The translations under genes and the position numbers were made by a program. The notes under the pieces are model-generated. The model worked only from the letters and a program-made list of their open reading frames with translations, was not told the DNA's origin and did not search any database. 64,000 nucleotides of DNA. Source: Tetradesmus obliquus. Lineage: Eukaryota; Chlorophyta; Chlorophyceae; Sphaeropleales; Scenedesmaceae. Below are positions 1 through 64,000 of this stretch, one piece after another. Where the stretch lies: the NCBI GenBank assembly GCA_030272155.1, contig CP126200.1, positions 4,774,001 to 4,838,000 on the forward strand, read 5' to 3'. Position 1 is the stretch's first letter, and the number at the start of each line of letters is the position of its first letter.

Positions 1-198
1 CAAGGCAGGCATCAGGTTTCCAATGACAATGCCATAACTGTAGTGCAGGCAATCACCACTGCAAGGCACTACCACCCAGGTGATTTCAAGTGCACAGTCC
101 ACATCACAGCATCAAGCGATCAAGAGCTCTAGCCTACTGCGATCAACAACACACAGCATCCCTCACTAGACTAAACCCACAGCTGAAGCCTGTGCACC
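1..198. other. 3' flank of the prolyl 4-hydroxylase gene
   Basis: This stretch lies downstream of the minus-strand prolyl 4-hydroxylase stop codon. I see no coding potential and no TGTAA signal (TTACA on the plus strand), so the transcript end probably lies outside the window or uses a variant signal. Confidence 0.4.
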
Positions 199-1164
199 TC
201 ACTGCTTGAGTTTGCGGCTCGGCTCCGCAGCTTTCGCAGGCTCAGGCAACAGGTCGCAGCGCCCGCAGCTGGCCAGGCAGCTGCCCGGGCTGGCTTTGCT
301 GCCCACCATAAAGCTCGGGTTCACGACACACTCGCCAGACTCGGCCCACACAGGGCACTCCTGCACAGCCGCAGGAAACACAGCGCGCACAGCATGGGCA
401 TTGTGATTTGAGGGTGACAAGGGGTGGTGCGCAAGCACCACATGGCGTCAAAGAAAGGTGAGGTGTGTTGGTGTTACGGCAGCATCGTGTGCTACCTGGT
501 GAGTGTGAGCAGGATGCGGCCAGGCCCTGCTTACTTTGCTTTTGTCCTTGCACCAGGCAGGGATGGGTGGCGGCGGCGGCGCGTAGATGACGCGCTTCAC
601 CTCCTTGGCCACTTCGCCAGACCCCAGGGCAAAGTGCGCGACATGGATCCTGCAGGCAGCGCAGTCATATTGGCATATGAGGCCCAGGTATATCAGTGTT
701 GCAAACTATGAAAAACTGCCGGGGAGATGTTTTAATTGGTGATATGTGAGCTGTGATGAGACTGGCTTGCTGCTGTAGCAGGCTGCTGGCAACTACCCAG
801 GTGGCAGAGATGCCTGCACGGCACCGCCTGCTTTGAAAGACGTCGCTGCTGTGCCTGCCGCTGCAGTTACAAAAAGAGGGACTGCGGCTTGTAGGCAGGG
901 CTGAAAATATCATTACTTGTTTTCATTGATCACTCCTGCCTTGCACAGGGTACCAGTAGCTGTGCTACCTACAGCCAGATGCTGCCAGGTGGTTGCACTG
1001 TGCAGGTTTTTGCATCGCAAATACCGCTGGCCCATCAGGTTGCCACAGGGCGAATGCAGGCAGTAAAAAGTCAGCCCAGCGCTCACCACTTTGTGGCTGA
1101 CCACTTCTCGCCTTTGATGACGGGGCAGCTGCCATGCAGCGACTTGTGGTCAAAGGTGCCGTCT

Positions 1165-1221
<57 letters not shown>

Positions 1222-1441
1222 ATAATTTGCAAACTACGATGTCTATTCAAATTAAAGAATCAAATGACATTGCACTTGTGGACACGACGGTGGTTGGCGG
1301 TGCGGTGTGCAGCAGCACAGCACATGGATTTTTGTGTGACAACATGTTGTGAAGTATAATATGACAATTTTTGCCCACCTGGCCTGATTGACCAGAAGAT
1401 GGTGGCATCACCCTTCTTGGGTTTCACTGCTAGACCCTGCA

Positions 1442-1480
<39 letters not shown>

Positions 1481-4310
1481 TTGACAACATGAAACACATC
1501 TACAGCCGGCCAGGAGGTGCCCCACAGTGCTGCTGCTTCAGTCAAGGGGGCCAGGACGCCTGCTGGCACAGCAGTTCATGGCACAGGACAGCTGACAGCA
1601 CTATCTAGGAAGCAGCTTGCTGATTGAGCTGTGATGTGCAGCACCACACCAAGCAACCGCAGCACAGCGCGGCAAGCTGCAGTACATATGGCGGATAGAC
1701 TGCTGTACATGGGGCATCGTGTTGCTGCTGCTGCTGCTGCTGTTGGTCAATTACCTGCAGACTCAACAGCTGTCGCCTAGCGCTGGGCTGCCTGCAGATC
1801 AACGCACCTACCTTCATTCCGCACTCTGACCAGCCGTTCTCTGCTGTCTGATTTGCTGCCTTGGGCACATGAGGAAACACTGTCTCGCCTCCCTGATCAA
1901 CATCGGTCAGGTACATCAGCACAGTCGCCATGCGGTTGCCCCCATTTTTGTCCTTGTCAGCAAATGAGAAGTAGTCGTGGTGCGGCCGGTACCTGCGGTT
2001 GAAGTGTGGCAGAAGAGAAGTCACAGGTAGTATGAATGGCAGCGTGCAGGGAGAAGCGAGGGCATGCAGCCGGCTGCAATTCACTGCAGGTGCCAGTGTT
2101 TGTGTGGTTGCTGAGGGACTGCGCAGCTGCTGTGGCACAGCCTAAGTATGTCGCCACCTTGCACAGACACTCCAAGGCATGTAATGTTCACAGAAGAAGC
2201 ATCAAGGTGTATCACGAACTATGTTGTTGCAAGCCAATCTGTTACGCGCTACCTGACAGCAGCAGGTTGAGCTAAGAGCTGGTGGAAGCGATACACATCC
2301 AGTCCTGAAAAGGCCTAAACTGCACTGTAGAGCTAATGCCTACAAGCCCATGTTGTGTGGAACGGCCAAATTTTAGCATACAGCTGCTGCATTGCACAGC
2401 GTTGCTCCACTCACTCTTGGCCATTCTGTAGCAGCCCCCCAAGCAGCATGCACAGCATAAGCCAAAGGCAGGCAGCAGTAGGACACACTGGTCAGCGGCA
2501 AGTCAAAGCCTTGGGAGCTAGCACTTGCAATCACAACCTGCGCTGGCATCATATAAGTGAGCTATTTACAGCAGCAGCTTTGATGGGAACCTGTAAGACT
2601 TTTGTCTACTTATATTCGAACCATGGTACTACGTTCGTGTTTGCTGGCAGGGGGCTCTCGTAGTGCAACACATGCATGCCCTCTGCATTGCCGGCTGGCA
2701 GACATCTACCATTGTATCTACTGTCCATTTTCTGTCTGATTTGCTGGCAGGGGCCTCTCACCTCGTAGTGCAGCACCTGCATGCCCTCTGCATTGCCAGC
2801 TGTCATACATTCAATTTTGCTGCCTGATTTGCTGCCAGGGTTCTCGCACTTCGTAGTGCAGCACCTGCATGCCCTCTGCATTGCCGGCTGGCAGACACCT
2901 ACATCTGCTGCCCATTTTTCCAGGCAAAGAATCCCAGCTTCCCTCACATTGACAGCAGCGCTAAGATGCAGCTCTCACCTCGTAGTGCAGCACCTGCATG
3001 CCCTCTGCATTGCCGGCTGGCAGCATCGTCACCATGGCCACGCGCTCCTCAATGCGCCGGATCAGCTCGTTCTGGCCGCGCGAAAAGAACATGCCGCTGC
3101 TGGTGCGCACCTTGTCAAACTTTGACTGACCTGTCAAGGTGAGATGAGATGACAGCAAGGACATTGTCAGAATTACAGCAGATCAGCAAGCAGCAGAAGG
3201 TGCCAGGGCAGGCATGGCAAAACAAACGGCGGCGGGGAAATGCACTGGGTGTGCGCCACCTGCAGCTGCTGCTTGTGCTGCAGCAGCTGCATCCAGTTTG
3301 GTGTGCTGCGAGAGTCTAACCACACGTATCTGGACGCCAGTTTGCTCAAGCTGGTGCGCAAACAAGTCTGGCAGGCAACGCTGCTGAGAAGATGGTGTGC
3401 GTGCATGTGTGTGCATATGGCTGCATATGCCAGCTGCTGCCGCACCTGTGAGGCTGGTGTGCAGGTGTGTGCATGGTTGCACGAGCCCGCTGGGTTCCCG
3501 TCTTGCTAGTTAATCGTGTGATTCCATGATTAACTGATTGCTGCCATCGCACCTGTGATGCTGTCTGCCACTCCAGAGGGCCTCAGTGAGGGCTTGGCCA
3601 TACCCCGCAGCTCATCACACTCCTCTGCAGCACAGCAGCAGGCAGCCAGCAGCCAAGCGGCAAGCAAGCAAGCCGGCACGCATTGTGAGCCTTGCACCTC
3701 CCAACTTCAAGCTAAAGATATCTTACAACTAATGCAGGACACCTGCAGTGCACACAGAGCTGGTGAATGCGAGGTGATCGCTCAGGAAGGAGTGCAGCTT
3801 GCTGTACTGCTTGCTGCTGCCTGGCGCCAGCACAACTGCTCTGAGCCTGGTGTATCGTGCTGGGTTACAGGACCCGTGAGCATATAAATCTGTGTGGCCG
3901 CAATAAGTGAATTATACTGCGCAATTCACCTTCTGTCAAGAACCGCCTGTAGTGCATGATGCGGGGGTCCCATGACAGCACACGCATGCCGGAAGGGTCT
4001 GCTGCATCCTTGCCGCCTGTGTATGTTTCTCCCAACCAACCTGCAGCAGAACAAGTTCAGGAGATGTGTTCTGGTTGTGAATTGTGGGTGATGGTTGCGC
4101 GGGTAGCGGTGCAGGCTGGCATGCAGATTTGCTTGCTGCTCTGACATGATCAGGCATCAACACAGCTGGTATCACACGTGGTGCAATTGTTGACTCACCG
4201 GTCAGTTTTTCGTCCGGCTCTGCTGCTGCAGCAGCTGCAGCAGATGGCTGTGCAAGCAGCAGAGTAGCCAGTGCCAGCAGCAGCAAGCGTCTGTGGCTTG
4301 CCAAGCCCAT
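199..4310 (-). CDS. Prolyl 4-hydroxylase with C-terminal ShK domain
   Basis: An Fe(II)/2-oxoglutarate prolyl 4-hydroxylase of the plant/algal type, which hydroxylates prolines of secreted wall proteins in the ER/Golgi. Ten exons join in frame to 341 aa: 4310-4199, 4016-3930, 3624-3553, 3130-2979, 2425-2415, 1992-1812, 1436-1379, 1162-1087, 649-535, 360-199. Residues 1 to about 28 form a Leu-rich signal or anchor segment. Family motifs follow: [15 protein letters not shown], then YRPHHDYF with iron ligands H149 and D151. H234 (SLHG) is the distal iron ligand and K244 (GEKWSATKW) the 2OG-binding lysine. The ShK-like module holds six cysteines: 283, 290, 299, 316, 320 and 323. Exon 5 is only 11 nt (NGQ plus two bases) and is needed to keep frame into YRPHHDYF. 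The start is the first ATG before the signal peptide. It is divergent from the glutaredoxin gene. Family call is firm; substrate is inferred. Confidence 0.93.
1165..1219. repeat. (CTG)n run abutting a P4H splice acceptor
   Basis: About 18 triplets, CAG on the plus strand and CTG on the sense strand of the gene. The run merges into the CTGCAG acceptor of the exon that starts at 1162. Confidence 0.9.
1444..1478. repeat. (CTG)n run upstream of a P4H splice acceptor
   Basis: About 11 triplets, CTG on the sense (minus) strand, ending seven bases before the acceptor of the exon that starts at 1436. Confidence 0.9.
2652..2903 (-). repeat. Three partial copies of P4H exon 4 end in the next intron
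   Basis: The last roughly 45 nt of exon 4 (encoding [15 protein letters not shown]) recur three times downstream in the intron, near 2838-2893, 2753-2808 and 2652-2703, spaced about 90-100 bp. The middle copy keeps the GTGAGA donor. The copy nearest the exon has GTGCGA in its place, and the farthest has lost the donor. Copies end abruptly on the 5' side of the coding match. Between them lies shared non-exon DNA containing GATTTGCTG. Confidence 0.85.
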
Positions 4311-4718
4311 GGGTTCCGACTAAAAACTCAGTGTGACTTCACGTTTATTGAAAAAACATTCAATGAGGCGATACGCTAGTGCATTGCGTTCTTTGTTGGG
4401 CAGTTCGGTTCTACGTCACTTGCTGCAAGGCTACAAGCAGTCTGTCAAGACACGAACAGATCACGACGTGCTCAGAACAGCGCTGAATATGCATAAAAGC
4501 ATCTTATAATGGCTTTATACTGCGTGTCACCAGAAGGGAGACAGACCCCTCTCTGACAATGTTACGACTTGACACAGAAGACAGCGATCTTGCTGCAAGT
4601 GATAACCACGACTCTTGATTTTGGCCAAGTTTGGTTTTAGATTTTAGCTGGTTGCCAAATCCCTGCTGCATCGGTAGCACCGGAAGCTCCTCGACTCTTG
4701 CCACGTCCATTCACCACC
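4311..4718. promoter_or_regulatory. Shared divergent promoter interval
   Basis: These 408 bp separate the start codons of two head-to-head genes, P4H (minus) and GRXS16 (plus), so both promoters and 5' UTRs must lie here unless there are unseen 5' exons. The interval is locally A/T-richer than its surroundings. I cannot place a TATA box or transcription start with confidence. Confidence 0.45.
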
Positions 4719-5300
4719 ATGCTGCACTCAAGTCGCACACGCGCTTTTACTAGTTCCAGCAGCAGTCAGACTTCCCGGCGGCTGCTGCTGTCACGCAATG
4801 TGCCACAGCGGTGCGTGGTTGCGGACGCCAGCCTCAAGGAGACTCCAGCCACGCTAGTAATGGAGAAGGGCGAGCTTGTTGAATTTCCGGAGCAGCCAGC
4901 AGTTTACGCAGTGTACAACAAGGACGACCAGATACAGTACATTGGTCTGACAAGGAAGGTGAGATGGATGCCTTGTGCATGCATGTCTTTGCATGCTCAA
5001 TTGGACTGCAATTCAGCACTTTGGCACTGCAGATGCGGTCCAAGGCCTGTGCGTGGTCGTGGCACGCTCACAGCATCTGTGCTTGTGTCATGTGCTGCCA
5101 CCTGTTGTACATGTACAGCTTTAGCGCATGCATCCGTAGGGTGCACAAGCACAGCACTATCTGCGTGTTTACTCAGCTTGTATGTGGCTTCTAGTGTATA
5201 AACATGTAGCTGCATGACACTGTTGGTGCGCTGGAATTTGTTGCCTGTTTAAGTGCTTGCACAGCCTGCTGCATGCACCATGCTCAGTCCCGATGTGAGC

Positions 5301-5337
<37 letters not shown>

Positions 5338-5847
5338 TGTTGTGTGTGTAGAGCCCCTCATTGCCTGCCTCCTGCTCGATGCGGCGTGCCTGCTCACCTG
5401 TCATCTTTCAAATCACCGCTGCCGCCAGATCAACGTGATTGTGTCCAACCAACCACCTGCGCAGTGTGCCGGAGTTCACAGCAGCGGTCCCCATCAATAC
5501 CTGGTTTTGCTCACTCTGTGTGCTTGCTCACCTGTTATATTTAAACCCCTGCTGCTGCCAGATCAACGTGACCGTGTCCAACCACCTGCGGGACGTGCCG
5601 GAGTCGACAGCAGCGGTGCGCTACGAGCTGCTGCCTGATGCCAGCAGGGACGCCCTCACAGGCGCATGGAAGGCATGGATGGAGGAGGCACGTGAGTGGC
5701 GTGGTGTAGCAAGTTGTTGTACATCAAGTTCGTAAAGCATTTGCAGCCGTTTCTGGTAACACACTAACAGTTTTACAGCGTGAATGTGGTCATGTCAAAC
5801 GTGTTCGTGAGAGTGTGTAGCTGCAATTGGAGTTGGTTTGCCAGCAA

Positions 5848-5896
<49 letters not shown>

Positions 5897-6545
5897 ATCT
5901 AGTAAACGCATTGCAAGCTGGTCAATGCCGCTGCTGATTGACTTGCACAGTGCCCACATGCAGGCAGGCAGCATTGACCACAGTGACGACAAAGACCTGC
6001 TCACCAGGAGCACCAGCATGCTGGGGCGCAGCCATGCACTAGTTTCCTTGCATGCATTGCTCGTGTTGAACAGCTCTCCTTCTCCTGATCCAGCTTGCCA
6101 CAGCAAACTTCTTGACTGGCTGACTGCCTACCCGCAAGAACAAATGACACTGCTGGTTGGCTGGCTGCTTCCTCATTGCGCAATGCAGTGTCTGAGACTG
6201 GCAACATCCCTCCAGGCAATGCGCCGGGAGAGACGAAGTGGCAGAGCCGCTCAGCACGGCCCAAGGCAGACATCAAGCTGACAGCAGGTGGGAAACAAGT
6301 ACAGAAGCAGTAGGCAGCTGTTGGGGACAACACGAGTTGAGCAGCGGTCGAGAAGCACCAGTTGTGCTTTGACGTTGCTTGCTTGCATCAGTAATGCCGG
6401 CCAAGAAGTAGCTGTGGAAGCAGTGGGTGGCAGACGGGATGCAGAAGGATATTCATGCCAGGTGATATGCAACGCTCCAACAACTGCTACCATCGTCTGC
6501 TGGTGCAACTGCACCTGCTGACGGCTTATGTTGATTGTTCTGCGG

Positions 6546-6592
<47 letters not shown>

Positions 6593-7323
6593 AGGCAAGG
6601 CCATCAACGTGCCGATTGAGACGCTGATTGACCAGGTGGTCAAGTCAAACAAGGTGCGGCCAGCAGGGCAGGCGGCTGTGCAGAGGCCCAGTGAATAATG
6701 TAGTCCAATTGTGTTTCAATCTTGTTATTCTACTTGATATTGACCAGGTGGTCAATGCGTTACAAGGTGCGGCCAGCAGAGGTTACAATGGTCGCCCAGA
6801 ATCATGACTCCTGAGGAGCTACAGTCAACTCATCCCTTGTGCCAGCTGCTGCTTGTTCACACGCCGTGAATGCATGCAGCACCGTGCACCGAATGCAAAT
6901 TTGAAATGTGTCCCTCAACCCCGCCGCATCTGCTGCTGCTGCTGCTGCCTGGTCAGGTGGTGGCATTTGTGAAGGGCACTCGCTCACAGCCGCAGTGCGG
7001 CTTCAGCCACAAGATGATGTCCATCTTGAATGACATGCGCACAGACTACGAAGTGGTCAACGTGCTGGACGACTTCCACAACCCTGGTGCGCACCGCGGA
7101 CTTCACGCTGGCCTGCCGTGAACTTCACAGCTGCCATGCTGTGAAGTTTGCGGCAAGCTTGCAATCTGCTGGGCAGGTGCTGTAGCGGCGATCGCCTGCT
7201 TCAAGGCTACCCAACGTTCATGAATGCTGTTCTGCTGGCTGTGCGGTTGACTGCTATTGGCTTACAGTGGCAAGCTTTCGTTTGACACCACATGTGTCTC
7301 CCTTGCCGCTGCTGCTGCTGCTG

Positions 7324-7375
<52 letters not shown>

Positions 7376-7526
7376 AGGCCTGCGCGATGCCATCAAGCAG
7401 TACAGCCAGTGGCCCACCATCCCGCAGCTGTACATCGGCGGCGAGTTTGTGGGCGGCAGCGACATCGTGGAGCAGATGCTGGGCAGCGGCGAGCTGCAGC
7501 TGATGCTGCGCGGCGAGAGCAAATGA
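4719..7526 (+). CDS. GRXS16: Monothiol glutaredoxin S16, GIY-YIG plus CGFS domains
   Basis: A plastid CGFS glutaredoxin of the S16 type, known in plants for an N-terminal GIY-YIG-like nuclease domain fused to a monothiol glutaredoxin that can bind Fe-S clusters. Exons 4719-4958, 5562-5691, 6595-6653, 6957-7086 and 7378-7526 join in frame to 235 aa. Residues 1-45 are Ser/Arg-rich, as in a chloroplast transit peptide. The GIY-YIG-like part shows VYAVY (62-66) and YIG (74-76), then the [13 protein letters not shown] stretch. The glutaredoxin part has [12 protein letters not shown] with C157 as active cysteine, then WPTIPQLYI and [10 protein letters not shown] chose the ATG at 4719 because the frame upstream has only a TTG. 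A TGTAA poly(A) signal lies 62 nt after the stop. Two introns hold copies of neighbouring exon ends. Confidence 0.95.
5302..5336. repeat. (CAG)n run in GRXS16 intron 1
   Basis: About 12 CAG triplets on the sense strand, far from the true acceptor at 5561. This is the opposite orientation to the runs that abut acceptors. Confidence 0.9.
5391..5492 (+). repeat. Degenerate copy of GRXS16 exon 2 start and its acceptor
   Basis: The segment matches 5525-5624: about 37 bp of intron end, the CCAG acceptor and the first roughly 60 nt of exon 2 (ATCAACGTGA...). The copy has small insertions that break the reading frame after INVIVSNQ, so it could not replace the exon. The two copies lie about 134 bp apart in direct orientation. 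Confidence 0.85.
5851..5889. repeat. (CAG)n run in GRXS16 intron 2
   Basis: About 13 CAG triplets on the sense strand in the 5' half of the intron, well away from the acceptor at 6594. Confidence 0.9.
6550..6594. repeat. (CTG)n run forming the GRXS16 exon 3 acceptor
   Basis: About 15 CTG triplets on the sense strand run directly into the GCAG acceptor of exon 3. Confidence 0.92.
6738..6777 (+). repeat. Decayed copy of GRXS16 exon 3 end and donor
   Basis: The segment repeats ATTGACCAGGTGGTCAA, a diverged core, then AAGGTGCGGCCAGCAG, matching 6631-6668 at the exon 3 / intron 3 junction about 107 bp upstream. The central codons have diverged, so this is a relic copy that still carries a donor-like GTGCGG. 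Confidence 0.8.
7308..7376. repeat. (CTG)n run forming the GRXS16 exon 5 acceptor
   Basis: About 22 triplets with one CTC interruption, CTG on the sense strand, merging into the CTGCAG acceptor of the last exon. Confidence 0.92.
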
Positions 7527-7587
7527 GCCGGCCGAGGCGGAAACAATCAATTGTTTGTCCATCATGAGTTACTTATGTGTGTTGGCG

Positions 7588-7592
7588 TGTAA
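7588..7592 (+). terminator. TGTAA poly(A) signal of GRXS16
   Basis: TGTAA is the usual chlorophyte polyadenylation signal. This copy is 62 nt past the glutaredoxin stop codon, a normal 3' UTR distance. Confidence 0.6.
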
Positions 7593-8240
7593 CAGAAACC
7601 TTGTTCTCAACACCTGCGTGTGTGAGAGCTGTGGCGCAGGCAGCAGTGGCTGCTGCTGGCAGCTTGATGCTCAAATTCAAACAGACAGGTGACAATGATT
7701 TGCTGATGCGTACGTACCCCTCGTGACTGCCAGTTGCGTATGCAGAGAAATCATGGGTCTCTGCTCTCAAGCCCGGGCCTGCCCAGCAGAATTACTTCAA
7801 GGCACTCTCACTGGCAGCCGCAGGGCGGCCATGCGGCAGGTTGTGCTCAAGCACATCGTGCTGTGGCCCACAGGCCGGGCCCTAATCTAGCCGCGCGAGT
7901 GCTGCATAGCCCCAAGATAACTGCAAAGCGTAACAGCTTGCGTATCCTTGCGAGTAGAGCTCCCGGATGCGCTCTTCGTCTACAGCTTCCGCCCCAAGCA
8001 GACTAGGGTTTGGGACACAAGGACAAACGTAACGCCGTGCCTATGCCACAGCAAAGGTGCAGCAAGGAGTCATTCTCGTGTTATACTACTCCATCTGTCC
8101 TCCTGGTGCCCCCTTGATTGCCGTAGCATGATCGTCTGCTGCACGCGCTGTTGATCGATGTGTTTGGAACATTGCCGTGGTAGGCACAGCAGTCACTTCG
8201 TGATTTCAATTGTTCTGCATGTTCTTTGTGCTGCCTGCAG

Positions 8241-8336
8241 GGCCTGGCAGCCTGCCTGGCGCGTGTACTGCTCGTGAACCGAGTGCACCAGGCTTGGGCC
8301 ATGCTGGAAGGCTTGATCTCAGCGGCAGCGTGCAAG
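8241..8336 (+). CDS. Candidate isolated exon, function unknown
   Basis: A 32-codon open segment begins after CTGCCTGCAG and ends in AAG followed by GTGAGG, a good acceptor and donor pair. It encodes an amphipathic helix-like stretch containing VLLVNRVHQAWAMLEGL. A second possible exon in compatible phase starts near 8683 (LDSLEGQLLQQF). I cannot link these into a full gene or name a family, so this may be chance. Confidence 0.25.
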
Positions 8337-9483
8337 GTGAGGCGCTGTTTCCTGCAAGTGTGCAGAGCAGCAGCTGTGCCGCGACCAGAGCCACCGTACG
8401 GCACGGCTCGTCTGCTGACTAGACACCAGCTGCTGACAGCGTGCAGCTGCTCCGAGTTGCTGCATCCTGCTTAATCGTATCCTTCACTGCTATAGCACCG
8501 TTTTTCAGTGCTGTGAGCTGCAGTTGTGCATGATCAAGACCTTGAACAGCATGGTCGCCCGTCTTGCCGCCCTTCATAGCTCGTGCATGATTTTGTGTTA
8601 AGGACCTGCATTATGTGCTTTTTCTACATCTTTGCAGGCCTTTGGGCGCGAGTGATTGACGTTTGTTGCGGCTGTGCAGGCAGCTTGACTCCCTGGAAGG
8701 ACAACTGCTGCAACAGTTCTGCAGCAAACAGCTGTGCACCCCATCAGCAGTTGCTCTGCATGCACATTATGCTAGGCACAGTCTGACACCAGTCACTTTG
8801 GGATATATCACTGGTACAGCACTGTGCCGTTGTGCAGCAGGCAGGCTTGTTGTTGTGCTATGCTTTTCGCTTGAAGCCAGTGGCTGTTGCAGGATTGTAG
8901 AGCAACCAGCCGTTTGGCCTCTGCTGTTCTGCACCTTGTATGTTGGCATCTGCACATGCGATTCTCTGGGTGTGACTGCAGAAGATGCGCAGATGCTTGG
9001 TGTTTGCCTGGACAGTTGCACAGCATGGTTGAGAGCAGCAGCCTTGACAGCTGCCGTTGAGATGTCTCCGAGAGTCAGCGGCTGCTCGTGCTTCCTGTTA
9101 CACCGTACATGCTGGTTTCACACCTGCATTGCCTTGCTACAACGCATGTTCGAGGTCTGTAATGTGTTACTGTGTTGCCAGACAGCTGCATAGCTTGTGC
9201 TTGCGTGTACTGCTGCGGATGTCGCATCTACAATGTGACGGCCTGTGCATATTGATTGCCTCTGCCTGTTCAGGACCTGCATGAACGTTCAGTAGTTGCA
9301 TGATTTGTTCCTGGCCTTGTGGCAACACTATTTGGCTCTGCAGCAACGCATTCAGTTTGTGATTGTGCTGACTTTGAGTTGGATATGTTCTGCCTACTTG
9401 TCAGTGCTGTGTTGCTTGCAGACAACGGCTGCAGGATCGTACTGTCAGCAGTCAGCAGTTGGTTTTGTGCCTCCCTATTGCTC

Positions 9484-9515
9484 TTCCGGAGTGCACTTGC
9501 AAGTGCACTACGGAA
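9484..9515. repeat. 32-bp near-perfect palindrome
   Basis: TTCCG and CGGAA flank a perfect 20-bp inverted repeat with AGTGCACTTG as its left arm. There is one mismatched base pair between the core and the outer arms. No function can be assigned. Confidence 0.7.
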
Positions 9516-12500
9516 ATGGGCTGCAGTAGTCCTTGTCATGCAGTGTTTTGGCTTGAGCGTGGCTTGTTGAATAGTAGTGTTGCTGGAGCAGCTCTTCTCT
9601 GTAGTTGCTGCCTATACTGCCCCAGCCCCCCTCTACTCCGGAATGGGGACAGTCACATTGCCATGGAAATGCATCAGCGCGAAGCAGGTGCAGTTTGTTC
9701 CATCTTTCACTGTGTACTTTTGGGTTATTTTCTCTGGTTCCTGCACCCTTGGTACTATGGAGTTCTGCTGCTGACAGCGTGATGGAGTTGCTGCGTTGCA
9801 TTTGCCTTTTTGCCAGGATAAGAGAGCCGAATTCACTTTTGTCGCTTGGTGTCGAGGTTTGCCTGGGGTTGGGGAAAGTGCATGAAACAACCTCAGAGGG
9901 AGCTGTTGCTGCAAGCTCAGACAATCGACTGAAGCTGGCACAGCGCGCCTGCTGTTGATTGTTGGCCTGCTGCCTTGCTTCCTGTCTCTGGTGCATGACA
10001 TGCTGAGGCGCTGTTCGGCAGTGTTGCTAGACTCGGATGCATACGGAACTCCAATGGACGCCTCGCTTTTGCTGCGTTGTTGTAGCCTGATGGGGCGACT
10101 GGCTGCTGCTAATGCTACTGGAATCTGCATGGCATTACAAACTCATGCAATGCATCCCAGGGTGGAGTGCCGATATCAATGCACGGTCTACCCTTCCGCT
10201 AGCGGCAGGTGTGTTGCGTGCATGCCGCGCAGCGCCCTGCGCTGCTGGTGTGTTGCGTGCATGCCTGTGTTGTGTGCGCTGGTTCATCATGCTACTGCTG
10301 GACTGCTTGCTGATACTGCTGCAGTTGATCGTTGATTTCGCCTGTGGTAGACCTTTGCTGCTGCGCCCTTTGCGCAGCTTCTATAGCTGCACTGCGTTGC
10401 ATATTCAGGTTGCTGCTGCTGTCTCGTAGCTTACCCCAGACCTCTGAATCTGCTGGCCTTGCCTCTATGCCACGGCTGTGTGACGTCGTCCTGCATGTCA
10501 CTTTGCCTTGTTACATCAGCTGCATGACTTGATGGTGTTATTTGGTTTTCATCTTGCACAGACTCAGGCTGCGGAACACTGCGCCACACAGCTGTGTGTG
10601 GCGCCAGCTGTCTGCTAACTTGTGTTATGCCCAATACATGCCTCTGTGCTTCTTTCTGCTTTGCTGTGCAATTGGGTGACTGTCGTACATCCCACGTCAC
10701 ACTCACCCTTACAACTACCTGATAACATTGGCATATTAAAAGGGACTTGGTAAGCACGTTTTGTGCTGCAGGGATCATGAGGACTGACAGGTGTTAGTTT
10801 GACTAGGCTGTTGTCATCAGGGTTCAAGTGCATGGTAGTGTGATCTCGCTCTATTAAAGCAGATACAGCTTGGCTTGAATGCCAGCTGTTTGATTGTACG
10901 GGAGCAACGTTTGTGCATGCGCGTAGCCTGCCCGCTTCTGGCCCAACCTCACTCATTGCTGGCATGTCTGTTGTTATGTTAAGTCAAGACGGGGATATTG
11001 TAACACACCTAAGGCAATCATGATCTCAGTGCAGCGCTGGGCTTTTACTATTTCACTGCCAGTACCTTGTGCATTGTGCAGTTCTGTGTTGAGTTGTGTT
11101 GATGAATTTATTTGTAGCAGCACAGCCTTGTTGTTCTGTCGGCAGAAAGGCTAGGAGACCTGGTAAACACGCCCTTATGCTGCGTGTTGTTTACGCTCAT
11201 TGTTGGTATAGTTGCGTATTCTTGCTGGCTCGTTGGTTGGCAGGGTGCATTGCAATCGAATATGTTTTTTGGCAGTGCCCTTGTTGCCATACACTGTGGT
11301 TCTTCAGTGGGTTGTTGGGTGGCACATGGCCTTGTTGATAGTAGTACTATGCTCTCTGGCACGTTGCACTCCCACTTGTGTGTTGCTGCACGCTTCACAT
11401 CAAGATTTTAGCAGGTCTTGCTGATGATGAACTTTGTGAGCGCGTCTTCACTGATATCATGTTTGTGTGTGAGTGTAGTTGCTGGGCTATCCCGTTGCTT
11501 TGCCTGGCGAATATTAGTGCGCGCAGACTTCTACGTAGCGAGGTGTCGCCTGCTTAGCTGCAGACTGCTTGCTTTGCGGCTACTTTTGCATAGCATATGC
11601 ACACGTCCGGGCTTGCAGTTGCCTACAAATGAAAACGCATGCATTCCTATTTAGAGGTAATCCTGCAGGCCATTTCTTCCGTTTTATTCTACCGTTGAGT
11701 ATGGCCTGCTGTTAGGCTAGCGCTGCACGTGTTGTCTGATGCGCTGCTGTGCATCAGCAGCCGAATACATGCTGTGGGTTGCTTGTCACTTGTGCTGGCT
11801 GCTGCGCAAGGCGGTACACCTTAGGTGCTGGGTGCTTTTCTACAGATGAAGAGAGTCTCTGCTGTTATTACTGGTTAAGGTTTTGAGGTGTTTGAGGTTT
11901 GCATTGCGACTCAGCAACCCCTAGGAGCTTGTTGCTTGTACTTTGCTTTTTGACTTGACTGCACCCAACATGGCATAACAGTACACTGGTCGCTCGTAGT
12001 TTGTACTAGACGATTGCTGCAGAGCATGCCTTTTGAATAGCAGCGCCAGCGGCACTGCCCTGCTTCTGTCTGCTTGTTTGTGGCGGCCTCAGACCACACA
12101 GACCCTGTCATTGCACCTCCTAGAGCTGTGTTGATCTGCTGCTGTTGGCTGTAGCTAGACAGTCATTGTTACTATTTCTGCTGTCGCTGTGGCTGTACTG
12201 CTGTTGCTGTAGCTGTGGCTGTACTGCTGTTGCTGCAGCTGTACTGCGTGGCGATGCTGCGGACAGGTGCGCAGGAGCTGAGCTGCTTGTCATACGCAAT
12301 AACAGCTGGCTCAGCAGATGATGTTGTGCATCACGTACTTTGCTTAGGCTGCCTGTGCTTTGCTGCGCTGTGCCTCATCCTGCCGGATGACAAATAGAGT
12401 TGTATATGCTGTAGCGGTGCTGTTGCGATACTCGTCTTCAGCCACAGGCCCACGTTTGCATGGAGCTCGCATGCTTTTGTGTGCATCCCCTGCCGTGGTT

Positions 12501-12704
12501 GTGCTGGCTGCTTCTCAACGCACCAAGTGTGAAGATGGCCTACATAGTTGCCTCAAAATGCATGCGTGTGCTGGAGCTGTGCTGGCTGCTTGCAAATGCA
12601 TGCCCATAGTGTGGGAGTGCCGACTGCTTCTCACAAACACACGTTAGGGGTGTGTGTACCTATATAGTACGCGCTGCTTGCAACTGCATGTCTATTGTGT
12701 GGCT

Positions 12705-12960
12705 GTGCGGACTGCTTTCCATGAATGCATGTTCAGGCTAAGTTTGTGCTCGCTGCTTGCTACTGCCGTTTGTATGGCTGTGCGGACTGCTGTCCATTGT
12801 TGCATGTTCAGGCTGTGTTTGTGCTCGCTGTGTGCAAATGCATGCCTAGTGTTGGCTGTGCGGGCTGCTTTTCATTGCCGCATGTTCAGGCTGTGTTTGT
12901 ACTCGCTGCTTGTGAATGCATGCCCGCTGCGTAGCTGTGCGGACTGCTTTGACATTGCAT
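12705..12960 (+). repeat. Minisatellite of about 66-70 bp units
   Basis: About four imperfect tandem units, each holding GTGCGGACTGCTTT, CATGTTCAGGCT and TGTGCTCGCTGCTTG. A more diverged start can be followed back to about 12,530. One frame is open through it but gives only a Cys-rich repetitive translation. Confidence 0.75.
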
Positions 12961-13569
12961 GCATGCAGCGTCCTGTTAGTGAAGCCTGGAGAGGGTCTGT
13001 TGTGCAGTAGAGGGTCTATTGTGCAGGTCCCCGTTCAACGGCATCCACGCGCCTTGGAAGCACCAGACAACAGCCCTGCACTCTGCATACTCGCAACAGC
13101 TGCAGCAGGCAACAGCAGGCTCAGCGCACTGGGGAACCAGTTGGTGGCGCGGGACACATGCCTGCAGCACTGGCAGCCCTGGCGGGAAACACGCCTGCAG
13201 CAGTGGCGGCCCTGGCGGGACAATGGTACAGGTGCGGGCAAGCCCCAAAGAGGTCTGCTATTGCAAGGTGCCTGTGTCATGTCATGAATGTGCTCAGCTT
13301 GTGTAATGCAGCAGCAGCAGCAGGCGGCAGTAGGCAGCTAGGTGAGTGCTGCAGTCTCACAGGGGCACCAGGAGGAGGCAAGGTTTGTGTTGAAGCCGGC
13401 ACCCTTTGTGATTGCTGCACATCTGCTATTGCTGGTAGCAGTTGCATTTTCAAGGTGGCTACAGGTCTTGGATGACTGCAGTCTTGGACCTATTGGAAGC
13501 AACTGCAGAGCTCTGTACTCGTTGCCGATGAACCGATCCAAGTAAGCATGCGCGCGGTGCTAGCAGCAA

Positions 13570-13601
<32 letters not shown>

Positions 13602-14418
13602 GCAGTGTTGCACTACCCAAGCGTCATGTGTGTGCCTAGTCAGCACAGTCAGCGGGCAGCTGCGCGCCTTAGGGCTCACACTTTTTCCTGAAGCGCGCAG
13701 GCCTCGAAGTTGAAATTGTTGTGTTTTCCACCCTGAAACCTGGAGCCGAGGCTCACACAGGGAGGACTGCAGCAGCTGGCCGTGTCAGTGCGGCCGCCAC
13801 ACTGAGCGAAGTAGCGGCTCGCTGGGCTAGTGCCTGAGGCAGGTTTCAGCCCTGAGGTGTATTGTAATGTATTGATGGCCATTGGCCAACCGCTGTAACT
13901 GGTCTTTGATTGATGAGCAGTGCGGTGTTGTGTCAAGTGAGGCTCTGAGGTGCAACTGGCAGCACAGTTATGATCAAGCCTCAGGCCTTTAGGCCGCCTG
14001 CAGAACAGCTTGTAGTTGCAAGAAGCAGCCAGTTTGACCCGTTGCAATGCGCCAGCAGAGAAACGGTTGCAGCAGCTCGCACCCCAGAGGCCTTTTCTGA
14101 GAAGCAGACAGGCAGTTCACAGGGCTTTCAAGTTCTAACAGTGGCACTGACAGATGATAGTGCCCAGGCAGTCCCTTTACGAATGGTTCGTGCATTCAAT
14201 GCGTGGTTGTTCTGTGCACGTAAAAAGCTATAGGATTAACAGCATAAGTTGCGTGGGAGTCTAAGCACAGCAAAGCAGCCGTGAACTACAGCAGTGACTG
14301 TGTCTTGTGCAGCAATCGAAGTCTTATCGATCGATCAAGTACCCGGAATAGTAAAAATCTTAGAAATATAGTTTGGTTCAGTGGGAGCGGGCTGCTCGTC
14401 TGAGCAACAAGCAGCAGC

Positions 14419-16118
14419 ATGAGCTTTCTCAGTGCCAGAGAGCATGGCGCAAAGCCAGGTTCTGGAGGCGTGGCCAGCGCCCAGCAGGAGGTAAATCCAT
14501 AACACGATGCTACCTTGATGTTTTTTGGATACGCTACAGAGCTGCTGCGTGATGGTGCTGAAGATCAGGCCTACAGCAGCAGCGCACAGCAGCAGCAGCA
14601 CCAGCAGCATACGCACCCAGCCCTGCGAGCCAGCCCACACCACACCACGTTGCATGAATCGATAACATTTCGTTTTGATGATATTTTCACGATTGCAGGG
14701 CATTGACAGGAGGGAGCGGCTGCGGCGGTTGGCACTGGAGACGATCGACTTGGCAAAGGACCCATACTACATGCGCAACCATTTGGGTCAGGTGCGGACA
14801 CTACACATACTGCAGCAGCAGCAGCAGCTCCAGAGGCAGCAGTACCAGCAGCAGCGGCAGCAACAGCAACAGCAGCAACAGATCTGTCCACTGCAGCAGG
14901 AGGGTGAACCAGTTGCAGCAGGGCTAAGTATGCTTGCCGCCGTAGTGCGCTAGCTGCAATGCCCAATGGTAGCCTTGTGACTCCGAGTTTGTAGCGGCGA
15001 TTGATCAGCTGCTTGGCGTTGTCGGCCGCGTGCTGCGCGCAACAGCAGCACGCAGAGTACACCTACCAGCAGTTGCAGCACAGCTGACTGCGCATATGTG
15101 GCAGTATCGCGCTTGCTGCATGCAGCGGCAGCACTCTGCAAATGACTACACAGTAGCAAGCTGCGCAACATGGGCGGGCAGCTGCTTGGAGCTGTCAGCA
15201 GCAAGCTTTGCAACAGGGCTCACCCGGCATCACGCAGCATTGCAAAGTCACACAAACGCATCATGGCAGCGTGCTGCACCATCATGTGGCAGTAGCACAG
15301 CAGCAAGTGCAGGACAATGTGGCCACGCAAGTTAGAGGACTGCAAGACAAGGCTGTTCAGCGCGCCATAGCATGCTAGGCATTCGCATCACTTGTGTATG
15401 TCTCATTATGTTCGCTCCAATGCTGTGCTGCCCCACTGCTGCCTTTGTGCTGCAGATTGAGTGCCGCCTGTGCTTGACACTGCACAACAACGAAGGCAAC
15501 TACCTAGCTCACACACAGGTGCGGCAGCAGCGCCAGTGGCAGCAGCAGCTGAGCAGCAGCTGCAGCAGCCGCAGCAGTACAAGCTGCAGCGACTCGTTTG
15601 GCGTCATTGGCAGCAGCCGTGGCAAGATTTCCAGCCATCAGCTGCCTACAAGCATTGAGTCTACGGCTGCTGCCAGCAACACTTGGTGACAGCAGCGTAG
15701 CACTGCCTTGTGTTTTACCTCAAAACATCGTGTGCGTGAATGCCAGCAGTGCATGCAGCTGCTCAGGCCTGTGTGCTGCCTCCGCTGCTGTGCGCTTGCC
15801 ACCGTGCATCGCGTGTTGCTGCCCTGCAGGGCAAGCGCCACCAGCAGAACCTGGCCAAGCGTGCGGCCAGGGAAGCAGCGGAGAAGCAGGCAGCGCCGGC
15901 GCCGCAGCGGCGCGTGCAGATCAAGAAGACAGGTATGGGCGCACAGCACGGCTTTGTTGCCTCGTTGGTGTTGCCTGCCAGAGGTGCCTTCGGCTTGCAC
16001 CCAGCACAAATAGTAGGCAAGCATGGTGCGGCGAGCGCTGCCAACGCAACACAAGCAGTCAGCAAATGAAGAGGACCAGCTTTTAAAAGGATTGCAGTTG
16101 GGATCCTGACCATGACAA

Positions 16119-16164
<46 letters not shown>

Positions 16165-16306
16165 GTGCGTGCAGTCAAGATCGGGCGGCCGGGCTACCGT
16201 GTCACAAAGCAGTACGACCTTGAGACGCGCCAGCGCTCGCTGCTGTTCCAGGTGCGGGGGTGTCTATGGTTCACTTGTGTAAACCATTATCTGCTGCTGC
16301 TGCTGT

Positions 16307-16338
<32 letters not shown>

Positions 16339-18101
16339 TTGCTGTTCCTGGTGTGGGGTCTGCAGCGCCTCAACTAAGCTGGTGCACTGTCCTGCGGCGG
16401 CAAAACGTGAGCTGCATACTTGCACTGTCTCGCGCGTTGCAACACCCAACCTCACTCTTCCTCACTCTCTCAGGTAGCACCCCGAGATCGAGGAGGGCAC
16501 CCGCCCCCGGCACCGCTTCATGTCTGCCTCTCACACTTTTCTACCGTTTCTCACACGTCTCACACTTTTCTAAACATATCATCACTCTTCCTCACTCTCT
16601 CAGGTGGAGTACCCTGAGATCGAGGAGGGCACCCGCCCTCGCCACCGCTTCATGTCTGCCTATGAGCAGAAGGTGGAGACAGCAGACAAGTCTTTCCAGT
16701 ACCTGCTGTTTGCTGCTGAGCCCTACGAGGTCATTGGCTTCAAGGTGCCAAATGCGGAGGTGGTCAAGCAGGAGGACTTCTTCTACGCGCACTGGTGAGT
16801 GGAGGTTCTGGGAGTTGAGGGTTTGAGGGTTTAGGGTTACTTGTTGTGTGAGATGTCTTGTTGTGTGAGCGATGTTGGCTTCAAGGTGCCCAATGCAGAG
16901 GTGGTCAAGCAGGAGGACTTCTTCTACGCGCATTGGTGAGCAGGGTGTAGGGTGTTACAATGCTGGTGTTGGTTTATGTGTAACACTGCTGCTGTTCAAG
17001 GTGCACAACGCAAAAGTCGCCCCTGACACTCTGCCTTATCTGGCAACTAATAAAACCTCACATATTTTTCCTCCTGCAGGGACCCCGATGCGCACACCTA
17101 CTCGATGCAGATCGTGTTCAAGGCGCCCAAGGAGCAGCAGCAGCAGCAGCAGCCGCCGCTGCTGCCGCCGCCGCCGCCGGTGATGCCGGGGCCGCCGCCG
17201 CTGGGCATGCAGCACATGCCGCCAGGTGCGCTGTTACTACTGGTAACTCCCCAGTAAGGGCAGTTAGAGAAGCGCAATTTGGCACTGCTTTTCCTGTTCC
17301 TGTCCAAGTGCAGAAACTCCGTCAGACGCTGCAAACGGCTGATCACAACGCTTTTAGTCGCGCTTGTGCTTCGTCTTCATCGACTAAGCAGCCCATACAA
17401 TTGACGCCGTCAGCTCCATGCTCCACTGGAGCGGGAATTGAAAGGAGTGACAAAGTAAATCAAAGAAAGGGAGCACGCTTCAAGTGCCACCACAGTATGC
17501 TATGTCCAACACCTGTCTCTGTGCCTGCGCTGCTGCTGCTGCTTGTTGCGTAACATCTGCAGCTGTGCCGCCGCCAATGCCGCCGCCACCGCCCATGATG
17601 ATGGGCGGCGCCCCCGGCGTGCCGCCAGCAGTGCCGCCGCCGCGGCCGCCGCCGCCGTCACTGATCGGCGGCGTGCCGCCTGCTGCTCCACCGCCCGGCG
17701 GCCCGCCAGTACCGCCGGTGAGTGTGTGCATTGGCTGCGTCAGCTGTGCGTCATTGATTGTCCGGCTCCTGTTGCTTGCAGGCACCGTCGTATCGTGCTG
17801 GTCAATGCATGTATTGCACCACTGTATGCTTGCGAAAGAGGCCTGTAGATGTTCACGCCTGTGGCAGCTCGGCAGTTGCCGCTGTGCATTGCCTGCAGCA
17901 ACACTCAGCAAAACAGCAGACAGGTTCTTGTTGCTCTCATTGCTATCTGTAAAAATGAATAACACGTGTTACTTTGTATGTGCCGCGCTGCAGGCCATGC
18001 CGCCGCCGCCTCCCGTGCCGCCAGCAGCACCGCCAGGAGCGCCCGCAGCAGCAGCAGCAGCGGGTGGTGGCTTGCCGCCGCCGCCGCCACCTCCTATGTA
18101 G
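14419..18101 (+). CDS. SF3A2: Splicing factor 3A subunit 2 (SF3A2/SAP62/Prp11)
   Basis: A core U2 snRNP protein; SF3A joins the 17S U2 particle and contacts the branch-site region in pre-spliceosomes. Nine exons join in frame to 335 aa: 14419-14490, 14699-14791, 15456-15518, 15830-15932, 16175-16251, 16604-16794, 17080-17225, 17563-17717, 17994-18101. The N-terminus HGAKPGSGGVASAQQE matches plant homologues and fixes the start. Then come RRERLRRLALETIDLAKD and a U1-type zinc finger with C58, C61, H74 and H80. The conserved block follows: KIGRPGYRV, EYPEIEEGTRPRHRFMSAYE and LLFAAEPYEVIGFKVP. The C-terminal third is proline-rich with PPPP and Met runs, as in the family. The exon at 16604-16794 is flanked on both sides by copies of its own ends. 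A TGTAA lies at 18523. Confidence 0.95.
16120..16161. repeat. (CTG)n run upstream of SF3A2 exon 5
   Basis: Fourteen CTG triplets on the sense strand end 13 nt before the acceptor AG at 16174 and appear to act as its pyrimidine-rich tract. Confidence 0.9.
16291..16346. repeat. (CTG/TTG)n run in SF3A2 intron 5
   Basis: A mixed CTG/TTG tract on the sense strand near the start of intron 5. It is not adjacent to the real acceptor. Confidence 0.85.
16451..16530 (+). repeat. Copy of SF3A2 exon 6 acceptor and first ~55 nt
   Basis: This segment matches 16581-16661: the pyrimidine tract, CTCTCTCAG acceptor and the exon start through ATGTCTGCC. Two bases are missing just after the acceptor, so splicing here would shift frame. 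Within the aligned codons the visible differences (CCT/CCC, CGC/CGG) are synonymous. The copy ends abruptly where it runs into a CTCACACTTTTCTA intron repeat. Confidence 0.9.
16875..17020 (+). repeat. Copies of SF3A2 exon 6 end and donor
   Basis: Positions 16875-16940 repeat 16734-16799, the last 20 codons of exon 6 (FKVPNAEVVKQEDFFYAHW) with the donor GTGAG. The three visible differences (CCA/CCC, GCG/GCA, CAC/CAT) are all synonymous. A much more decayed third copy, TTCAAGGTGCACAACGCAAA, lies near 16996-17015. The block between has short telomere-like words (GGGTTTGAGGGTTTAGGG) near 16818. Confidence 0.88.
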
Positions 18102-18164
18102 CTGCTATACACGTGCAGTGCGTGTGGAGTGGTTGCGTGTCGCTGGCTCAGCATGGCTGCTGCT

Positions 18165-18216
<52 letters not shown>
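18165..18216. repeat. (CAG)n run in the SF3A2 3' region
   Basis: About 17 CAG triplets on the plus strand, 60 nt past the SF3A2 stop and probably in its 3' UTR. Confidence 0.9.
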
Positions 18217-18218
<2 letters not shown>

Positions 18219-18522
18219 GTATATGGTGTGCTGCCACGACTCGTGGCTTAGGTCAATCCCAGCAGTTGCTTTGTTTGTGCAACGGACGGGCTGCATGGGT
18301 GCCTGCTGCAGCCAGTGCAGAGAGGCATTGTATTCCATGCAGACCCGCAGCAGGTGGGATATGCTGCAGGCTTTGATGTTTGCGTCTCCGGCTGGCACCG
18401 CAATGCGGTGTGTTGCAGTATGTTTGGCATTCACAGAGGCTGACATGGACACATCATTGATGGTTGTTGAGAAGTCTTGTTGCACAGGTGTGCCAGATCT
18501 AGAAGCACGAGCACATCCATGG

Positions 18523-18527
18523 TGTAA
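18523..18527 (+). terminator. Possible TGTAA poly(A) signal of SF3A2
   Basis: A TGTAA word 422 nt past the SF3A2 stop; another is near 18684. The distance is normal for algal 3' UTRs but the choice between them is open. Confidence 0.4.
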
Positions 18528-19076
18528 ACGTTGCGTGCTTACATCTTGCGGGGTTTCAGTGCTGTTGTGGATCATGTCCCGCTGGTACAGTGGCACTGTA
18601 CTGTACTACCGTGACTGCCGGTCTCTGTCCCAGTGCCACGGACGGTCAGCGTGCCACGTTATACACTTTACATTGACCTTCCAATGTAACACACTGCACA
18701 ATCACTGTCATGATAGTAAGCAAGCCGAGGCATGCGGATGCGGCCAAGAACCCTATGCCAAAGTCGAATAAAGACTGTACAAGCGGTTTATTGTGCTGTA
18801 CAGTACCACACAACAAGCACGCACTGTGGAGCTGCAGCCATACACACCGCCACGCATGCATGTGCATCAACAGCAGCCTGGCATGCAGCCACGCAATCAC
18901 TGCCGCAGCAACAGCCGCTCTTCTGGCGACCAGAAACAGAACTACGCCTGACACACACCTACACACAGGCAATCACCTGCACAGCCCAGGATCCATCCCT
19001 GATGTGATATACACATTGTGACACAATCACATGTAACAACAATAACATGTTATGAACATCATTGTATGTTACAGCA

Positions 19077-19815
19077 TCATCCGACCTTGTAAGCCACTAC
19101 GCTGGCATGGTCCATCTTGCCAGGCAGGTTTGCGATCAGGTCTCCCAACTCCTCAGGCCCTTTGCCGCCATCTGCACTGGCCTGCTCCAACACCTGCCGC
19201 TGCGCTGCAGTGCCCCGCTCAACAAACGACAGCAGCGCATGCACCGCGCCCTGCGCAGTGAGGCAGCGCCCGTCAACCCCTTCGAGCAGCGGCGGGCTGA
19301 TGTTCCGCTGCTGCTGCTGCTGCTGCTTTTGGGTGAGCCCGGCGGCTTGCTGCTCTAGCTGCTGCAGCTGCTGCCTGACGTACGCCGTCGCCTCGCGCTG
19401 CTGCTGCAGCTGCTGCTGCGCCGCCTGCTGCTCGCCACAGCCAGCCGCCGCCTGCAGGTGCTCCTGCACAACCTGCCGCTGCTTGCTGCTGCCACTCAAG
19501 CTGTGCCTGCCCTGCTGCAGCTTCCTGCAAGCCTCTTTCAGCACGCCTGCCATGTCTACTAGTGCAATATTGTGGCACTTGGCAGGACTCAAGGCATTGA
19601 CGCCGGGCTGCCTGCTGCTGCCCTCTCCAATGGCTCGAGATGAGGCTTGTTTTCTCACCACTGGGTCAAAGTTGTCGGCGATGCCGTCACTGGCCAGGAA
19701 CACAACATCACCTGCACAGCAGCACCAGGAGCAGAATGCGTGATGAGGCCTGCTTGCGCACCACTGGGTCAATGTCGGCAACGCCATCACGGCCCAGGAA
19801 CACTACATCACCTGC

Positions 19816-19854
<39 letters not shown>

Positions 19855-19963
19855 CCAGGAGCAGAGGATGCGAATTGACCGATGCTACCAGCAGCCAGGT
19901 CTCATCAACAGCAATGCCGCCACTGGCAAGGAACACACCGTCGCCTGTGGATGGTAGACACAG

Positions 19964-20044
<81 letters not shown>

Positions 20045-21953
20045 TGATGATGCGTGTCAGCATTTGCCGGGCTTCCCGACAAAAAAGTTGATCCGGGAGC
20101 ATGCTGTGCGCAGTGTGCAGGCCAGCAAGGCGGTGGTGCCACACAGTGAGTGCACAGCATCGCAGGACATATACAGCAGTGCCGCTCCTCTGTCACACCG
20201 CTGCACAGTTTGCTGGACGCTGCATGCAGTCGGCATCAAACCGACGGCCCACATATGTGGGTGTATCACATTATGTTATGTTATGTTACGTTTGTTATGT
20301 AACGCTCACCCTTGTCCAGGCTTGTGACTGAGTAGCTGATGTTGGAGAGGTCTGGCGCATCACCCAGAGCATAGCCCAGGCAGCCAGGACAGATGCGGGG
20401 GTCCCTGCACGAAGAAAGCAGCAGCAGCAGCAGCAGCAGCAGCACGCGGACAACGTGTTGCCGGACTGGTACAACCCGTGACAAACAGACAACAGCGAGG
20501 CGCAAGCACCCTGGAGTACATGCTGGGGTGTCCCACGTGGACAAAACTTTGGAATGACGTGCTTGAATCAGCCCCTTCCCATTCTGGATTGTCACGATTC
20601 AGCGCCCACCTGTGGAAGCCATGCAGAGGCGGCTGGTAGTTGAGCTCCTCCACCTCCCTCGCTGCTGCCCTCCACACATACGAGGGGCTGTCCCCGATCA
20701 CCACACTCAGGCAGCAGTGCTTGCCGCTGCGCATCCGCTGCTGCAGCACCACCGCGCCAACCAGCGTGGTCAGTGTGCCGTCTGCTGCAAGCACTTGGGC
20801 TTGTGCTGCCTGCACGGCGCCTTGCAGGATTGCGAAGGCTGCATCGCTGCTGATGGCCTTGCCCCCTGCATGGCGGCGGCAGCAGCAGCCGTCCAGCAAT
20901 CAGGATCGACGCCCAGCTGCATCGCTCCACAGGCAGAGATCCTACAAACGGTGCCGCTGCTGCATATCTAGCAGGCTCCTTGCATTGTCGCCCATGCCAG
21001 CCTGTGTCAGTTGCTGCTGCAAGACATAATACCGCACAGCACCCTTGGCTTGGCCCTGCCACACGCAGTGCTGCTCCGCCGCAACTGCACTTTCCTCCTG
21101 TCCTAATCATGCTGCTTACATCACCCTCACTCGAACTGCTGCGTAGCCCTGCCATCATGGCAGCCTCGTCTCACCATCCTCACCACACTGCCCCACGGTT
21201 GCAACAACACCCACCTTGCTTGACCACAAGCTCCCAATGCACATACGCAAGGAAGCCATGCACAGCGCCTCGCGCAGCAGCGCGGGGCCTCTCCTATAAC
21301 ACCCGCCTTGTCTCATCGTCCTCATAAAACTGCCGTAGTGCTGCACCCACCCACCTTGCTTGACCGCAAGCTCCTGGTGCACATGCGCAAGGAAGCCATG
21401 CACAGCGCCTCGTGCAGCAGCGCGGGGCCTCTCCCCCCAATTGACCCCATCAGCTAGCGCCATGATGGCACCACCTCAGCTTGGCAGCCGTGCCACATGC
21501 AGCTGCTGCTCAACCGCAACTATTCTTCCCATCACGTGTGGCCCCTCCCATCACGCCTCGTCTCATCATGCTGCTGCAACTGCCTTAGTGCTGCACCCAC
21601 CTTGCTTGACTGCAAGCTCCTGGTGCACATGCGCAAGGAAACCGTGTACAGCGCCCCGCGCTGCTGCACGCGGCCGCTCCCCCCAGTTGACCCCATCAGC
21701 TAGCGCCATGATGGCAGCCCCTCTGTAGCTCAGGATGCCATAGCAGTCTGCTATCGGCTCGCCATTCCTGCGGCCTGTTGCTGCGTCACGGTCGTACAGC
21801 GAAATGGCGCTGCCGCATGCTTGCTGCTGCTGCAGGTCTTGCTGCCGCTGCTGCTGCTGCTGGTGCTCCTGCTGCTGCCAAGGCACGTCCAGCTCTGCAC
21901 GCACGGGCAGGCGGGGATATGTCACAGATGTGATGTGAAGCACGGGCCTGCAC
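19077..21953 (-). CDS. PPM-type (PP2C-like) protein phosphatase, 5' end unresolved
   Basis: A Mn/Mg-dependent Ser/Thr phosphatase of the PPM fold. Four exons agree in phase: 21953 (or 21947)-21601, 20865-20610, 20404-20310 and 19711-19077. Recognisable motifs in order: ALADGVNWGE (metal-binding Asp), SVVIGDSPSYVWR, GDVVFLASDGIADNFD (the DG..D motif) and KMDHASVVAYKVG at the C-terminus (the usual D-N/D position). A Q-rich insert lies between the last two. An upstream exon probably exists; 22332-22166 is a candidate containing AVTRPGLVEAVPDLRLSLLA, but its phase does not match with the donor I can see. The exon ending at 21601 has two intronic copies downstream and the last exon has two copies upstream. 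The substrate is unknown. Confidence 0.8.
19741..19825 (-). repeat. Copy A of the phosphatase last-exon start with acceptor
   Basis: On the minus strand this repeats GCTGTGCAG plus about 75 nt of exon, as at 19724-19638. It reads in frame as GDVVFLGRDGVADIDPVV, one codon shorter than the real exon (GDVVFLASDGIADNFDPVV). The shared triplet run sits just upstream. It could be read as an alternative exon start but lacks a clear donor. Confidence 0.85.
19817..19853. repeat. (CTG)n run next to the phosphatase acceptor copy
   Basis: About 12 triplets, CTG on the sense (minus) strand, directly upstream of the copied acceptor. Confidence 0.9.
19901..19951 (-). repeat. Decayed copy B of the phosphatase last-exon start
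   Basis: On the minus strand it reads CCATCCACAG, an acceptor, then GGCGACGGTGTGTTCC, a diverged version of the exon start (GDGVFLASGGIA versus GDVVFLASDGIA). It is more decayed than copy A and lies farther from the exon. Confidence 0.7.
19965..20041. repeat. Long (CAG)n run, about 25 triplets
   Basis: The longest pure triplet run in the window, CAG on the plus strand and CTG on the sense strand of the phosphatase gene, inside its last intron. Confidence 0.95.
21205..21470 (-). repeat. Two copies of a phosphatase exon end with donor
   Basis: Echo 1 (about 21331-21470) and echo 2 (about 21205-21293) copy the end of the exon that stops at 21601, including the GTGGGT donor and intron sequence after it. 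Echo 1 encodes exactly the exon's residues from IMALADGVNWGE to ELAVKQ with about 12 silent changes. Echo 2 is closest to echo 1 and has a few amino-acid changes (for example VHQ to VHW). Confidence 0.9.
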
Positions 21954-24178
21954 CTGCAATGTGATGCAGCAGGTGCTGCTGCTGCTGCTACTGTGCTGTT
22001 AACACTTCACATGACGCCCACACGCATGCATGAAAAGCCAGGCCAATCCTGCTGCTACAGCCAAGCCCATGGCACTCTCAAGAGTGCAAAATATAGTATA
22101 AAACCTTCACCTGTCAACAACACACAAACGGCATCTGCTGATACCTGCCCCTCAATGCATCGCACCTGCCAGTTTGCGCTTCAGTGCAGCAGCGCCGCCG
22201 TCTGGCCCTGTTGCTACACTCAGCACTTGAGCCGATGGAGCCAGCAAGCTCAGCCTCAAGTCTGGCACTGCCTCTACCAGCCCAGGCCTTGTGACAGCAA
22301 TACGATTGGGCTGCTGGCCGCCGCAAAGGCTCCTGCAAGTGCAGCAGTATGCGGCAGTGGGCGGCAGTGTCGAAAAGATGGCTGTTGCTGCGGGGTTTGA
22401 GGGTTCTGAGTGTGGCTGGCAACTGCTGCCTTGATAGAAAAGTGTGTGGGGTGGTGAGGAGGGCGTATTGTTTTGGGGAGCAGGAGGGATGTTGGTATGA
22501 AATGAAGAGAGTGGATGTGAGCACACGGCATGTAGCAGGGATGCTGGACAGCATATGTGCGTATGCTGTGTGCAGGACCGAGTCTGCCTTATGGCTGCCT
22601 TATGCCTGCCAGGGAGTCGTTGCTTGTGTCCTGCTGCTGTTGTGTGAAACAGCAATGGGGGCAGACTCACTGCAAGAGATCGACTAGGCCAGCCATTTTG
22701 CGGCCACGTAGGTGCTAAGAGGCTCTTTCGTTTTGATTTGTCTGCATAGCCAGCCTGATGCTGTGTAGCTATTCTGCTGTCTGTGGCCTGAAGCAGCGGG
22801 CAAGGCGAGCCTGCTGCAAGGCACTGCTGCGCTGCAGCTTTGCTGTGTCAGTAACTTCAATGGTCGAAACTAATGAACGTATAGACGGTGATAATGCAGG
22901 TAGTAGAACAACAGCAACGCTTAGCTGCCAAGTGCGGTGGACAGCACGACGCGCGATGAAACAAACACCAAAAGCAAGTGAAGAGTTCGAATGTTTGAAA
23001 TAATGGAAACTGAAACCAGACCCAAGCCAGCACCTGGAGTCACCGCACAACTCAGCCGGGCCCAAGAGGGTTTGAGAGCGCAGAGGAGCGTGCGCTGAAC
23101 AACCTGAACCCAGTGAGCACCGTACGTTTGCCATACTCTGCTCCTCGCCTTCGAAACAGGGTGTGTTGCAGACGCAGCGGCCTGGGCATGCTGAAATTCA
23201 ACCTGTAGACCAGTGCGCGTGCTGTAGAGCTTTGAAGAATCGCACCACCGACTCAGCTCAGAGCAGTGTGTGCATAGAGAGAGTGTGGGGTATCCAAAAG
23301 AATACAGCCTTACGTCTGCGCAACCCCCAGCTGATCCTGCAGTCCTGCCAGTGCCAGTGGCTTCAACAGAGCAGGTGTTGCGCAGTCGCATGCAGTCGCT
23401 GCATACGCGGCACGGCGCTGTCACAGAAGAGCAGGGGGTCAGGCCTCCCCTTGTGAAACTGCAGATTTCATAAAATTCTACCAATGACGTGTTTGATCCA
23501 CAGCGCAGCATTGCTCTACACAGGTGCTCAGACTGCACAAGTGTCTGATTCCAACTTGGGGCATGGCAGCAGGCGAGCTGCAGCAGGCTGCTAATAAAAG
23601 CAGCCTGCACCTCTACCTGATGAAAAATGACTACTGTGTTTGTCACGGCGCGTGGTTCGCGATGGGTAGCGTGGCTGCCAGTGCAGGAGGCCCCTGCACT
23701 GCAGCCTGAGTGACACGGGGCAGGTGGCCAAGTTGGTCAGCGTTGACGGTATACAACGACAGTGACACGCTTTCGTAGAACGAGCAAGTAGCGATCTCTA
23801 AATGGAATCCAATTTATCAATATCGCCTGCTTGCTCCACCTTAAGACGCATGCCCCTGTCACAGAGAACGGCTTATGCTAAAGCTTCCATGTGCCCAGCT
23901 GCATTGTATGTGCACCCTCAGGAATAAAGCGTAGCCTTTTCAGGCCTGCAGCTGTTGTTTGAATGCCATTGAAGAGGCAACGTACCACAAAGCGTCACCG
24001 CAAGTTGTTGAGCCTGCCAAGCAAGTACGCAGAGGATCACCCTTAGCAATCGCGAACATTTCATTAGCATTTATGTTGCTGCATACTTAGCGGAGCAACA
24101 GCGGTACTGGCTGGGCTTTTGTCCAGACTTTTGAAGTGGGGGGCTGGATGTAAGGCGGGCTGCGTGGTGCATCAGCAG
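21954..24178. other. Upstream region of phosphatase and CBM-like gene
   Basis: Between the placed phosphatase exons and the divergent gene at 24179. The first few hundred bases probably hold the phosphatase 5' exon(s) (candidate 22332-22166, minus). From about 22.7 to 24.1 kb I see no coding motifs; the open frames on either strand lack splice support. Confidence 0.4.
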
Positions 24179-24815
24179 ATGAATACGTCAAGTCCTCGGC
24201 GCAACGATCATGTCGTGCTGAGGTTGACGCTGGCGCTGCTGCTCCTGTTGGTGAGTGGGCAGGCGCTAGCAGCTGCAAGCAGCAGGGTGTGTCCCTTGTC
24301 ACCTGATGGGTGCCGCCCATTTGTGCGCTTGTCAGGTCTTCCTGGTTTGAATTTCATATCTAGGATGTGTGTGCGCCCGTGTACATGCTGTGATTGCCCA
24401 AGTGTAGCAGGCCTGGTATCACTGTGCAGGCCTTTGTGCAACCAACCACCCGGCATGTGTGACAGCAATGGATCCCTCAGCACCGCATGCTGTGCTGTGA
24501 AAACAAAAGATTGTTGTGGTTATTTATCCAGCTGTTAATCAGCAGGTTATCGTGTGGCTGATTGCAAAGGGTTGCAAACATGTAAAGACAGCCCATTCAT
24601 CACCAGTGGGTGGGTGATGCCACACAACAGCCAAGCAGTGGCAGGCTATGCAGCGGGGACGCTTGCGTAAGCCACGCACTTGCACATGCCGGTACCCAGA
24701 TACCACCATGCTGCATGTACTACGTGATAGTAACACGCCACTGCTGCTGTCTTGCATCTATACCTTGTGGGCCACCCTGCAGGCACTTACATGCCAAGCA
24801 CAAGGCAGCACCAGT

Positions 24816-24850
<35 letters not shown>

Positions 24851-25571
24851 CTGGCGGCTGTGGCGCCGGCGAAGCTTGCTGTCAGAAGCGCCAGCCGAAG
24901 CAGACGACAGCCCCAGCATAACAGTGGTGCGCCTAGTTGCAGAAGAGGTTCCTCCACCAATCGCGAATGGCAGCACTATTGATACAGCTGTGGGCAGCAA
25001 CCTGCATGCATCAGACCAGTGCGGAGGCGCGGGAGGGCTCTGCAATCAAACCACAATCGGCATTCCGTGTGGAGACCACATGTGGCAGAGCGTCAACTGC
25101 CCGCAGAACTTCTCATGCACGCGCCGCAACGCCAGCTACTGGCAATGCACGCTGCTGTCAGGCATGACTGCACCCAAGGGCTCACACTTCAACAGCAGCA
25201 AGCGATATGCGCCAGAAGCGCAGCGCTTGCCGCAAATCATACCACAAATGGGAGGGCAGCCTGGCGATGCAGCGGCCGGCAGAAACAGCAGCAGCAGCAG
25301 CAGCAGCAGCAAGGAAGGCAACTCAGATGAGCCCATTGTCCCGGTGTGCGGTCCTGACACGTTGAAAGGGCCCAACCGAATGTGCAACCGCACAAGCCAC
25401 TTTGTGCTGCCATTAGACCAGATCAACCCAGCAGCAGCTGCAGGTGCAGCGGCAGCCAGCGCAGCAGGCGGCGGCAGGGATGACAGCTTGCGGGGCACGG
25501 CGGCACTGCTGCTGCGGCTGGCTGCTGCGCTGCTGGCAGTAGCGGCAGGCGCAGCAGCACTTGGCATCTGA
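24179..25571 (+). CDS. Secreted, probably GPI-anchored CBM1-like protein
   Basis: Two exons (24179-24250 and 24783-25571) join in frame to 286 aa. Exon 1 encodes the signal-peptide core (LRLTLALLLLL) and ends at a GTGAGT donor; exon 2 begins ALTCQAQG. A Ser run follows, then a Cys module at about residues 102-146: DQCGGAGGLCN, then CPQNFSCTRRNASYWQC. This resembles the fungal-type family 1 cellulose-binding module (QCGG...C...YSQC) but has six rather than four cysteines. Several N-glycosylation-like sites are present. The last roughly 24 residues are Leu/Ala-rich and hydrophobic with no charged tail, as in a GPI signal. It probably sits at the cell surface or wall. The binding target is inferred. 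Confidence 0.7.
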
Positions 25572-28500
25572 CCAGCAGCAGCAGCAGCAGAGGTAGGCTG
25601 CGGATCTGGCTCAAGTTGCTGCAGGCTGCACCTGTGCGGGTCCCAGCACCTGCAGGGCGGTGACACCATCTCTTGCAACCAACACATGTGAACCCTGAAA
25701 CCTAACTGGGGCGGGGTTTTGGTGCGATTGGGCCGCATTGATAGTTAGCTAGGGGTAGCGTGTGATGCACAGCTGCACAGACTGCTGTTGCAGCCTTGCT
25801 TTGCAGCTGTAGAAGTAGAGGTTTGTTGTGTGTAGAGTGTTGCGTGTTGCGGGGTATCAAACCTGCTGATACAGGGGACACTGCTGTCTCAGGTCACTGC
25901 TGCAGCATCAACAGGCTGAACGTTGCTGTTGCAGCAGCGTGTACTTTGTGCAGCTTAATTGCAGCATGTTGTGACTATTTGCGGTGGATGTAGCTTCAGG
26001 TGTCATGTTCTGCAAGTACTGTTTGACTATTGTGTTGCACTGTAGCGTAGCAGGGAAGGCCCTCCTTGGGGTAGCAGCAGGTGACCCCATTTGTTTGACA
26101 GGCAAAGTTGAGGGTGTAGTATTGTCTAGGGGTGTCGTTGTCGTGTATTTGCTTGATTAGGGGGTCTATACTGTGATGTTTGGGTCTTTGGCAGCGTATC
26201 AACCATTACTTGATGCCGCTGTGCGATCTGCAGTGCTGGTTCAGGCTGTAGCATAGCCAACTCAGCGTGTGTTGCTTCAGGTGTCCAGGGAGGCCACATT
26301 ATCATCATGTCTACCTGCTTAGTGACTGCAGGCTACACAATGAGGTGTGACCAGGAAAGAGAACACAGCTTGGCTGACGGGGCTGATTATGTCAGATCTG
26401 GATTATCACTTTGCCGCATGTTGAACTATGTGCAGCGCCGCCAACGGCGGCCCACAGCTGCTGCTGCTGCTGCTGCTGCCAGCACATGGGCTCCTGCGTT
26501 GATGCCTTGTCTTCGGGACATTGTGGCACAAGCGCTCTGCTGAGGCAGATGCAGGCGCTGCGCTGTGCTGCTGCTCACGCCGCAGCAACACTCAGCGACC
26601 AGGGACATGGCGCAACAACACGCAGCTGCTGCTGCGTGTTCAGCGGGTGTGTGTGCTGCTGTAGTGTTGATGACGAAACGATTGACAGCAGCAGCTGTCA
26701 GCCTGAGCACCCAGGCTGGTTGACAAAGGCATCAAGTAATGCTGTGTTTGTGTCTGCCGTGTCGAAGCCGGCATATGGCTCAGCACAAGCTGTTGTCGCC
26801 GTGGGCCTGGACACCACGCAGATCTGTTTGCCAAGTGAGTGCCACTCAAATCAGTGGGATGGGCTCAGGCAGCTGCATCAGGCCGCAGCTCAGCTGATCA
26901 AAAAATTACACTCCAGGGTTGAAGAGGGGGTTGCGATGTGCATGGAAGATAAGATCGTTGTGAGTGTCCTGATGACCTTAGGCTGCACAGCAGATCACGA
27001 TCGTCAGCTGGTAGCGGCTGCCCACCAATTGTGGTGGGCGCAAACAGCATCAGCAGCACTATTGCTGTTGCGGCATGTATGCTGGCATGCAGTCTGTCGC
27101 ATTGTCTGTCGATGCATGCTGCACGTGCTGTGCACCCAGCGAGCACAACAGTGACCTAGTGCGGTGTGTTACGGTGCACCAGGTGTCAAGGCCCAGGGCA
27201 ATCGACGCAGTCAGCCTGCTCAGGGAGCAGTAGGGTGCATGGTGATCCCAGCACTGGTAGCACTTCTAGTAGCACTCCAAACGCACAGCATCAGTGGCAT
27301 CTGTGCGAAACCTCAGCCCGTGCATTTGTTTTGTCCATGCATGATGTGATGTGCAGCAGGGGTGCGTCGGCACTGCACAGGCAGCAGGGCCGCTCGTGAT
27401 TGCCTGCTGCCAGGCTGCAGAAACAGCACGTAGAAACATTGATAACATTCATTTGTTTCAGTTACCCCAGCTGTACATGTCTTATGCAGCATGCAGGATG
27501 TTTCTTGTATCGCAGTTGCCTGTTCACACTTGCATGCCTTTCTTGGTCTTCAGGAACAGCGATGTTGTTCAAAGGGAAGGATCGTGCCACGGTGCCCTGG
27601 AGCGTAACAAATTGTTTGCAAATCCATGACTGGTGCCTGAGAGGACTTTTGCTGGTCACGCTGACCGCTGCAGGCGTTTGGCAGACACAAGGCACCTGTA
27701 CCTCACCCCGTACCGCCAGCTGAGCAAGATGGCTGGCTGGTGCACTCCCTCACTGAAACAGGCCCACTCAGCTTCACATAGTGGAGCTGACGAGATCAAC
27801 CTCGTCAGTAGTGGGAGCAAATAGCCTCTTCTTAGCTCGGCGCACATGCCAAGCACGCTCAAGTCAATCACCTTCACATGTTGGGATATTGCGTGAGGTG
27901 CTTGGCGCACTTTCAGCAAGTGTGAAACGTTGCTGACGTTCAGGTTGAACATCCTGACATCACACCTATCACTTATACGTAGCAAAAGTAAAGGTAGGTC
28001 ACGCGGCGTTAGTATCCAGGCGTGTGCTGCAGCTACTGCTTGCTGCATCACGCATAAGCGCCAATACCGCTCCAAGTTCAAAGCAGAGCAAAACTATGGA
28101 GATCCACGTTGCGTTAAAGGCAAAGTAGCTTTGTCTGCTGTGGATTCGTTACAAGTCGAAGACCAATCGGCCCTGATTTTTCTGACATCAAGGGCAATCT
28201 TGGGCTACCAGGCTCGTAAGGAGCTTTATTGTGTGGTATATTGCCTTATAAATCGATTTCAAAGCTGCACTCCCAAGATACGGTGAACACATGGTCGCCA
28301 CATTAACCAAGCAAGCGCTGTAGCTGTCGAAAAGTGCTTTTACCAACAACAAAAGCCTAGTATGCATTGTACGAGTCACGGGGCAACTTTGGTCTGATAG
28401 AATCCACGTCTAGAAGAGTTTGGCTGAGGCGAGGAACAGCCGATAAATCTGCTTTTGGGCCAAGTTTTGGTCAAAAGAAGCTAGTAAACTAAAGTTGGCG

Positions 28501-28721
28501 CTGCAGCACACTTGGTGAGTTGTCGGCAAGGGTGGCCACACCAGCGTGATGACAGGCAGCGTGATCTCTAGCGCACAGCATGTGCACACAAATCATCAGT
28601 ATTACTTGAGGATTCATGGGCACTCCACACTTGACAGGGTAGTGCCCGCAGTAAGCTGGTCGGGCCTTGTCGCTGCCATCCACACCCACTCACACGGCAA
28701 TCTTTCTGGCCGCAGACGGGC
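25572..28721. other. Intergenic, no recognised gene
   Basis: About 3.1 kb with no conserved domain. An uninterrupted frame at 26411-27154 (+) includes CMEDKIVVSVLMTLGC and could be real, but the start is Cys-run noise from a triplet repeat and there is no splice support. Promoter elements for the LUX-like gene must lie at its right end. TTACA/TGTAA words are scattered and cannot be assigned. Confidence 0.4.
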
Positions 28722-31700
28722 ATGCATGAAGGCGGAGGACCCGATGTTGGTGGTTTGGAAGACGCTTCACACAAGGACGCCGCAGGTGCGAACACACTTA
28801 ATTGTGACGTATCTGATTCTGTGCCTGCAGCAGCTCACTGTGGTAGGGCACCCTCCCACGCACGTCATCCACTAACTGCGCCCACACTGCCCTGCTTTTC
28901 CTGCAGCCGCGCTGAGCAATCTGTTTGGCAATGGCCCGGCTGCAGCGGCAGCGGCTGCAGCAGCGCTGGCTGCAGGCGGCAGCACAAGCAACGCCAACAC
29001 AGCAGCGCTGCTGTCTGCCCTGGCAGCCATGCCTGCAATGCCTGCTGCATCATCCAGTGCAGAGGCACACCACGCCCCTGCATCACAGCAGCAGCATGGG
29101 TTTAGCGCCTTCAACCGCTACCACCCAACCCACTCACACCAGCAGGGTCTGCAGGCAGCGCTCGCGCAGCTGGGCGCAGGTGCAGCGGCGGCAGCAGCAG
29201 CAACAAACCTCGGCGGTCTCTGCGGCAACGCAGCCGCGGGCGCCAACCCGTTGGCATCGCTGGCAGCAGCAGCGCAGCTGCAAGCCAAGGTGAACGCAAT
29301 GAACCTGCCGCCAGAGCTGCGGCATGCGATGCTGCTGCAGCAGCAGTTCAACGGCCTGCAGTCGCTGCTGATGCAAGGCAGCATCAACCAGCAACAGCAG
29401 CAGCAGCAGGGCCAAGCCGCTGCTCAGCAGCAGAGTGCGCAGCAACAGCAGCAGGCTGCCAATGCTGCTAACGCTGGCAGCCGTGCAGCAGCAGCAGCAG
29501 CAGCAGGTGCCAATGGCAAGGAGGGCTCCAGCTCTGGTGGTGGCAGCAACGAAGCTTCTGGGCAGTCTGCCACCACTGCATTGTTCACACGAGCTGGCAG
29601 CAACGGCAGCAGCAAGGACCCCAACTCTGCACAACAGCAGCAGGGCAGCAGTGCTGCTCCTGCGGGCGCTGCTGCCGGTGCCGATGCTGCTGCCGCAGCC
29701 GCAGACATGGAGCAGCAGCAGCTCCTGCAGCAGGCAGAGGACCTGCTGAGCCTGCGCCGCCACAACAGCAGCGGCCACAGCCACCAGCACAAGCACCACC
29801 ACAGGCACCACCATCACCACCAGCAGCAGCAGCAGCAGCAGGCGGAGCAGTGGGTGCGGCAGCAGCTGCAGCAGCTGGCTTCACAGAACCAGCAGCCGCA
29901 GCTGCAGCAGCATGAGGAGGCGTCAGTGCAGGCCACGAGCCCAGCAGGCCACAAGCGCAGCTACGACCAGGCACAGCAGCAGCAGCAGCAAGATACTGGC
30001 CCTGGTGATGACGCAGCAGCAGCAGCAGCAACTGAAACCAGCGAAGGTGGTGCCCTTGAGCCTGCTGACGCACAGCAGCAGCAGCACAAGCGAGCTAAGC
30101 TGCAGCAGCTTGGTGCTTCCAGCAGTGGCCAGCTGGAAGATGCTGACATGGCAGATGCAGGACGCCACATGCCTGCTGCTGCTGCTGCTGGCAGCGAGTC
30201 AGAGCTGCGCAAGCATGCACCACATGGTGGTGCTGCTGCTGCAGCAGCAGCAGCAGCAGCAGAAGAGGCTGATGCTGAGATGCTTGCAGCTGCATCAGCC
30301 ATGATGGAGGCTGCCAACCATGCAGCAGCAGCTGCTGCTGCTGCTGCTGCCGCCAGCCAGCAGCCAGGCAGCGACCCCGCTGCCGCTGCTGCTGCCGATG
30401 GCTTTGGCAGTGCAGCGGCAGTTGCAAGCGGCGCCTGCAGCGACAGCATGATGCTTGGCATGGGCATGCTGTCTGAGGACCCGGATGCAGAGGCAGCAGC
30501 GGCAGCAGCAGCAGAGCTGGAGGGCATGGGTGAAGAGGGAGAGACAGATGCCACAGAGGCTGGCAATGGCAGCAGCGGCAGCGGCGGCGGCAAAGGCGGC
30601 AAGAAGCCCCGCCTGATATGGACGCCGAATCTGCACGCGCGCTTCCTGTCTGCTGTGCACCAGCTGGGCATCAAAAACGCGGTGCCCAAAACCATCCTGC
30701 AGATGATGGGCGTCAAAGGCATGACGCGCGAGAATGTGGCCAGCCACCTGCAGAAGTACCGCCTGTACCTGAAGAGGGTGGCTGGGCTGCCGCCTAACGC
30801 GCCACTCAGTAACGAAACACTGCAGCAAGTGCAGCAGGCAATGCACCATGGGCACCAGATGCCGCTGCACGCAGGTGCAGCAGGCGCCAGCAGCGGCGCC
30901 GGCGGCTCAGTTGCCGGCGGCGGCGGTTTCGGGCCGGCAGGGTTTGGGCCTGACGGGGCGCAGGCGGGCGGTTTTGGGCCGGCAGGGTTTGGGGCTCCTG
31001 GCAGCAGCCGGCAGGGTTCTGCTTCTGGGTCGCTGGCTGGGATGCTGCAGCACCCTGCAGCAGCAGTGGCAGCAGCAGCCGCTGCTGCAGCAGCAATGTC
31101 TGGCTACGGATCTGACATGGGGTCAGTGTCAGGTTTTGGCGGTGCGATGGGCAGCAGCAACCAAGCGAACCCTGCAGGTGTTGGCAGCGATCAGCAGCAG
31201 CAGCAGCAAATGGCAGGCCACAGCAGCGGCAACCCCCTCGCAGACGTGCTGAGTCAGCTGGCCACAGCAGCAGCAGCCAGCGCAAACGGTGGGTCCAGCA
31301 GTGGAGGCAATGCAGCAGCAGCAAGCGCACTCAGCGCAGCAGCTGCGCTGGCAGCAGCAGCAGGCTCGGCACCTGGCGGGCTGAGCCAGCAGGGTCTGCA
31401 AACCCTAAACCAGGGCATCAACCCACTGCTGCTGGCTGCTCTGACAGCTATTCTAGGCACCGGCAGCAGCACGGCTGCTGCTGCAGGAGGCTTAGCAGGA
31501 CCCCCAGCTCCTGCTGCTGCGGTTGCACCACCCCCACCCCCATCTGCTCAGTCACTTGTAGCAGCAGCAGCCGCGGCAGCAGCAGCGGCAGCAGCAGCCG
31601 CGCAGCAGCAGAATGGTGGCGGCCTCAATCCAGCAGCGCTGATGGCAGCAGCAGCCGCACTCAGCAGCCTCCAGGGTTCTGGCCCTGCCTCCGGTGGGGT

Positions 31701-32139
31701 TCAGCAGCTGCCAGGGTTCAGTGCTGCAAACCCCAGCGCAGCAGGGTTTGGGCCTTTAGGGGCAGCGGCTGCTTTCAGTGGGCTTGGCGGTTTTGGGGCA
31801 CTGGCAGGGCTTAGGGGTTCAGTGGGGCCTGGCCTTGGGGGTGGCGGTTTAGGTGGCTTGAACCCTGCAGCAGCAATGATGCAGGCCTTGATGGCTGGTG
31901 GTGGCCAGGGTTTGGGGCAGGCTCTAAACCTCCAGGGTTTTGATGCTAACGGTGCTGGCGGCGGTCTAGCAGGGGCACTGGGGGCAGCAATGGCTGCAGC
32001 TGCAGCAGCATCTGGCGCTGCTGACGGTGCTGCCGGCTTGTTTGCGGATGGCGGTGCTGGCCAGTTGCAGATGCAGCTGCAGCAGCTCCAACAGCAGCAG
32101 CAGCAGGGAGCAGAGCAGCAGCAGCAGCAGCAGCAGTAG
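28722..32139 (+). CDS. LUX/ROC15-like GARP (G2-like Myb) transcription factor
   Basis: A very large GARP-family DNA-binding protein of 1098 aa. Exon 1 (28722-28785) encodes MHEGGGPDVGGLEDA..., and exon 2 (28907-32139) carries the rest in phase. The GARP domain is at about residues 587-650: KPRLIWTPNLHARF, LGIKNAVPKTILQMM, then TRENVASHLQKYRLYLKR. This version is closest, by memory, to LUX ARRHYTHMO/PCL1 in plants and ROC15-type clock proteins in Chlamydomonas, so a role in circadian transcription is likely but inferred. The rest is low complexity: Gln tracts, Ala tracts, a His-rich patch near residue 315 and Gly/Phe-rich repeats (GFGPAGFG). I prefer ATG 28722 because its frame joins exon 2. 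An acceptor-like CCGCAG just upstream leaves room for an extra 5' exon. Confidence 0.9.
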
Positions 32140-32366
32140 GCTGTGTCTGCACTCCATTTGGACACCATCAAGCCTTGCAGCTGCTGCAGTGAACCTGCTG
32201 ACACAGCGAGGGCTATTCAGCTACACAGGAACAGCAGAAGAAAGCAGAGTGGAGAGGCGCCACCCAGCCCAGCAGTGTGCACACCCCAGTAGTGCCTGGA
32301 ACTAATCCAGTAGCTGCAGCAGCAGGGCATGTGACAAGCCAACAGCTCTATGGTTATGGCTTTAAG

Positions 32367-32441
32367 TGCATGCCTTGAGCTGTGTGGGGTGGGCTCACCC
32401 CAGTGCATGCCTTGAGCTGTGTGGGGTGGGCTCACCCCAGT
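32367..32441 (+). repeat. Two tandem copies of a ~37-bp unit
   Basis: The unit starting AGTGCATGCCTTGAGCTGTG and ending GGGCTCACCCC appears twice back to back with no visible difference, within the presumed 3' region of the LUX-like gene. Confidence 0.9.
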
Positions 32442-33002
32442 GTGCACACACTTGCGCAATTGATGTGGCTGGTTACTTTGGAGGCAGGCGCTAGCAGATT
32501 CCATCGTGCATTGCCTGCCCAGTAGCGACAAACCACGCAGTGTCGATGCAGCAGCAGCAGCCCACTACGTGCCATGCTGTTGACGACACGAGCAAAGGCG
32601 GCTGCTGCTGCTGCTGCTGCTATTGCTGCTGTTGCGGTATTATTATTGGGGCTGTTTGGAGTCTACTAGCATGGCTGGAGACATGCTTTCAGGCCTTGGA
32701 TGGATTCCCAGCAACGGCTGTGCACTGCCTTACAAAACTTGATTGCTGTGGACTGCAGCAGTTGTGCGGCAAGCAGTGTGTAGCGGGCTTTGGCTGGGTT
32801 CTGTCGCTGCTTCTGCCCAGGGAGCAGCGGTTTGAGCAGATCTATTGCGAGACGTTCATGTTGTGTGTCTGCGAATTACAGCCCGCAGATGTGCACCAGC
32901 ACTGTGCGCCGGCAAGACTGCTGCCACCCCTCGCAGCGTAGGTTGTTGTATGTGTGCTCGCCCGCGGTGCGCTTTGAATGTCAATGCCGGTTTCCGGTTG
33001 TT

Positions 33003-33165
33003 GTGAAGTTCACGGTGCGGCGCTGCAGCTGCATGAAGTGGTTTGAAGTCCGTGGTGCATCGCTGCAGCCGCGTGTACCGCTGTGAAGTTCATGGTGCAG
33101 CGCTGCAGCCGCATGCATTTGTGTGAAGTTCACGGTGCAGCGCTGCAGCTGCGTGTATCGCTGGG
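33003..33165 (+). repeat. Four-copy ~40-bp tandem repeat
   Basis: Units start near 33003, 33042, 33083 and 33123. Each holds a GTGAAGTTCACGGTGC-like word, then GCGCTGCAGC. Copies 1, 3 and 4 are close; copy 2 is more diverged. Confidence 0.8.
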
Positions 33166-33440
33166 GGAAAACTTTGTGAATGCTTGGCGTGCACGTGGCG
33201 GCAGTTCCTGTGTTGTCACGTCAGTTGTGCAGCAGCCGCTTGGAGCCCAGGACTGGCTGCAGGTTGGGTGTGTTACATTGGTGTCTTATAACGTCACACG
33301 GCTGGTGTTTGAAGTGCTGAGTGGAAAGGCAGTGACAGCTTCCGTAGCTGGGCTCTGATGCGGCAGTGCATTGCCGGTGTACTAGCTCTGTCGCAGTCGT
33401 CAGCAGGCCCCCAAGGCCTGTGTAGTGTATGTATGATTGA

Positions 33441-33638
33441 TGCTGCTGCCGCCGCTGCCGTGCGCATCCGACCTTGCGCTTAAATGCGGCACAGCCGGCC
33501 TACAAGGCAGCAGCGCCGGCTGCGCTGCGGCTCTACTACTACTTGGTTTCCGAAATGGGGTTCACAGACCCCTATGTGCTTCATGCGTTTGTACTCCAGG
33601 CGACTGTAGAAACTGTGTTGACAGCAGCACACTACTAG
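33441..33638 (+). CDS. Candidate terminal exon, function unknown
   Basis: An open segment ending in TAG at 33636-33638. Its translation has normal composition (AALRLYYYLVSEMGFTDPYV, then VLHAFVLQATVE), unlike the Cys-rich noise around it. It has no early ATG, so it would be a 3' exon. I cannot find its partners or name a family. Confidence 0.3.
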   Translation, partial: CCCRRCRAHPTLRLNAAQPAYKAAAPAALRLYYYLVSEMGFTDPYVLHAFVLQATVETVLTAAHY

Positions 33639-35209
33639 CAGCAGCAGCAGCAACTGTGCCAGGCAAGGGCACTGCATTTGAGGGTATCTGACATCTTTAG
33701 ATGTCATGTTTGCTGCTGCTGCTACTGCTTTGCCGGGCGAGCCTCCTGCTTCCCTCTTAGAGCTCATTTGTCAATCAGTCTGTTCAAACTGCTGGGGGTC
33801 AGAGGCATCTGTGGACCTTTCACGCATTCATCTGTCTACTCGACAACTTGTTGCGTGCCTGTTCTTACAGTAGTTCGCCATGCGGGCAAACCTGTGTGCT
33901 GCCGCTGCTGCTGGCACCTGCCGCACAATGCGCTCACACAGTAGGGTTCAAGGGAGGATGGTGCATGTGTTTTGCGTGTGTGGGTTGTACACCGCAGCTA
34001 GCCAAATGCTTGTGTTGGGGCACTGTTGTTGCCGCAACAAACATGTGTAGCCACCAGTAATCACAGTTATGTAGTGTTCACTGTATCTAGCGGCAATGGC
34101 CGGGGAAGGGCATCTGTGTGAGTTTCAGGGGCAGTATGCAGAGCCCTGCTGCTGCTGCCGATTACATCTGAGCAAGGCATGCATGCGACATCAGGGTCAT
34201 TTGTTGGCTGATAGCGGGTGGATCAGGCTGAGGTTGTGGCTGCAAAAGGCGGCAGTGGCATCCTGTACGAGTGGCAACGGCTGCCTGCGCGACGTTGTGT
34301 CACTATTTGCACGCTGCACAGTGCGCAGGGGCGCGGCATTTGACAGGCAATCACCTTTGTGTGTGTATGTGTGCGGTCTTTGCTGGCATGCACTTTTCTG
34401 CGGCACCTGAGAGCATCTGCGGGGGCGCTCTGTGGTGTACTGCCAGCTTGAAGTTTTACGCTGCAGTGTCTCCAAACTCTCCATCCGTGAATGTGGCGGG
34501 TGTTCAAGAGAGCTTCGGGCTCTGCTGCACTGGACGTTTCGGAGCTTTGCATCTGCTGCTTGTGCGCTTGGTGCCTGTGCACTGCAGCATGCAGCAGGCA
34601 GTGGGCAGCTTGCACATAGCAGCACTGCATACTAGCACATTGCAGAAGGGCACACTCTGTTGCGTGTGCACCACCAGGCGTTGTTGCATGCATGCACTGC
34701 TGGGCAGGTTTCACGAGCAGGCAGGAGCCTTGCAGAGTTGTGGTACAGGCGGGCAACATGTGTGTTGTATGGAAGCTGCTGGCTTGCTTTCGCTTTACAT
34801 GCACTGTGTTGGTGCGGCCCGAGGACAGGGCATACATTTGCAGCAGCAGCAGGCAATGACACAGCAAGGCAATGCTTTTTTTGCTGTTTATTGTGACAGT
34901 TTCTTTCAGTTTTTTCAGTATTGCATATGCAGTACTCTGTATCTGCTACTTGTATTACGTGCAAGGAAGTATCTTGTGCGTCATCTTGTGAGCCATTTTG
35001 CAAACCGGAATGCAAAGGGCGGACTATCTACCCATTGCATTGGTCTAGTTGTTGGCCTGATGCGTTTTGCGCACAGAGCGTCTCTGCACTGTCTGCTTTG
35101 ACCAGGTCACGCTGCGTGCACGGCTGCGGCTGCTGCATCGCTTGCAGACCCTCTTTTCTTTTGTGCCTATCTGCCGTCAGCAGCTGCCAAGGGTTGATGC
35201 ACTATTGGC

Positions 35210-35632
35210 TTGAGGCTAGCACAGCAAACTCTGTGTCAACAGCTTTACCGGACATTGAGTGCCGCACGGCAAAGTCAGATGCTGGCGGCTGTTTGCTGTT
35301 GTCGATGCGGCCGATGCTATGCTGTGGCACCTACTCAAATGTCATTCATTTGGCTGGCAACGCAACAAGCCAAGGGAACTGAGGGAGCAGTTTATGAGGG
35401 ATTGAAGATTGTCCGCAAGATTGACGTCCTCAGTGGTGTGCCTCAGACTTGCGATGATTGTACATCATCATTGAGTGCCTGCTGCAAGCACCCTCGGCAC
35501 CTGTGTGCGTGCCGGCTTGAGCGGTGCAACTGCTTTCAAGTTGCACACATCGGGTACATGCGCCATGACGTACCAGAGAATCTGTGGTTGGCTGAGTGTA
35601 GTATACACATTGATTCTGCGGCTGCGATATAG
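35210..35632 (+). CDS. Candidate Cys-rich protein fragment
   Basis: An open frame of 140 codons with paired cysteines in a zinc-ligand-like layout: CCCRCGRC, CDDC, CC, CAC and CNC, with ordinary residues between (AVYEGLKIVRKIDVLSG). The spacing suggests a metal-binding module. The start codon shown is not reliable and it may be the 3' part of a spliced gene. It could be chance in Cys-rich DNA. Confidence 0.3.
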   Translation: MRLAQQTLCQQLYRTLSAARQSQMLAAVCCCRCGRCYAVAPTQMSFIWLATQQAKGTEGAVYEGLKIVRKIDVLSGVPQTCDDCTSSLSACCKHPRHLCACRLERCNCFQVAHIGYMRHDVPENLWLAECSIHIDSAAAI

Positions 35633-36493
35633 TTCATGCCAGGGGTCAGATAGACCCCTGGCTGTCGCATGTATCTCCCTGCTCACACCAAGAGTTGCTG
35701 CTCTGCGCGCACTGCCACAGCAGCCGGTTTTGCTGTATGGTGCAGCGCAGGGCAGCAGCTATTGTGGAGCATAGCACAACGCATTATGCTCCATATACCT
35801 CCGACCGCGTCACCTGCTGGCTGCATCTTTGTGCGCCGCAGCCTGCTGCTGCAGATGACAGCAGCATAAGCCAGGTCAGCATGTACCTCCCGGCTCTATT
35901 ACATTGCACTGCTGCAGACTCCGCAGGATGGCCCTGCTGCACAGCATTTGTGCAGGTTGTCCGTGCAGGCTTGCATGTATTTGAGTCTGCAGCGAAGAAC
36001 TTTGCAGTCTAGATAGATCCAGGCTGCTATGCAGATTCGAACCATGGATCTTTGCCAGGCGTGTTCATCCGGCCGCCACTTGCCAGCGGCCAGCGTCAAC
36101 AGCACGCCTGACATGACGGTTGTAACAGACTTGTGACTGACATGTGTTGGCCTCGCCTGCAAGGATCTCAATGCAAAGTCTGCATGTTCACAAGGCATAG
36201 GGGAACCTGTACGCAGAATGAGTCGTGTGCGCCGTTTGATGCAGGGCGGTACAGCCCACACATGTGTCAGATGCCGCATGCCGGTACTCCGAAATAATGA
36301 CACACATGGTGGGTTTCAGTTCGAACTAGACGAGAGCATTGCAACTTTCAAACTATCCGCCCAACATCAATAGCAGGCATATGTGCTGCTCTGCTGCGCT
36401 GTGCTTTTATGATGCTTATGCTTGTAATGAATGCAATCGGCAGCTTTCTTTATATGCGCTGGGTTGCTGCTCCCAGCAGCTTGCAGCTTGTTA

Positions 36494-36800
36494 AGGCCCG
36501 TTTCTGCACCACAACGATCGAGTGTTGTGGAACCTTTCCAACACGCTGCGTTGTGGAGCTGTCCACAACGATTGCATTTCTACCAGCGTTGTGGAGTGTT
36601 GCGGAAGGCGACTGTCAATTGGCTCGTTCTCCCTTCCACAACGCCACAACACCTCCACAATACCCCCAGAGGTCGCGGGAAACTCCACAACGCCATCGCT
36701 CTCCACAACGAGGTTCCACAACGCAGCAGAAACACAATTCGTTGTGAAAGCGTTGTGGAACTTTCCACAACCCTCTCCACAACGCCGCAGAAACGGGCCT
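36494..36800. mobile_element. 307-bp MITE, PIF/Harbinger-like, TTA target duplication
   Basis: The ends AGGCCCGTTTCTGC and GCAGAAACGGGCCT are inverted repeats. TTA occurs immediately outside both (36491-36493 and 36801-36803), the 3-bp duplication typical of PIF/Harbinger elements. The interior has no gene and is packed with about 15 copies of CCACAACG or its complement CGTTGTGG in both orientations, so it can fold extensively. It is non-autonomous; no matching transposase is in the window. Confidence 0.85.
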
Positions 36801-36803
36801 TTA

Positions 36804-37531
36804 TTCACACCATAACAGGGATTGCAAAAACCCTGCCACTAAGGGGTGCTCATGCTCCGCTGTCGTGATCATGGTCTGAGGAAAACAGACTCTACAGAGT
36901 TATCACCACACAGGCATGACTACCTCAATGTAGCTCGCCCTCTTGTATTCTCGTGGCTTGCCTGCTCCCGCTTTTGGACTGGCCCGTCCTTCAGAACTGC
37001 TCAACACCACAGTGATCATACACTGTCAACAGTTTCAACTTCACATCCAGTATATCAAACTTGCCGTTGCCAACATCCACCTTCAAGAAGCGGACAAACC
37101 TAGGCACCATAAGGCGCCACCCTCATCTATTAGCTTGCCCTTCAGCTTGGTTCACGAAGTGTTTGGATTTATCGAACAGGCACCGTGCTGAGGTCTTTCG
37201 TTGTGTTTACTTACGGCCGTGCATCGCCATCTGGTGAGCATGCCAGTATGCTGCCATGCTGTGTGAGAGTGAGCCAGCACTGCAGCTCTTGCAGCTCTTG
37301 CTTGCCCATTTGCATTGCACCTGCCAGCCTTTGTAGCTGTTGGGAGGGGTTGAGGGGCCCAGCTGTACGATGCAAGCGGCGTAAGACGCGTGTGGACATG
37401 CAGGTTTGCATTGAGAGCAGCAGGTCATCTTGGCAGATCCAGACACAGCAGCAGGTATGGTGCCTGTGTGCAGCGCTGTCCACACAAGGGTTCCATCTGT
37501 CTGCTGCATGTCTTCTGCCACACGTTCTCAG
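36804..37531. other. Intergenic between MITE and helical-repeat gene
   Basis: No coding motif seen. The right end should hold the promoter and 5' UTR of the gene starting at 37532. Confidence 0.4.
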
Positions 37532-38829
37532 ATGGCAACAGTAGCAGCAGCAGCAGCGCGACTAGCAGCAGCAGCAGCAGCGCGACTAGCAGCAGCACCA
37601 GCAGCAGCAGCAGAGGCAGGCCCATGGCCAGCTGCTTCAGCCGCATCAGCCACGCGCCTGCAGGGCGTGAATGAAGTGCTGGAAATCTGCATCCAGCAAA
37701 GCTTCGACGCACACAGCGTTGCATGCCTTGCTGCCAGCAGCCGAGGTTTCCAACAGAGGTTCAGTGCACTGCTGAACAGCGAGCTGCTGCTGCGCAGCGT
37801 GGCAGCAGCAGCATCAGGAGATGACAGGAAGAGAGCCACCAAAGCACTGCTGTGGCTGCTGCAGCAATCAAGCATCACAGCTGCCAAGATCAAGCAGGTC
37901 CGCACGGAGCTGCTGCTGCTACCTCGCATGCCGCCGGCTGTTGCAGATGCGCTTGTGTGTGCTGGGCTGCGGGTGCAGCTGACGCCAGAGCTGCTGGCGT
38001 CAGCTGCGGCTGCAGGCGCAGAGGGCAGCGTATGGCTGACAGCCTTCAGACAAATGTTCGTGCCGAGACGCCAATGGGCTGCGAAGCTGCCTGTGACTGC
38101 GGAAGCCATATCCCTCAGGCACGAGCTGTTGCCACAGGTGAGGTACTGAGGCGCAATGCCAACGGGTGGTTTGCTGACATGCAGCTCGCATCAGTTTGCA
38201 TGCAAGAAGGCTTTTGAAGCATCCAAGACAGTTACAGTCAAACGCGTTCGTGTGACGCACGGGTAATATACCCTTCACTGTTCAACCGTTGAAACTCCAG
38301 TCGCGCCCAGCTATGCTACCCATGCCCTGCGGCTGTGCCTGGCAGCTGTCGTAGCTTGGGAGTCTAGTAGCCAGTCTAAGCAGCGTCGCATCAAGCTTTG
38401 CGCAAGCGTCACACGAGGTGTTGGACAGAGATAATAACATGTCGTGGTGGCCCTGCTGCCCGCACCACACACCATGCAATGCCACCGTCATGAATCAGCA
38501 ATGCAAAATGATGCCGATTCTGCTGCTTCTGCTCCTGATACAGTTCCTGCTACACCTCACGCCAGCTGAGCTACCATCACTGCTGGCAGTGGCTGTGGCT
38601 GCTCTGTCTGGCTTCACCAGCGCTGCGGAACTGAACAGCGCAATCAGCAACCTCCGCGGCCTATGCAGCTGCTCAGCAGCACAGCAGCCGGACACTGCGG
38701 TGGCTCAGCCGCTGCTACAGGCAGCCTTGCAGGTGTGCAGCTCCCACAGCTTTGCCTGCAGCAGGCATGCACTGCGCCCCAGCTTGCTGGCCGTTTGCGA
38801 GCTGCTGGCAACAAGCCACACCACTGGCG

Positions 38830-38863
<34 letters not shown>

Positions 38864-40316
38864 CCCTCAGGTGGTGGAGTTGGGCCTGCGGTTGCGGCAC
38901 TCACATTGTGTTTCCCAGCTGTGTCTTACAGATAATGTGTGGCAGCAGACAGATGCAGCAGCAGTGGCACAGCTGCTGCAGGCAGCCTTGCGTAGCCCGC
39001 CTACAGCCAGCCACAGCTGCAGCAGCAGCCAGGAAGATCTTGACGACCTGGCAGCCTGTGTGGCTGCTGTCTGCAGCCTGCCAGCAGCACTTTTACTGCC
39101 AGCAGCAGCAGCCGCAGCACTGCTGGAGCAGGCCGTGCAGCTGCAGGTGTGCAGTGCAGCTTTGGACGCCCTGTGCAGCCTGCCAGCCATGCAGGACTTC
39201 ACTTTGGAAGATGCCATGCGCCTGTTGAAGGCGCTGCAAGGGCCGGCAGCCATTGCCGCTCCCCGCTCACTCCTAACATGGCTAGTCAGCTTGTCAGCAG
39301 GGACAGCAGATGGACAATTTGTTGCAGCAGCAGGCCTGGCTGTGGAGCAGCTGCAGGCTGCTGCTGCTATGCATGATGTGGCAGCGGTGCGCGCGCTGTG
39401 CAGCTGCCCAGCCGTGCTGGCGCTGTCGGCGGGTGAGGTGGCGGAAGTCTTCATCGGGATGGCTGAGACCCTCCAACATAACTTCGCTGCTCGCGCTCAG
39501 CAGCACAAGCAGCAGCTGCTGCAGCAGCAGCACCACCACCAGATGCAGCAGGGGCAGCATCAGCAGCCGCAGCGCAGCATCTTGTTTGGCGGCCACCTGC
39601 CAGACGATGAAGCATTTCAGCATATCCTTGACGCTGTGTTGGGTCTGCCTCAGTTGCGTGCCGTCACTGCAGCCCAGCTGTCAGCCATTGTGGCAGCTGC
39701 AGCGTGCAACTTAGGCAGCTCCACAGTGCAGCACCTACTGATGGCTTTTTCCCTGCACGCAGCAGCTGTTGCTTTGCCACCGGATCTTGCAGCTGGCATC
39801 CTCGCAGCAGCAACTGCTGCAGGCGACAGCGACTGCCTGTTCCACCTGCGCAGTTGGCTGCCTGCCAACCAGCAGCTAGATGCTGCGCAGCTAGAGCTTG
39901 CACTGCAATCAGCATTGCGCTGCACGCAGCCAAGCACACAATATGGCAGCTCGGAGTGTGTGCGGCGGCTACTGGAGCTGCCAGCAGCAGCAGCAGTGAC
40001 AGCACGGCAGGCTGCCAGGCTGCTGGCTAATGCGCAGCAGCCAGGCAGCAGCAGCAGTGACGCATTGGTGCTGTTTGAGCTGTGCAGGGGTCTGCCTGCA
40101 GCGCAGGAGTTAGAGCCGCATGAAGTGGAGCCCTTGCTGTGCTGCGCAGTGGCAAACGGGGACTGGCTGCAGGTGCAGAGCCTGGCGGCGCTGGCGGGAG
40201 CAGCACGCATTGGCAGGGCAGCGGCAGATGGGCTGCTGGCAGCTGCGCGTGGCAGCGGCTGCAACATGAAAGTGGTAGCAGTGATGAACCTTGTGGCTGC
40301 ACAGCAGGTTGAGTAG
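37532..40316 (+). CDS. Leu/Ala-rich helical-repeat protein
   Basis: Exons 37532-38137 and 38544-40316 join in frame to 792 aa. The donor is CAG/GTGAGG and the acceptor follows a good pyrimidine tract (GCTCCTGATACAG). After an Ala-rich N-terminus, GVNEVLEICIQQSFDAHSV and CLAASSRGFQQRF resemble a degenerate F-box-like start. The rest is a string of about 30-40-residue Leu/Ala helices, often ending in CSLPA, CSCPAVLAL or LRGLCS-like words, with a His/Gln-rich loop near the middle. This suggests an alpha-solenoid adaptor. I do not recognise a named family. The last roughly 280 bp are duplicated just downstream. The start ATG was chosen because the frame before it has only TTG starts. Confidence 0.65.
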
Positions 40317-40404
40317 CGCTGGGACTCGAAAGCAGAGTGCTGGACTTTATGGCATGTTTTCAGCAGATGGGGGAGGAGCGGCGACGACATATCGAACAAG
40401 CTGT

Positions 40405-40672
40405 TGCAGCCAGGCAGCAGCAGTGATGCATTGGCGCTGTTTAAGCTGTGCAGAGGGGTGCCTGCAGCGCAGGAGCTAGGGCCGCATGAAGTGGTACGCT
40501 CGCTGTTTTGGTTTTAGAGGGGATTGGCTGCAGGTGCAGAGCTTGGCGGCGCTGGCAGGAGCAGCCCACATTGGCAGGGCGGGTGGAGACGGGCTGCTGG
40601 CAGCTGCAAGCTGCAGTGGCTGCAACATGCAACTGATGGCCATGGCGACGAACCTTGTAGCTGCACAGCAGT
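40405..40672 (+). pseudogene. Decayed direct copy of the helical-repeat gene 3' end
   Basis: This repeats 40033-40313 with roughly 85% visible identity (for example QVQSLAALAGAA and CNMQL in place of CNMKV). It has an in-frame stop after VVRSLFWF and several frame changes. It is a truncated tandem duplicate of the last coding segment, without the rest of the gene. Confidence 0.85.
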
Positions 40673-41726
40673 ACTACTGCTATGGCCCAGTCACTGTACA
40701 GTGACATTTGTCTTGACAGCAACGCAACTGCAAATGACAATAATATTCTCAGTTCCGGCACGAGTACAGTGTTTCAACGAGGCCTTGGTGAAGTACCTGA
40801 ACAGGTGAGAGCGGCCTGCAGTCCAGAGTTTCGCAAACGTTGGCAAGCGCTGCAGCTGCAGGTTGCTGACAGGAAAGATACTACAATCTGTGGAGCGTTT
40901 GTTACTGTGTGAAACGGGTTATTGCAGAACCAATGCGGATTGAATACTCTGCAAAAATCCTAAACCCGTCGGCAGGGACAACAGGTTGGTGTGGTACCAA
41001 CACGCACACCAAACTAAGCCATACATTCTATCTAGGATGGAACTTGTCCACAGTAGGCCAAACCGAGGGACGCAACTGCACGGAGGCAGCCAGCCTGACC
41101 TTGCGACATATTTCTGTACTACGCGAGCTGTCTGCACTCATTTCTTAGATGTCGTGTTTTTTGTTTGCTTTCAGCTTTCCAAGTTTCACACTACAGTACG
41201 CAGCAGCAGCTGGATCAGAGTTTCGCCACCTGCTTCCGGCCCGGCCCCACCAGCGCCTCGTAGTCGCTTGATGCCTGATATTTCGTCGGTTCACCTATTA
41301 CCAAGGTATTCCAAGCACGCAAAGTACCCGATACATGCGTAGGCTGCGAAGTCCTTGACAATGTGCCTAGGGAGCTGCGCAGTAGCAATGCTGCAGCAGA
41401 ACACTGGATCACCAGACAATTGGCTTATAATCTTGCAGGCCTTTTTATCTGTGCTGTCGAGTACCTGCACCGGTTTGCCGGCCACGTGCTCTGGCGCGCC
41501 TAGCACAGTGCAGGAGCACTAGCTGGCCCGGCCCCAGGTGCGTGGACAGCAGAGAGATCCCAGTTCATCATCATCTGCTGTTTGTGCGGTGTACATGAAG
41601 GGATTTCTAGCAGCTGCATGTACAGCATGCCCACACTGCTGCCAGCAGTGGGTGCACAGAGTCTGTCTTCAAGACATGTCTGTCTGTACAGACTTCGCAA
41701 AATTTGCGGCACAGCAGGCTAGCAGC
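40673..41726. other. Intergenic with weak exon-like segments
   Basis: Two segments look exon-like. The first, about 40747-40805 (+), starts after ATTCTCAG and ends at a GTGAGA donor (FNEALVKYLN in one frame). The second, about 41291-41506 (-), reads KKACKIISQLSGDPVFCC and RHIVKDFAAYACIGYF. I could not connect either to a gene or recognise a family. Confidence 0.3.
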
Positions 41727-41733
41727 CGCAGGC

Positions 41734-41821
41734 CAGCTAAGTCACATGGTAACGGCTTCCCACAGGTGGTAGGGTACCATACCTACTGTTGGTAGAGTAT
41801 TATACCAAACTTTGGTACGGC
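41734..41821 (+). repeat. Left terminal inverted repeat of the KDZ element
   Basis: It starts CAGCTAAGTCACATGG and ends TTTGGTACGGC. It is rich in GGTA/TACC words in both orientations, which could be binding sites or fold into hairpins. It is identical to the reverse complement of 53613-53700. Confidence 0.95.
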
Positions 41822-42475
41822 CGTCAGGGTCGTGCTGGTTGTTACAATAATGCACAGAGCATTATATTAGCAACATCTGCATTGCGCAGAGCCAGCTGAG
41901 CTGAGGAATACAAACTGCCGGCTAGTGGGTCCGCTTCCACTTGCTGTCCATTGGCTCTGAATGCAAGAAATGCAGAAGAAACAACTTTTGAATGATCAAA
42001 ATCATTAATAACTACCTTCAGAGTCCGTCAACATCGCAACAGCTCCACATGCACGGCCATTGCGTCATGGCTGGCATGGTGACTGTCAACGCAGCATTGG
42101 GTGCAGGCCCAGGCAGGCCTGCTGCTACAAGCTTGTGGCCGGCTGTCACATGTCTGGTGATCATCTGGAGCATCTGGAATATGCAACTGTAAACATTATC
42201 TCAAATCATAGTAACAACCGTTGTGTGTTCTTGATGGTGTCTCACTAGACCCTGCGGTGACACCTTCTCCCCCAGCAGCACTGCTGAGTATGTTCGGTGC
42301 CTATCAAACCCGTTCGATGTTGTAATCAGAAGGAGATTCACTACTTCCCTGGCATGGGTCGACCTGTACTCTTGCTTTTACCGAACAGTTGTTTCTGCTC
42401 CCCGATGATGGATCAACGCATGCAGTCATAGCTGCCACGAAGAAGGCCATAGATCCTGTAGCAACCATCACGTCA

Positions 42476-45295
42476 ATGAGTTCGACGAGTACGGCAGCTG
42501 GTAGCGTCAGCTCAGACGACCAGACAACAACCAACAAGGTAATACGCGCCCAATTCTCGTCAGCACGGGTGCCGTCACTCTGCTTCCAGATCAAGTAACC
42601 TTAGGTTCAAACTTGTTCATGTGCAGCCACTGGGCAAGCTGAACAAGCGGGCTGCCGAAGCGATCGCCGAGCAGCAGCAGGGGCAGGGGCAGCAGAGGAA
42701 GAAGCAGCGCAGCTCACAACAGCGTGGGCGAGAGCATCAGAACACGACACAGGCAGCTGAAGACGGAAAACAGGCAGAACATGATGCGCTTGGGCTGCCG
42801 CAGCAGCTTCTGAAGCTGCAGCGGCAGATGCAGCAGCAGCTGCTGAAGCTGCAGCGGCAGCTGCCCAGCTCTCAGCAGTGTGGCCAAGAGCATCAGAACC
42901 AGACACATGAGTCTGAGAAAGAGGAGGAGGAGGTACTAGATGACCTGGAGACAGTGCTGCAGCAACTGCAGCAGCTGCGGGAGCTGCAGCAGCAGCTACA
43001 GGGGCAGCAGCTGCAGCAGCAGCAGGATACGGCCAATGCCACTGCCAAAGCCGCCAGAGAGGTCAACCACAGCCAGATCCGAGCGCGCCTGCTGGAAGCT
43101 GTGCAGAAGTATGCTGTACAGCTGTTGGACAAGGGCGACATCATCCTGCTAGTGCTCCTCCCCTACCACAACAGTGCTAGCCTGCGCACGTTCACTCAAG
43201 GCTTAACGCGAGAGCAGCTGAGCGCCATCTTGGAGGTGCTGCTGCGTCACCCAACCGGCAGCCTAGGGTGGGCCGAGAAGCGGGTGCAAGCACTGCTGCG
43301 CAAATTAGGGGCAGGTGAGGTGATCCGGCTGAAGGCTTGGTGATATCTAGCAGCTGCCAGTGCGGGGGTGAGGGCTTGTAGTTTTTGCCTCCGCTACGTC
43401 AAACTGAGGCCGCACTCAACATATTGTCATCTTGCGGTGTACATGCCACAGGCGTGTAGCAAGCGGCTACAGCTTATGCGCACATTGCATGTGACTTGCT
43501 GCCTGCCCTGCCGTGTGCTTGTGCTGCAGGTGCCGCCCCCGGTGGCGGCACGCAGGGCACAGCACAACAGCAGCAACGACAGTACAGCCAGCAACAGCTC
43601 TACAAGGTGGAATACCCCTCCAAAAAGAAGGTGAATAAAGAGGAGTGCAGTGAGGAATGGAGTGACACTGAGACAGCATCAGAGGAGGAGGCAGGGTCTG
43701 CTGGTGCAGCACAACGCAGGAGCAGCAGGCGCAGCAGGAGCCACGAGCGTGGCATTGGCAGGGGCAGCAAGCGCAACAGGAGCCGCGAGCGTAGCAGCGG
43801 CAGGGGCGGCAGCAAGCGCAGCAGAAGCTGCGAGCGTAGCAGCGGCAGGGGCAGCAAGCGCAGCAGAAGCCGCGAGCGTGGTAGCGGCAGGGGCAGCAGG
43901 CACAGCAGGAGCCGCGAGCGTGGTAGCGGCAGGGGCAGCAGGCGCAGCAGGAGCCGCGAGCGTGGTAGCGGCAGGGGCAGCAGGCGCAGCAGGAGCCGCG
44001 AGCATGGCAGCGGCAGCAAGCAGCATCGTGCAGCTGCAGAGGCAGGTGTGTATGGAGAGCCAGAGCGCCAGCTTCGGCGTGTAGCCAATGCAGGTGGTGC
44101 AACACGCGCAGCTGCTGCCACTGCTGCAGCTGATGCCGCTGATGACGCTGCTGCAGCTTATGACGCTGCTGCAGCTTATGACGCTGCTGCAGCTGATGAC
44201 GCTGATGACGCTGCTGCAGCTGATGACTGGGCGGCACGCAGCAAACTCAAGCGGCTGCACCGCACAGATGCATGGCGCCAGGCGCAAGCGTCTCAGGCTG
44301 CAGGGCATGCTGATGCACTAGGTGTCGGTGCTGCTGCACCTTCTTGTGCAGCAGCTGCCGGGGAAGCAGCACCAGCAGCAGCGGCAGCAGCAGCAGCAGC
44401 AATTGAACAGGAGCGAGCGAGGCGTGAGGCAACAGCCTTACCATGTGTACTGAAGGCGCTTTTGGAGGGTAGACTTGAAGCGCAGGCTGTTCAGCCCAGC
44501 TCCGCTTGCACTGTGTTTCACATCTGCAACGCTGCTGCGTTGGCTTACACAGGTAAGTAGTCACAGATGGTTTCGGGAACTTGGATGATGTGTGACGGAG
44601 ATGCGGTGGTTGGGCTTGGCGGGGCAGATCAGTGGTCAAGGCTGATAACGCACATGAGACTTTGATGCTCAGCTGTGGCATCACTCCCCGCGGTTCACAC
44701 ATTGCAACATGGTCACACTCATCAACGCATGCACTGGTGCAGGTGTCAAATGCAGCAGCATGACCTCGTCATGACGCTTCTTTGCTTGATTAGTCAAACG
44801 ATTATTGTTAACACTCACCATTGCTGCCACTGCTACTGCACTGCCGCCAGCTGCTGAAGCTGCAGGGACCTTGGATCATTTGGACCTGAAGAGCGCACTG
44901 CGCATGGCAACGGGCTGGCCGCTGCAACGCAAGACGAAGGAGCGTTCGTGGTGTGACGCTGCTCAACAGCTGTTGCAAGCTCACCATAGGCGCTGCAAGG
45001 TATGTGGAAGGCTCCACTGTACATGTGGAGAACGTAAGGTGGTGCATGTGGTGTGCTATCAGGTTGGCATTGTGTCTGCGTGGCGCATGTTGTGTCCTGC
45101 CTCAACTCAGCTGCGGCCGCTTGAGTGCGGTGCTGTGCGTACGCCACCCCTGTAGATTGTTTGGCATGACTGACTTGACGTATCCTGTGTTGTCGCTCTT
45201 CTGCATAACTTGCTGTCTGTTGGTATGCCGCTTGCTTACTCGGCAAGGAGCAGCAGCAGCAGCAAGGGGGCCCACAGCAGCCGCAGGGGCGGCAA

Positions 45296-45336
<41 letters not shown>

Positions 45337-45370
45337 GCAAGGGGGCCCACAGCAGCCGCAGGGTCGGCAA

Positions 45371-45401
<31 letters not shown>

Positions 45402-45591
45402 GGCAGGTAGAGGTATGTGCCGAGGTACGTAGCCAGGGCGCCTACGGCAACGATGCTGCAACCACGGCTGCTGCTGAGGAACGGCGCTACGCAAAACCAT
45501 CAGCAACAGCCCCAGCAGCAACAACACACAGGGAGGCAGAAGCGGACCAGCAGCGGCGCGCCCCTACCAAGCAGCGGCAGCAGCAACGGCA

Positions 45592-45623
<32 letters not shown>

Positions 45624-46213
45624 AATCGGTCGGTGAAGCAGCTGTGCAGCGGCAGCGCTTGCCGCGCAAAGCGGCTGCTGGTGTCGCCAGCGCAACGCAA
45701 GCAGTGCTCGGCAACAGCCAGGAACTGACAGCAGCAGCAGACGACGCCAGGGCAGTTGCAGCTGCGCAGCGTGCTGCACTGCCAGCTGATGTCCCAGCTC
45801 CTGCCTCGAACGCGCAGCACAACATGGTGCAGAAGCTGAAGACAGGTGCCCTGGTGAGTGCCGTCGAGCCGGCCTTTGGTATGAAGTCATGCTAGCGCTT
45901 GCATGCAAGCAGTAGAAGTCGTAGTCCATGATTGTCACCATAGTCCATATAGTGCCCGCATGCCGCCACAACACCATTCCTGAAAGTCACTGGATGTGGA
46001 TTGCAGGGCATTGACGTAAAAGGCCTGGTGGCAGAGCTCGCGGGTGTAGAGGCGCGCTTGGCGGCAGGCGCGGACAGCGTTGACGCTGTTGAGGAGGATG
46101 TTGCGTATGCTGCAAAGCTGACAGCGGCTTTCACGAAGCCGCATGCTGGTGTGGAGGCAGCTTTGGCAAAGGCGCGCAGCGCTGTGAACGCAACCAAATT
46201 CCCAGCTTGCTAG
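42476..46213 (+). CDS. Transposon-borne Gln-rich/RS-repeat protein, function unknown
   Basis: Six exons join in frame to 906 aa: 42476-42538, 42627-43314, 43530-44552, 44866-44999, 45248-45853, 46007-46213. All introns have GT-AG ends with good donors (GTAATA, GTGAGG, GTAAGT, GTATGT, GTGAGT). In order the protein shows a Ser/Thr-rich start, a charged Gln-rich coiled-coil-like part, a helical segment (LLEAVQKYAVQLLDKGDIIL), an SR-type domain of six or seven 16-residue units (RSRERGSGRGSRR-like), Ala/Asp repeats (YDAAAADDADDA), Gln tracts and a C-terminal helix (KGLVAELAGVEARLAA). No family is recognised. It lies inside the KDZ element and converges with the transposase, so it is probably an accessory element protein. 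The RS domain suggests RNA or splicing-factor contacts, by inference only. Confidence 0.8.
43726..44012 (+). repeat. 48-bp tandem repeats encoding the RS domain
   Basis: About six units of 48 bp, each encoding a 16-residue RS/RG block. Units 4-6 are nearly identical at the DNA level (AGGAGCCGCGAGCGTGG then TAGCGGCAGGGGCAGCAGG), so the array expanded recently. Confidence 0.9.
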
Positions 46214-48858
46214 AGTCTGGCCTTCACAGCTGTCCTGCCTGTGCGGTGGAATGTAGCGCTGTGATGTTGGTGGTACGAGTGCTTTGGCCTGGTTTGCATG
46301 TCTGGAAGTGCACATGAGTGTGGTGCACCGGTTGTTGGTGACGTCATCTAACATGTTACACTCGAGTAGCTTTATGCGCCGGCAATAGCAGCTCATGCTG
46401 CGTTTGTGGTGGCTGCAGGTCATACAGCGTGGTCAAAAGCTCAGCACTAGGGTGGTGTCAGTCTGCAGAAGCGCGGCTTTGGCTCTTGCTTTGGCGGTAG
46501 TTATTGTTTCAGGGTGTGTGCGACTGCAGCTATTGGCGCTATGCATATGTTTGGGTGCAGGCCGTGGGGTTTACAAGCAGATCATTGACGGGTTTGGTTG
46601 ATTTGCAGCAGAGTTGAAAGCACACAAAACCAGCAGTGCACGCATGATCAGGCCTAGCCCTGCCATGGCGTGCAATTGTGGCAGCTTGCACCATGTGCAC
46701 AACAGCCACAACATGGTGCTCAGCACTGTTGACGCCGTGTAACACTGAACAAATGGCAATCTAAGGATGATGATCATGCAGTGCATCGGGCATGCAGCAC
46801 TTGCAGCCACATCGAGTTCTGGTTAGAATGTAGGCAGCGGACCCTTGACCCTTACGCCTGCATACTCACTCACGCAAAGCAAATGTGGATAGTTTCTTGT
46901 TGAACATGTGCCTGCAACGCTTGTGTAAGCGCCAGAAAGCAGGTGTTGCCTGCCACCTCAAGTTTCGCCAGCAATCCTCAAGATGATGTGACACATCTCG
47001 CCCAGCCCGCCCTGATGTGACTTGTTGGTTGCCGCGGTACGCAGCCAGAGAGATACATGACTGGACCCAACGAATCGCGCAGTTTGGAACTGCAGCACTG
47101 TATCTTTGCTGCCACTGTCAACAGCTGTACACATCAATACACCTGCTGCCAGATGGCATCATGTCTGCTGGTTTTCTGCAGCTAGCTGGTAGGTATGCAA
47201 CACGATTGCTCCCCTGCAAGCATCAAGTCGGTGCGGTACTTCCAGAATGCAGCAGTCATTCGATGAAGAGTCGTAAATTGCGTCAGTAGAAACTGTCCAC
47301 GCACTGGATCTGCATTACAACGCCACAAATTTGTGCAAGGCCCTGCACTACTAGTGCCGTAGTAAGGGTGTAGTACATCAGCATATGCATATGTCGGCCC
47401 TCAAGCCACGGCCATGCCCGGCTGCACTGCTCAGAACAACCTCACAACTCAGCTCATCAGGCAGCAGTCGTGCCCGTTGACAATGCTTGATGCATTCTTG
47501 CGTTGCACTGGGTATCATGCTGCGCAGCTCATCCCAGCAGCAGTGTCACCTGGCACATCCACAGCAACACTTCAAGCTGCATGGTGCACACACTTACCAG
47601 CGCATGGCACGCGCTGCAGCGGCTGAGCATGGCGACTGCTGCACTGCAGGGACTAGCATTACTTGAAGGATGGAAAGCATTGTCTGGGACAGAGCGTATG
47701 CGATGTGCAATCGAGTTTCAACAGCGATTGCAATAAGGACGGTTGTTCTGCTGTGGCTGCAGCGCATCCTGCAAGAGTTGCGCAGTTTCAATCAGCAATG
47801 TGCGGCATTCCTGCACTGTCGCTTCAACTTACCTGCAGGCACATGCAGCAGCGGCTAATAGATGCAATGCGGTGCTGCAGTGGCTACAGCAGTATCTTCA
47901 CAACAGGCAGCAGAACTTCTGCTGGCAGCAACGTCACCATGATATCATCAGCTGTTGTGCCAAGCAGCAGATGCGCGCATAACTATGAGTTTCACTCAGC
48001 AGTGTGGCCATTGCATTCTACTGTGCTCACTCTCCTTTTCTGGTCTCAGACCTTGTGTTCAACCTGTTGTGGCTCATACCATCTAAGATGGTGCCCAGAC
48101 CCACATGTAACTATCCTCTCTCATTGCAGCACCCCAGTCCAAGGTTGATGCAGTAGCCGCGACAACCCGGTAACAGCCGCGCCCACCGCTATCTCCAAAC
48201 CCGTGGCTCTGTGTATGCTGCAAGTGCGCAGACGACTGTCTGCCTGTCCGCTGTGCACACGCCCTTTCCGCTGCCGAATGAATCACTGGCTGCATGTGTC
48301 ATTGTATGGAAGTGGTCTAGTTGCGCAGTGTCTGATGAAGCATGGCAAGATTCTACTCTGGTGCATTGTACATGTAGTGCATTCCGGATAGGCTCCTTGA
48401 TTGTTTAGGTTTACACAGAACAAGTTTTACGTGTGCACGTCATGGCATATTCATCAGCCAAACAACTTGCAAGCAAGTGGCGAGTCAGCTGCCAGCTCAC
48501 AGTGAGCTGCACGCATGCGCTAGATATGCCGAGATCTGGTGCCCTCAACAATGGCTGCAGTATCCGCACAACTTGTGCGATGTGCAGAAACGCCAACAGC
48601 ACAATGAATCCCTCATGGCCCCAACAGACACAAGCGCAGCTTAGCACACAGCAAAGCACACAGTTTGACACCATGATGGTACAGCAGTTGGTGCCATCGC
48701 CTTGGCACATGGGGCAGCACAATGCGGAATACTCAGCAGTTGCTGTAGCACCATATAAAAACAAGCACAGATGGGGCTGCCTTCGACACATTGTCAACAA
48801 TATCAATACACGGCACGCACGCGCCAGCACAACTTTGCGCCGCGTTTGACGGTGACCA
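46214..48858. other. Spacer between the two convergent KDZ-element genes
   Basis: About 2.6 kb with no recognised gene. Short open frames occur (for example 47630-47736, ALQGLALLEGWKALSG) without splice support. A TTACA at 48411-48415 is a possible poly(A) signal for the transposase and a TGTAA at 46924-46928 one for the RS-repeat gene. Confidence 0.4.
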
Positions 48859-51800
48859 TCAAGTCAACCGCGCAAAGCACTCGGTGGCCTGTTCGTGCCA
48901 CAGCTGGTGCTTTTCTGCGTTGCGGCGCAGCAACACAGCAAGAGCTCCATGCACGGCACTCTGCTGCAGGCCGTCTTTCACTGCTGCAGTACAGCCAGGC
49001 GGCCTATCCTGCGCCACACTCTCCGCCACACTAGCCTGCAGCTCCTCTGCTGCCTGCTGCTGCGCCTGGCTGGCCTCCATGCACACACGGCTCACATGCA
49101 GGAAGTACTGCTTGGTGCGCTCCCGCTCGAAGCGCTGCATCACCAGCTCCTCAATTGTTCTTGCCTCCTGCACCATGCACAACTCCATGTGAGATCGCTG
49201 TGCTCATCTCAGATCATGCTTATCAGCATGAAGGCACCACACGCAGCGTTGCAATGCTTGTAGCAAGGTACACAATGCACTAGCACCCAGTACTGTTTCC
49301 CAGCAACAAATCACAAGGCAGCATGAGCTATAGCAAGACGCTGCCCTTGCTGCAAACTACTATTCTCATGCTACTCTGTCGGCTCACCTCTGCACACGCG
49401 TCCCTGAAGCGCTCGGCCAGCATCGCTGCAACAGCAGCGCCGCTGCCACCAGACCCGCACCGCCATGGGCACTCGCCTTTGAACAGCTTTGTTACCTCTG
49501 CTTCTGTCCAAGCTGCCGGAAGCTGCTCGACTGTGCTGCTGCTGGGCGCGTCCTCCGTCTGCCAGCTGTGCATCACGCCCACTAGCTGCCGCACACGCTT
49601 GCGCCTGCTTTGCGCCTGCTTCTTCTGCGAGCGGGTGATGCGGCTTGCTGCCCCCTGCTGCTGCCTCGCGTGCGTCAGCACAGAGAGAGCAGACACAAGC
49701 TTCTCTATCTCCGCCTGCAAGCTCTGCAGCTGCTCATCCCTCAGAGCAGCTAAGCCTGCCCTGTACTCATCGCTGCTGCGGTCCAGTGGCTCTGTGATGT
49801 TCAGCTTGGTCATCAGGGCACCCAGCTTCTGCTGCAGCTTCTGCTGGCGTGTTGTATCTCGGCCACGTGCATGCAGCGTGCGGCCCTCGCTACCTGGCAG
49901 GGCCACTGAGAAAGCAGTGGCGTTGCTGTGCAGGTGCTGCAGCGCTCTGAGCTGCTTCTCATTGCGCACGTAGTCCACCTGCGCATGTTGAGCAAGCGAC
50001 ATGATGTCACGCAGATGAGACAGATGAGAACCTGCCGACTGCACACGGCAGCCCCTGAGCAGCAGCATGCAATGAGCAGGCAACCATGCACGGCAAACAT
50101 GAAGAGGCAACAACTGGGTATTGGGTACTCACCAGCAGCTTAAGGCGCGCAGCGTCATCGTCCAGCGCTGCAGGCGCTGCTGGTGTGCTGCTGCAGCTGC
50201 AGGCATCCACCGCTGCGTGCATGAGCTGCAGCTCAGTGAAGCCCTGCTTGCGCGCCAACTTCACAAGGTCCTTGTAGTGGTTGCGGCACTCCTCTACAGA
50301 CAGCAACATTAAGCACTTGCATCATGATGAGCTCACGAAGCACAAGACGGCAAAAGGCAAGCAAGGAAGACCCGCAAGTGCGCTGCTATGTAATAACCAC
50401 CAGTTCATACACTGTGGGCAGGACCCACATTTCACATGTCGCATGCCGATGTTCACATGTCGCTGTTCACGCAAAGCGCGAGGAGCAGCATGCTGCTCAC
50501 CAAGCTTGCGCAGATTGCTCTTGTGCTGCTGCACCATGAAGGGCACAAACCCTGCCATGCGCGATGATGCCACGAAGCCGAGGGCGTCGTCGATGCAGTC
50601 CAGGTAGTTTGGCATGGCCATATACCTGGTGACCGATGCAAGGGGCTTGAGCTGCGCCCACAGCTGCTCGCACATCTCGCCAACACGGCGGCATGCACCT
50701 ACAGCAGCGCCAAAGGGCAATGGTGCAGGTAACGTTGCAACACAGCAGACAGGTGAAACAAGTGTGTATTGTACAGAGCACGACTACAGCAACCAGATGC
50801 ACAGATGCAGCTGGCAGTCACCATCATTGGGCGCCACATGCCAGGCATCGAGCGCGCAGCTGCAACATGAACAGCTGTGCAGATGCACCCGCATGCGCGT
50901 GTATGCATGCAGAGCCAGCGCTTGTAGCACCTCACCAGGCAGGTACAGGCCGGAGTAGCGCAGGCAGCAGCGCGCGCCATGCCCCCTGGCATGCCACCAT
51001 GGCAGGCGAATGTGGCGCGGCGCATCTTCTTCAGACAGGTGCAGCAGCCGGTGGCGGGAGTAGCTGCAGCCTGTGTCCAGGTACATGACGTCCACGCGCG
51101 CGTCCAGCAGCAGCATCTGCAGCGCTAAGTCATAGTACACAAAGCGTTCAGGCGCCGGCATGGCCATAAACATCCCAAGCAGTGGCTGCCCGTGGCTGCA
51201 CACGCCGCCAGCCAGGCCACACACGTCGCTGATGCCGCTGAACAGCGAGGACTCCCTGGCGCAGAGCAATCGCGGGTGGCACTCCCCGCCCAGCTCAATG
51301 CTGATGTCATCTTCGTCGCGCTCAGCACGCTGGCGCTGCGTTGCTGACAGCTCACCAGACTCCTTCATCAGCCACAATTGCCTGTGCGCCTCATCAAGGA
51401 AGCGGCCCAAAACATGTGCCGTGCCGCTGTAACCGCCACTCCTGCCTGCTGACGTGTAGTGGTTGAGCTTCACCACAGCGTCGAAGGCCGCAGCGGTCAG
51501 GATGGGGCGCTCGCCTGGACTCCATAGAGGAATGAACTCGTCAGCAGGAGCTGATGGCAGCATGCAAATCAGATGGCAGAGCAGGATAATGGGGTTGGTG
51601 TGTGTTGCTGCAGCAGTTTTGTGCTGCAGGCTGCTGCACACGTGATTGGCTCAGCAAGCATAGAACAAATGACACCACTGGACTCAGCTGCTGCATGCAG
51701 TTTCTGATGACCAGCTCACCTGGAAGCAGCCCCGCCGCCAGAACTGTTTGCGCACTCAGCCCGCAGACAGCCGCTGCAGCAGCTGCGGTACCTGTAGGGA

Positions 51801-53114
51801 TGCAACATAGCAGACAACTCATGCGCTGAAGCTGTGCAACACACACCTGCAACTTTGCAAACTGTGCTGCAGCAACAGCATGGTGGCACGTACTGCAAAA
51901 TGATTACAACATCTCAACATCTCAATGGACATGTTGCTGCAGCACGTGGCATGTGAACCATTGCAGTACCGCTCACCGGCTGCAAACAGGTGCGCGGCTG
52001 AGTGACCAGGTACCAGCGTGTCTGCAGCCAGACAAGCAGCATCTGAAGAGGCACGAAGAAGCGTCCTTAGCATTTCAGAGCAAACAAGGGTTATTGCTTG
52101 CGCAACATAAGAGAGTGTCAGCTGCTGCTGGCAGCGGCTGCTTGTTACCTGCAGGGCCTGGCGTGCCAGCGCATGCTGGGCACAGCGCTGCAGGGCCCAG
52201 GCCAGCAAGCTCTGCTCGCACCAGCGCATGCGGGTCGTGTTTGTACTCAGTCGCACGGCTGTACTCAACCCATGCCCACTGCAGGTCCCTGCAGATGACA
52301 GGCAGCATGTTTGTCAGCTCCTCAGCATGGCAGTGCATGCTGATGTCTTCAGCCTGTTGGGTACTTACTTTGCGGTGATGGATGGCACCGGGTCCTGACC
52401 AGCTGGCTGCGCTGCTGAGACAGCAGCTGCTGCAGCAGCATTGATCACTGCGCAGGCAGCATTGCTGGCGTCAGCATAGGCGTGCGTGCTGAGGCCAGCC
52501 CCAAGGAGCAGCTCCCTGTACAGAGTCAAAAGCTGCTTGTCAAACCAGTGCGTGGGCGACACTGGGGTGTTCCCCCAGCAACCAATATGTGCAGGGCAGA
52601 CCTCCCACGTGGCATCACAACCCCGACATGTCACAGTCGGCACTGCCATCCAGAAGCTTGTGCCGAGAGCATGGTAGGCTACAGATCTGCTGCTACCAAC
52701 TGTGATGCAGGCGTCAGCAGACAGCACACTGCAGCACCAGTGACGCTGCAGCGCTGTTGCAATCCGACCCTCCATCAGCTGCATGCTGCTCTGCAGCTGT
52801 TTCAGCTGCTCATCAGCCTCCTGGTATGCCTCATACTGCTGCAGGCTGCTGATGTTGGCAGGCCTGCGATCCTGCCAGCTGCGGTTGAGCTGCTGCACAC
52901 GCTGGCACTGCTCACTGCCGCCATCGCCCAGCACCTCCACCCCAAGCAGCTCTTCCAGGTCCACATCTAGAGTGTCACTGTCCTGCCTGTGCCGCCTGGG
53001 CTTTGTTCTACTAAAGGGATCAGGTGGCACAGGCTGAACTAGCCTTTTCCTAGTCTGTTTCTGATTCTCAGCTGCGTAGCGGCGCAGCTGTTCGGTCCGA
53101 GACATGAAGTTCAT
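48859..53114 (-). CDS. KDZ-family (Zisupton-like) transposase
   Basis: Nine exons join in frame to 978 aa: 53114-52369, 52288-52149, 52021-51977, 51791-51720, 51550-50936, 50698-50501, 50293-50133, 50038-49388, 49167-48859. KDZ landmarks in order: a Cys-rich N-terminal module near residues 160-185 (CRGCDATWEVCPAHIGCWG) followed by SPTHWFDKQLLTLYRELLL; a CPAC motif; GGVCSHGQPLLGMFMAMPAP and FVYYDLALQMLL; then VMYLDTGCSYSRH and LPWWHARGHGARCC; then GEMCEQLWAQLKPLASVTRY, the GEG/E-W-like helix seen in this family. The C-terminal third is coiled-coil-like (KLQQKLGALMTKLN). The first catalytic Asp region, usually D..F.L.R, is not obvious in the short exon 3, so catalytic completeness is unproven. 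A second Met (53105) is an alternative start. No stop or frameshift is seen. Confidence 0.88.
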
Positions 53115-53612
53115 GATAAAAGGGCTTAACAGCTTCAATGAGTCAAGATCATCATAGCAGCAAGCGCGAAGTCTGCATCGCCACTAAACGTTCACGGTCG
53201 TTGCTGTAGGTTGACGCAGCTTAGAACCGGCGGTGGATAAAACAAAGTGTGCAGTATGAAAAGCCTGTGAATTCCTGTGAATGGTTTGCTGAGCGGCATC
53301 ATCCCCAAGGGCGTTCAAATTTGTATCATGTAACTAACACTGCTTGCCAGGTAATGACCCGCAGCAGCCCGCAGTGTGGATGGATGGATTGCAATGTAAC
53401 CTTCAAGAAATGTCTATGTCAATATATATCCACCACCTGTCACTCCAACGAGCATTGGCTAGCACTGAATGGGGGCAGTGCTGGGCAGTGCCTGCACTGC
53501 TGGGACGGTGCTGTGGTGACCCAGCCATGACGCTGCCTGCGGCTTAGAAGAGGATACCCAACCTGAATGTTTGTTATTTAACGTTGAAGGGCACGAGTGC
53601 GAGTGCTTGGCT
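53115..53612. other. Transposase 5' region and inner flank of the right terminus
   Basis: About 500 bp between the transposase start and the right terminal repeat; it should hold the transposase promoter. No gene is seen. Confidence 0.5.
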
Positions 53613-53700
53613 GCCGTACCAAAGTTTGGTATAATACTCTACCAACAGTAGGTATGGTACCCTACCACCTGTGGGAAGCCGTTACCATGTGACTTAGCTG
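53613..53700 (-). repeat. Right terminal inverted repeat of the KDZ element
   Basis: The reverse complement matches the left repeat at 88 of 88 positions. Identity stops at the inner edge, where the sequences become unrelated, and at the outer edge, where CGCAGGC follows. Confidence 0.95.
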
Positions 53701-53756
53701 CGCAGGCTGCGGCTGATAGCATGCTGTGCTGTGCCTAAGACACGAATGGACTCCAC

Positions 53757-54950
53757 ATGCTGACCATCAGTCATTTTGAACCAGATCTGGCTCTAGTACT
53801 GTTTTTATTCAGCAATTCTGACAGGAACGTTCCTGTCAGAACGGATCCGCTGGGCTTACGCAGCAGGTTCAACCCGGCAACGAAGCATTTTGAGCCGGTG
53901 AGTGCTGTACAATCAGCTGAGATCCAGCAGTTCAGGGTAATGATCGTGTACGTGAACTGTGCTGTTGCACGCAATGCCATCTTCTGAACTGTGCTGTTGC
54001 ACGCAATGCCATCTTCTTCCTTGCAGCAGCAGTGGCAGCAGTGGCACCATGCACACATCAGCAGCTGCAGCAACAGCATTTGAGCCCAAGCTGCAGCCGG
54101 CCTGTAGCATCTGCAGAAGCTACAGCTCAGTGGCAGGCATCAAGTCAAGCAGCACCGACAGTATCTCAGCTGCTGCAGAGGCAGCAGCTGTAGCCTAGAC
54201 TACATGAGCAGATCTGCTCATCATGGCATGCATGCGGCATGCTACCTCCAGCATGCACTGCATGGCATGCAGCAGTGGCAGTAGGGGCACCAGCAGCTGC
54301 AGCAACATGTTGTACAGCATCTGAGCAAACTGCCTTATGGCATGCTGCCTCCAGCATGGCAAGCTACTTCCAGCAGGGCGACCACAGCATGCTGTTGCAG
54401 AAGCACACCTACAAGCTCCGTGTCCCTGTGTGTGCATGCCCTGTGGCAAAGGTGGTCATACTTGCTTTTCTCATGCTAGACTGTCCATCTTTCCACTCTT
54501 GTTGACTTCCTTCCTGCACACTCCCCTGGTTGCTCCTCTGCTCAAACCCCTGCTGCCTCTTGTGGCACGCTGCGGCAGGTGACGTCGGACAAGTCGTACA
54601 CCTACTACCGCCTTGCCATAAACCTCAATGAGACGTTTTCTGACATCTTTCATCCCAAGCCCAACGATCCTATCCCCATCGGTACCGTGGCTCAGATAGT
54701 CGCCTCAGGCGATGTGTTTGACAACACGACAGCCGCCAAGGTAAGCCGCATCGGCATGACGAGCCATTACAAGAGTTGTTAGCAAGAGCACAGCCCATTA
54801 CAACAAGTGCACAAGGTTCCTGACATGACCCATAAAGGTATCAAAGCAGCAGTAGCACAACCAACAAAAATCTTGCACTAGTTCGCTTCGGTGCACTGTG
54901 TGTGCTTGTGTGGAGGAGCGGCCCCTGGAGTGGCGCCGCCGCGCAGTGCG

Positions 54951-54984
<34 letters not shown>

Positions 54985-55858
54985 TGCTGCTGCCGCTGCT
55001 TGCTGCTGCTGCCAGTCGGTTGTGCATGGTGTGTGGCAGGCGTCCGCCTGACAGTCTTACATGTGGCTTGCACAGATGCCATGTGGCGCACTGGCATGGC
55101 CTCATTGTTTCCGTAGTTGTGTACAGTACATTAAACTGCCACCACCACGCTGCTGTCCAAGCCAGCCAGCAAGCAAGCAAGTAAGCAAGCAACAGGCAGG
55201 TGCATGTTGCGCCCTGCAGGTTGGCACGTTTGACCTATCTGCTGTCACAACGTCCTTGGATGCCAATATGAAGCTGGTGAGTGGTGCGCCCTGTGATACT
55301 GCTGACATCAGCAGCAGGGAGCTGATTGCATGTCCCGGGGCATCGCAGACATGCTTTCAGCACCAAGTACCCTGGATTCTGATGCTGCTGCTGTAGCTGC
55401 AGGGACAGCAGTTGGCATTCACAAGGGCATTTCTAGAAGCATGGCGGATGTTGCAAAGCAGCAGCCACACATGCTCGTAACCCTCTTTCAGGCCCTTCAC
55501 AACTGCTTGATCAAGGTAGTGTCTAGCTAGGCGGCCATAACAATGTCTGCATGTGTCGTTCTTCTGTGGTGACGGCTGTGATGCTGCCTGCTTTACACCT
55601 TTGGTGCATTGCCAGCAATACATTGTCACGCTGGCAGTGGAGCTAGGCCCAGATGGCGATGACACAATCTTTGTGCAAGCAGCGCTCGACTTTTCCAACA
55701 TTGAAGAGGCAGTGTGCGACTACGACTGTGCTGTTATTGGAGGCACGGGCCGCTACAAGGGTGCTACTGGGGAGGTCACTTTCACAGGCACTGCTGCAAC
55801 AACGATTGACAGTTTGCACATAGCTGAAGTTGCCGTGCCGAAGTTCAAGCGATTTTAG
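53757..55858 (+). CDS. Dirigent-like barrel protein 1, atypical N-terminus
   Basis: First of three tandem paralogues. Exons 53757-53897, 54579-54740, 55220-55276 and 55616-55858 join in frame to 200 aa. It shares with the other two FNPATKHFEP, then VTSDKSYTYYRLAINLNETF, GDVFDNTTAAK, VGTFDL and a last exon with ELGPDGDDTIFV, GGTGRYKGATGEV and VAVPKFKRF. The GGTGRYKGA turn is typical of dirigent and allene-oxide-cyclase-like barrels. Homology to copies 2 and 3 stops just upstream of TDPLGL: the signal-peptide start MAPR... is absent, replaced by a segment with a hydrophobic patch (LALVLFLFS) and a 26-bp palindrome. The KDZ element ends 57 bp before the ATG. The gene may have lost its secretion signal or promoter. 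Confidence 0.75.
53816..53841. repeat. 26-bp perfect palindrome in dirigent-like gene 1 exon 1
   Basis: TTCTGACAGGAAC is followed directly by its reverse complement GTTCCTGTCAGAA. It lies exactly where homology to the paralogues begins, as expected of a fold-back or template-switch junction. Confidence 0.95.
53953..54016 (+). repeat. Two tandem 32-bp copies in intron 1
   Basis: The unit TGAACTGTGCTGTTGCACGC and 12 further bases occurs twice in direct succession with no visible difference, inside intron 1 of dirigent-like gene 1. Confidence 0.95.
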
Positions 55859-57480
55859 TCACCGCGGCACCACCATGCTTGGCACGCACTGCATATCATA
55901 CCTGCTGGAATGGCAACAGCAACTGTGTTGACAAGCCATTGCCTGTGACGGGCTGTGTGCAACTTGACTGCGCTGGCAGGATGCTGATTGTGTGGAGCTA
56001 ATGCTATTGATAGTAGCAGCAGGTTCAGCCATTTGCTACATCATGTACTATCTTTGCTCTTAGCAGCACTACAATTGCCTGCAGGACATGCAGCCAAACT
56101 GCTGTTGGTATATTGTTATTGGCCACCTACCCACCCACCCCGAAGTTGTGGGCAGGCAGAACGCATGCTGTGCGCCTGCTGTATGCACATGTGCAGTAGC
56201 AAATGGCAATGTGGCTGTTGCTCAAATGACATTGTGCTGACAATGGTGATGTTGACGATGACTGATACTGCGTTGCAGTTGTGATTGGGGTGCCTGATTG
56301 CACCTTCGCACATGTGGGTTTCCATTGCAAACATTGGACACTTGTTGATTGAGTTGGTGTGTTTTGCACTGTTCGTGGTGTTATGCTTACAGCAGCGCTT
56401 TCAGCCGCTGGTGCTTCACCGTCAGCACACCTGAAAGCCTATGTAATCTCTAACCTCCCCGGTAACAAAAAAATATGTAATCTCTATGTCTTCACTCACT
56501 GGTTGCTGCTTATGGCCCAAGTGCAGCAAGGCAACATCAAGCAGTATAATGCAGTGCCATCGTCCCTTAGCTATGGCAGGGAATGCCTGTGGATGGACAG
56601 CAAACTCCATGTTAACAGCAAACCAGCGCTGTTGGGCACAATATTAATATTTGATGGCTAGCATCGCAGAGGGTCGGCATGCGTCTGTGGGACTAGCAGC
56701 ACAACGTAGCTGAGTTGTAAAATGTTGTAAAATGAAAACTCTCCCTTTACAACGTAGCTGAGCAGGCTGCAGCACCGCCTGGGCAGCAGGTGCAGCGCAG
56801 CGGCATGTGCAGCAGATTCAAGCGGGGTGCTTGATTTGGTCACACAGCATATATGCTGCGCGAGGATCCCCATATATATGGGGACAAGCCTACTGGGTTT
56901 GTGGGCAGTGCAGGCATGTCATGTGGTGTAGGTTGAGCAGTGTCGTGTCATTGCTGCGACGGCCACAGCAACTGTGCAGCACTGCTGCATGATGCAGGAG
57001 CTGCAGGGCCTGTGCTCCAGCTGCAGGTGCTGACAACGCAAAAGGGTAGCTGGCGCAATCCTATGACGTACAGAAGGCTTTGAGGCAGGCATGGTCTCAG
57101 GTTGGCAACAACCAGCACGGCTGTTGCTGCGGCTGTACAGATGTGCACTTGAGTCGGTGTGGCACATGAGTCTGCCACGCTGTGGTTGACTGTTCAGCAG
57201 CACGCTGTTCGGTTAAACCTTTATAAAACTTTTATGTCACTAATAATCAGTAATGCCGTTTCGTACTCACTTGGTGGCTGAGGGCGCACCGTATCTCCGT
57301 CTGCCTGAAGGGGCACGATCTCGAAACCCTGCTGCTGCCTAACAGCCCTGACGGCCATAGGAGCCACCATCATGTATGCTATAATTTTATTGTTTATCTT
57401 TTGAGCATTTAGTGGCTTGTCACCCGTGCTTCAACACCAGCAAAGGGTCACCAGGGCCACCAGTCGGGAACTTTGCAAAG
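55859..57480. other. Intergenic between dirigent-like genes 1 and 2
   Basis: No gene recognised. It contains a 16-bp palindrome (CCCCATATATATGGGG, 56866-56881) and a direct repeat of ACAACGTAGCTGAG near 56701 and 56751. The right end is the promoter and 5' UTR of gene 2. Confidence 0.5.
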
Positions 57481-58849
57481 ATGGCTCCACGCGCCGCTCA
57501 CCTCCTGCTGTGCGCAATATGCATGGCTAGTGTCGCGTTTGGGGCATCAGCGCAGAGCGCAAACCACTACAAGCCACGTGATCCTCCTCTGGGCTCACGG
57601 AGCACGTTCAACCCGGCAACGAAGCATTTCGAGCCGGTAAGTGGTACAGCATATGCTGATAACTTATCATACCAGTGCACATGTGTTGTACGTGGCCTGT
57701 GCGGGTGTACGCCTTCGTTGTATCCTTCCTTGCAGCAGCAGTGGCAGCACCAGCAGCAGCAGTAGCAGCAGTAGCAGCAGCAAGAGCACTTGAGCAAGCA
57801 GCTGGCCAGTAGCCACTGCTCATCTCTCAGTTCTCGCGTCACTAATGCAGTTGCACCTGCAGCATCTCATTAACCACCGTTGCAGCCTATGAGCATTGCA
57901 GTCTGTCGGTGCTGCATGACTGAACAATGAATCCAGCAGGGCAACCACAGCAACGCTATAGCTGCAGCGGCGCACCTACAAGCTGCAGCCCTGTTTTTGT
58001 GTGCACATGCTGTTTGGCATCCAATCACGTTCTTGTGAACCTGCTTCCTGCAGCATCACTGACCTGTGCTTTGCTTTGCCACACCCTGCTGTCTCATGGT
58101 GCACATTGCGGCAGGTGACATCGGACAAGTCGTACACCTACTACCGCCTGGCCATCAACATCAACGAGACATTCTATGACTTCTTTGATAGTGACCCCAA
58201 GGTCCCCACATTGTACACAATGGTGGCCTCTGGCGACGTGTTTGACAACACAACAGCCGCAAAGGTGAGCTCACGCACGTGCACAATACACGAGCGTGCT
58301 GTTGCGCAACAGGATAGACCGGGGGCGGCGACAGTGACAGCAGCCAGTGACATCCAACAAGCAGCAGTAGCACAGCAAGCAGGGTGCCTTGGCTGATGTG
58401 CAGCGGGGGTCACCTGCAGGGAATCAGCACGGTTGCTGCTGCGTACAGCCTGCTGCTGCTGCTGCTGCCAGCTGGGTGTGCACCATGCATCACATGGCAG
58501 CCATGGCTGCAAGCCTAGCGAATATGCTGTCGCAGGTGGCTTGCAACACACCGGTACACTAAGCATTCCCACAGGCAGTATGTTACACACCACCACCATA
58601 GATCTGCAGTGCAAGCATGCAGCTAACAGCCAGGTGTATCTTGTGCCTTGCAGGTTGGCACCTTTGACATGAATGGCATCACCACCTACCTGAACGCAGA
58701 CAAAACGCTGGTGAGGAATGCACTGGGCTTCTGTTGCGTCAGCAGCACTGAGGGTTTAAGGGTGTCATAAATGTCATAGATGAGCTTGCAGCACCAGGCA
58801 CAATCGGCGCTGCTGCTGCTGCTGCTGCTGTTGCTGCTGCTCCTGCTGC

Positions 58850-58901
<52 letters not shown>

Positions 58902-59408
58902 CCTGCCGCCGCCGCCGCCGCTGCTGCTGCTGCTGCTGCTGCTGCTTTAGCAACAGCTAGGTTCCATGTCAGCTTGCACATACCTGGCTGTTATCCACTG
59001 CAGCGGATATCCAGCTGGGTATCGTATATTTTCCACCACCAAAATGCTGGCATCTGGCTATGTGCGTGTGCAGCACCTGCAGCTGCCACCGCTGCACGAG
59101 TGTGTAATATGACGGCTCTGTCACTGCCTGCGCTGCTGCTGCACTTGCGCATTCTGCTCTGCCAGTCATACATGGCCACAATGGCAGTGGAGCTAGGCCC
59201 CAATGGAGATGACACCATCTTTGTGAAAGCAGCGCTACAGCGCGCCAACCTCAACGTGGAAATTATGGACTTTGATGCTGCTGTGGTTGGCGGCACGGGC
59301 CGCTACAAGGGCGCCACTGGAGAGGTGTTCTTCAGTGGCACACAGTTCACGACGCCTGTGAACTTATATGTAGCTGAATTTGCCGTGCCGAAGTTCAAGC
59401 GGTTCTGA
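57481..59408 (+). CDS. Dirigent-like secreted barrel protein 2
   Basis: Exons 57481-57636, 58115-58264, 58654-58710 and 59166-59408 join in frame to 201 aa. Signal peptide: MAPRAAHLLLCAICMASVAF then GASAQS, with likely cleavage after the Ala-Ser-Ala region. Then PRDPPLGSRSTFNPATKHFE, VTSDKSYTYYRLAININE, SGDVFDNTTAAK and, in the last exon, ELGPNGDDTIFVKAAL with VVGGTGRYKGATGE at about residues 161-174. The exon structure is identical to copies 1 and 3 (all introns phase 0, third exon 57 nt, last exon 243 nt). In plants, dirigent-type barrels steer phenoxy-radical coupling or related wall chemistry; the algal role is unknown. Confidence 0.8.
58808..58948. repeat. Compound CTG/CCG triplet tract in intron 3
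   Basis: A 140-bp tract of CTG with TTG, CTC and CCG interruptions on the sense strand in intron 3 of dirigent-like gene 2. Interruptions suggest an older, less mutable tract than the pure runs. It lies about 215 bp before the acceptor. Confidence 0.9.
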
Positions 59409-61301
59409 TTGTGCAGCAAAGTAATCGGCGCAGGGGTGGCAGGGGTCACATGGGCTTACACAGCATCGCATGTTGGCTTGCCTGACACCTGCTGATGTGG
59501 TGACAAGCAAACAGTACCTCTTAGTGGAGGTGAATTGTATACATGTGTGCAACACGGCTGCATTAGTAGGGCAGCATGTTGGTGATGCGGGGCTGGTGGC
59601 TGTGTGCACTCCTGTCGGCAGCAGCGCATCACGCACTAGCAACATATGCACTGCTTGCTGGTGTCATGCTTGCTTTGAGCAGCGTTCAAGCTGCCTGTAG
59701 CAAATGCTATACCCAGCAGTTGAGACTGTTGCTTGTTTTCATGGTGTCGGCACTCCTGTTGATCCATCCTCGTACCATGGGAAAGGGGACCGTAGTAAGT
59801 CCAAATGCACTTGCTTTGATCAGCTTTTCAAGCTGCTGCGGTTGCAATCAGGGTGTGTGGTGTGGGTGTGTTGCCGTTGATGGCGGCGTAACGGCCGCTT
59901 GCTCTTTGATCTTCAGATGACTGGCATACTGCAGGCGGTGGCATGCTGGCAGCAGCAGCAGCTGCAGCAGTAGTAAGGTGCAATTTGAATGCTGCGCGCT
60001 ACTGCTACTAGTACACTCTATCATGCAGCATGGGTGCTTGATTGTGTGTTTGTGATATGCTTGGATGTTGTTGTGCAGTGCTGGTGTGCCGTGACTGGTC
60101 AAGTCCACATGCCAACACGGCTGCTGCCTTACGAACAATAAATGGATACTCAGGCAGAATTTACGTGTCAAACGTATGTGCAGTTGCCTGCACAGGCAGC
60201 TGGTCGTATGATCTTCCATCCTCATGCAGCAGTCTGATCATCTTGGCGCACTCATGTATACGGCAGCAACAATTGCTGGACGGTCCACCACGTGCTCGGT
60301 TTCTAACATTTCTACAGCAGACTGCTCGGTGGATGTGTCTTGTACAGCTTGCGGCTACGCCAAGTGGGATGCGCTCAAAGCTGCTGTGCCGTTTGCAATG
60401 GGTGCTTGCGCAGCGCACCAGCCTCACCTGCACGAGGTCTACCTGCAGACTACTGCTGCCAGCATGCATGGCACAGCAGGATCAGTTGTGCATGTGCCAG
60501 AGCCTGGCTGTGGTTTCTTGTTGACAGCAATAAACGTGTTGTGATGCTCCCAGCAGCTTCACATTGTGACGCCTTTGCGGTGCTTGTGTGTTGAGTTTCC
60601 CTGCTGCCTGTAGGGGCGGTCACTGCCGCCACTACAGCGCGGCGCGCCGCATGCAGCCAGCAAGGCAATGAAGCTACGGCAAGTGCCATGCGTCCACTCG
60701 CAAACAACAAACACGCTATACCTGACACCAGCAGCATTTAAGAGCCTGCAGTACCAAGGTTTGTCGCTTAGCTAGGCGCCTACCAGGTTGAGCTGGACAC
60801 CACCGTGGCAGGCTGCCAACTTTGCAGTCGAACTTGGCAAGTGACTTGGCTTTGAATGCCAGCCTAGTCAGCGTTGAAACAGCTGGATGCAATACATGCT
60901 ATCTTGAGTTCATATACTTCAAAAATTGCAAATGGGTCTCATGACCGTGTAAGGATGCAGTGTCATGGGAAATCTCACTGCGACCGGAAGTGGCTTCAGC
61001 TGCAGCATGTGGCAGCACCTGACCACGGTCTGATGAGGCTCTTATCAGCTCCCAGCAAAATATGCTATGTTGAATTTGTATTACATTTGATTGTGGTGTG
61101 CCAGCCGTTAAGTTCGCCTTGTAAGGAACACGTGTTCGTCGGTCCGCACAGAGCTCCAGATATCGTTCCTGACGTTCTGCATGCCCACAACACGGCAGTC
61201 TGTTACAGACCCGCGCAGAAGTTTTGATATACTTTTATACGTTCCAGACTCAACTTTCACTCGTGTCACCAGTCAGGTGACCCAGCGAGAACTTTGAGAG
61301 C
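59409..61301. other. Intergenic between dirigent-like genes 2 and 3
   Basis: No gene recognised. Open frames such as 60042-60524 (+) are Cys-rich and unsupported. Both genes 2 and 3 share a GGTCACC/GTCACC word and AACTTTG a few tens of bases before their ATG, a small conserved 5' UTR or promoter block. Confidence 0.45.
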
Positions 61302-62823
61302 ATGGCGCCACGCGGCCTCTGCACGCTGCTATGCGTGATGTTCCTGGTTGGAACGCTTTCAGCGGCGTTTGCGCAGGACGCTAACACCAAAAAGCCACGT
61401 GACCCCCCTGTGGGCTCCCTCAGCAAGTTCAACCCGACCACCATGCACTACGAGCCTGTGAGAACTTAGGATGGTTCTAAACACCATATCAGAGCTCAGC
61501 GCGTTGTACTTGTGCTTGCTTCAGCACTTGACAGCACCTCCTGCAAACAGCAGAAGCAGCAGCAGCAGCAGCAGCAGCAGCTGAGCTGCTGCTTCCTGCA
61601 GCTGAGCTGCCTGAGCAGCAGAAGCCCCACCACCAGTAGTCATGCTGCTCACACAACACCGGCACTGCTAGCAGTCCTTGCTGCTGACTCCTCACACAAC
61701 CACACTCTCCACATGGCATCCATGCATGTGCGCTCGCGCAGTGCGTGCAGCGACCTGAACCAACATGTGTCACCCGCTGTCACTTTCCTGCAGGTGACAT
61801 CAGACAAGTCGTACATCTACTACCGCATCAAGGTCAACCTCAATCAGACCTTTGTTGACACCTACACACCAGACCCCAAGGAGCCCCACCTCGTGTCAGT
61901 TGTCATCTCAGGGGACGTGTTTGACAACAGCACCGGCATCAAGGTGTGCTGCAGAGCAAATTCCTAGATTGAGGAGCTGCGGTATCGCCGCGTTCAGCAG
62001 CTTCATGTTTCTCGATGCCGCAGTGTGGCGCTTTGTTGCAGGGTGCATGCAGCAGAACCACCTGTCTTGCTAAAGCACACTGCGAGTATGTGCAGTGGTG
62101 TAGCCTGCAGCACTCGATTAGCCAAGCACAATGCTGCTGCTGCGGTGTCGCACAAACATTGCCACTTGTTCGGACGTGGTGCAACGCTGCTGGTGCTGTC
62201 TATGTGTTGCGCAGGTTGGCAAGTTTGACTCCACAAGCCTTACCACATTTGCTGGTGCCAACAATGAGCTGGTGAGACAGCATTTATCTTGGATGTAAAA
62301 TAATCAGAAAAACGGCTCTGCAGATGCTTCCAATACAACTGTTAGATCACCGAGCATTCTCCGCTTGTATCAGTCACAAAGGGCTCCTTGCATGCTAGAA
62401 ACACATGTGCTGAACCACTGAGCGGCCATCAACGGCCAATTGGCACATTGCTGTGTCGGCTGCGACAGATTGCAGTGCTTGAACAACAGCAGCGGCAGCT
62501 TGAATAACAGCGCTTGCACAGCAGCAGCAAACAGCAGTGTGCTGCAGCAAGCAAGCCCAGTGGTGCGCTGCAGCAGCAGCCCATGCAACCAGCGCATCTG
62601 TAGCACAAAGGCACGCCGCAGTATCCTGTTCAACTGATGCTGCGGTGCACCTACATGCACACACTCCTGAGGCAGCCCGGTGCGGCGCAGCGGCTTGTAG
62701 GCAGCCCCTATGGCAAACAGTTGTAAACAAGCAAGTGGTTGTCAGCGGCCCAGGCAGCGGTACGTAAGGAGCCTTAGACGAACGTGAAGTCCTTAACAAG
62801 GATGACAAACAGTTTGCACGCCT

Positions 62824-62879
<56 letters not shown>

Positions 62880-63161
62880 CATTTCCCCATGCCCGCCATG
62901 CTCCTGCTCCTGCTGCAGCAATACATGGGCACATTCGCTGTTGAGCTGGGACCCAATGGGGATGATGCCATTTTCATTATGAACGCTCTGGACCGTGCCA
63001 ACTTCATTCAAGAGCCCACTGACTTTGAAATGGCGATTGTGGGAGGCACGGGGCGCTACAAGGGTGCCACTGGGGAGTCTATCCACAGCGGCACTGAAGT
63101 GACCCAGCCAGGCAATGTGTATGTGGCTGAGGTTGCGGTGCCGAGGTTCAAGCGCTTCTAA
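61302..63161 (+). CDS. Dirigent-like secreted barrel protein 3
   Basis: Exons 61302-61457, 61794-61943, 62215-62271 and 62919-63161 join in frame to 201 aa. Signal peptide MAPRGLCTLLCVMFLVGTLS then AAFAQD. Then PRDPPVGSLSKFNPTTMHYE, VTSDKSYIYYRIKVNLNQTF, SGDVFDNSTGIK and the last exon with VELGPNGDDAIF and IVGGTGRYKGATGE, ending VAVPRFKRF. Exon lengths match copy 2 exactly. It is the most diverged of the three in exon 3 (VGKFDSTSLTTFAGA). A TGTAA lies about 300 nt after the stop. Confidence 0.8.
62828..62879. repeat. (CTG)n run upstream of the last exon of gene 3
   Basis: About 17 CTG triplets on the sense strand, ending about 40 nt before the acceptor AG at 62918. Confidence 0.92.
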
Positions 63162-64000
63162 ATGCTTCATGTTCGGCAGCTTGTCGACCTGAACGAGCTC
63201 AGGGTGAATGTGCACCAGGGAGCGTTCCCCTGGCTCTACTTCTGTGGCGATTGGGCTGGAGCTGGCATTTGGTGTATGAATGATGTGCGAATGATGTGAT
63301 GTGAGCGCTTTGATGTGTGAATGATTTCATTTGTCTGTTGATAGGGATGACTCAGAGTGGCGTAGCAAATTTGCTTGGATTATTGGGATCGCTCCCAGGT
63401 GGAGATGACTTGCTGTCTGTTATCCATTCTGAGGCTGTGATCTGGAGTAGAATGACAAATGTAAACAGTATACAGTGAATGCACAGTCACGCAACTTCTG
63501 GAGTGTGTCGTGATAGGGATTTGCTACAGCTTGTTGCATGCTGCTGCTGACCCCTGATGCTGTGCTGCAGCTGCGCCTGCTGCTTTGCAGCACATGTGTG
63601 ACTGTTATCAGCTTTGTCAGCCGTCAGCACACCCATCCTCGTGTTGTTGACCCCTGATTCTGTGCTGCAGCTGCGCCTGCAGCTTTGAAGCACTTGTGCC
63701 ACTGTTCTCAGCTGTGCCGGCACACCCACCCTCATGTTGTGGGGTGCTGCAGCTTGCTCAACGTATGCTTGCACAGTTGGTGTGCCTGGCCTCATGAACC
63801 TGATCTGCAGCGTGTACCGCTGTCATGCATGTTGCCTGCTGGAAACATCATCCCAGGAAAGCACCCCTCAGTGTGACCGTAGCAGGGGAGCATGTCAGCC
63901 TGCGCATCAATCGCGCCAGATTTGATTATGATTTTGATGATCTATAAGTCCTACGTTGCGCTGCTGCATGTGCAGCTGTCGCCAATGCACCAAGCCAAAA
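63162..64000. other. 3' flank of the dirigent-like array
   Basis: No further gene seen to the window edge. A candidate TGTAA poly(A) signal for gene 3 is at 63460-63464. Confidence 0.5.
63546..63730 (+). repeat. Two diverged ~100-bp direct repeats
   Basis: TGACCCCTGAT, then CTGTGCTGCAGCTGCGCCTG, TTCTCAGCT-like and CACACCCA words recur in the same order about 103 bp apart, with scattered substitutions. Confidence 0.8.

Follow-up and report, generated by a model that had tools for sequence, protein, structure and literature searches.

The window, i.e. the whole 64,000-bp stretch of Tetradesmus obliquus DNA that was analyzed (C10:4774001-4838000), very probably (at a probability of about 0.93) contains a complete cut-and-paste DNA transposon of the KDZ superfamily that has two genes and an insertion footprint closest to that of the Kyakuja lineage. 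The element spans 11,967 bp (window positions 41734-53700); a preliminary description of this DNA had delimited the feature as 41727..53707, which includes both target-site duplications. The assignment to the KDZ superfamily is strongly supported by a Pfam KDZ match, terminal inverted repeats (TIRs), target-site duplications, recurring copies and the empty sites of relatives. Table 1 lists the coordinates.

Table 1. Features of the KDZ element in window coordinates
Feature	Position	Strand	Basis
Target-site duplication, left (CGCAGGC)	41727..41733	.	read at termini
Left terminal inverted repeat, 88 bp	41734..41821	+	genome matches and direct comparison
Second gene, six exons, about 905 aa	42476..46213	+	splice model from sequence
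Second gene, exons	42476-42538, 42627-43314, 43530-44552, 44866-44999, 45248-45853, 46007-46213	+	
KDZ transposase, nine exons, 965 aa	48859..53114	-	splice model and Pfam
Transposase, exons 1-5	53114-52369, 52288-52149, 52042-51977, 51791-51720, 51550-50936	-	
Transposase, exons 6-9	50698-50501, 50293-50133, 49978-49388, 49167-48859	-	
Right terminal inverted repeat, 88 bp, same as left	53613..53700	-	direct comparison
Target-site duplication, right (CGCAGGC)	53701..53707	.	read at termini

The terminal sequences of the element are CAGCTAAG on the left and CTTAGCTG on the right. Direct comparison from the outermost bases verified the 88-bp identity claimed in the preliminary description, with 88 of 88 bases matching, and a repeat search of the window returned the same inverted pair as 93 nt at 98%. 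The heptamer CGCAGGC, earlier described as duplicated directly outside both ends, does abut both termini; such a match would be expected at random in about 6 of 100,000 cases (4^-7, by arithmetic), and the eighth flanking base is unequal (C versus T). The two genes face inward and start 0.6-0.8 kb from the nearest element end. The tetramers TACC/GGTA occur eight times in the 88-bp TIR versus 3.0 expected from shuffles (2 of 2,000 reach eight), five times in 80 bases of a sister-family end (reached by 13 of 2,000 shuffles) and ten times in 90 bases of a third-family end (0 of 2,000); as this motif was picked after inspecting the sequence, the counts are descriptive. Folding of the TIR as a hairpin is no stronger than that of shuffled sequences (z 0.13). 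The GC content of the window is 52-62% in 4-kb steps. A plastocyanin assembled from three exons has its best match among PDB sequences in 2plt, from Chlamydomonas reinhardtii, without being identical to it; with the GC content, this indicates a green alga that is not C. reinhardtii. Adjoining the element on the outside is a tandem duplication (window 40048-40640) with a spacing of about 360 bp and pieces that are 84-87% identical.

Nine transposase exons had been proposed to fit in phase, and they do join through GT-AG introns with a single terminal stop to encode 965 residues. Like that of the second gene, this splice model derives from the sequence alone. A ten-exon model with an additional 38-nt exon (50859-50822) was dropped because this exon breaks the downstream frame, whereas joining exon 5 straight to position 50698 keeps it. 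Residues 430-587 match the Pfam KDZ profile (PF18758) at 74.7 bits (cut-off 26.6; 1.1e-20), a profile without matches in any of 14 control genomes, and a CxC3 match (CxC cysteine cluster) stays below its cut-off (21.4 versus 26.6 bits). Acidic residues of the D450/D500/E554 type are catalytic in KDZ transposases, and these three candidate residues are the same in the sister-family transposase. A scan for a viral relative, performed with exon 5 alone and hence detecting close relatives only, gave three pattern matches, none of which was confirmed.

The second intact gene noted earlier is likewise open through all six exons and encodes a Q-rich protein of about 905 aa with RS/RG repeats. Its fifth-exon acceptor lies in a CAG run that offers five in-frame options 3 nt apart (45248-45260). 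No Pfam family scored above cut-off for the second-gene protein or for eight further ORFs within the element, and neither of the two genes nor these eight ORFs gave a TET/JBP match. A second-gene query without repeats yielded 46 genome matches, all of which fell within copies of these elements when positions were compared by eye (one, on C5, in a copy without mapped ends, and one, on C11, in a split copy). Between families, transposase dN/dS is 0.28 and 0.29 (545 and 535 codons) and that of the second gene is 0.40 and 0.39 (206 and 205 codons), values that cover alignable codons only and are therefore biased to conserved parts. The product of the second gene, which all 46 matches place within these elements and which two families have kept, may assist in transposition or in controlling it.

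The window alone displays just two inverted copies of the TIR, as would a local inverted duplication in which two copies of one 88-bp sequence flank two genes by chance and nothing is mobile. The preliminary description had suggested a genome search with the 88-bp repeat as a check, and this search (104.66 Mb, 17 contigs) refuted the local duplication: the ends are not unique to the window but recur on C4 and C6, where they bound similar 11.8-kb units (C4:4754450-4766217 and C6:5512246-5524058). Relatives with 7-bp duplications and empty sites, described below, also argue against a local event, which retains practically no probability. The left-end TIR query found 12 genome places at 97-100% or 76-77%, including the element's own two ends and partial pieces. 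In addition to the two-ended copies, the transposon's own family comprises a copy without one end (C6:5808764-5819833) and a fragment with a single end (C6:3456309-3457771). Two more TIR pieces in opposite orientations (C4:4754358-4754449) adjoin the C4 copy on its left, and GTACTAC is present on both sides of this copy, 3 bp off its ends. These pieces and the displaced heptamer may be the trace of aberrant excision or repair.

The four long copies of the own family share pairwise identities of 97.9-99.0%, and those nearest to the window copy are at 98.8%. By the present gene model, both genes are open in the window copy only; in the remaining three long copies, gaps break the frame of the transposase as well as that of the second gene. 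The window copy is the only candidate for an autonomous copy found in its family. Two gaps, one of 4 bp in exon 3 of the transposase and one of 1 bp in the second gene, are common to the copies at C4:4754450 and C6:5819833, yet these copies occupy different sites and the one comparable flank differs, so that a broken copy probably moved. Exon and intron divergence within the family are alike (about 1.0-1.3%) and dN/dS ranges from 0.47 to 1.02, which reveals no clear coding constraint since the copies split. TIR identity was rejected as a clock: the C4 copy, too, has kept its TIRs identical, and one TIR of the C6:5512246 copy contains two mismatches, with overall divergence at about 1.2%, so the age of the element cannot be read from its perfect TIRs.

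A protein search of the genome detected further loci at 49-72% identity to the window transposase. The sister family has the same terminal octamer as the window element; its TIR query found 21 genome places, 19 of them matching from its first base, and the TIRs of two sister copies are perfect over 63 and 65 bp. On C4, three sister copies (1307944, 1363320 and 1474514) are nearly identical over 12.3 kb, with 100% (rounded) identity in one stretch of 6,740 bp (at bit scores of 12155, 12151 and 12146) and another of 5,557 bp (10022, 10016 and 10016). Their flanks are unrelated over 300 bp (ungapped identity 23-32%), which excludes a segmental duplication, and their target-site duplications are all different (GTCGCAG, TTGCCAG and GTTAAGG). 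Near-identical copies in unrelated flanks establish that the sister family moved very recently on C4. All three contain a nested 586-bp insert that is absent from the C6:79402 copy. At C4:1308094-1308679 this insert has an AAGCAG duplication, and the repeat has many further genome matches at 97-100% identity. Near the start of transposase exon 1, the C4:1307944, C6:79402 and C5 copies have a TAA where C13:4120856 has a sense codon; C4:1363320 and C4:1474514 give the same protein-search score as C4:1307944, with one TAA. This observation suggests that the TAA-bearing copies moved in trans, unless translation starts further on.

Several other loci were recorded during the survey. The two ends of a sister element, with pieces of its genes, are separated by 48 kb at C11:2870994-2919442, which looks like the result of a large insertion. 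A third-family element of 1.2 kb (C6:6080303-6081539) has ends of 89 bp (93%), matches the beginning of the second gene at the DNA level and is likely a non-autonomous derivative. Five KDZ matches of equal score, about 24-26 kb apart, were located at C3:7390909-7489888 but were missed by the window-transposase query; they may form a tandem array or represent several giant elements from a different KDZ lineage.

Target-site duplications were counted in 12 copies with both ends read, after the C11 copy and all one-ended or truncated copies had been dropped beforehand. An exact 7-bp duplication borders seven of them (the window copy on C10, C6:5512246, C13:4548625, the three on C4 and C13:4120856), six bases are duplicated in two (C7:515302 and C6:6080303), in one (C4:4754450) the 7-mer lies 3 bp away from both ends, and two have none (C16:3986871 and C6:79402). 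Related copies have the same kind of ends, and more than half of the copies counted have the exact 7-bp footprint. For each of the seven exact insertions, the two flanks were joined and used as a query for empty sites; 40 of 192 candidates were scored, which makes the following counts lower bounds. Paralogous empty sites were obtained for at least two of the seven insertions, both of them relatives of the window copy. For the C13:4120856 insertion, a paralogous site without interruption lies at C13:4131039-4131287 (79%) and has a single GCCTATC. C4:1474514 sits in a repeat for which the search gave at least 24 uninterrupted matches; the five best-scoring of these were fetched and all have a single GTTAAGG. 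A 78% match for C6:5512246 extends just 9 bases beyond the junction and was not counted. No empty site for the window copy or three other exact insertions was among the 40 of 192 candidates scored.

Recent or ongoing mobility had been proposed from the start. Recent movement holds for the C4 sister copies; for the window copy we infer it from the exact duplication and the open genes, and present mobility is unproven. A transposon copy that is now immobile, with genes open by chance or recently and a transposase that is inactive or silenced, has a substantial probability, somewhat short of even. The nearest copies are about 1.2% diverged, three of the four full or near-full copies are broken and clear coding constraint is not seen within the family, all of which would fit such a copy; its intact ends, duplication and reading frames and the very recent movement of the sister family, however, argue against an immobile copy. 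In a functional element, the 965-aa protein would bind the TIRs, with the repeated TACC/GGTA motif as a possible binding site, and excise the element by a DDE-type site with D450, D500 and E554 as candidate residues. Joining to a target with a 7-bp stagger, followed by fill-in, would produce the duplication, and copies with a broken transposase were probably moved in trans by intact ones.

The label KDZ/Zisupton given in the preliminary description stands in its KDZ part (Pfam score of 74.7 bits, TIRs and target-site duplications) but not in its Zisupton part, given duplications of 7 bp and not 8 bp. According to the accessible portions of PMC12730594, Zisupton elements have 8-bp duplications and Kyakuja elements have 7-bp duplications with CA...TG ends. 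The window copy has CA...TG termini and an exact 7-bp duplication, one of the two lengths (7 or 8 bp) of KDZ elements, and this duplication fits Kyakuja better than Zisupton, as judged by footprint. A Zisupton-type element in the strict sense would share the KDZ domain and the long TIRs but is improbable, as the eighth base differs in the window copy and the other six exact cases are 7 bp as well (7/7), versus the 8 bp of Zisupton in the accessible text (PMC12730594).

Among known Kyakuja elements, Kyakuja-1_LB of Laccaria is described in the same portions as having a KDZ transposase, 7-bp duplications and 5'-CA...TG-3' termini like the element studied here; the Laccaria elements lack TIRs and carry a TET/JBP gene, in contrast to the 88-bp TIRs and lack of a TET/JBP match in the transposase, second gene and eight ORFs scanned here (PMC12730594). 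KDZ1 of Cryptococcus, whose movement was directly observed, is similar in its size of about 11 kb, long TIRs, KDZ core and several full-length copies but differs, as far as the accessible text describes it, in 241-bp TIRs, 8-bp duplications and CxC1, where only CxC3 below cut-off was found here (PMC12810828). The giant KDZ elements of Ectocarpus, as portrayed in the available part of PMC12477816, resemble the T. obliquus elements in carrying additional genes, in nested insertions that are fixed among copies, in broken transposases and in suspected local hopping. The same part gives sizes up to 30.3 kb in Ectocarpus and mentions an active element of 31.7 kb in Chlamydomonas reinhardtii, compared to 11,967 bp here (PMC12477816). 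Zisupton and Kyakuja elements are also reported from green algae related to Chlamydomonas, in the accessible part of PMC8226300.

The element is a further member of the known KDZ class and a good but not unexpected example of it. Among the titles listed by literature searches on KDZ, Zisupton, Kyakuja and Tetradesmus genomes, none names this element, which is not proof of its being unpublished. A more tentative and rather doubtful proposal is that these elements form a green-algal KDZ lineage of their own, in which 7-bp insertion of the Kyakuja type and long TIRs built of the iterated TACC/GGTA motif occur together with an obligate element-specific second protein in a two-component transposition system. 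Such a two-component system for KDZ is not described in the accessible portions of PMC12730594, PMC8226300, PMC12810828 and PMC12477816.

The KDZ element of the window is complete and apparently autonomous, with both genes open, its ends defined and a footprint of 7 bp, and it has relatives that moved recently. The empty sites of these relatives can be read in the genome, which makes the mechanism of the little-studied KDZ superfamily and the role of the second gene testable, and the ends of the element are a potential insertion tool for algae.
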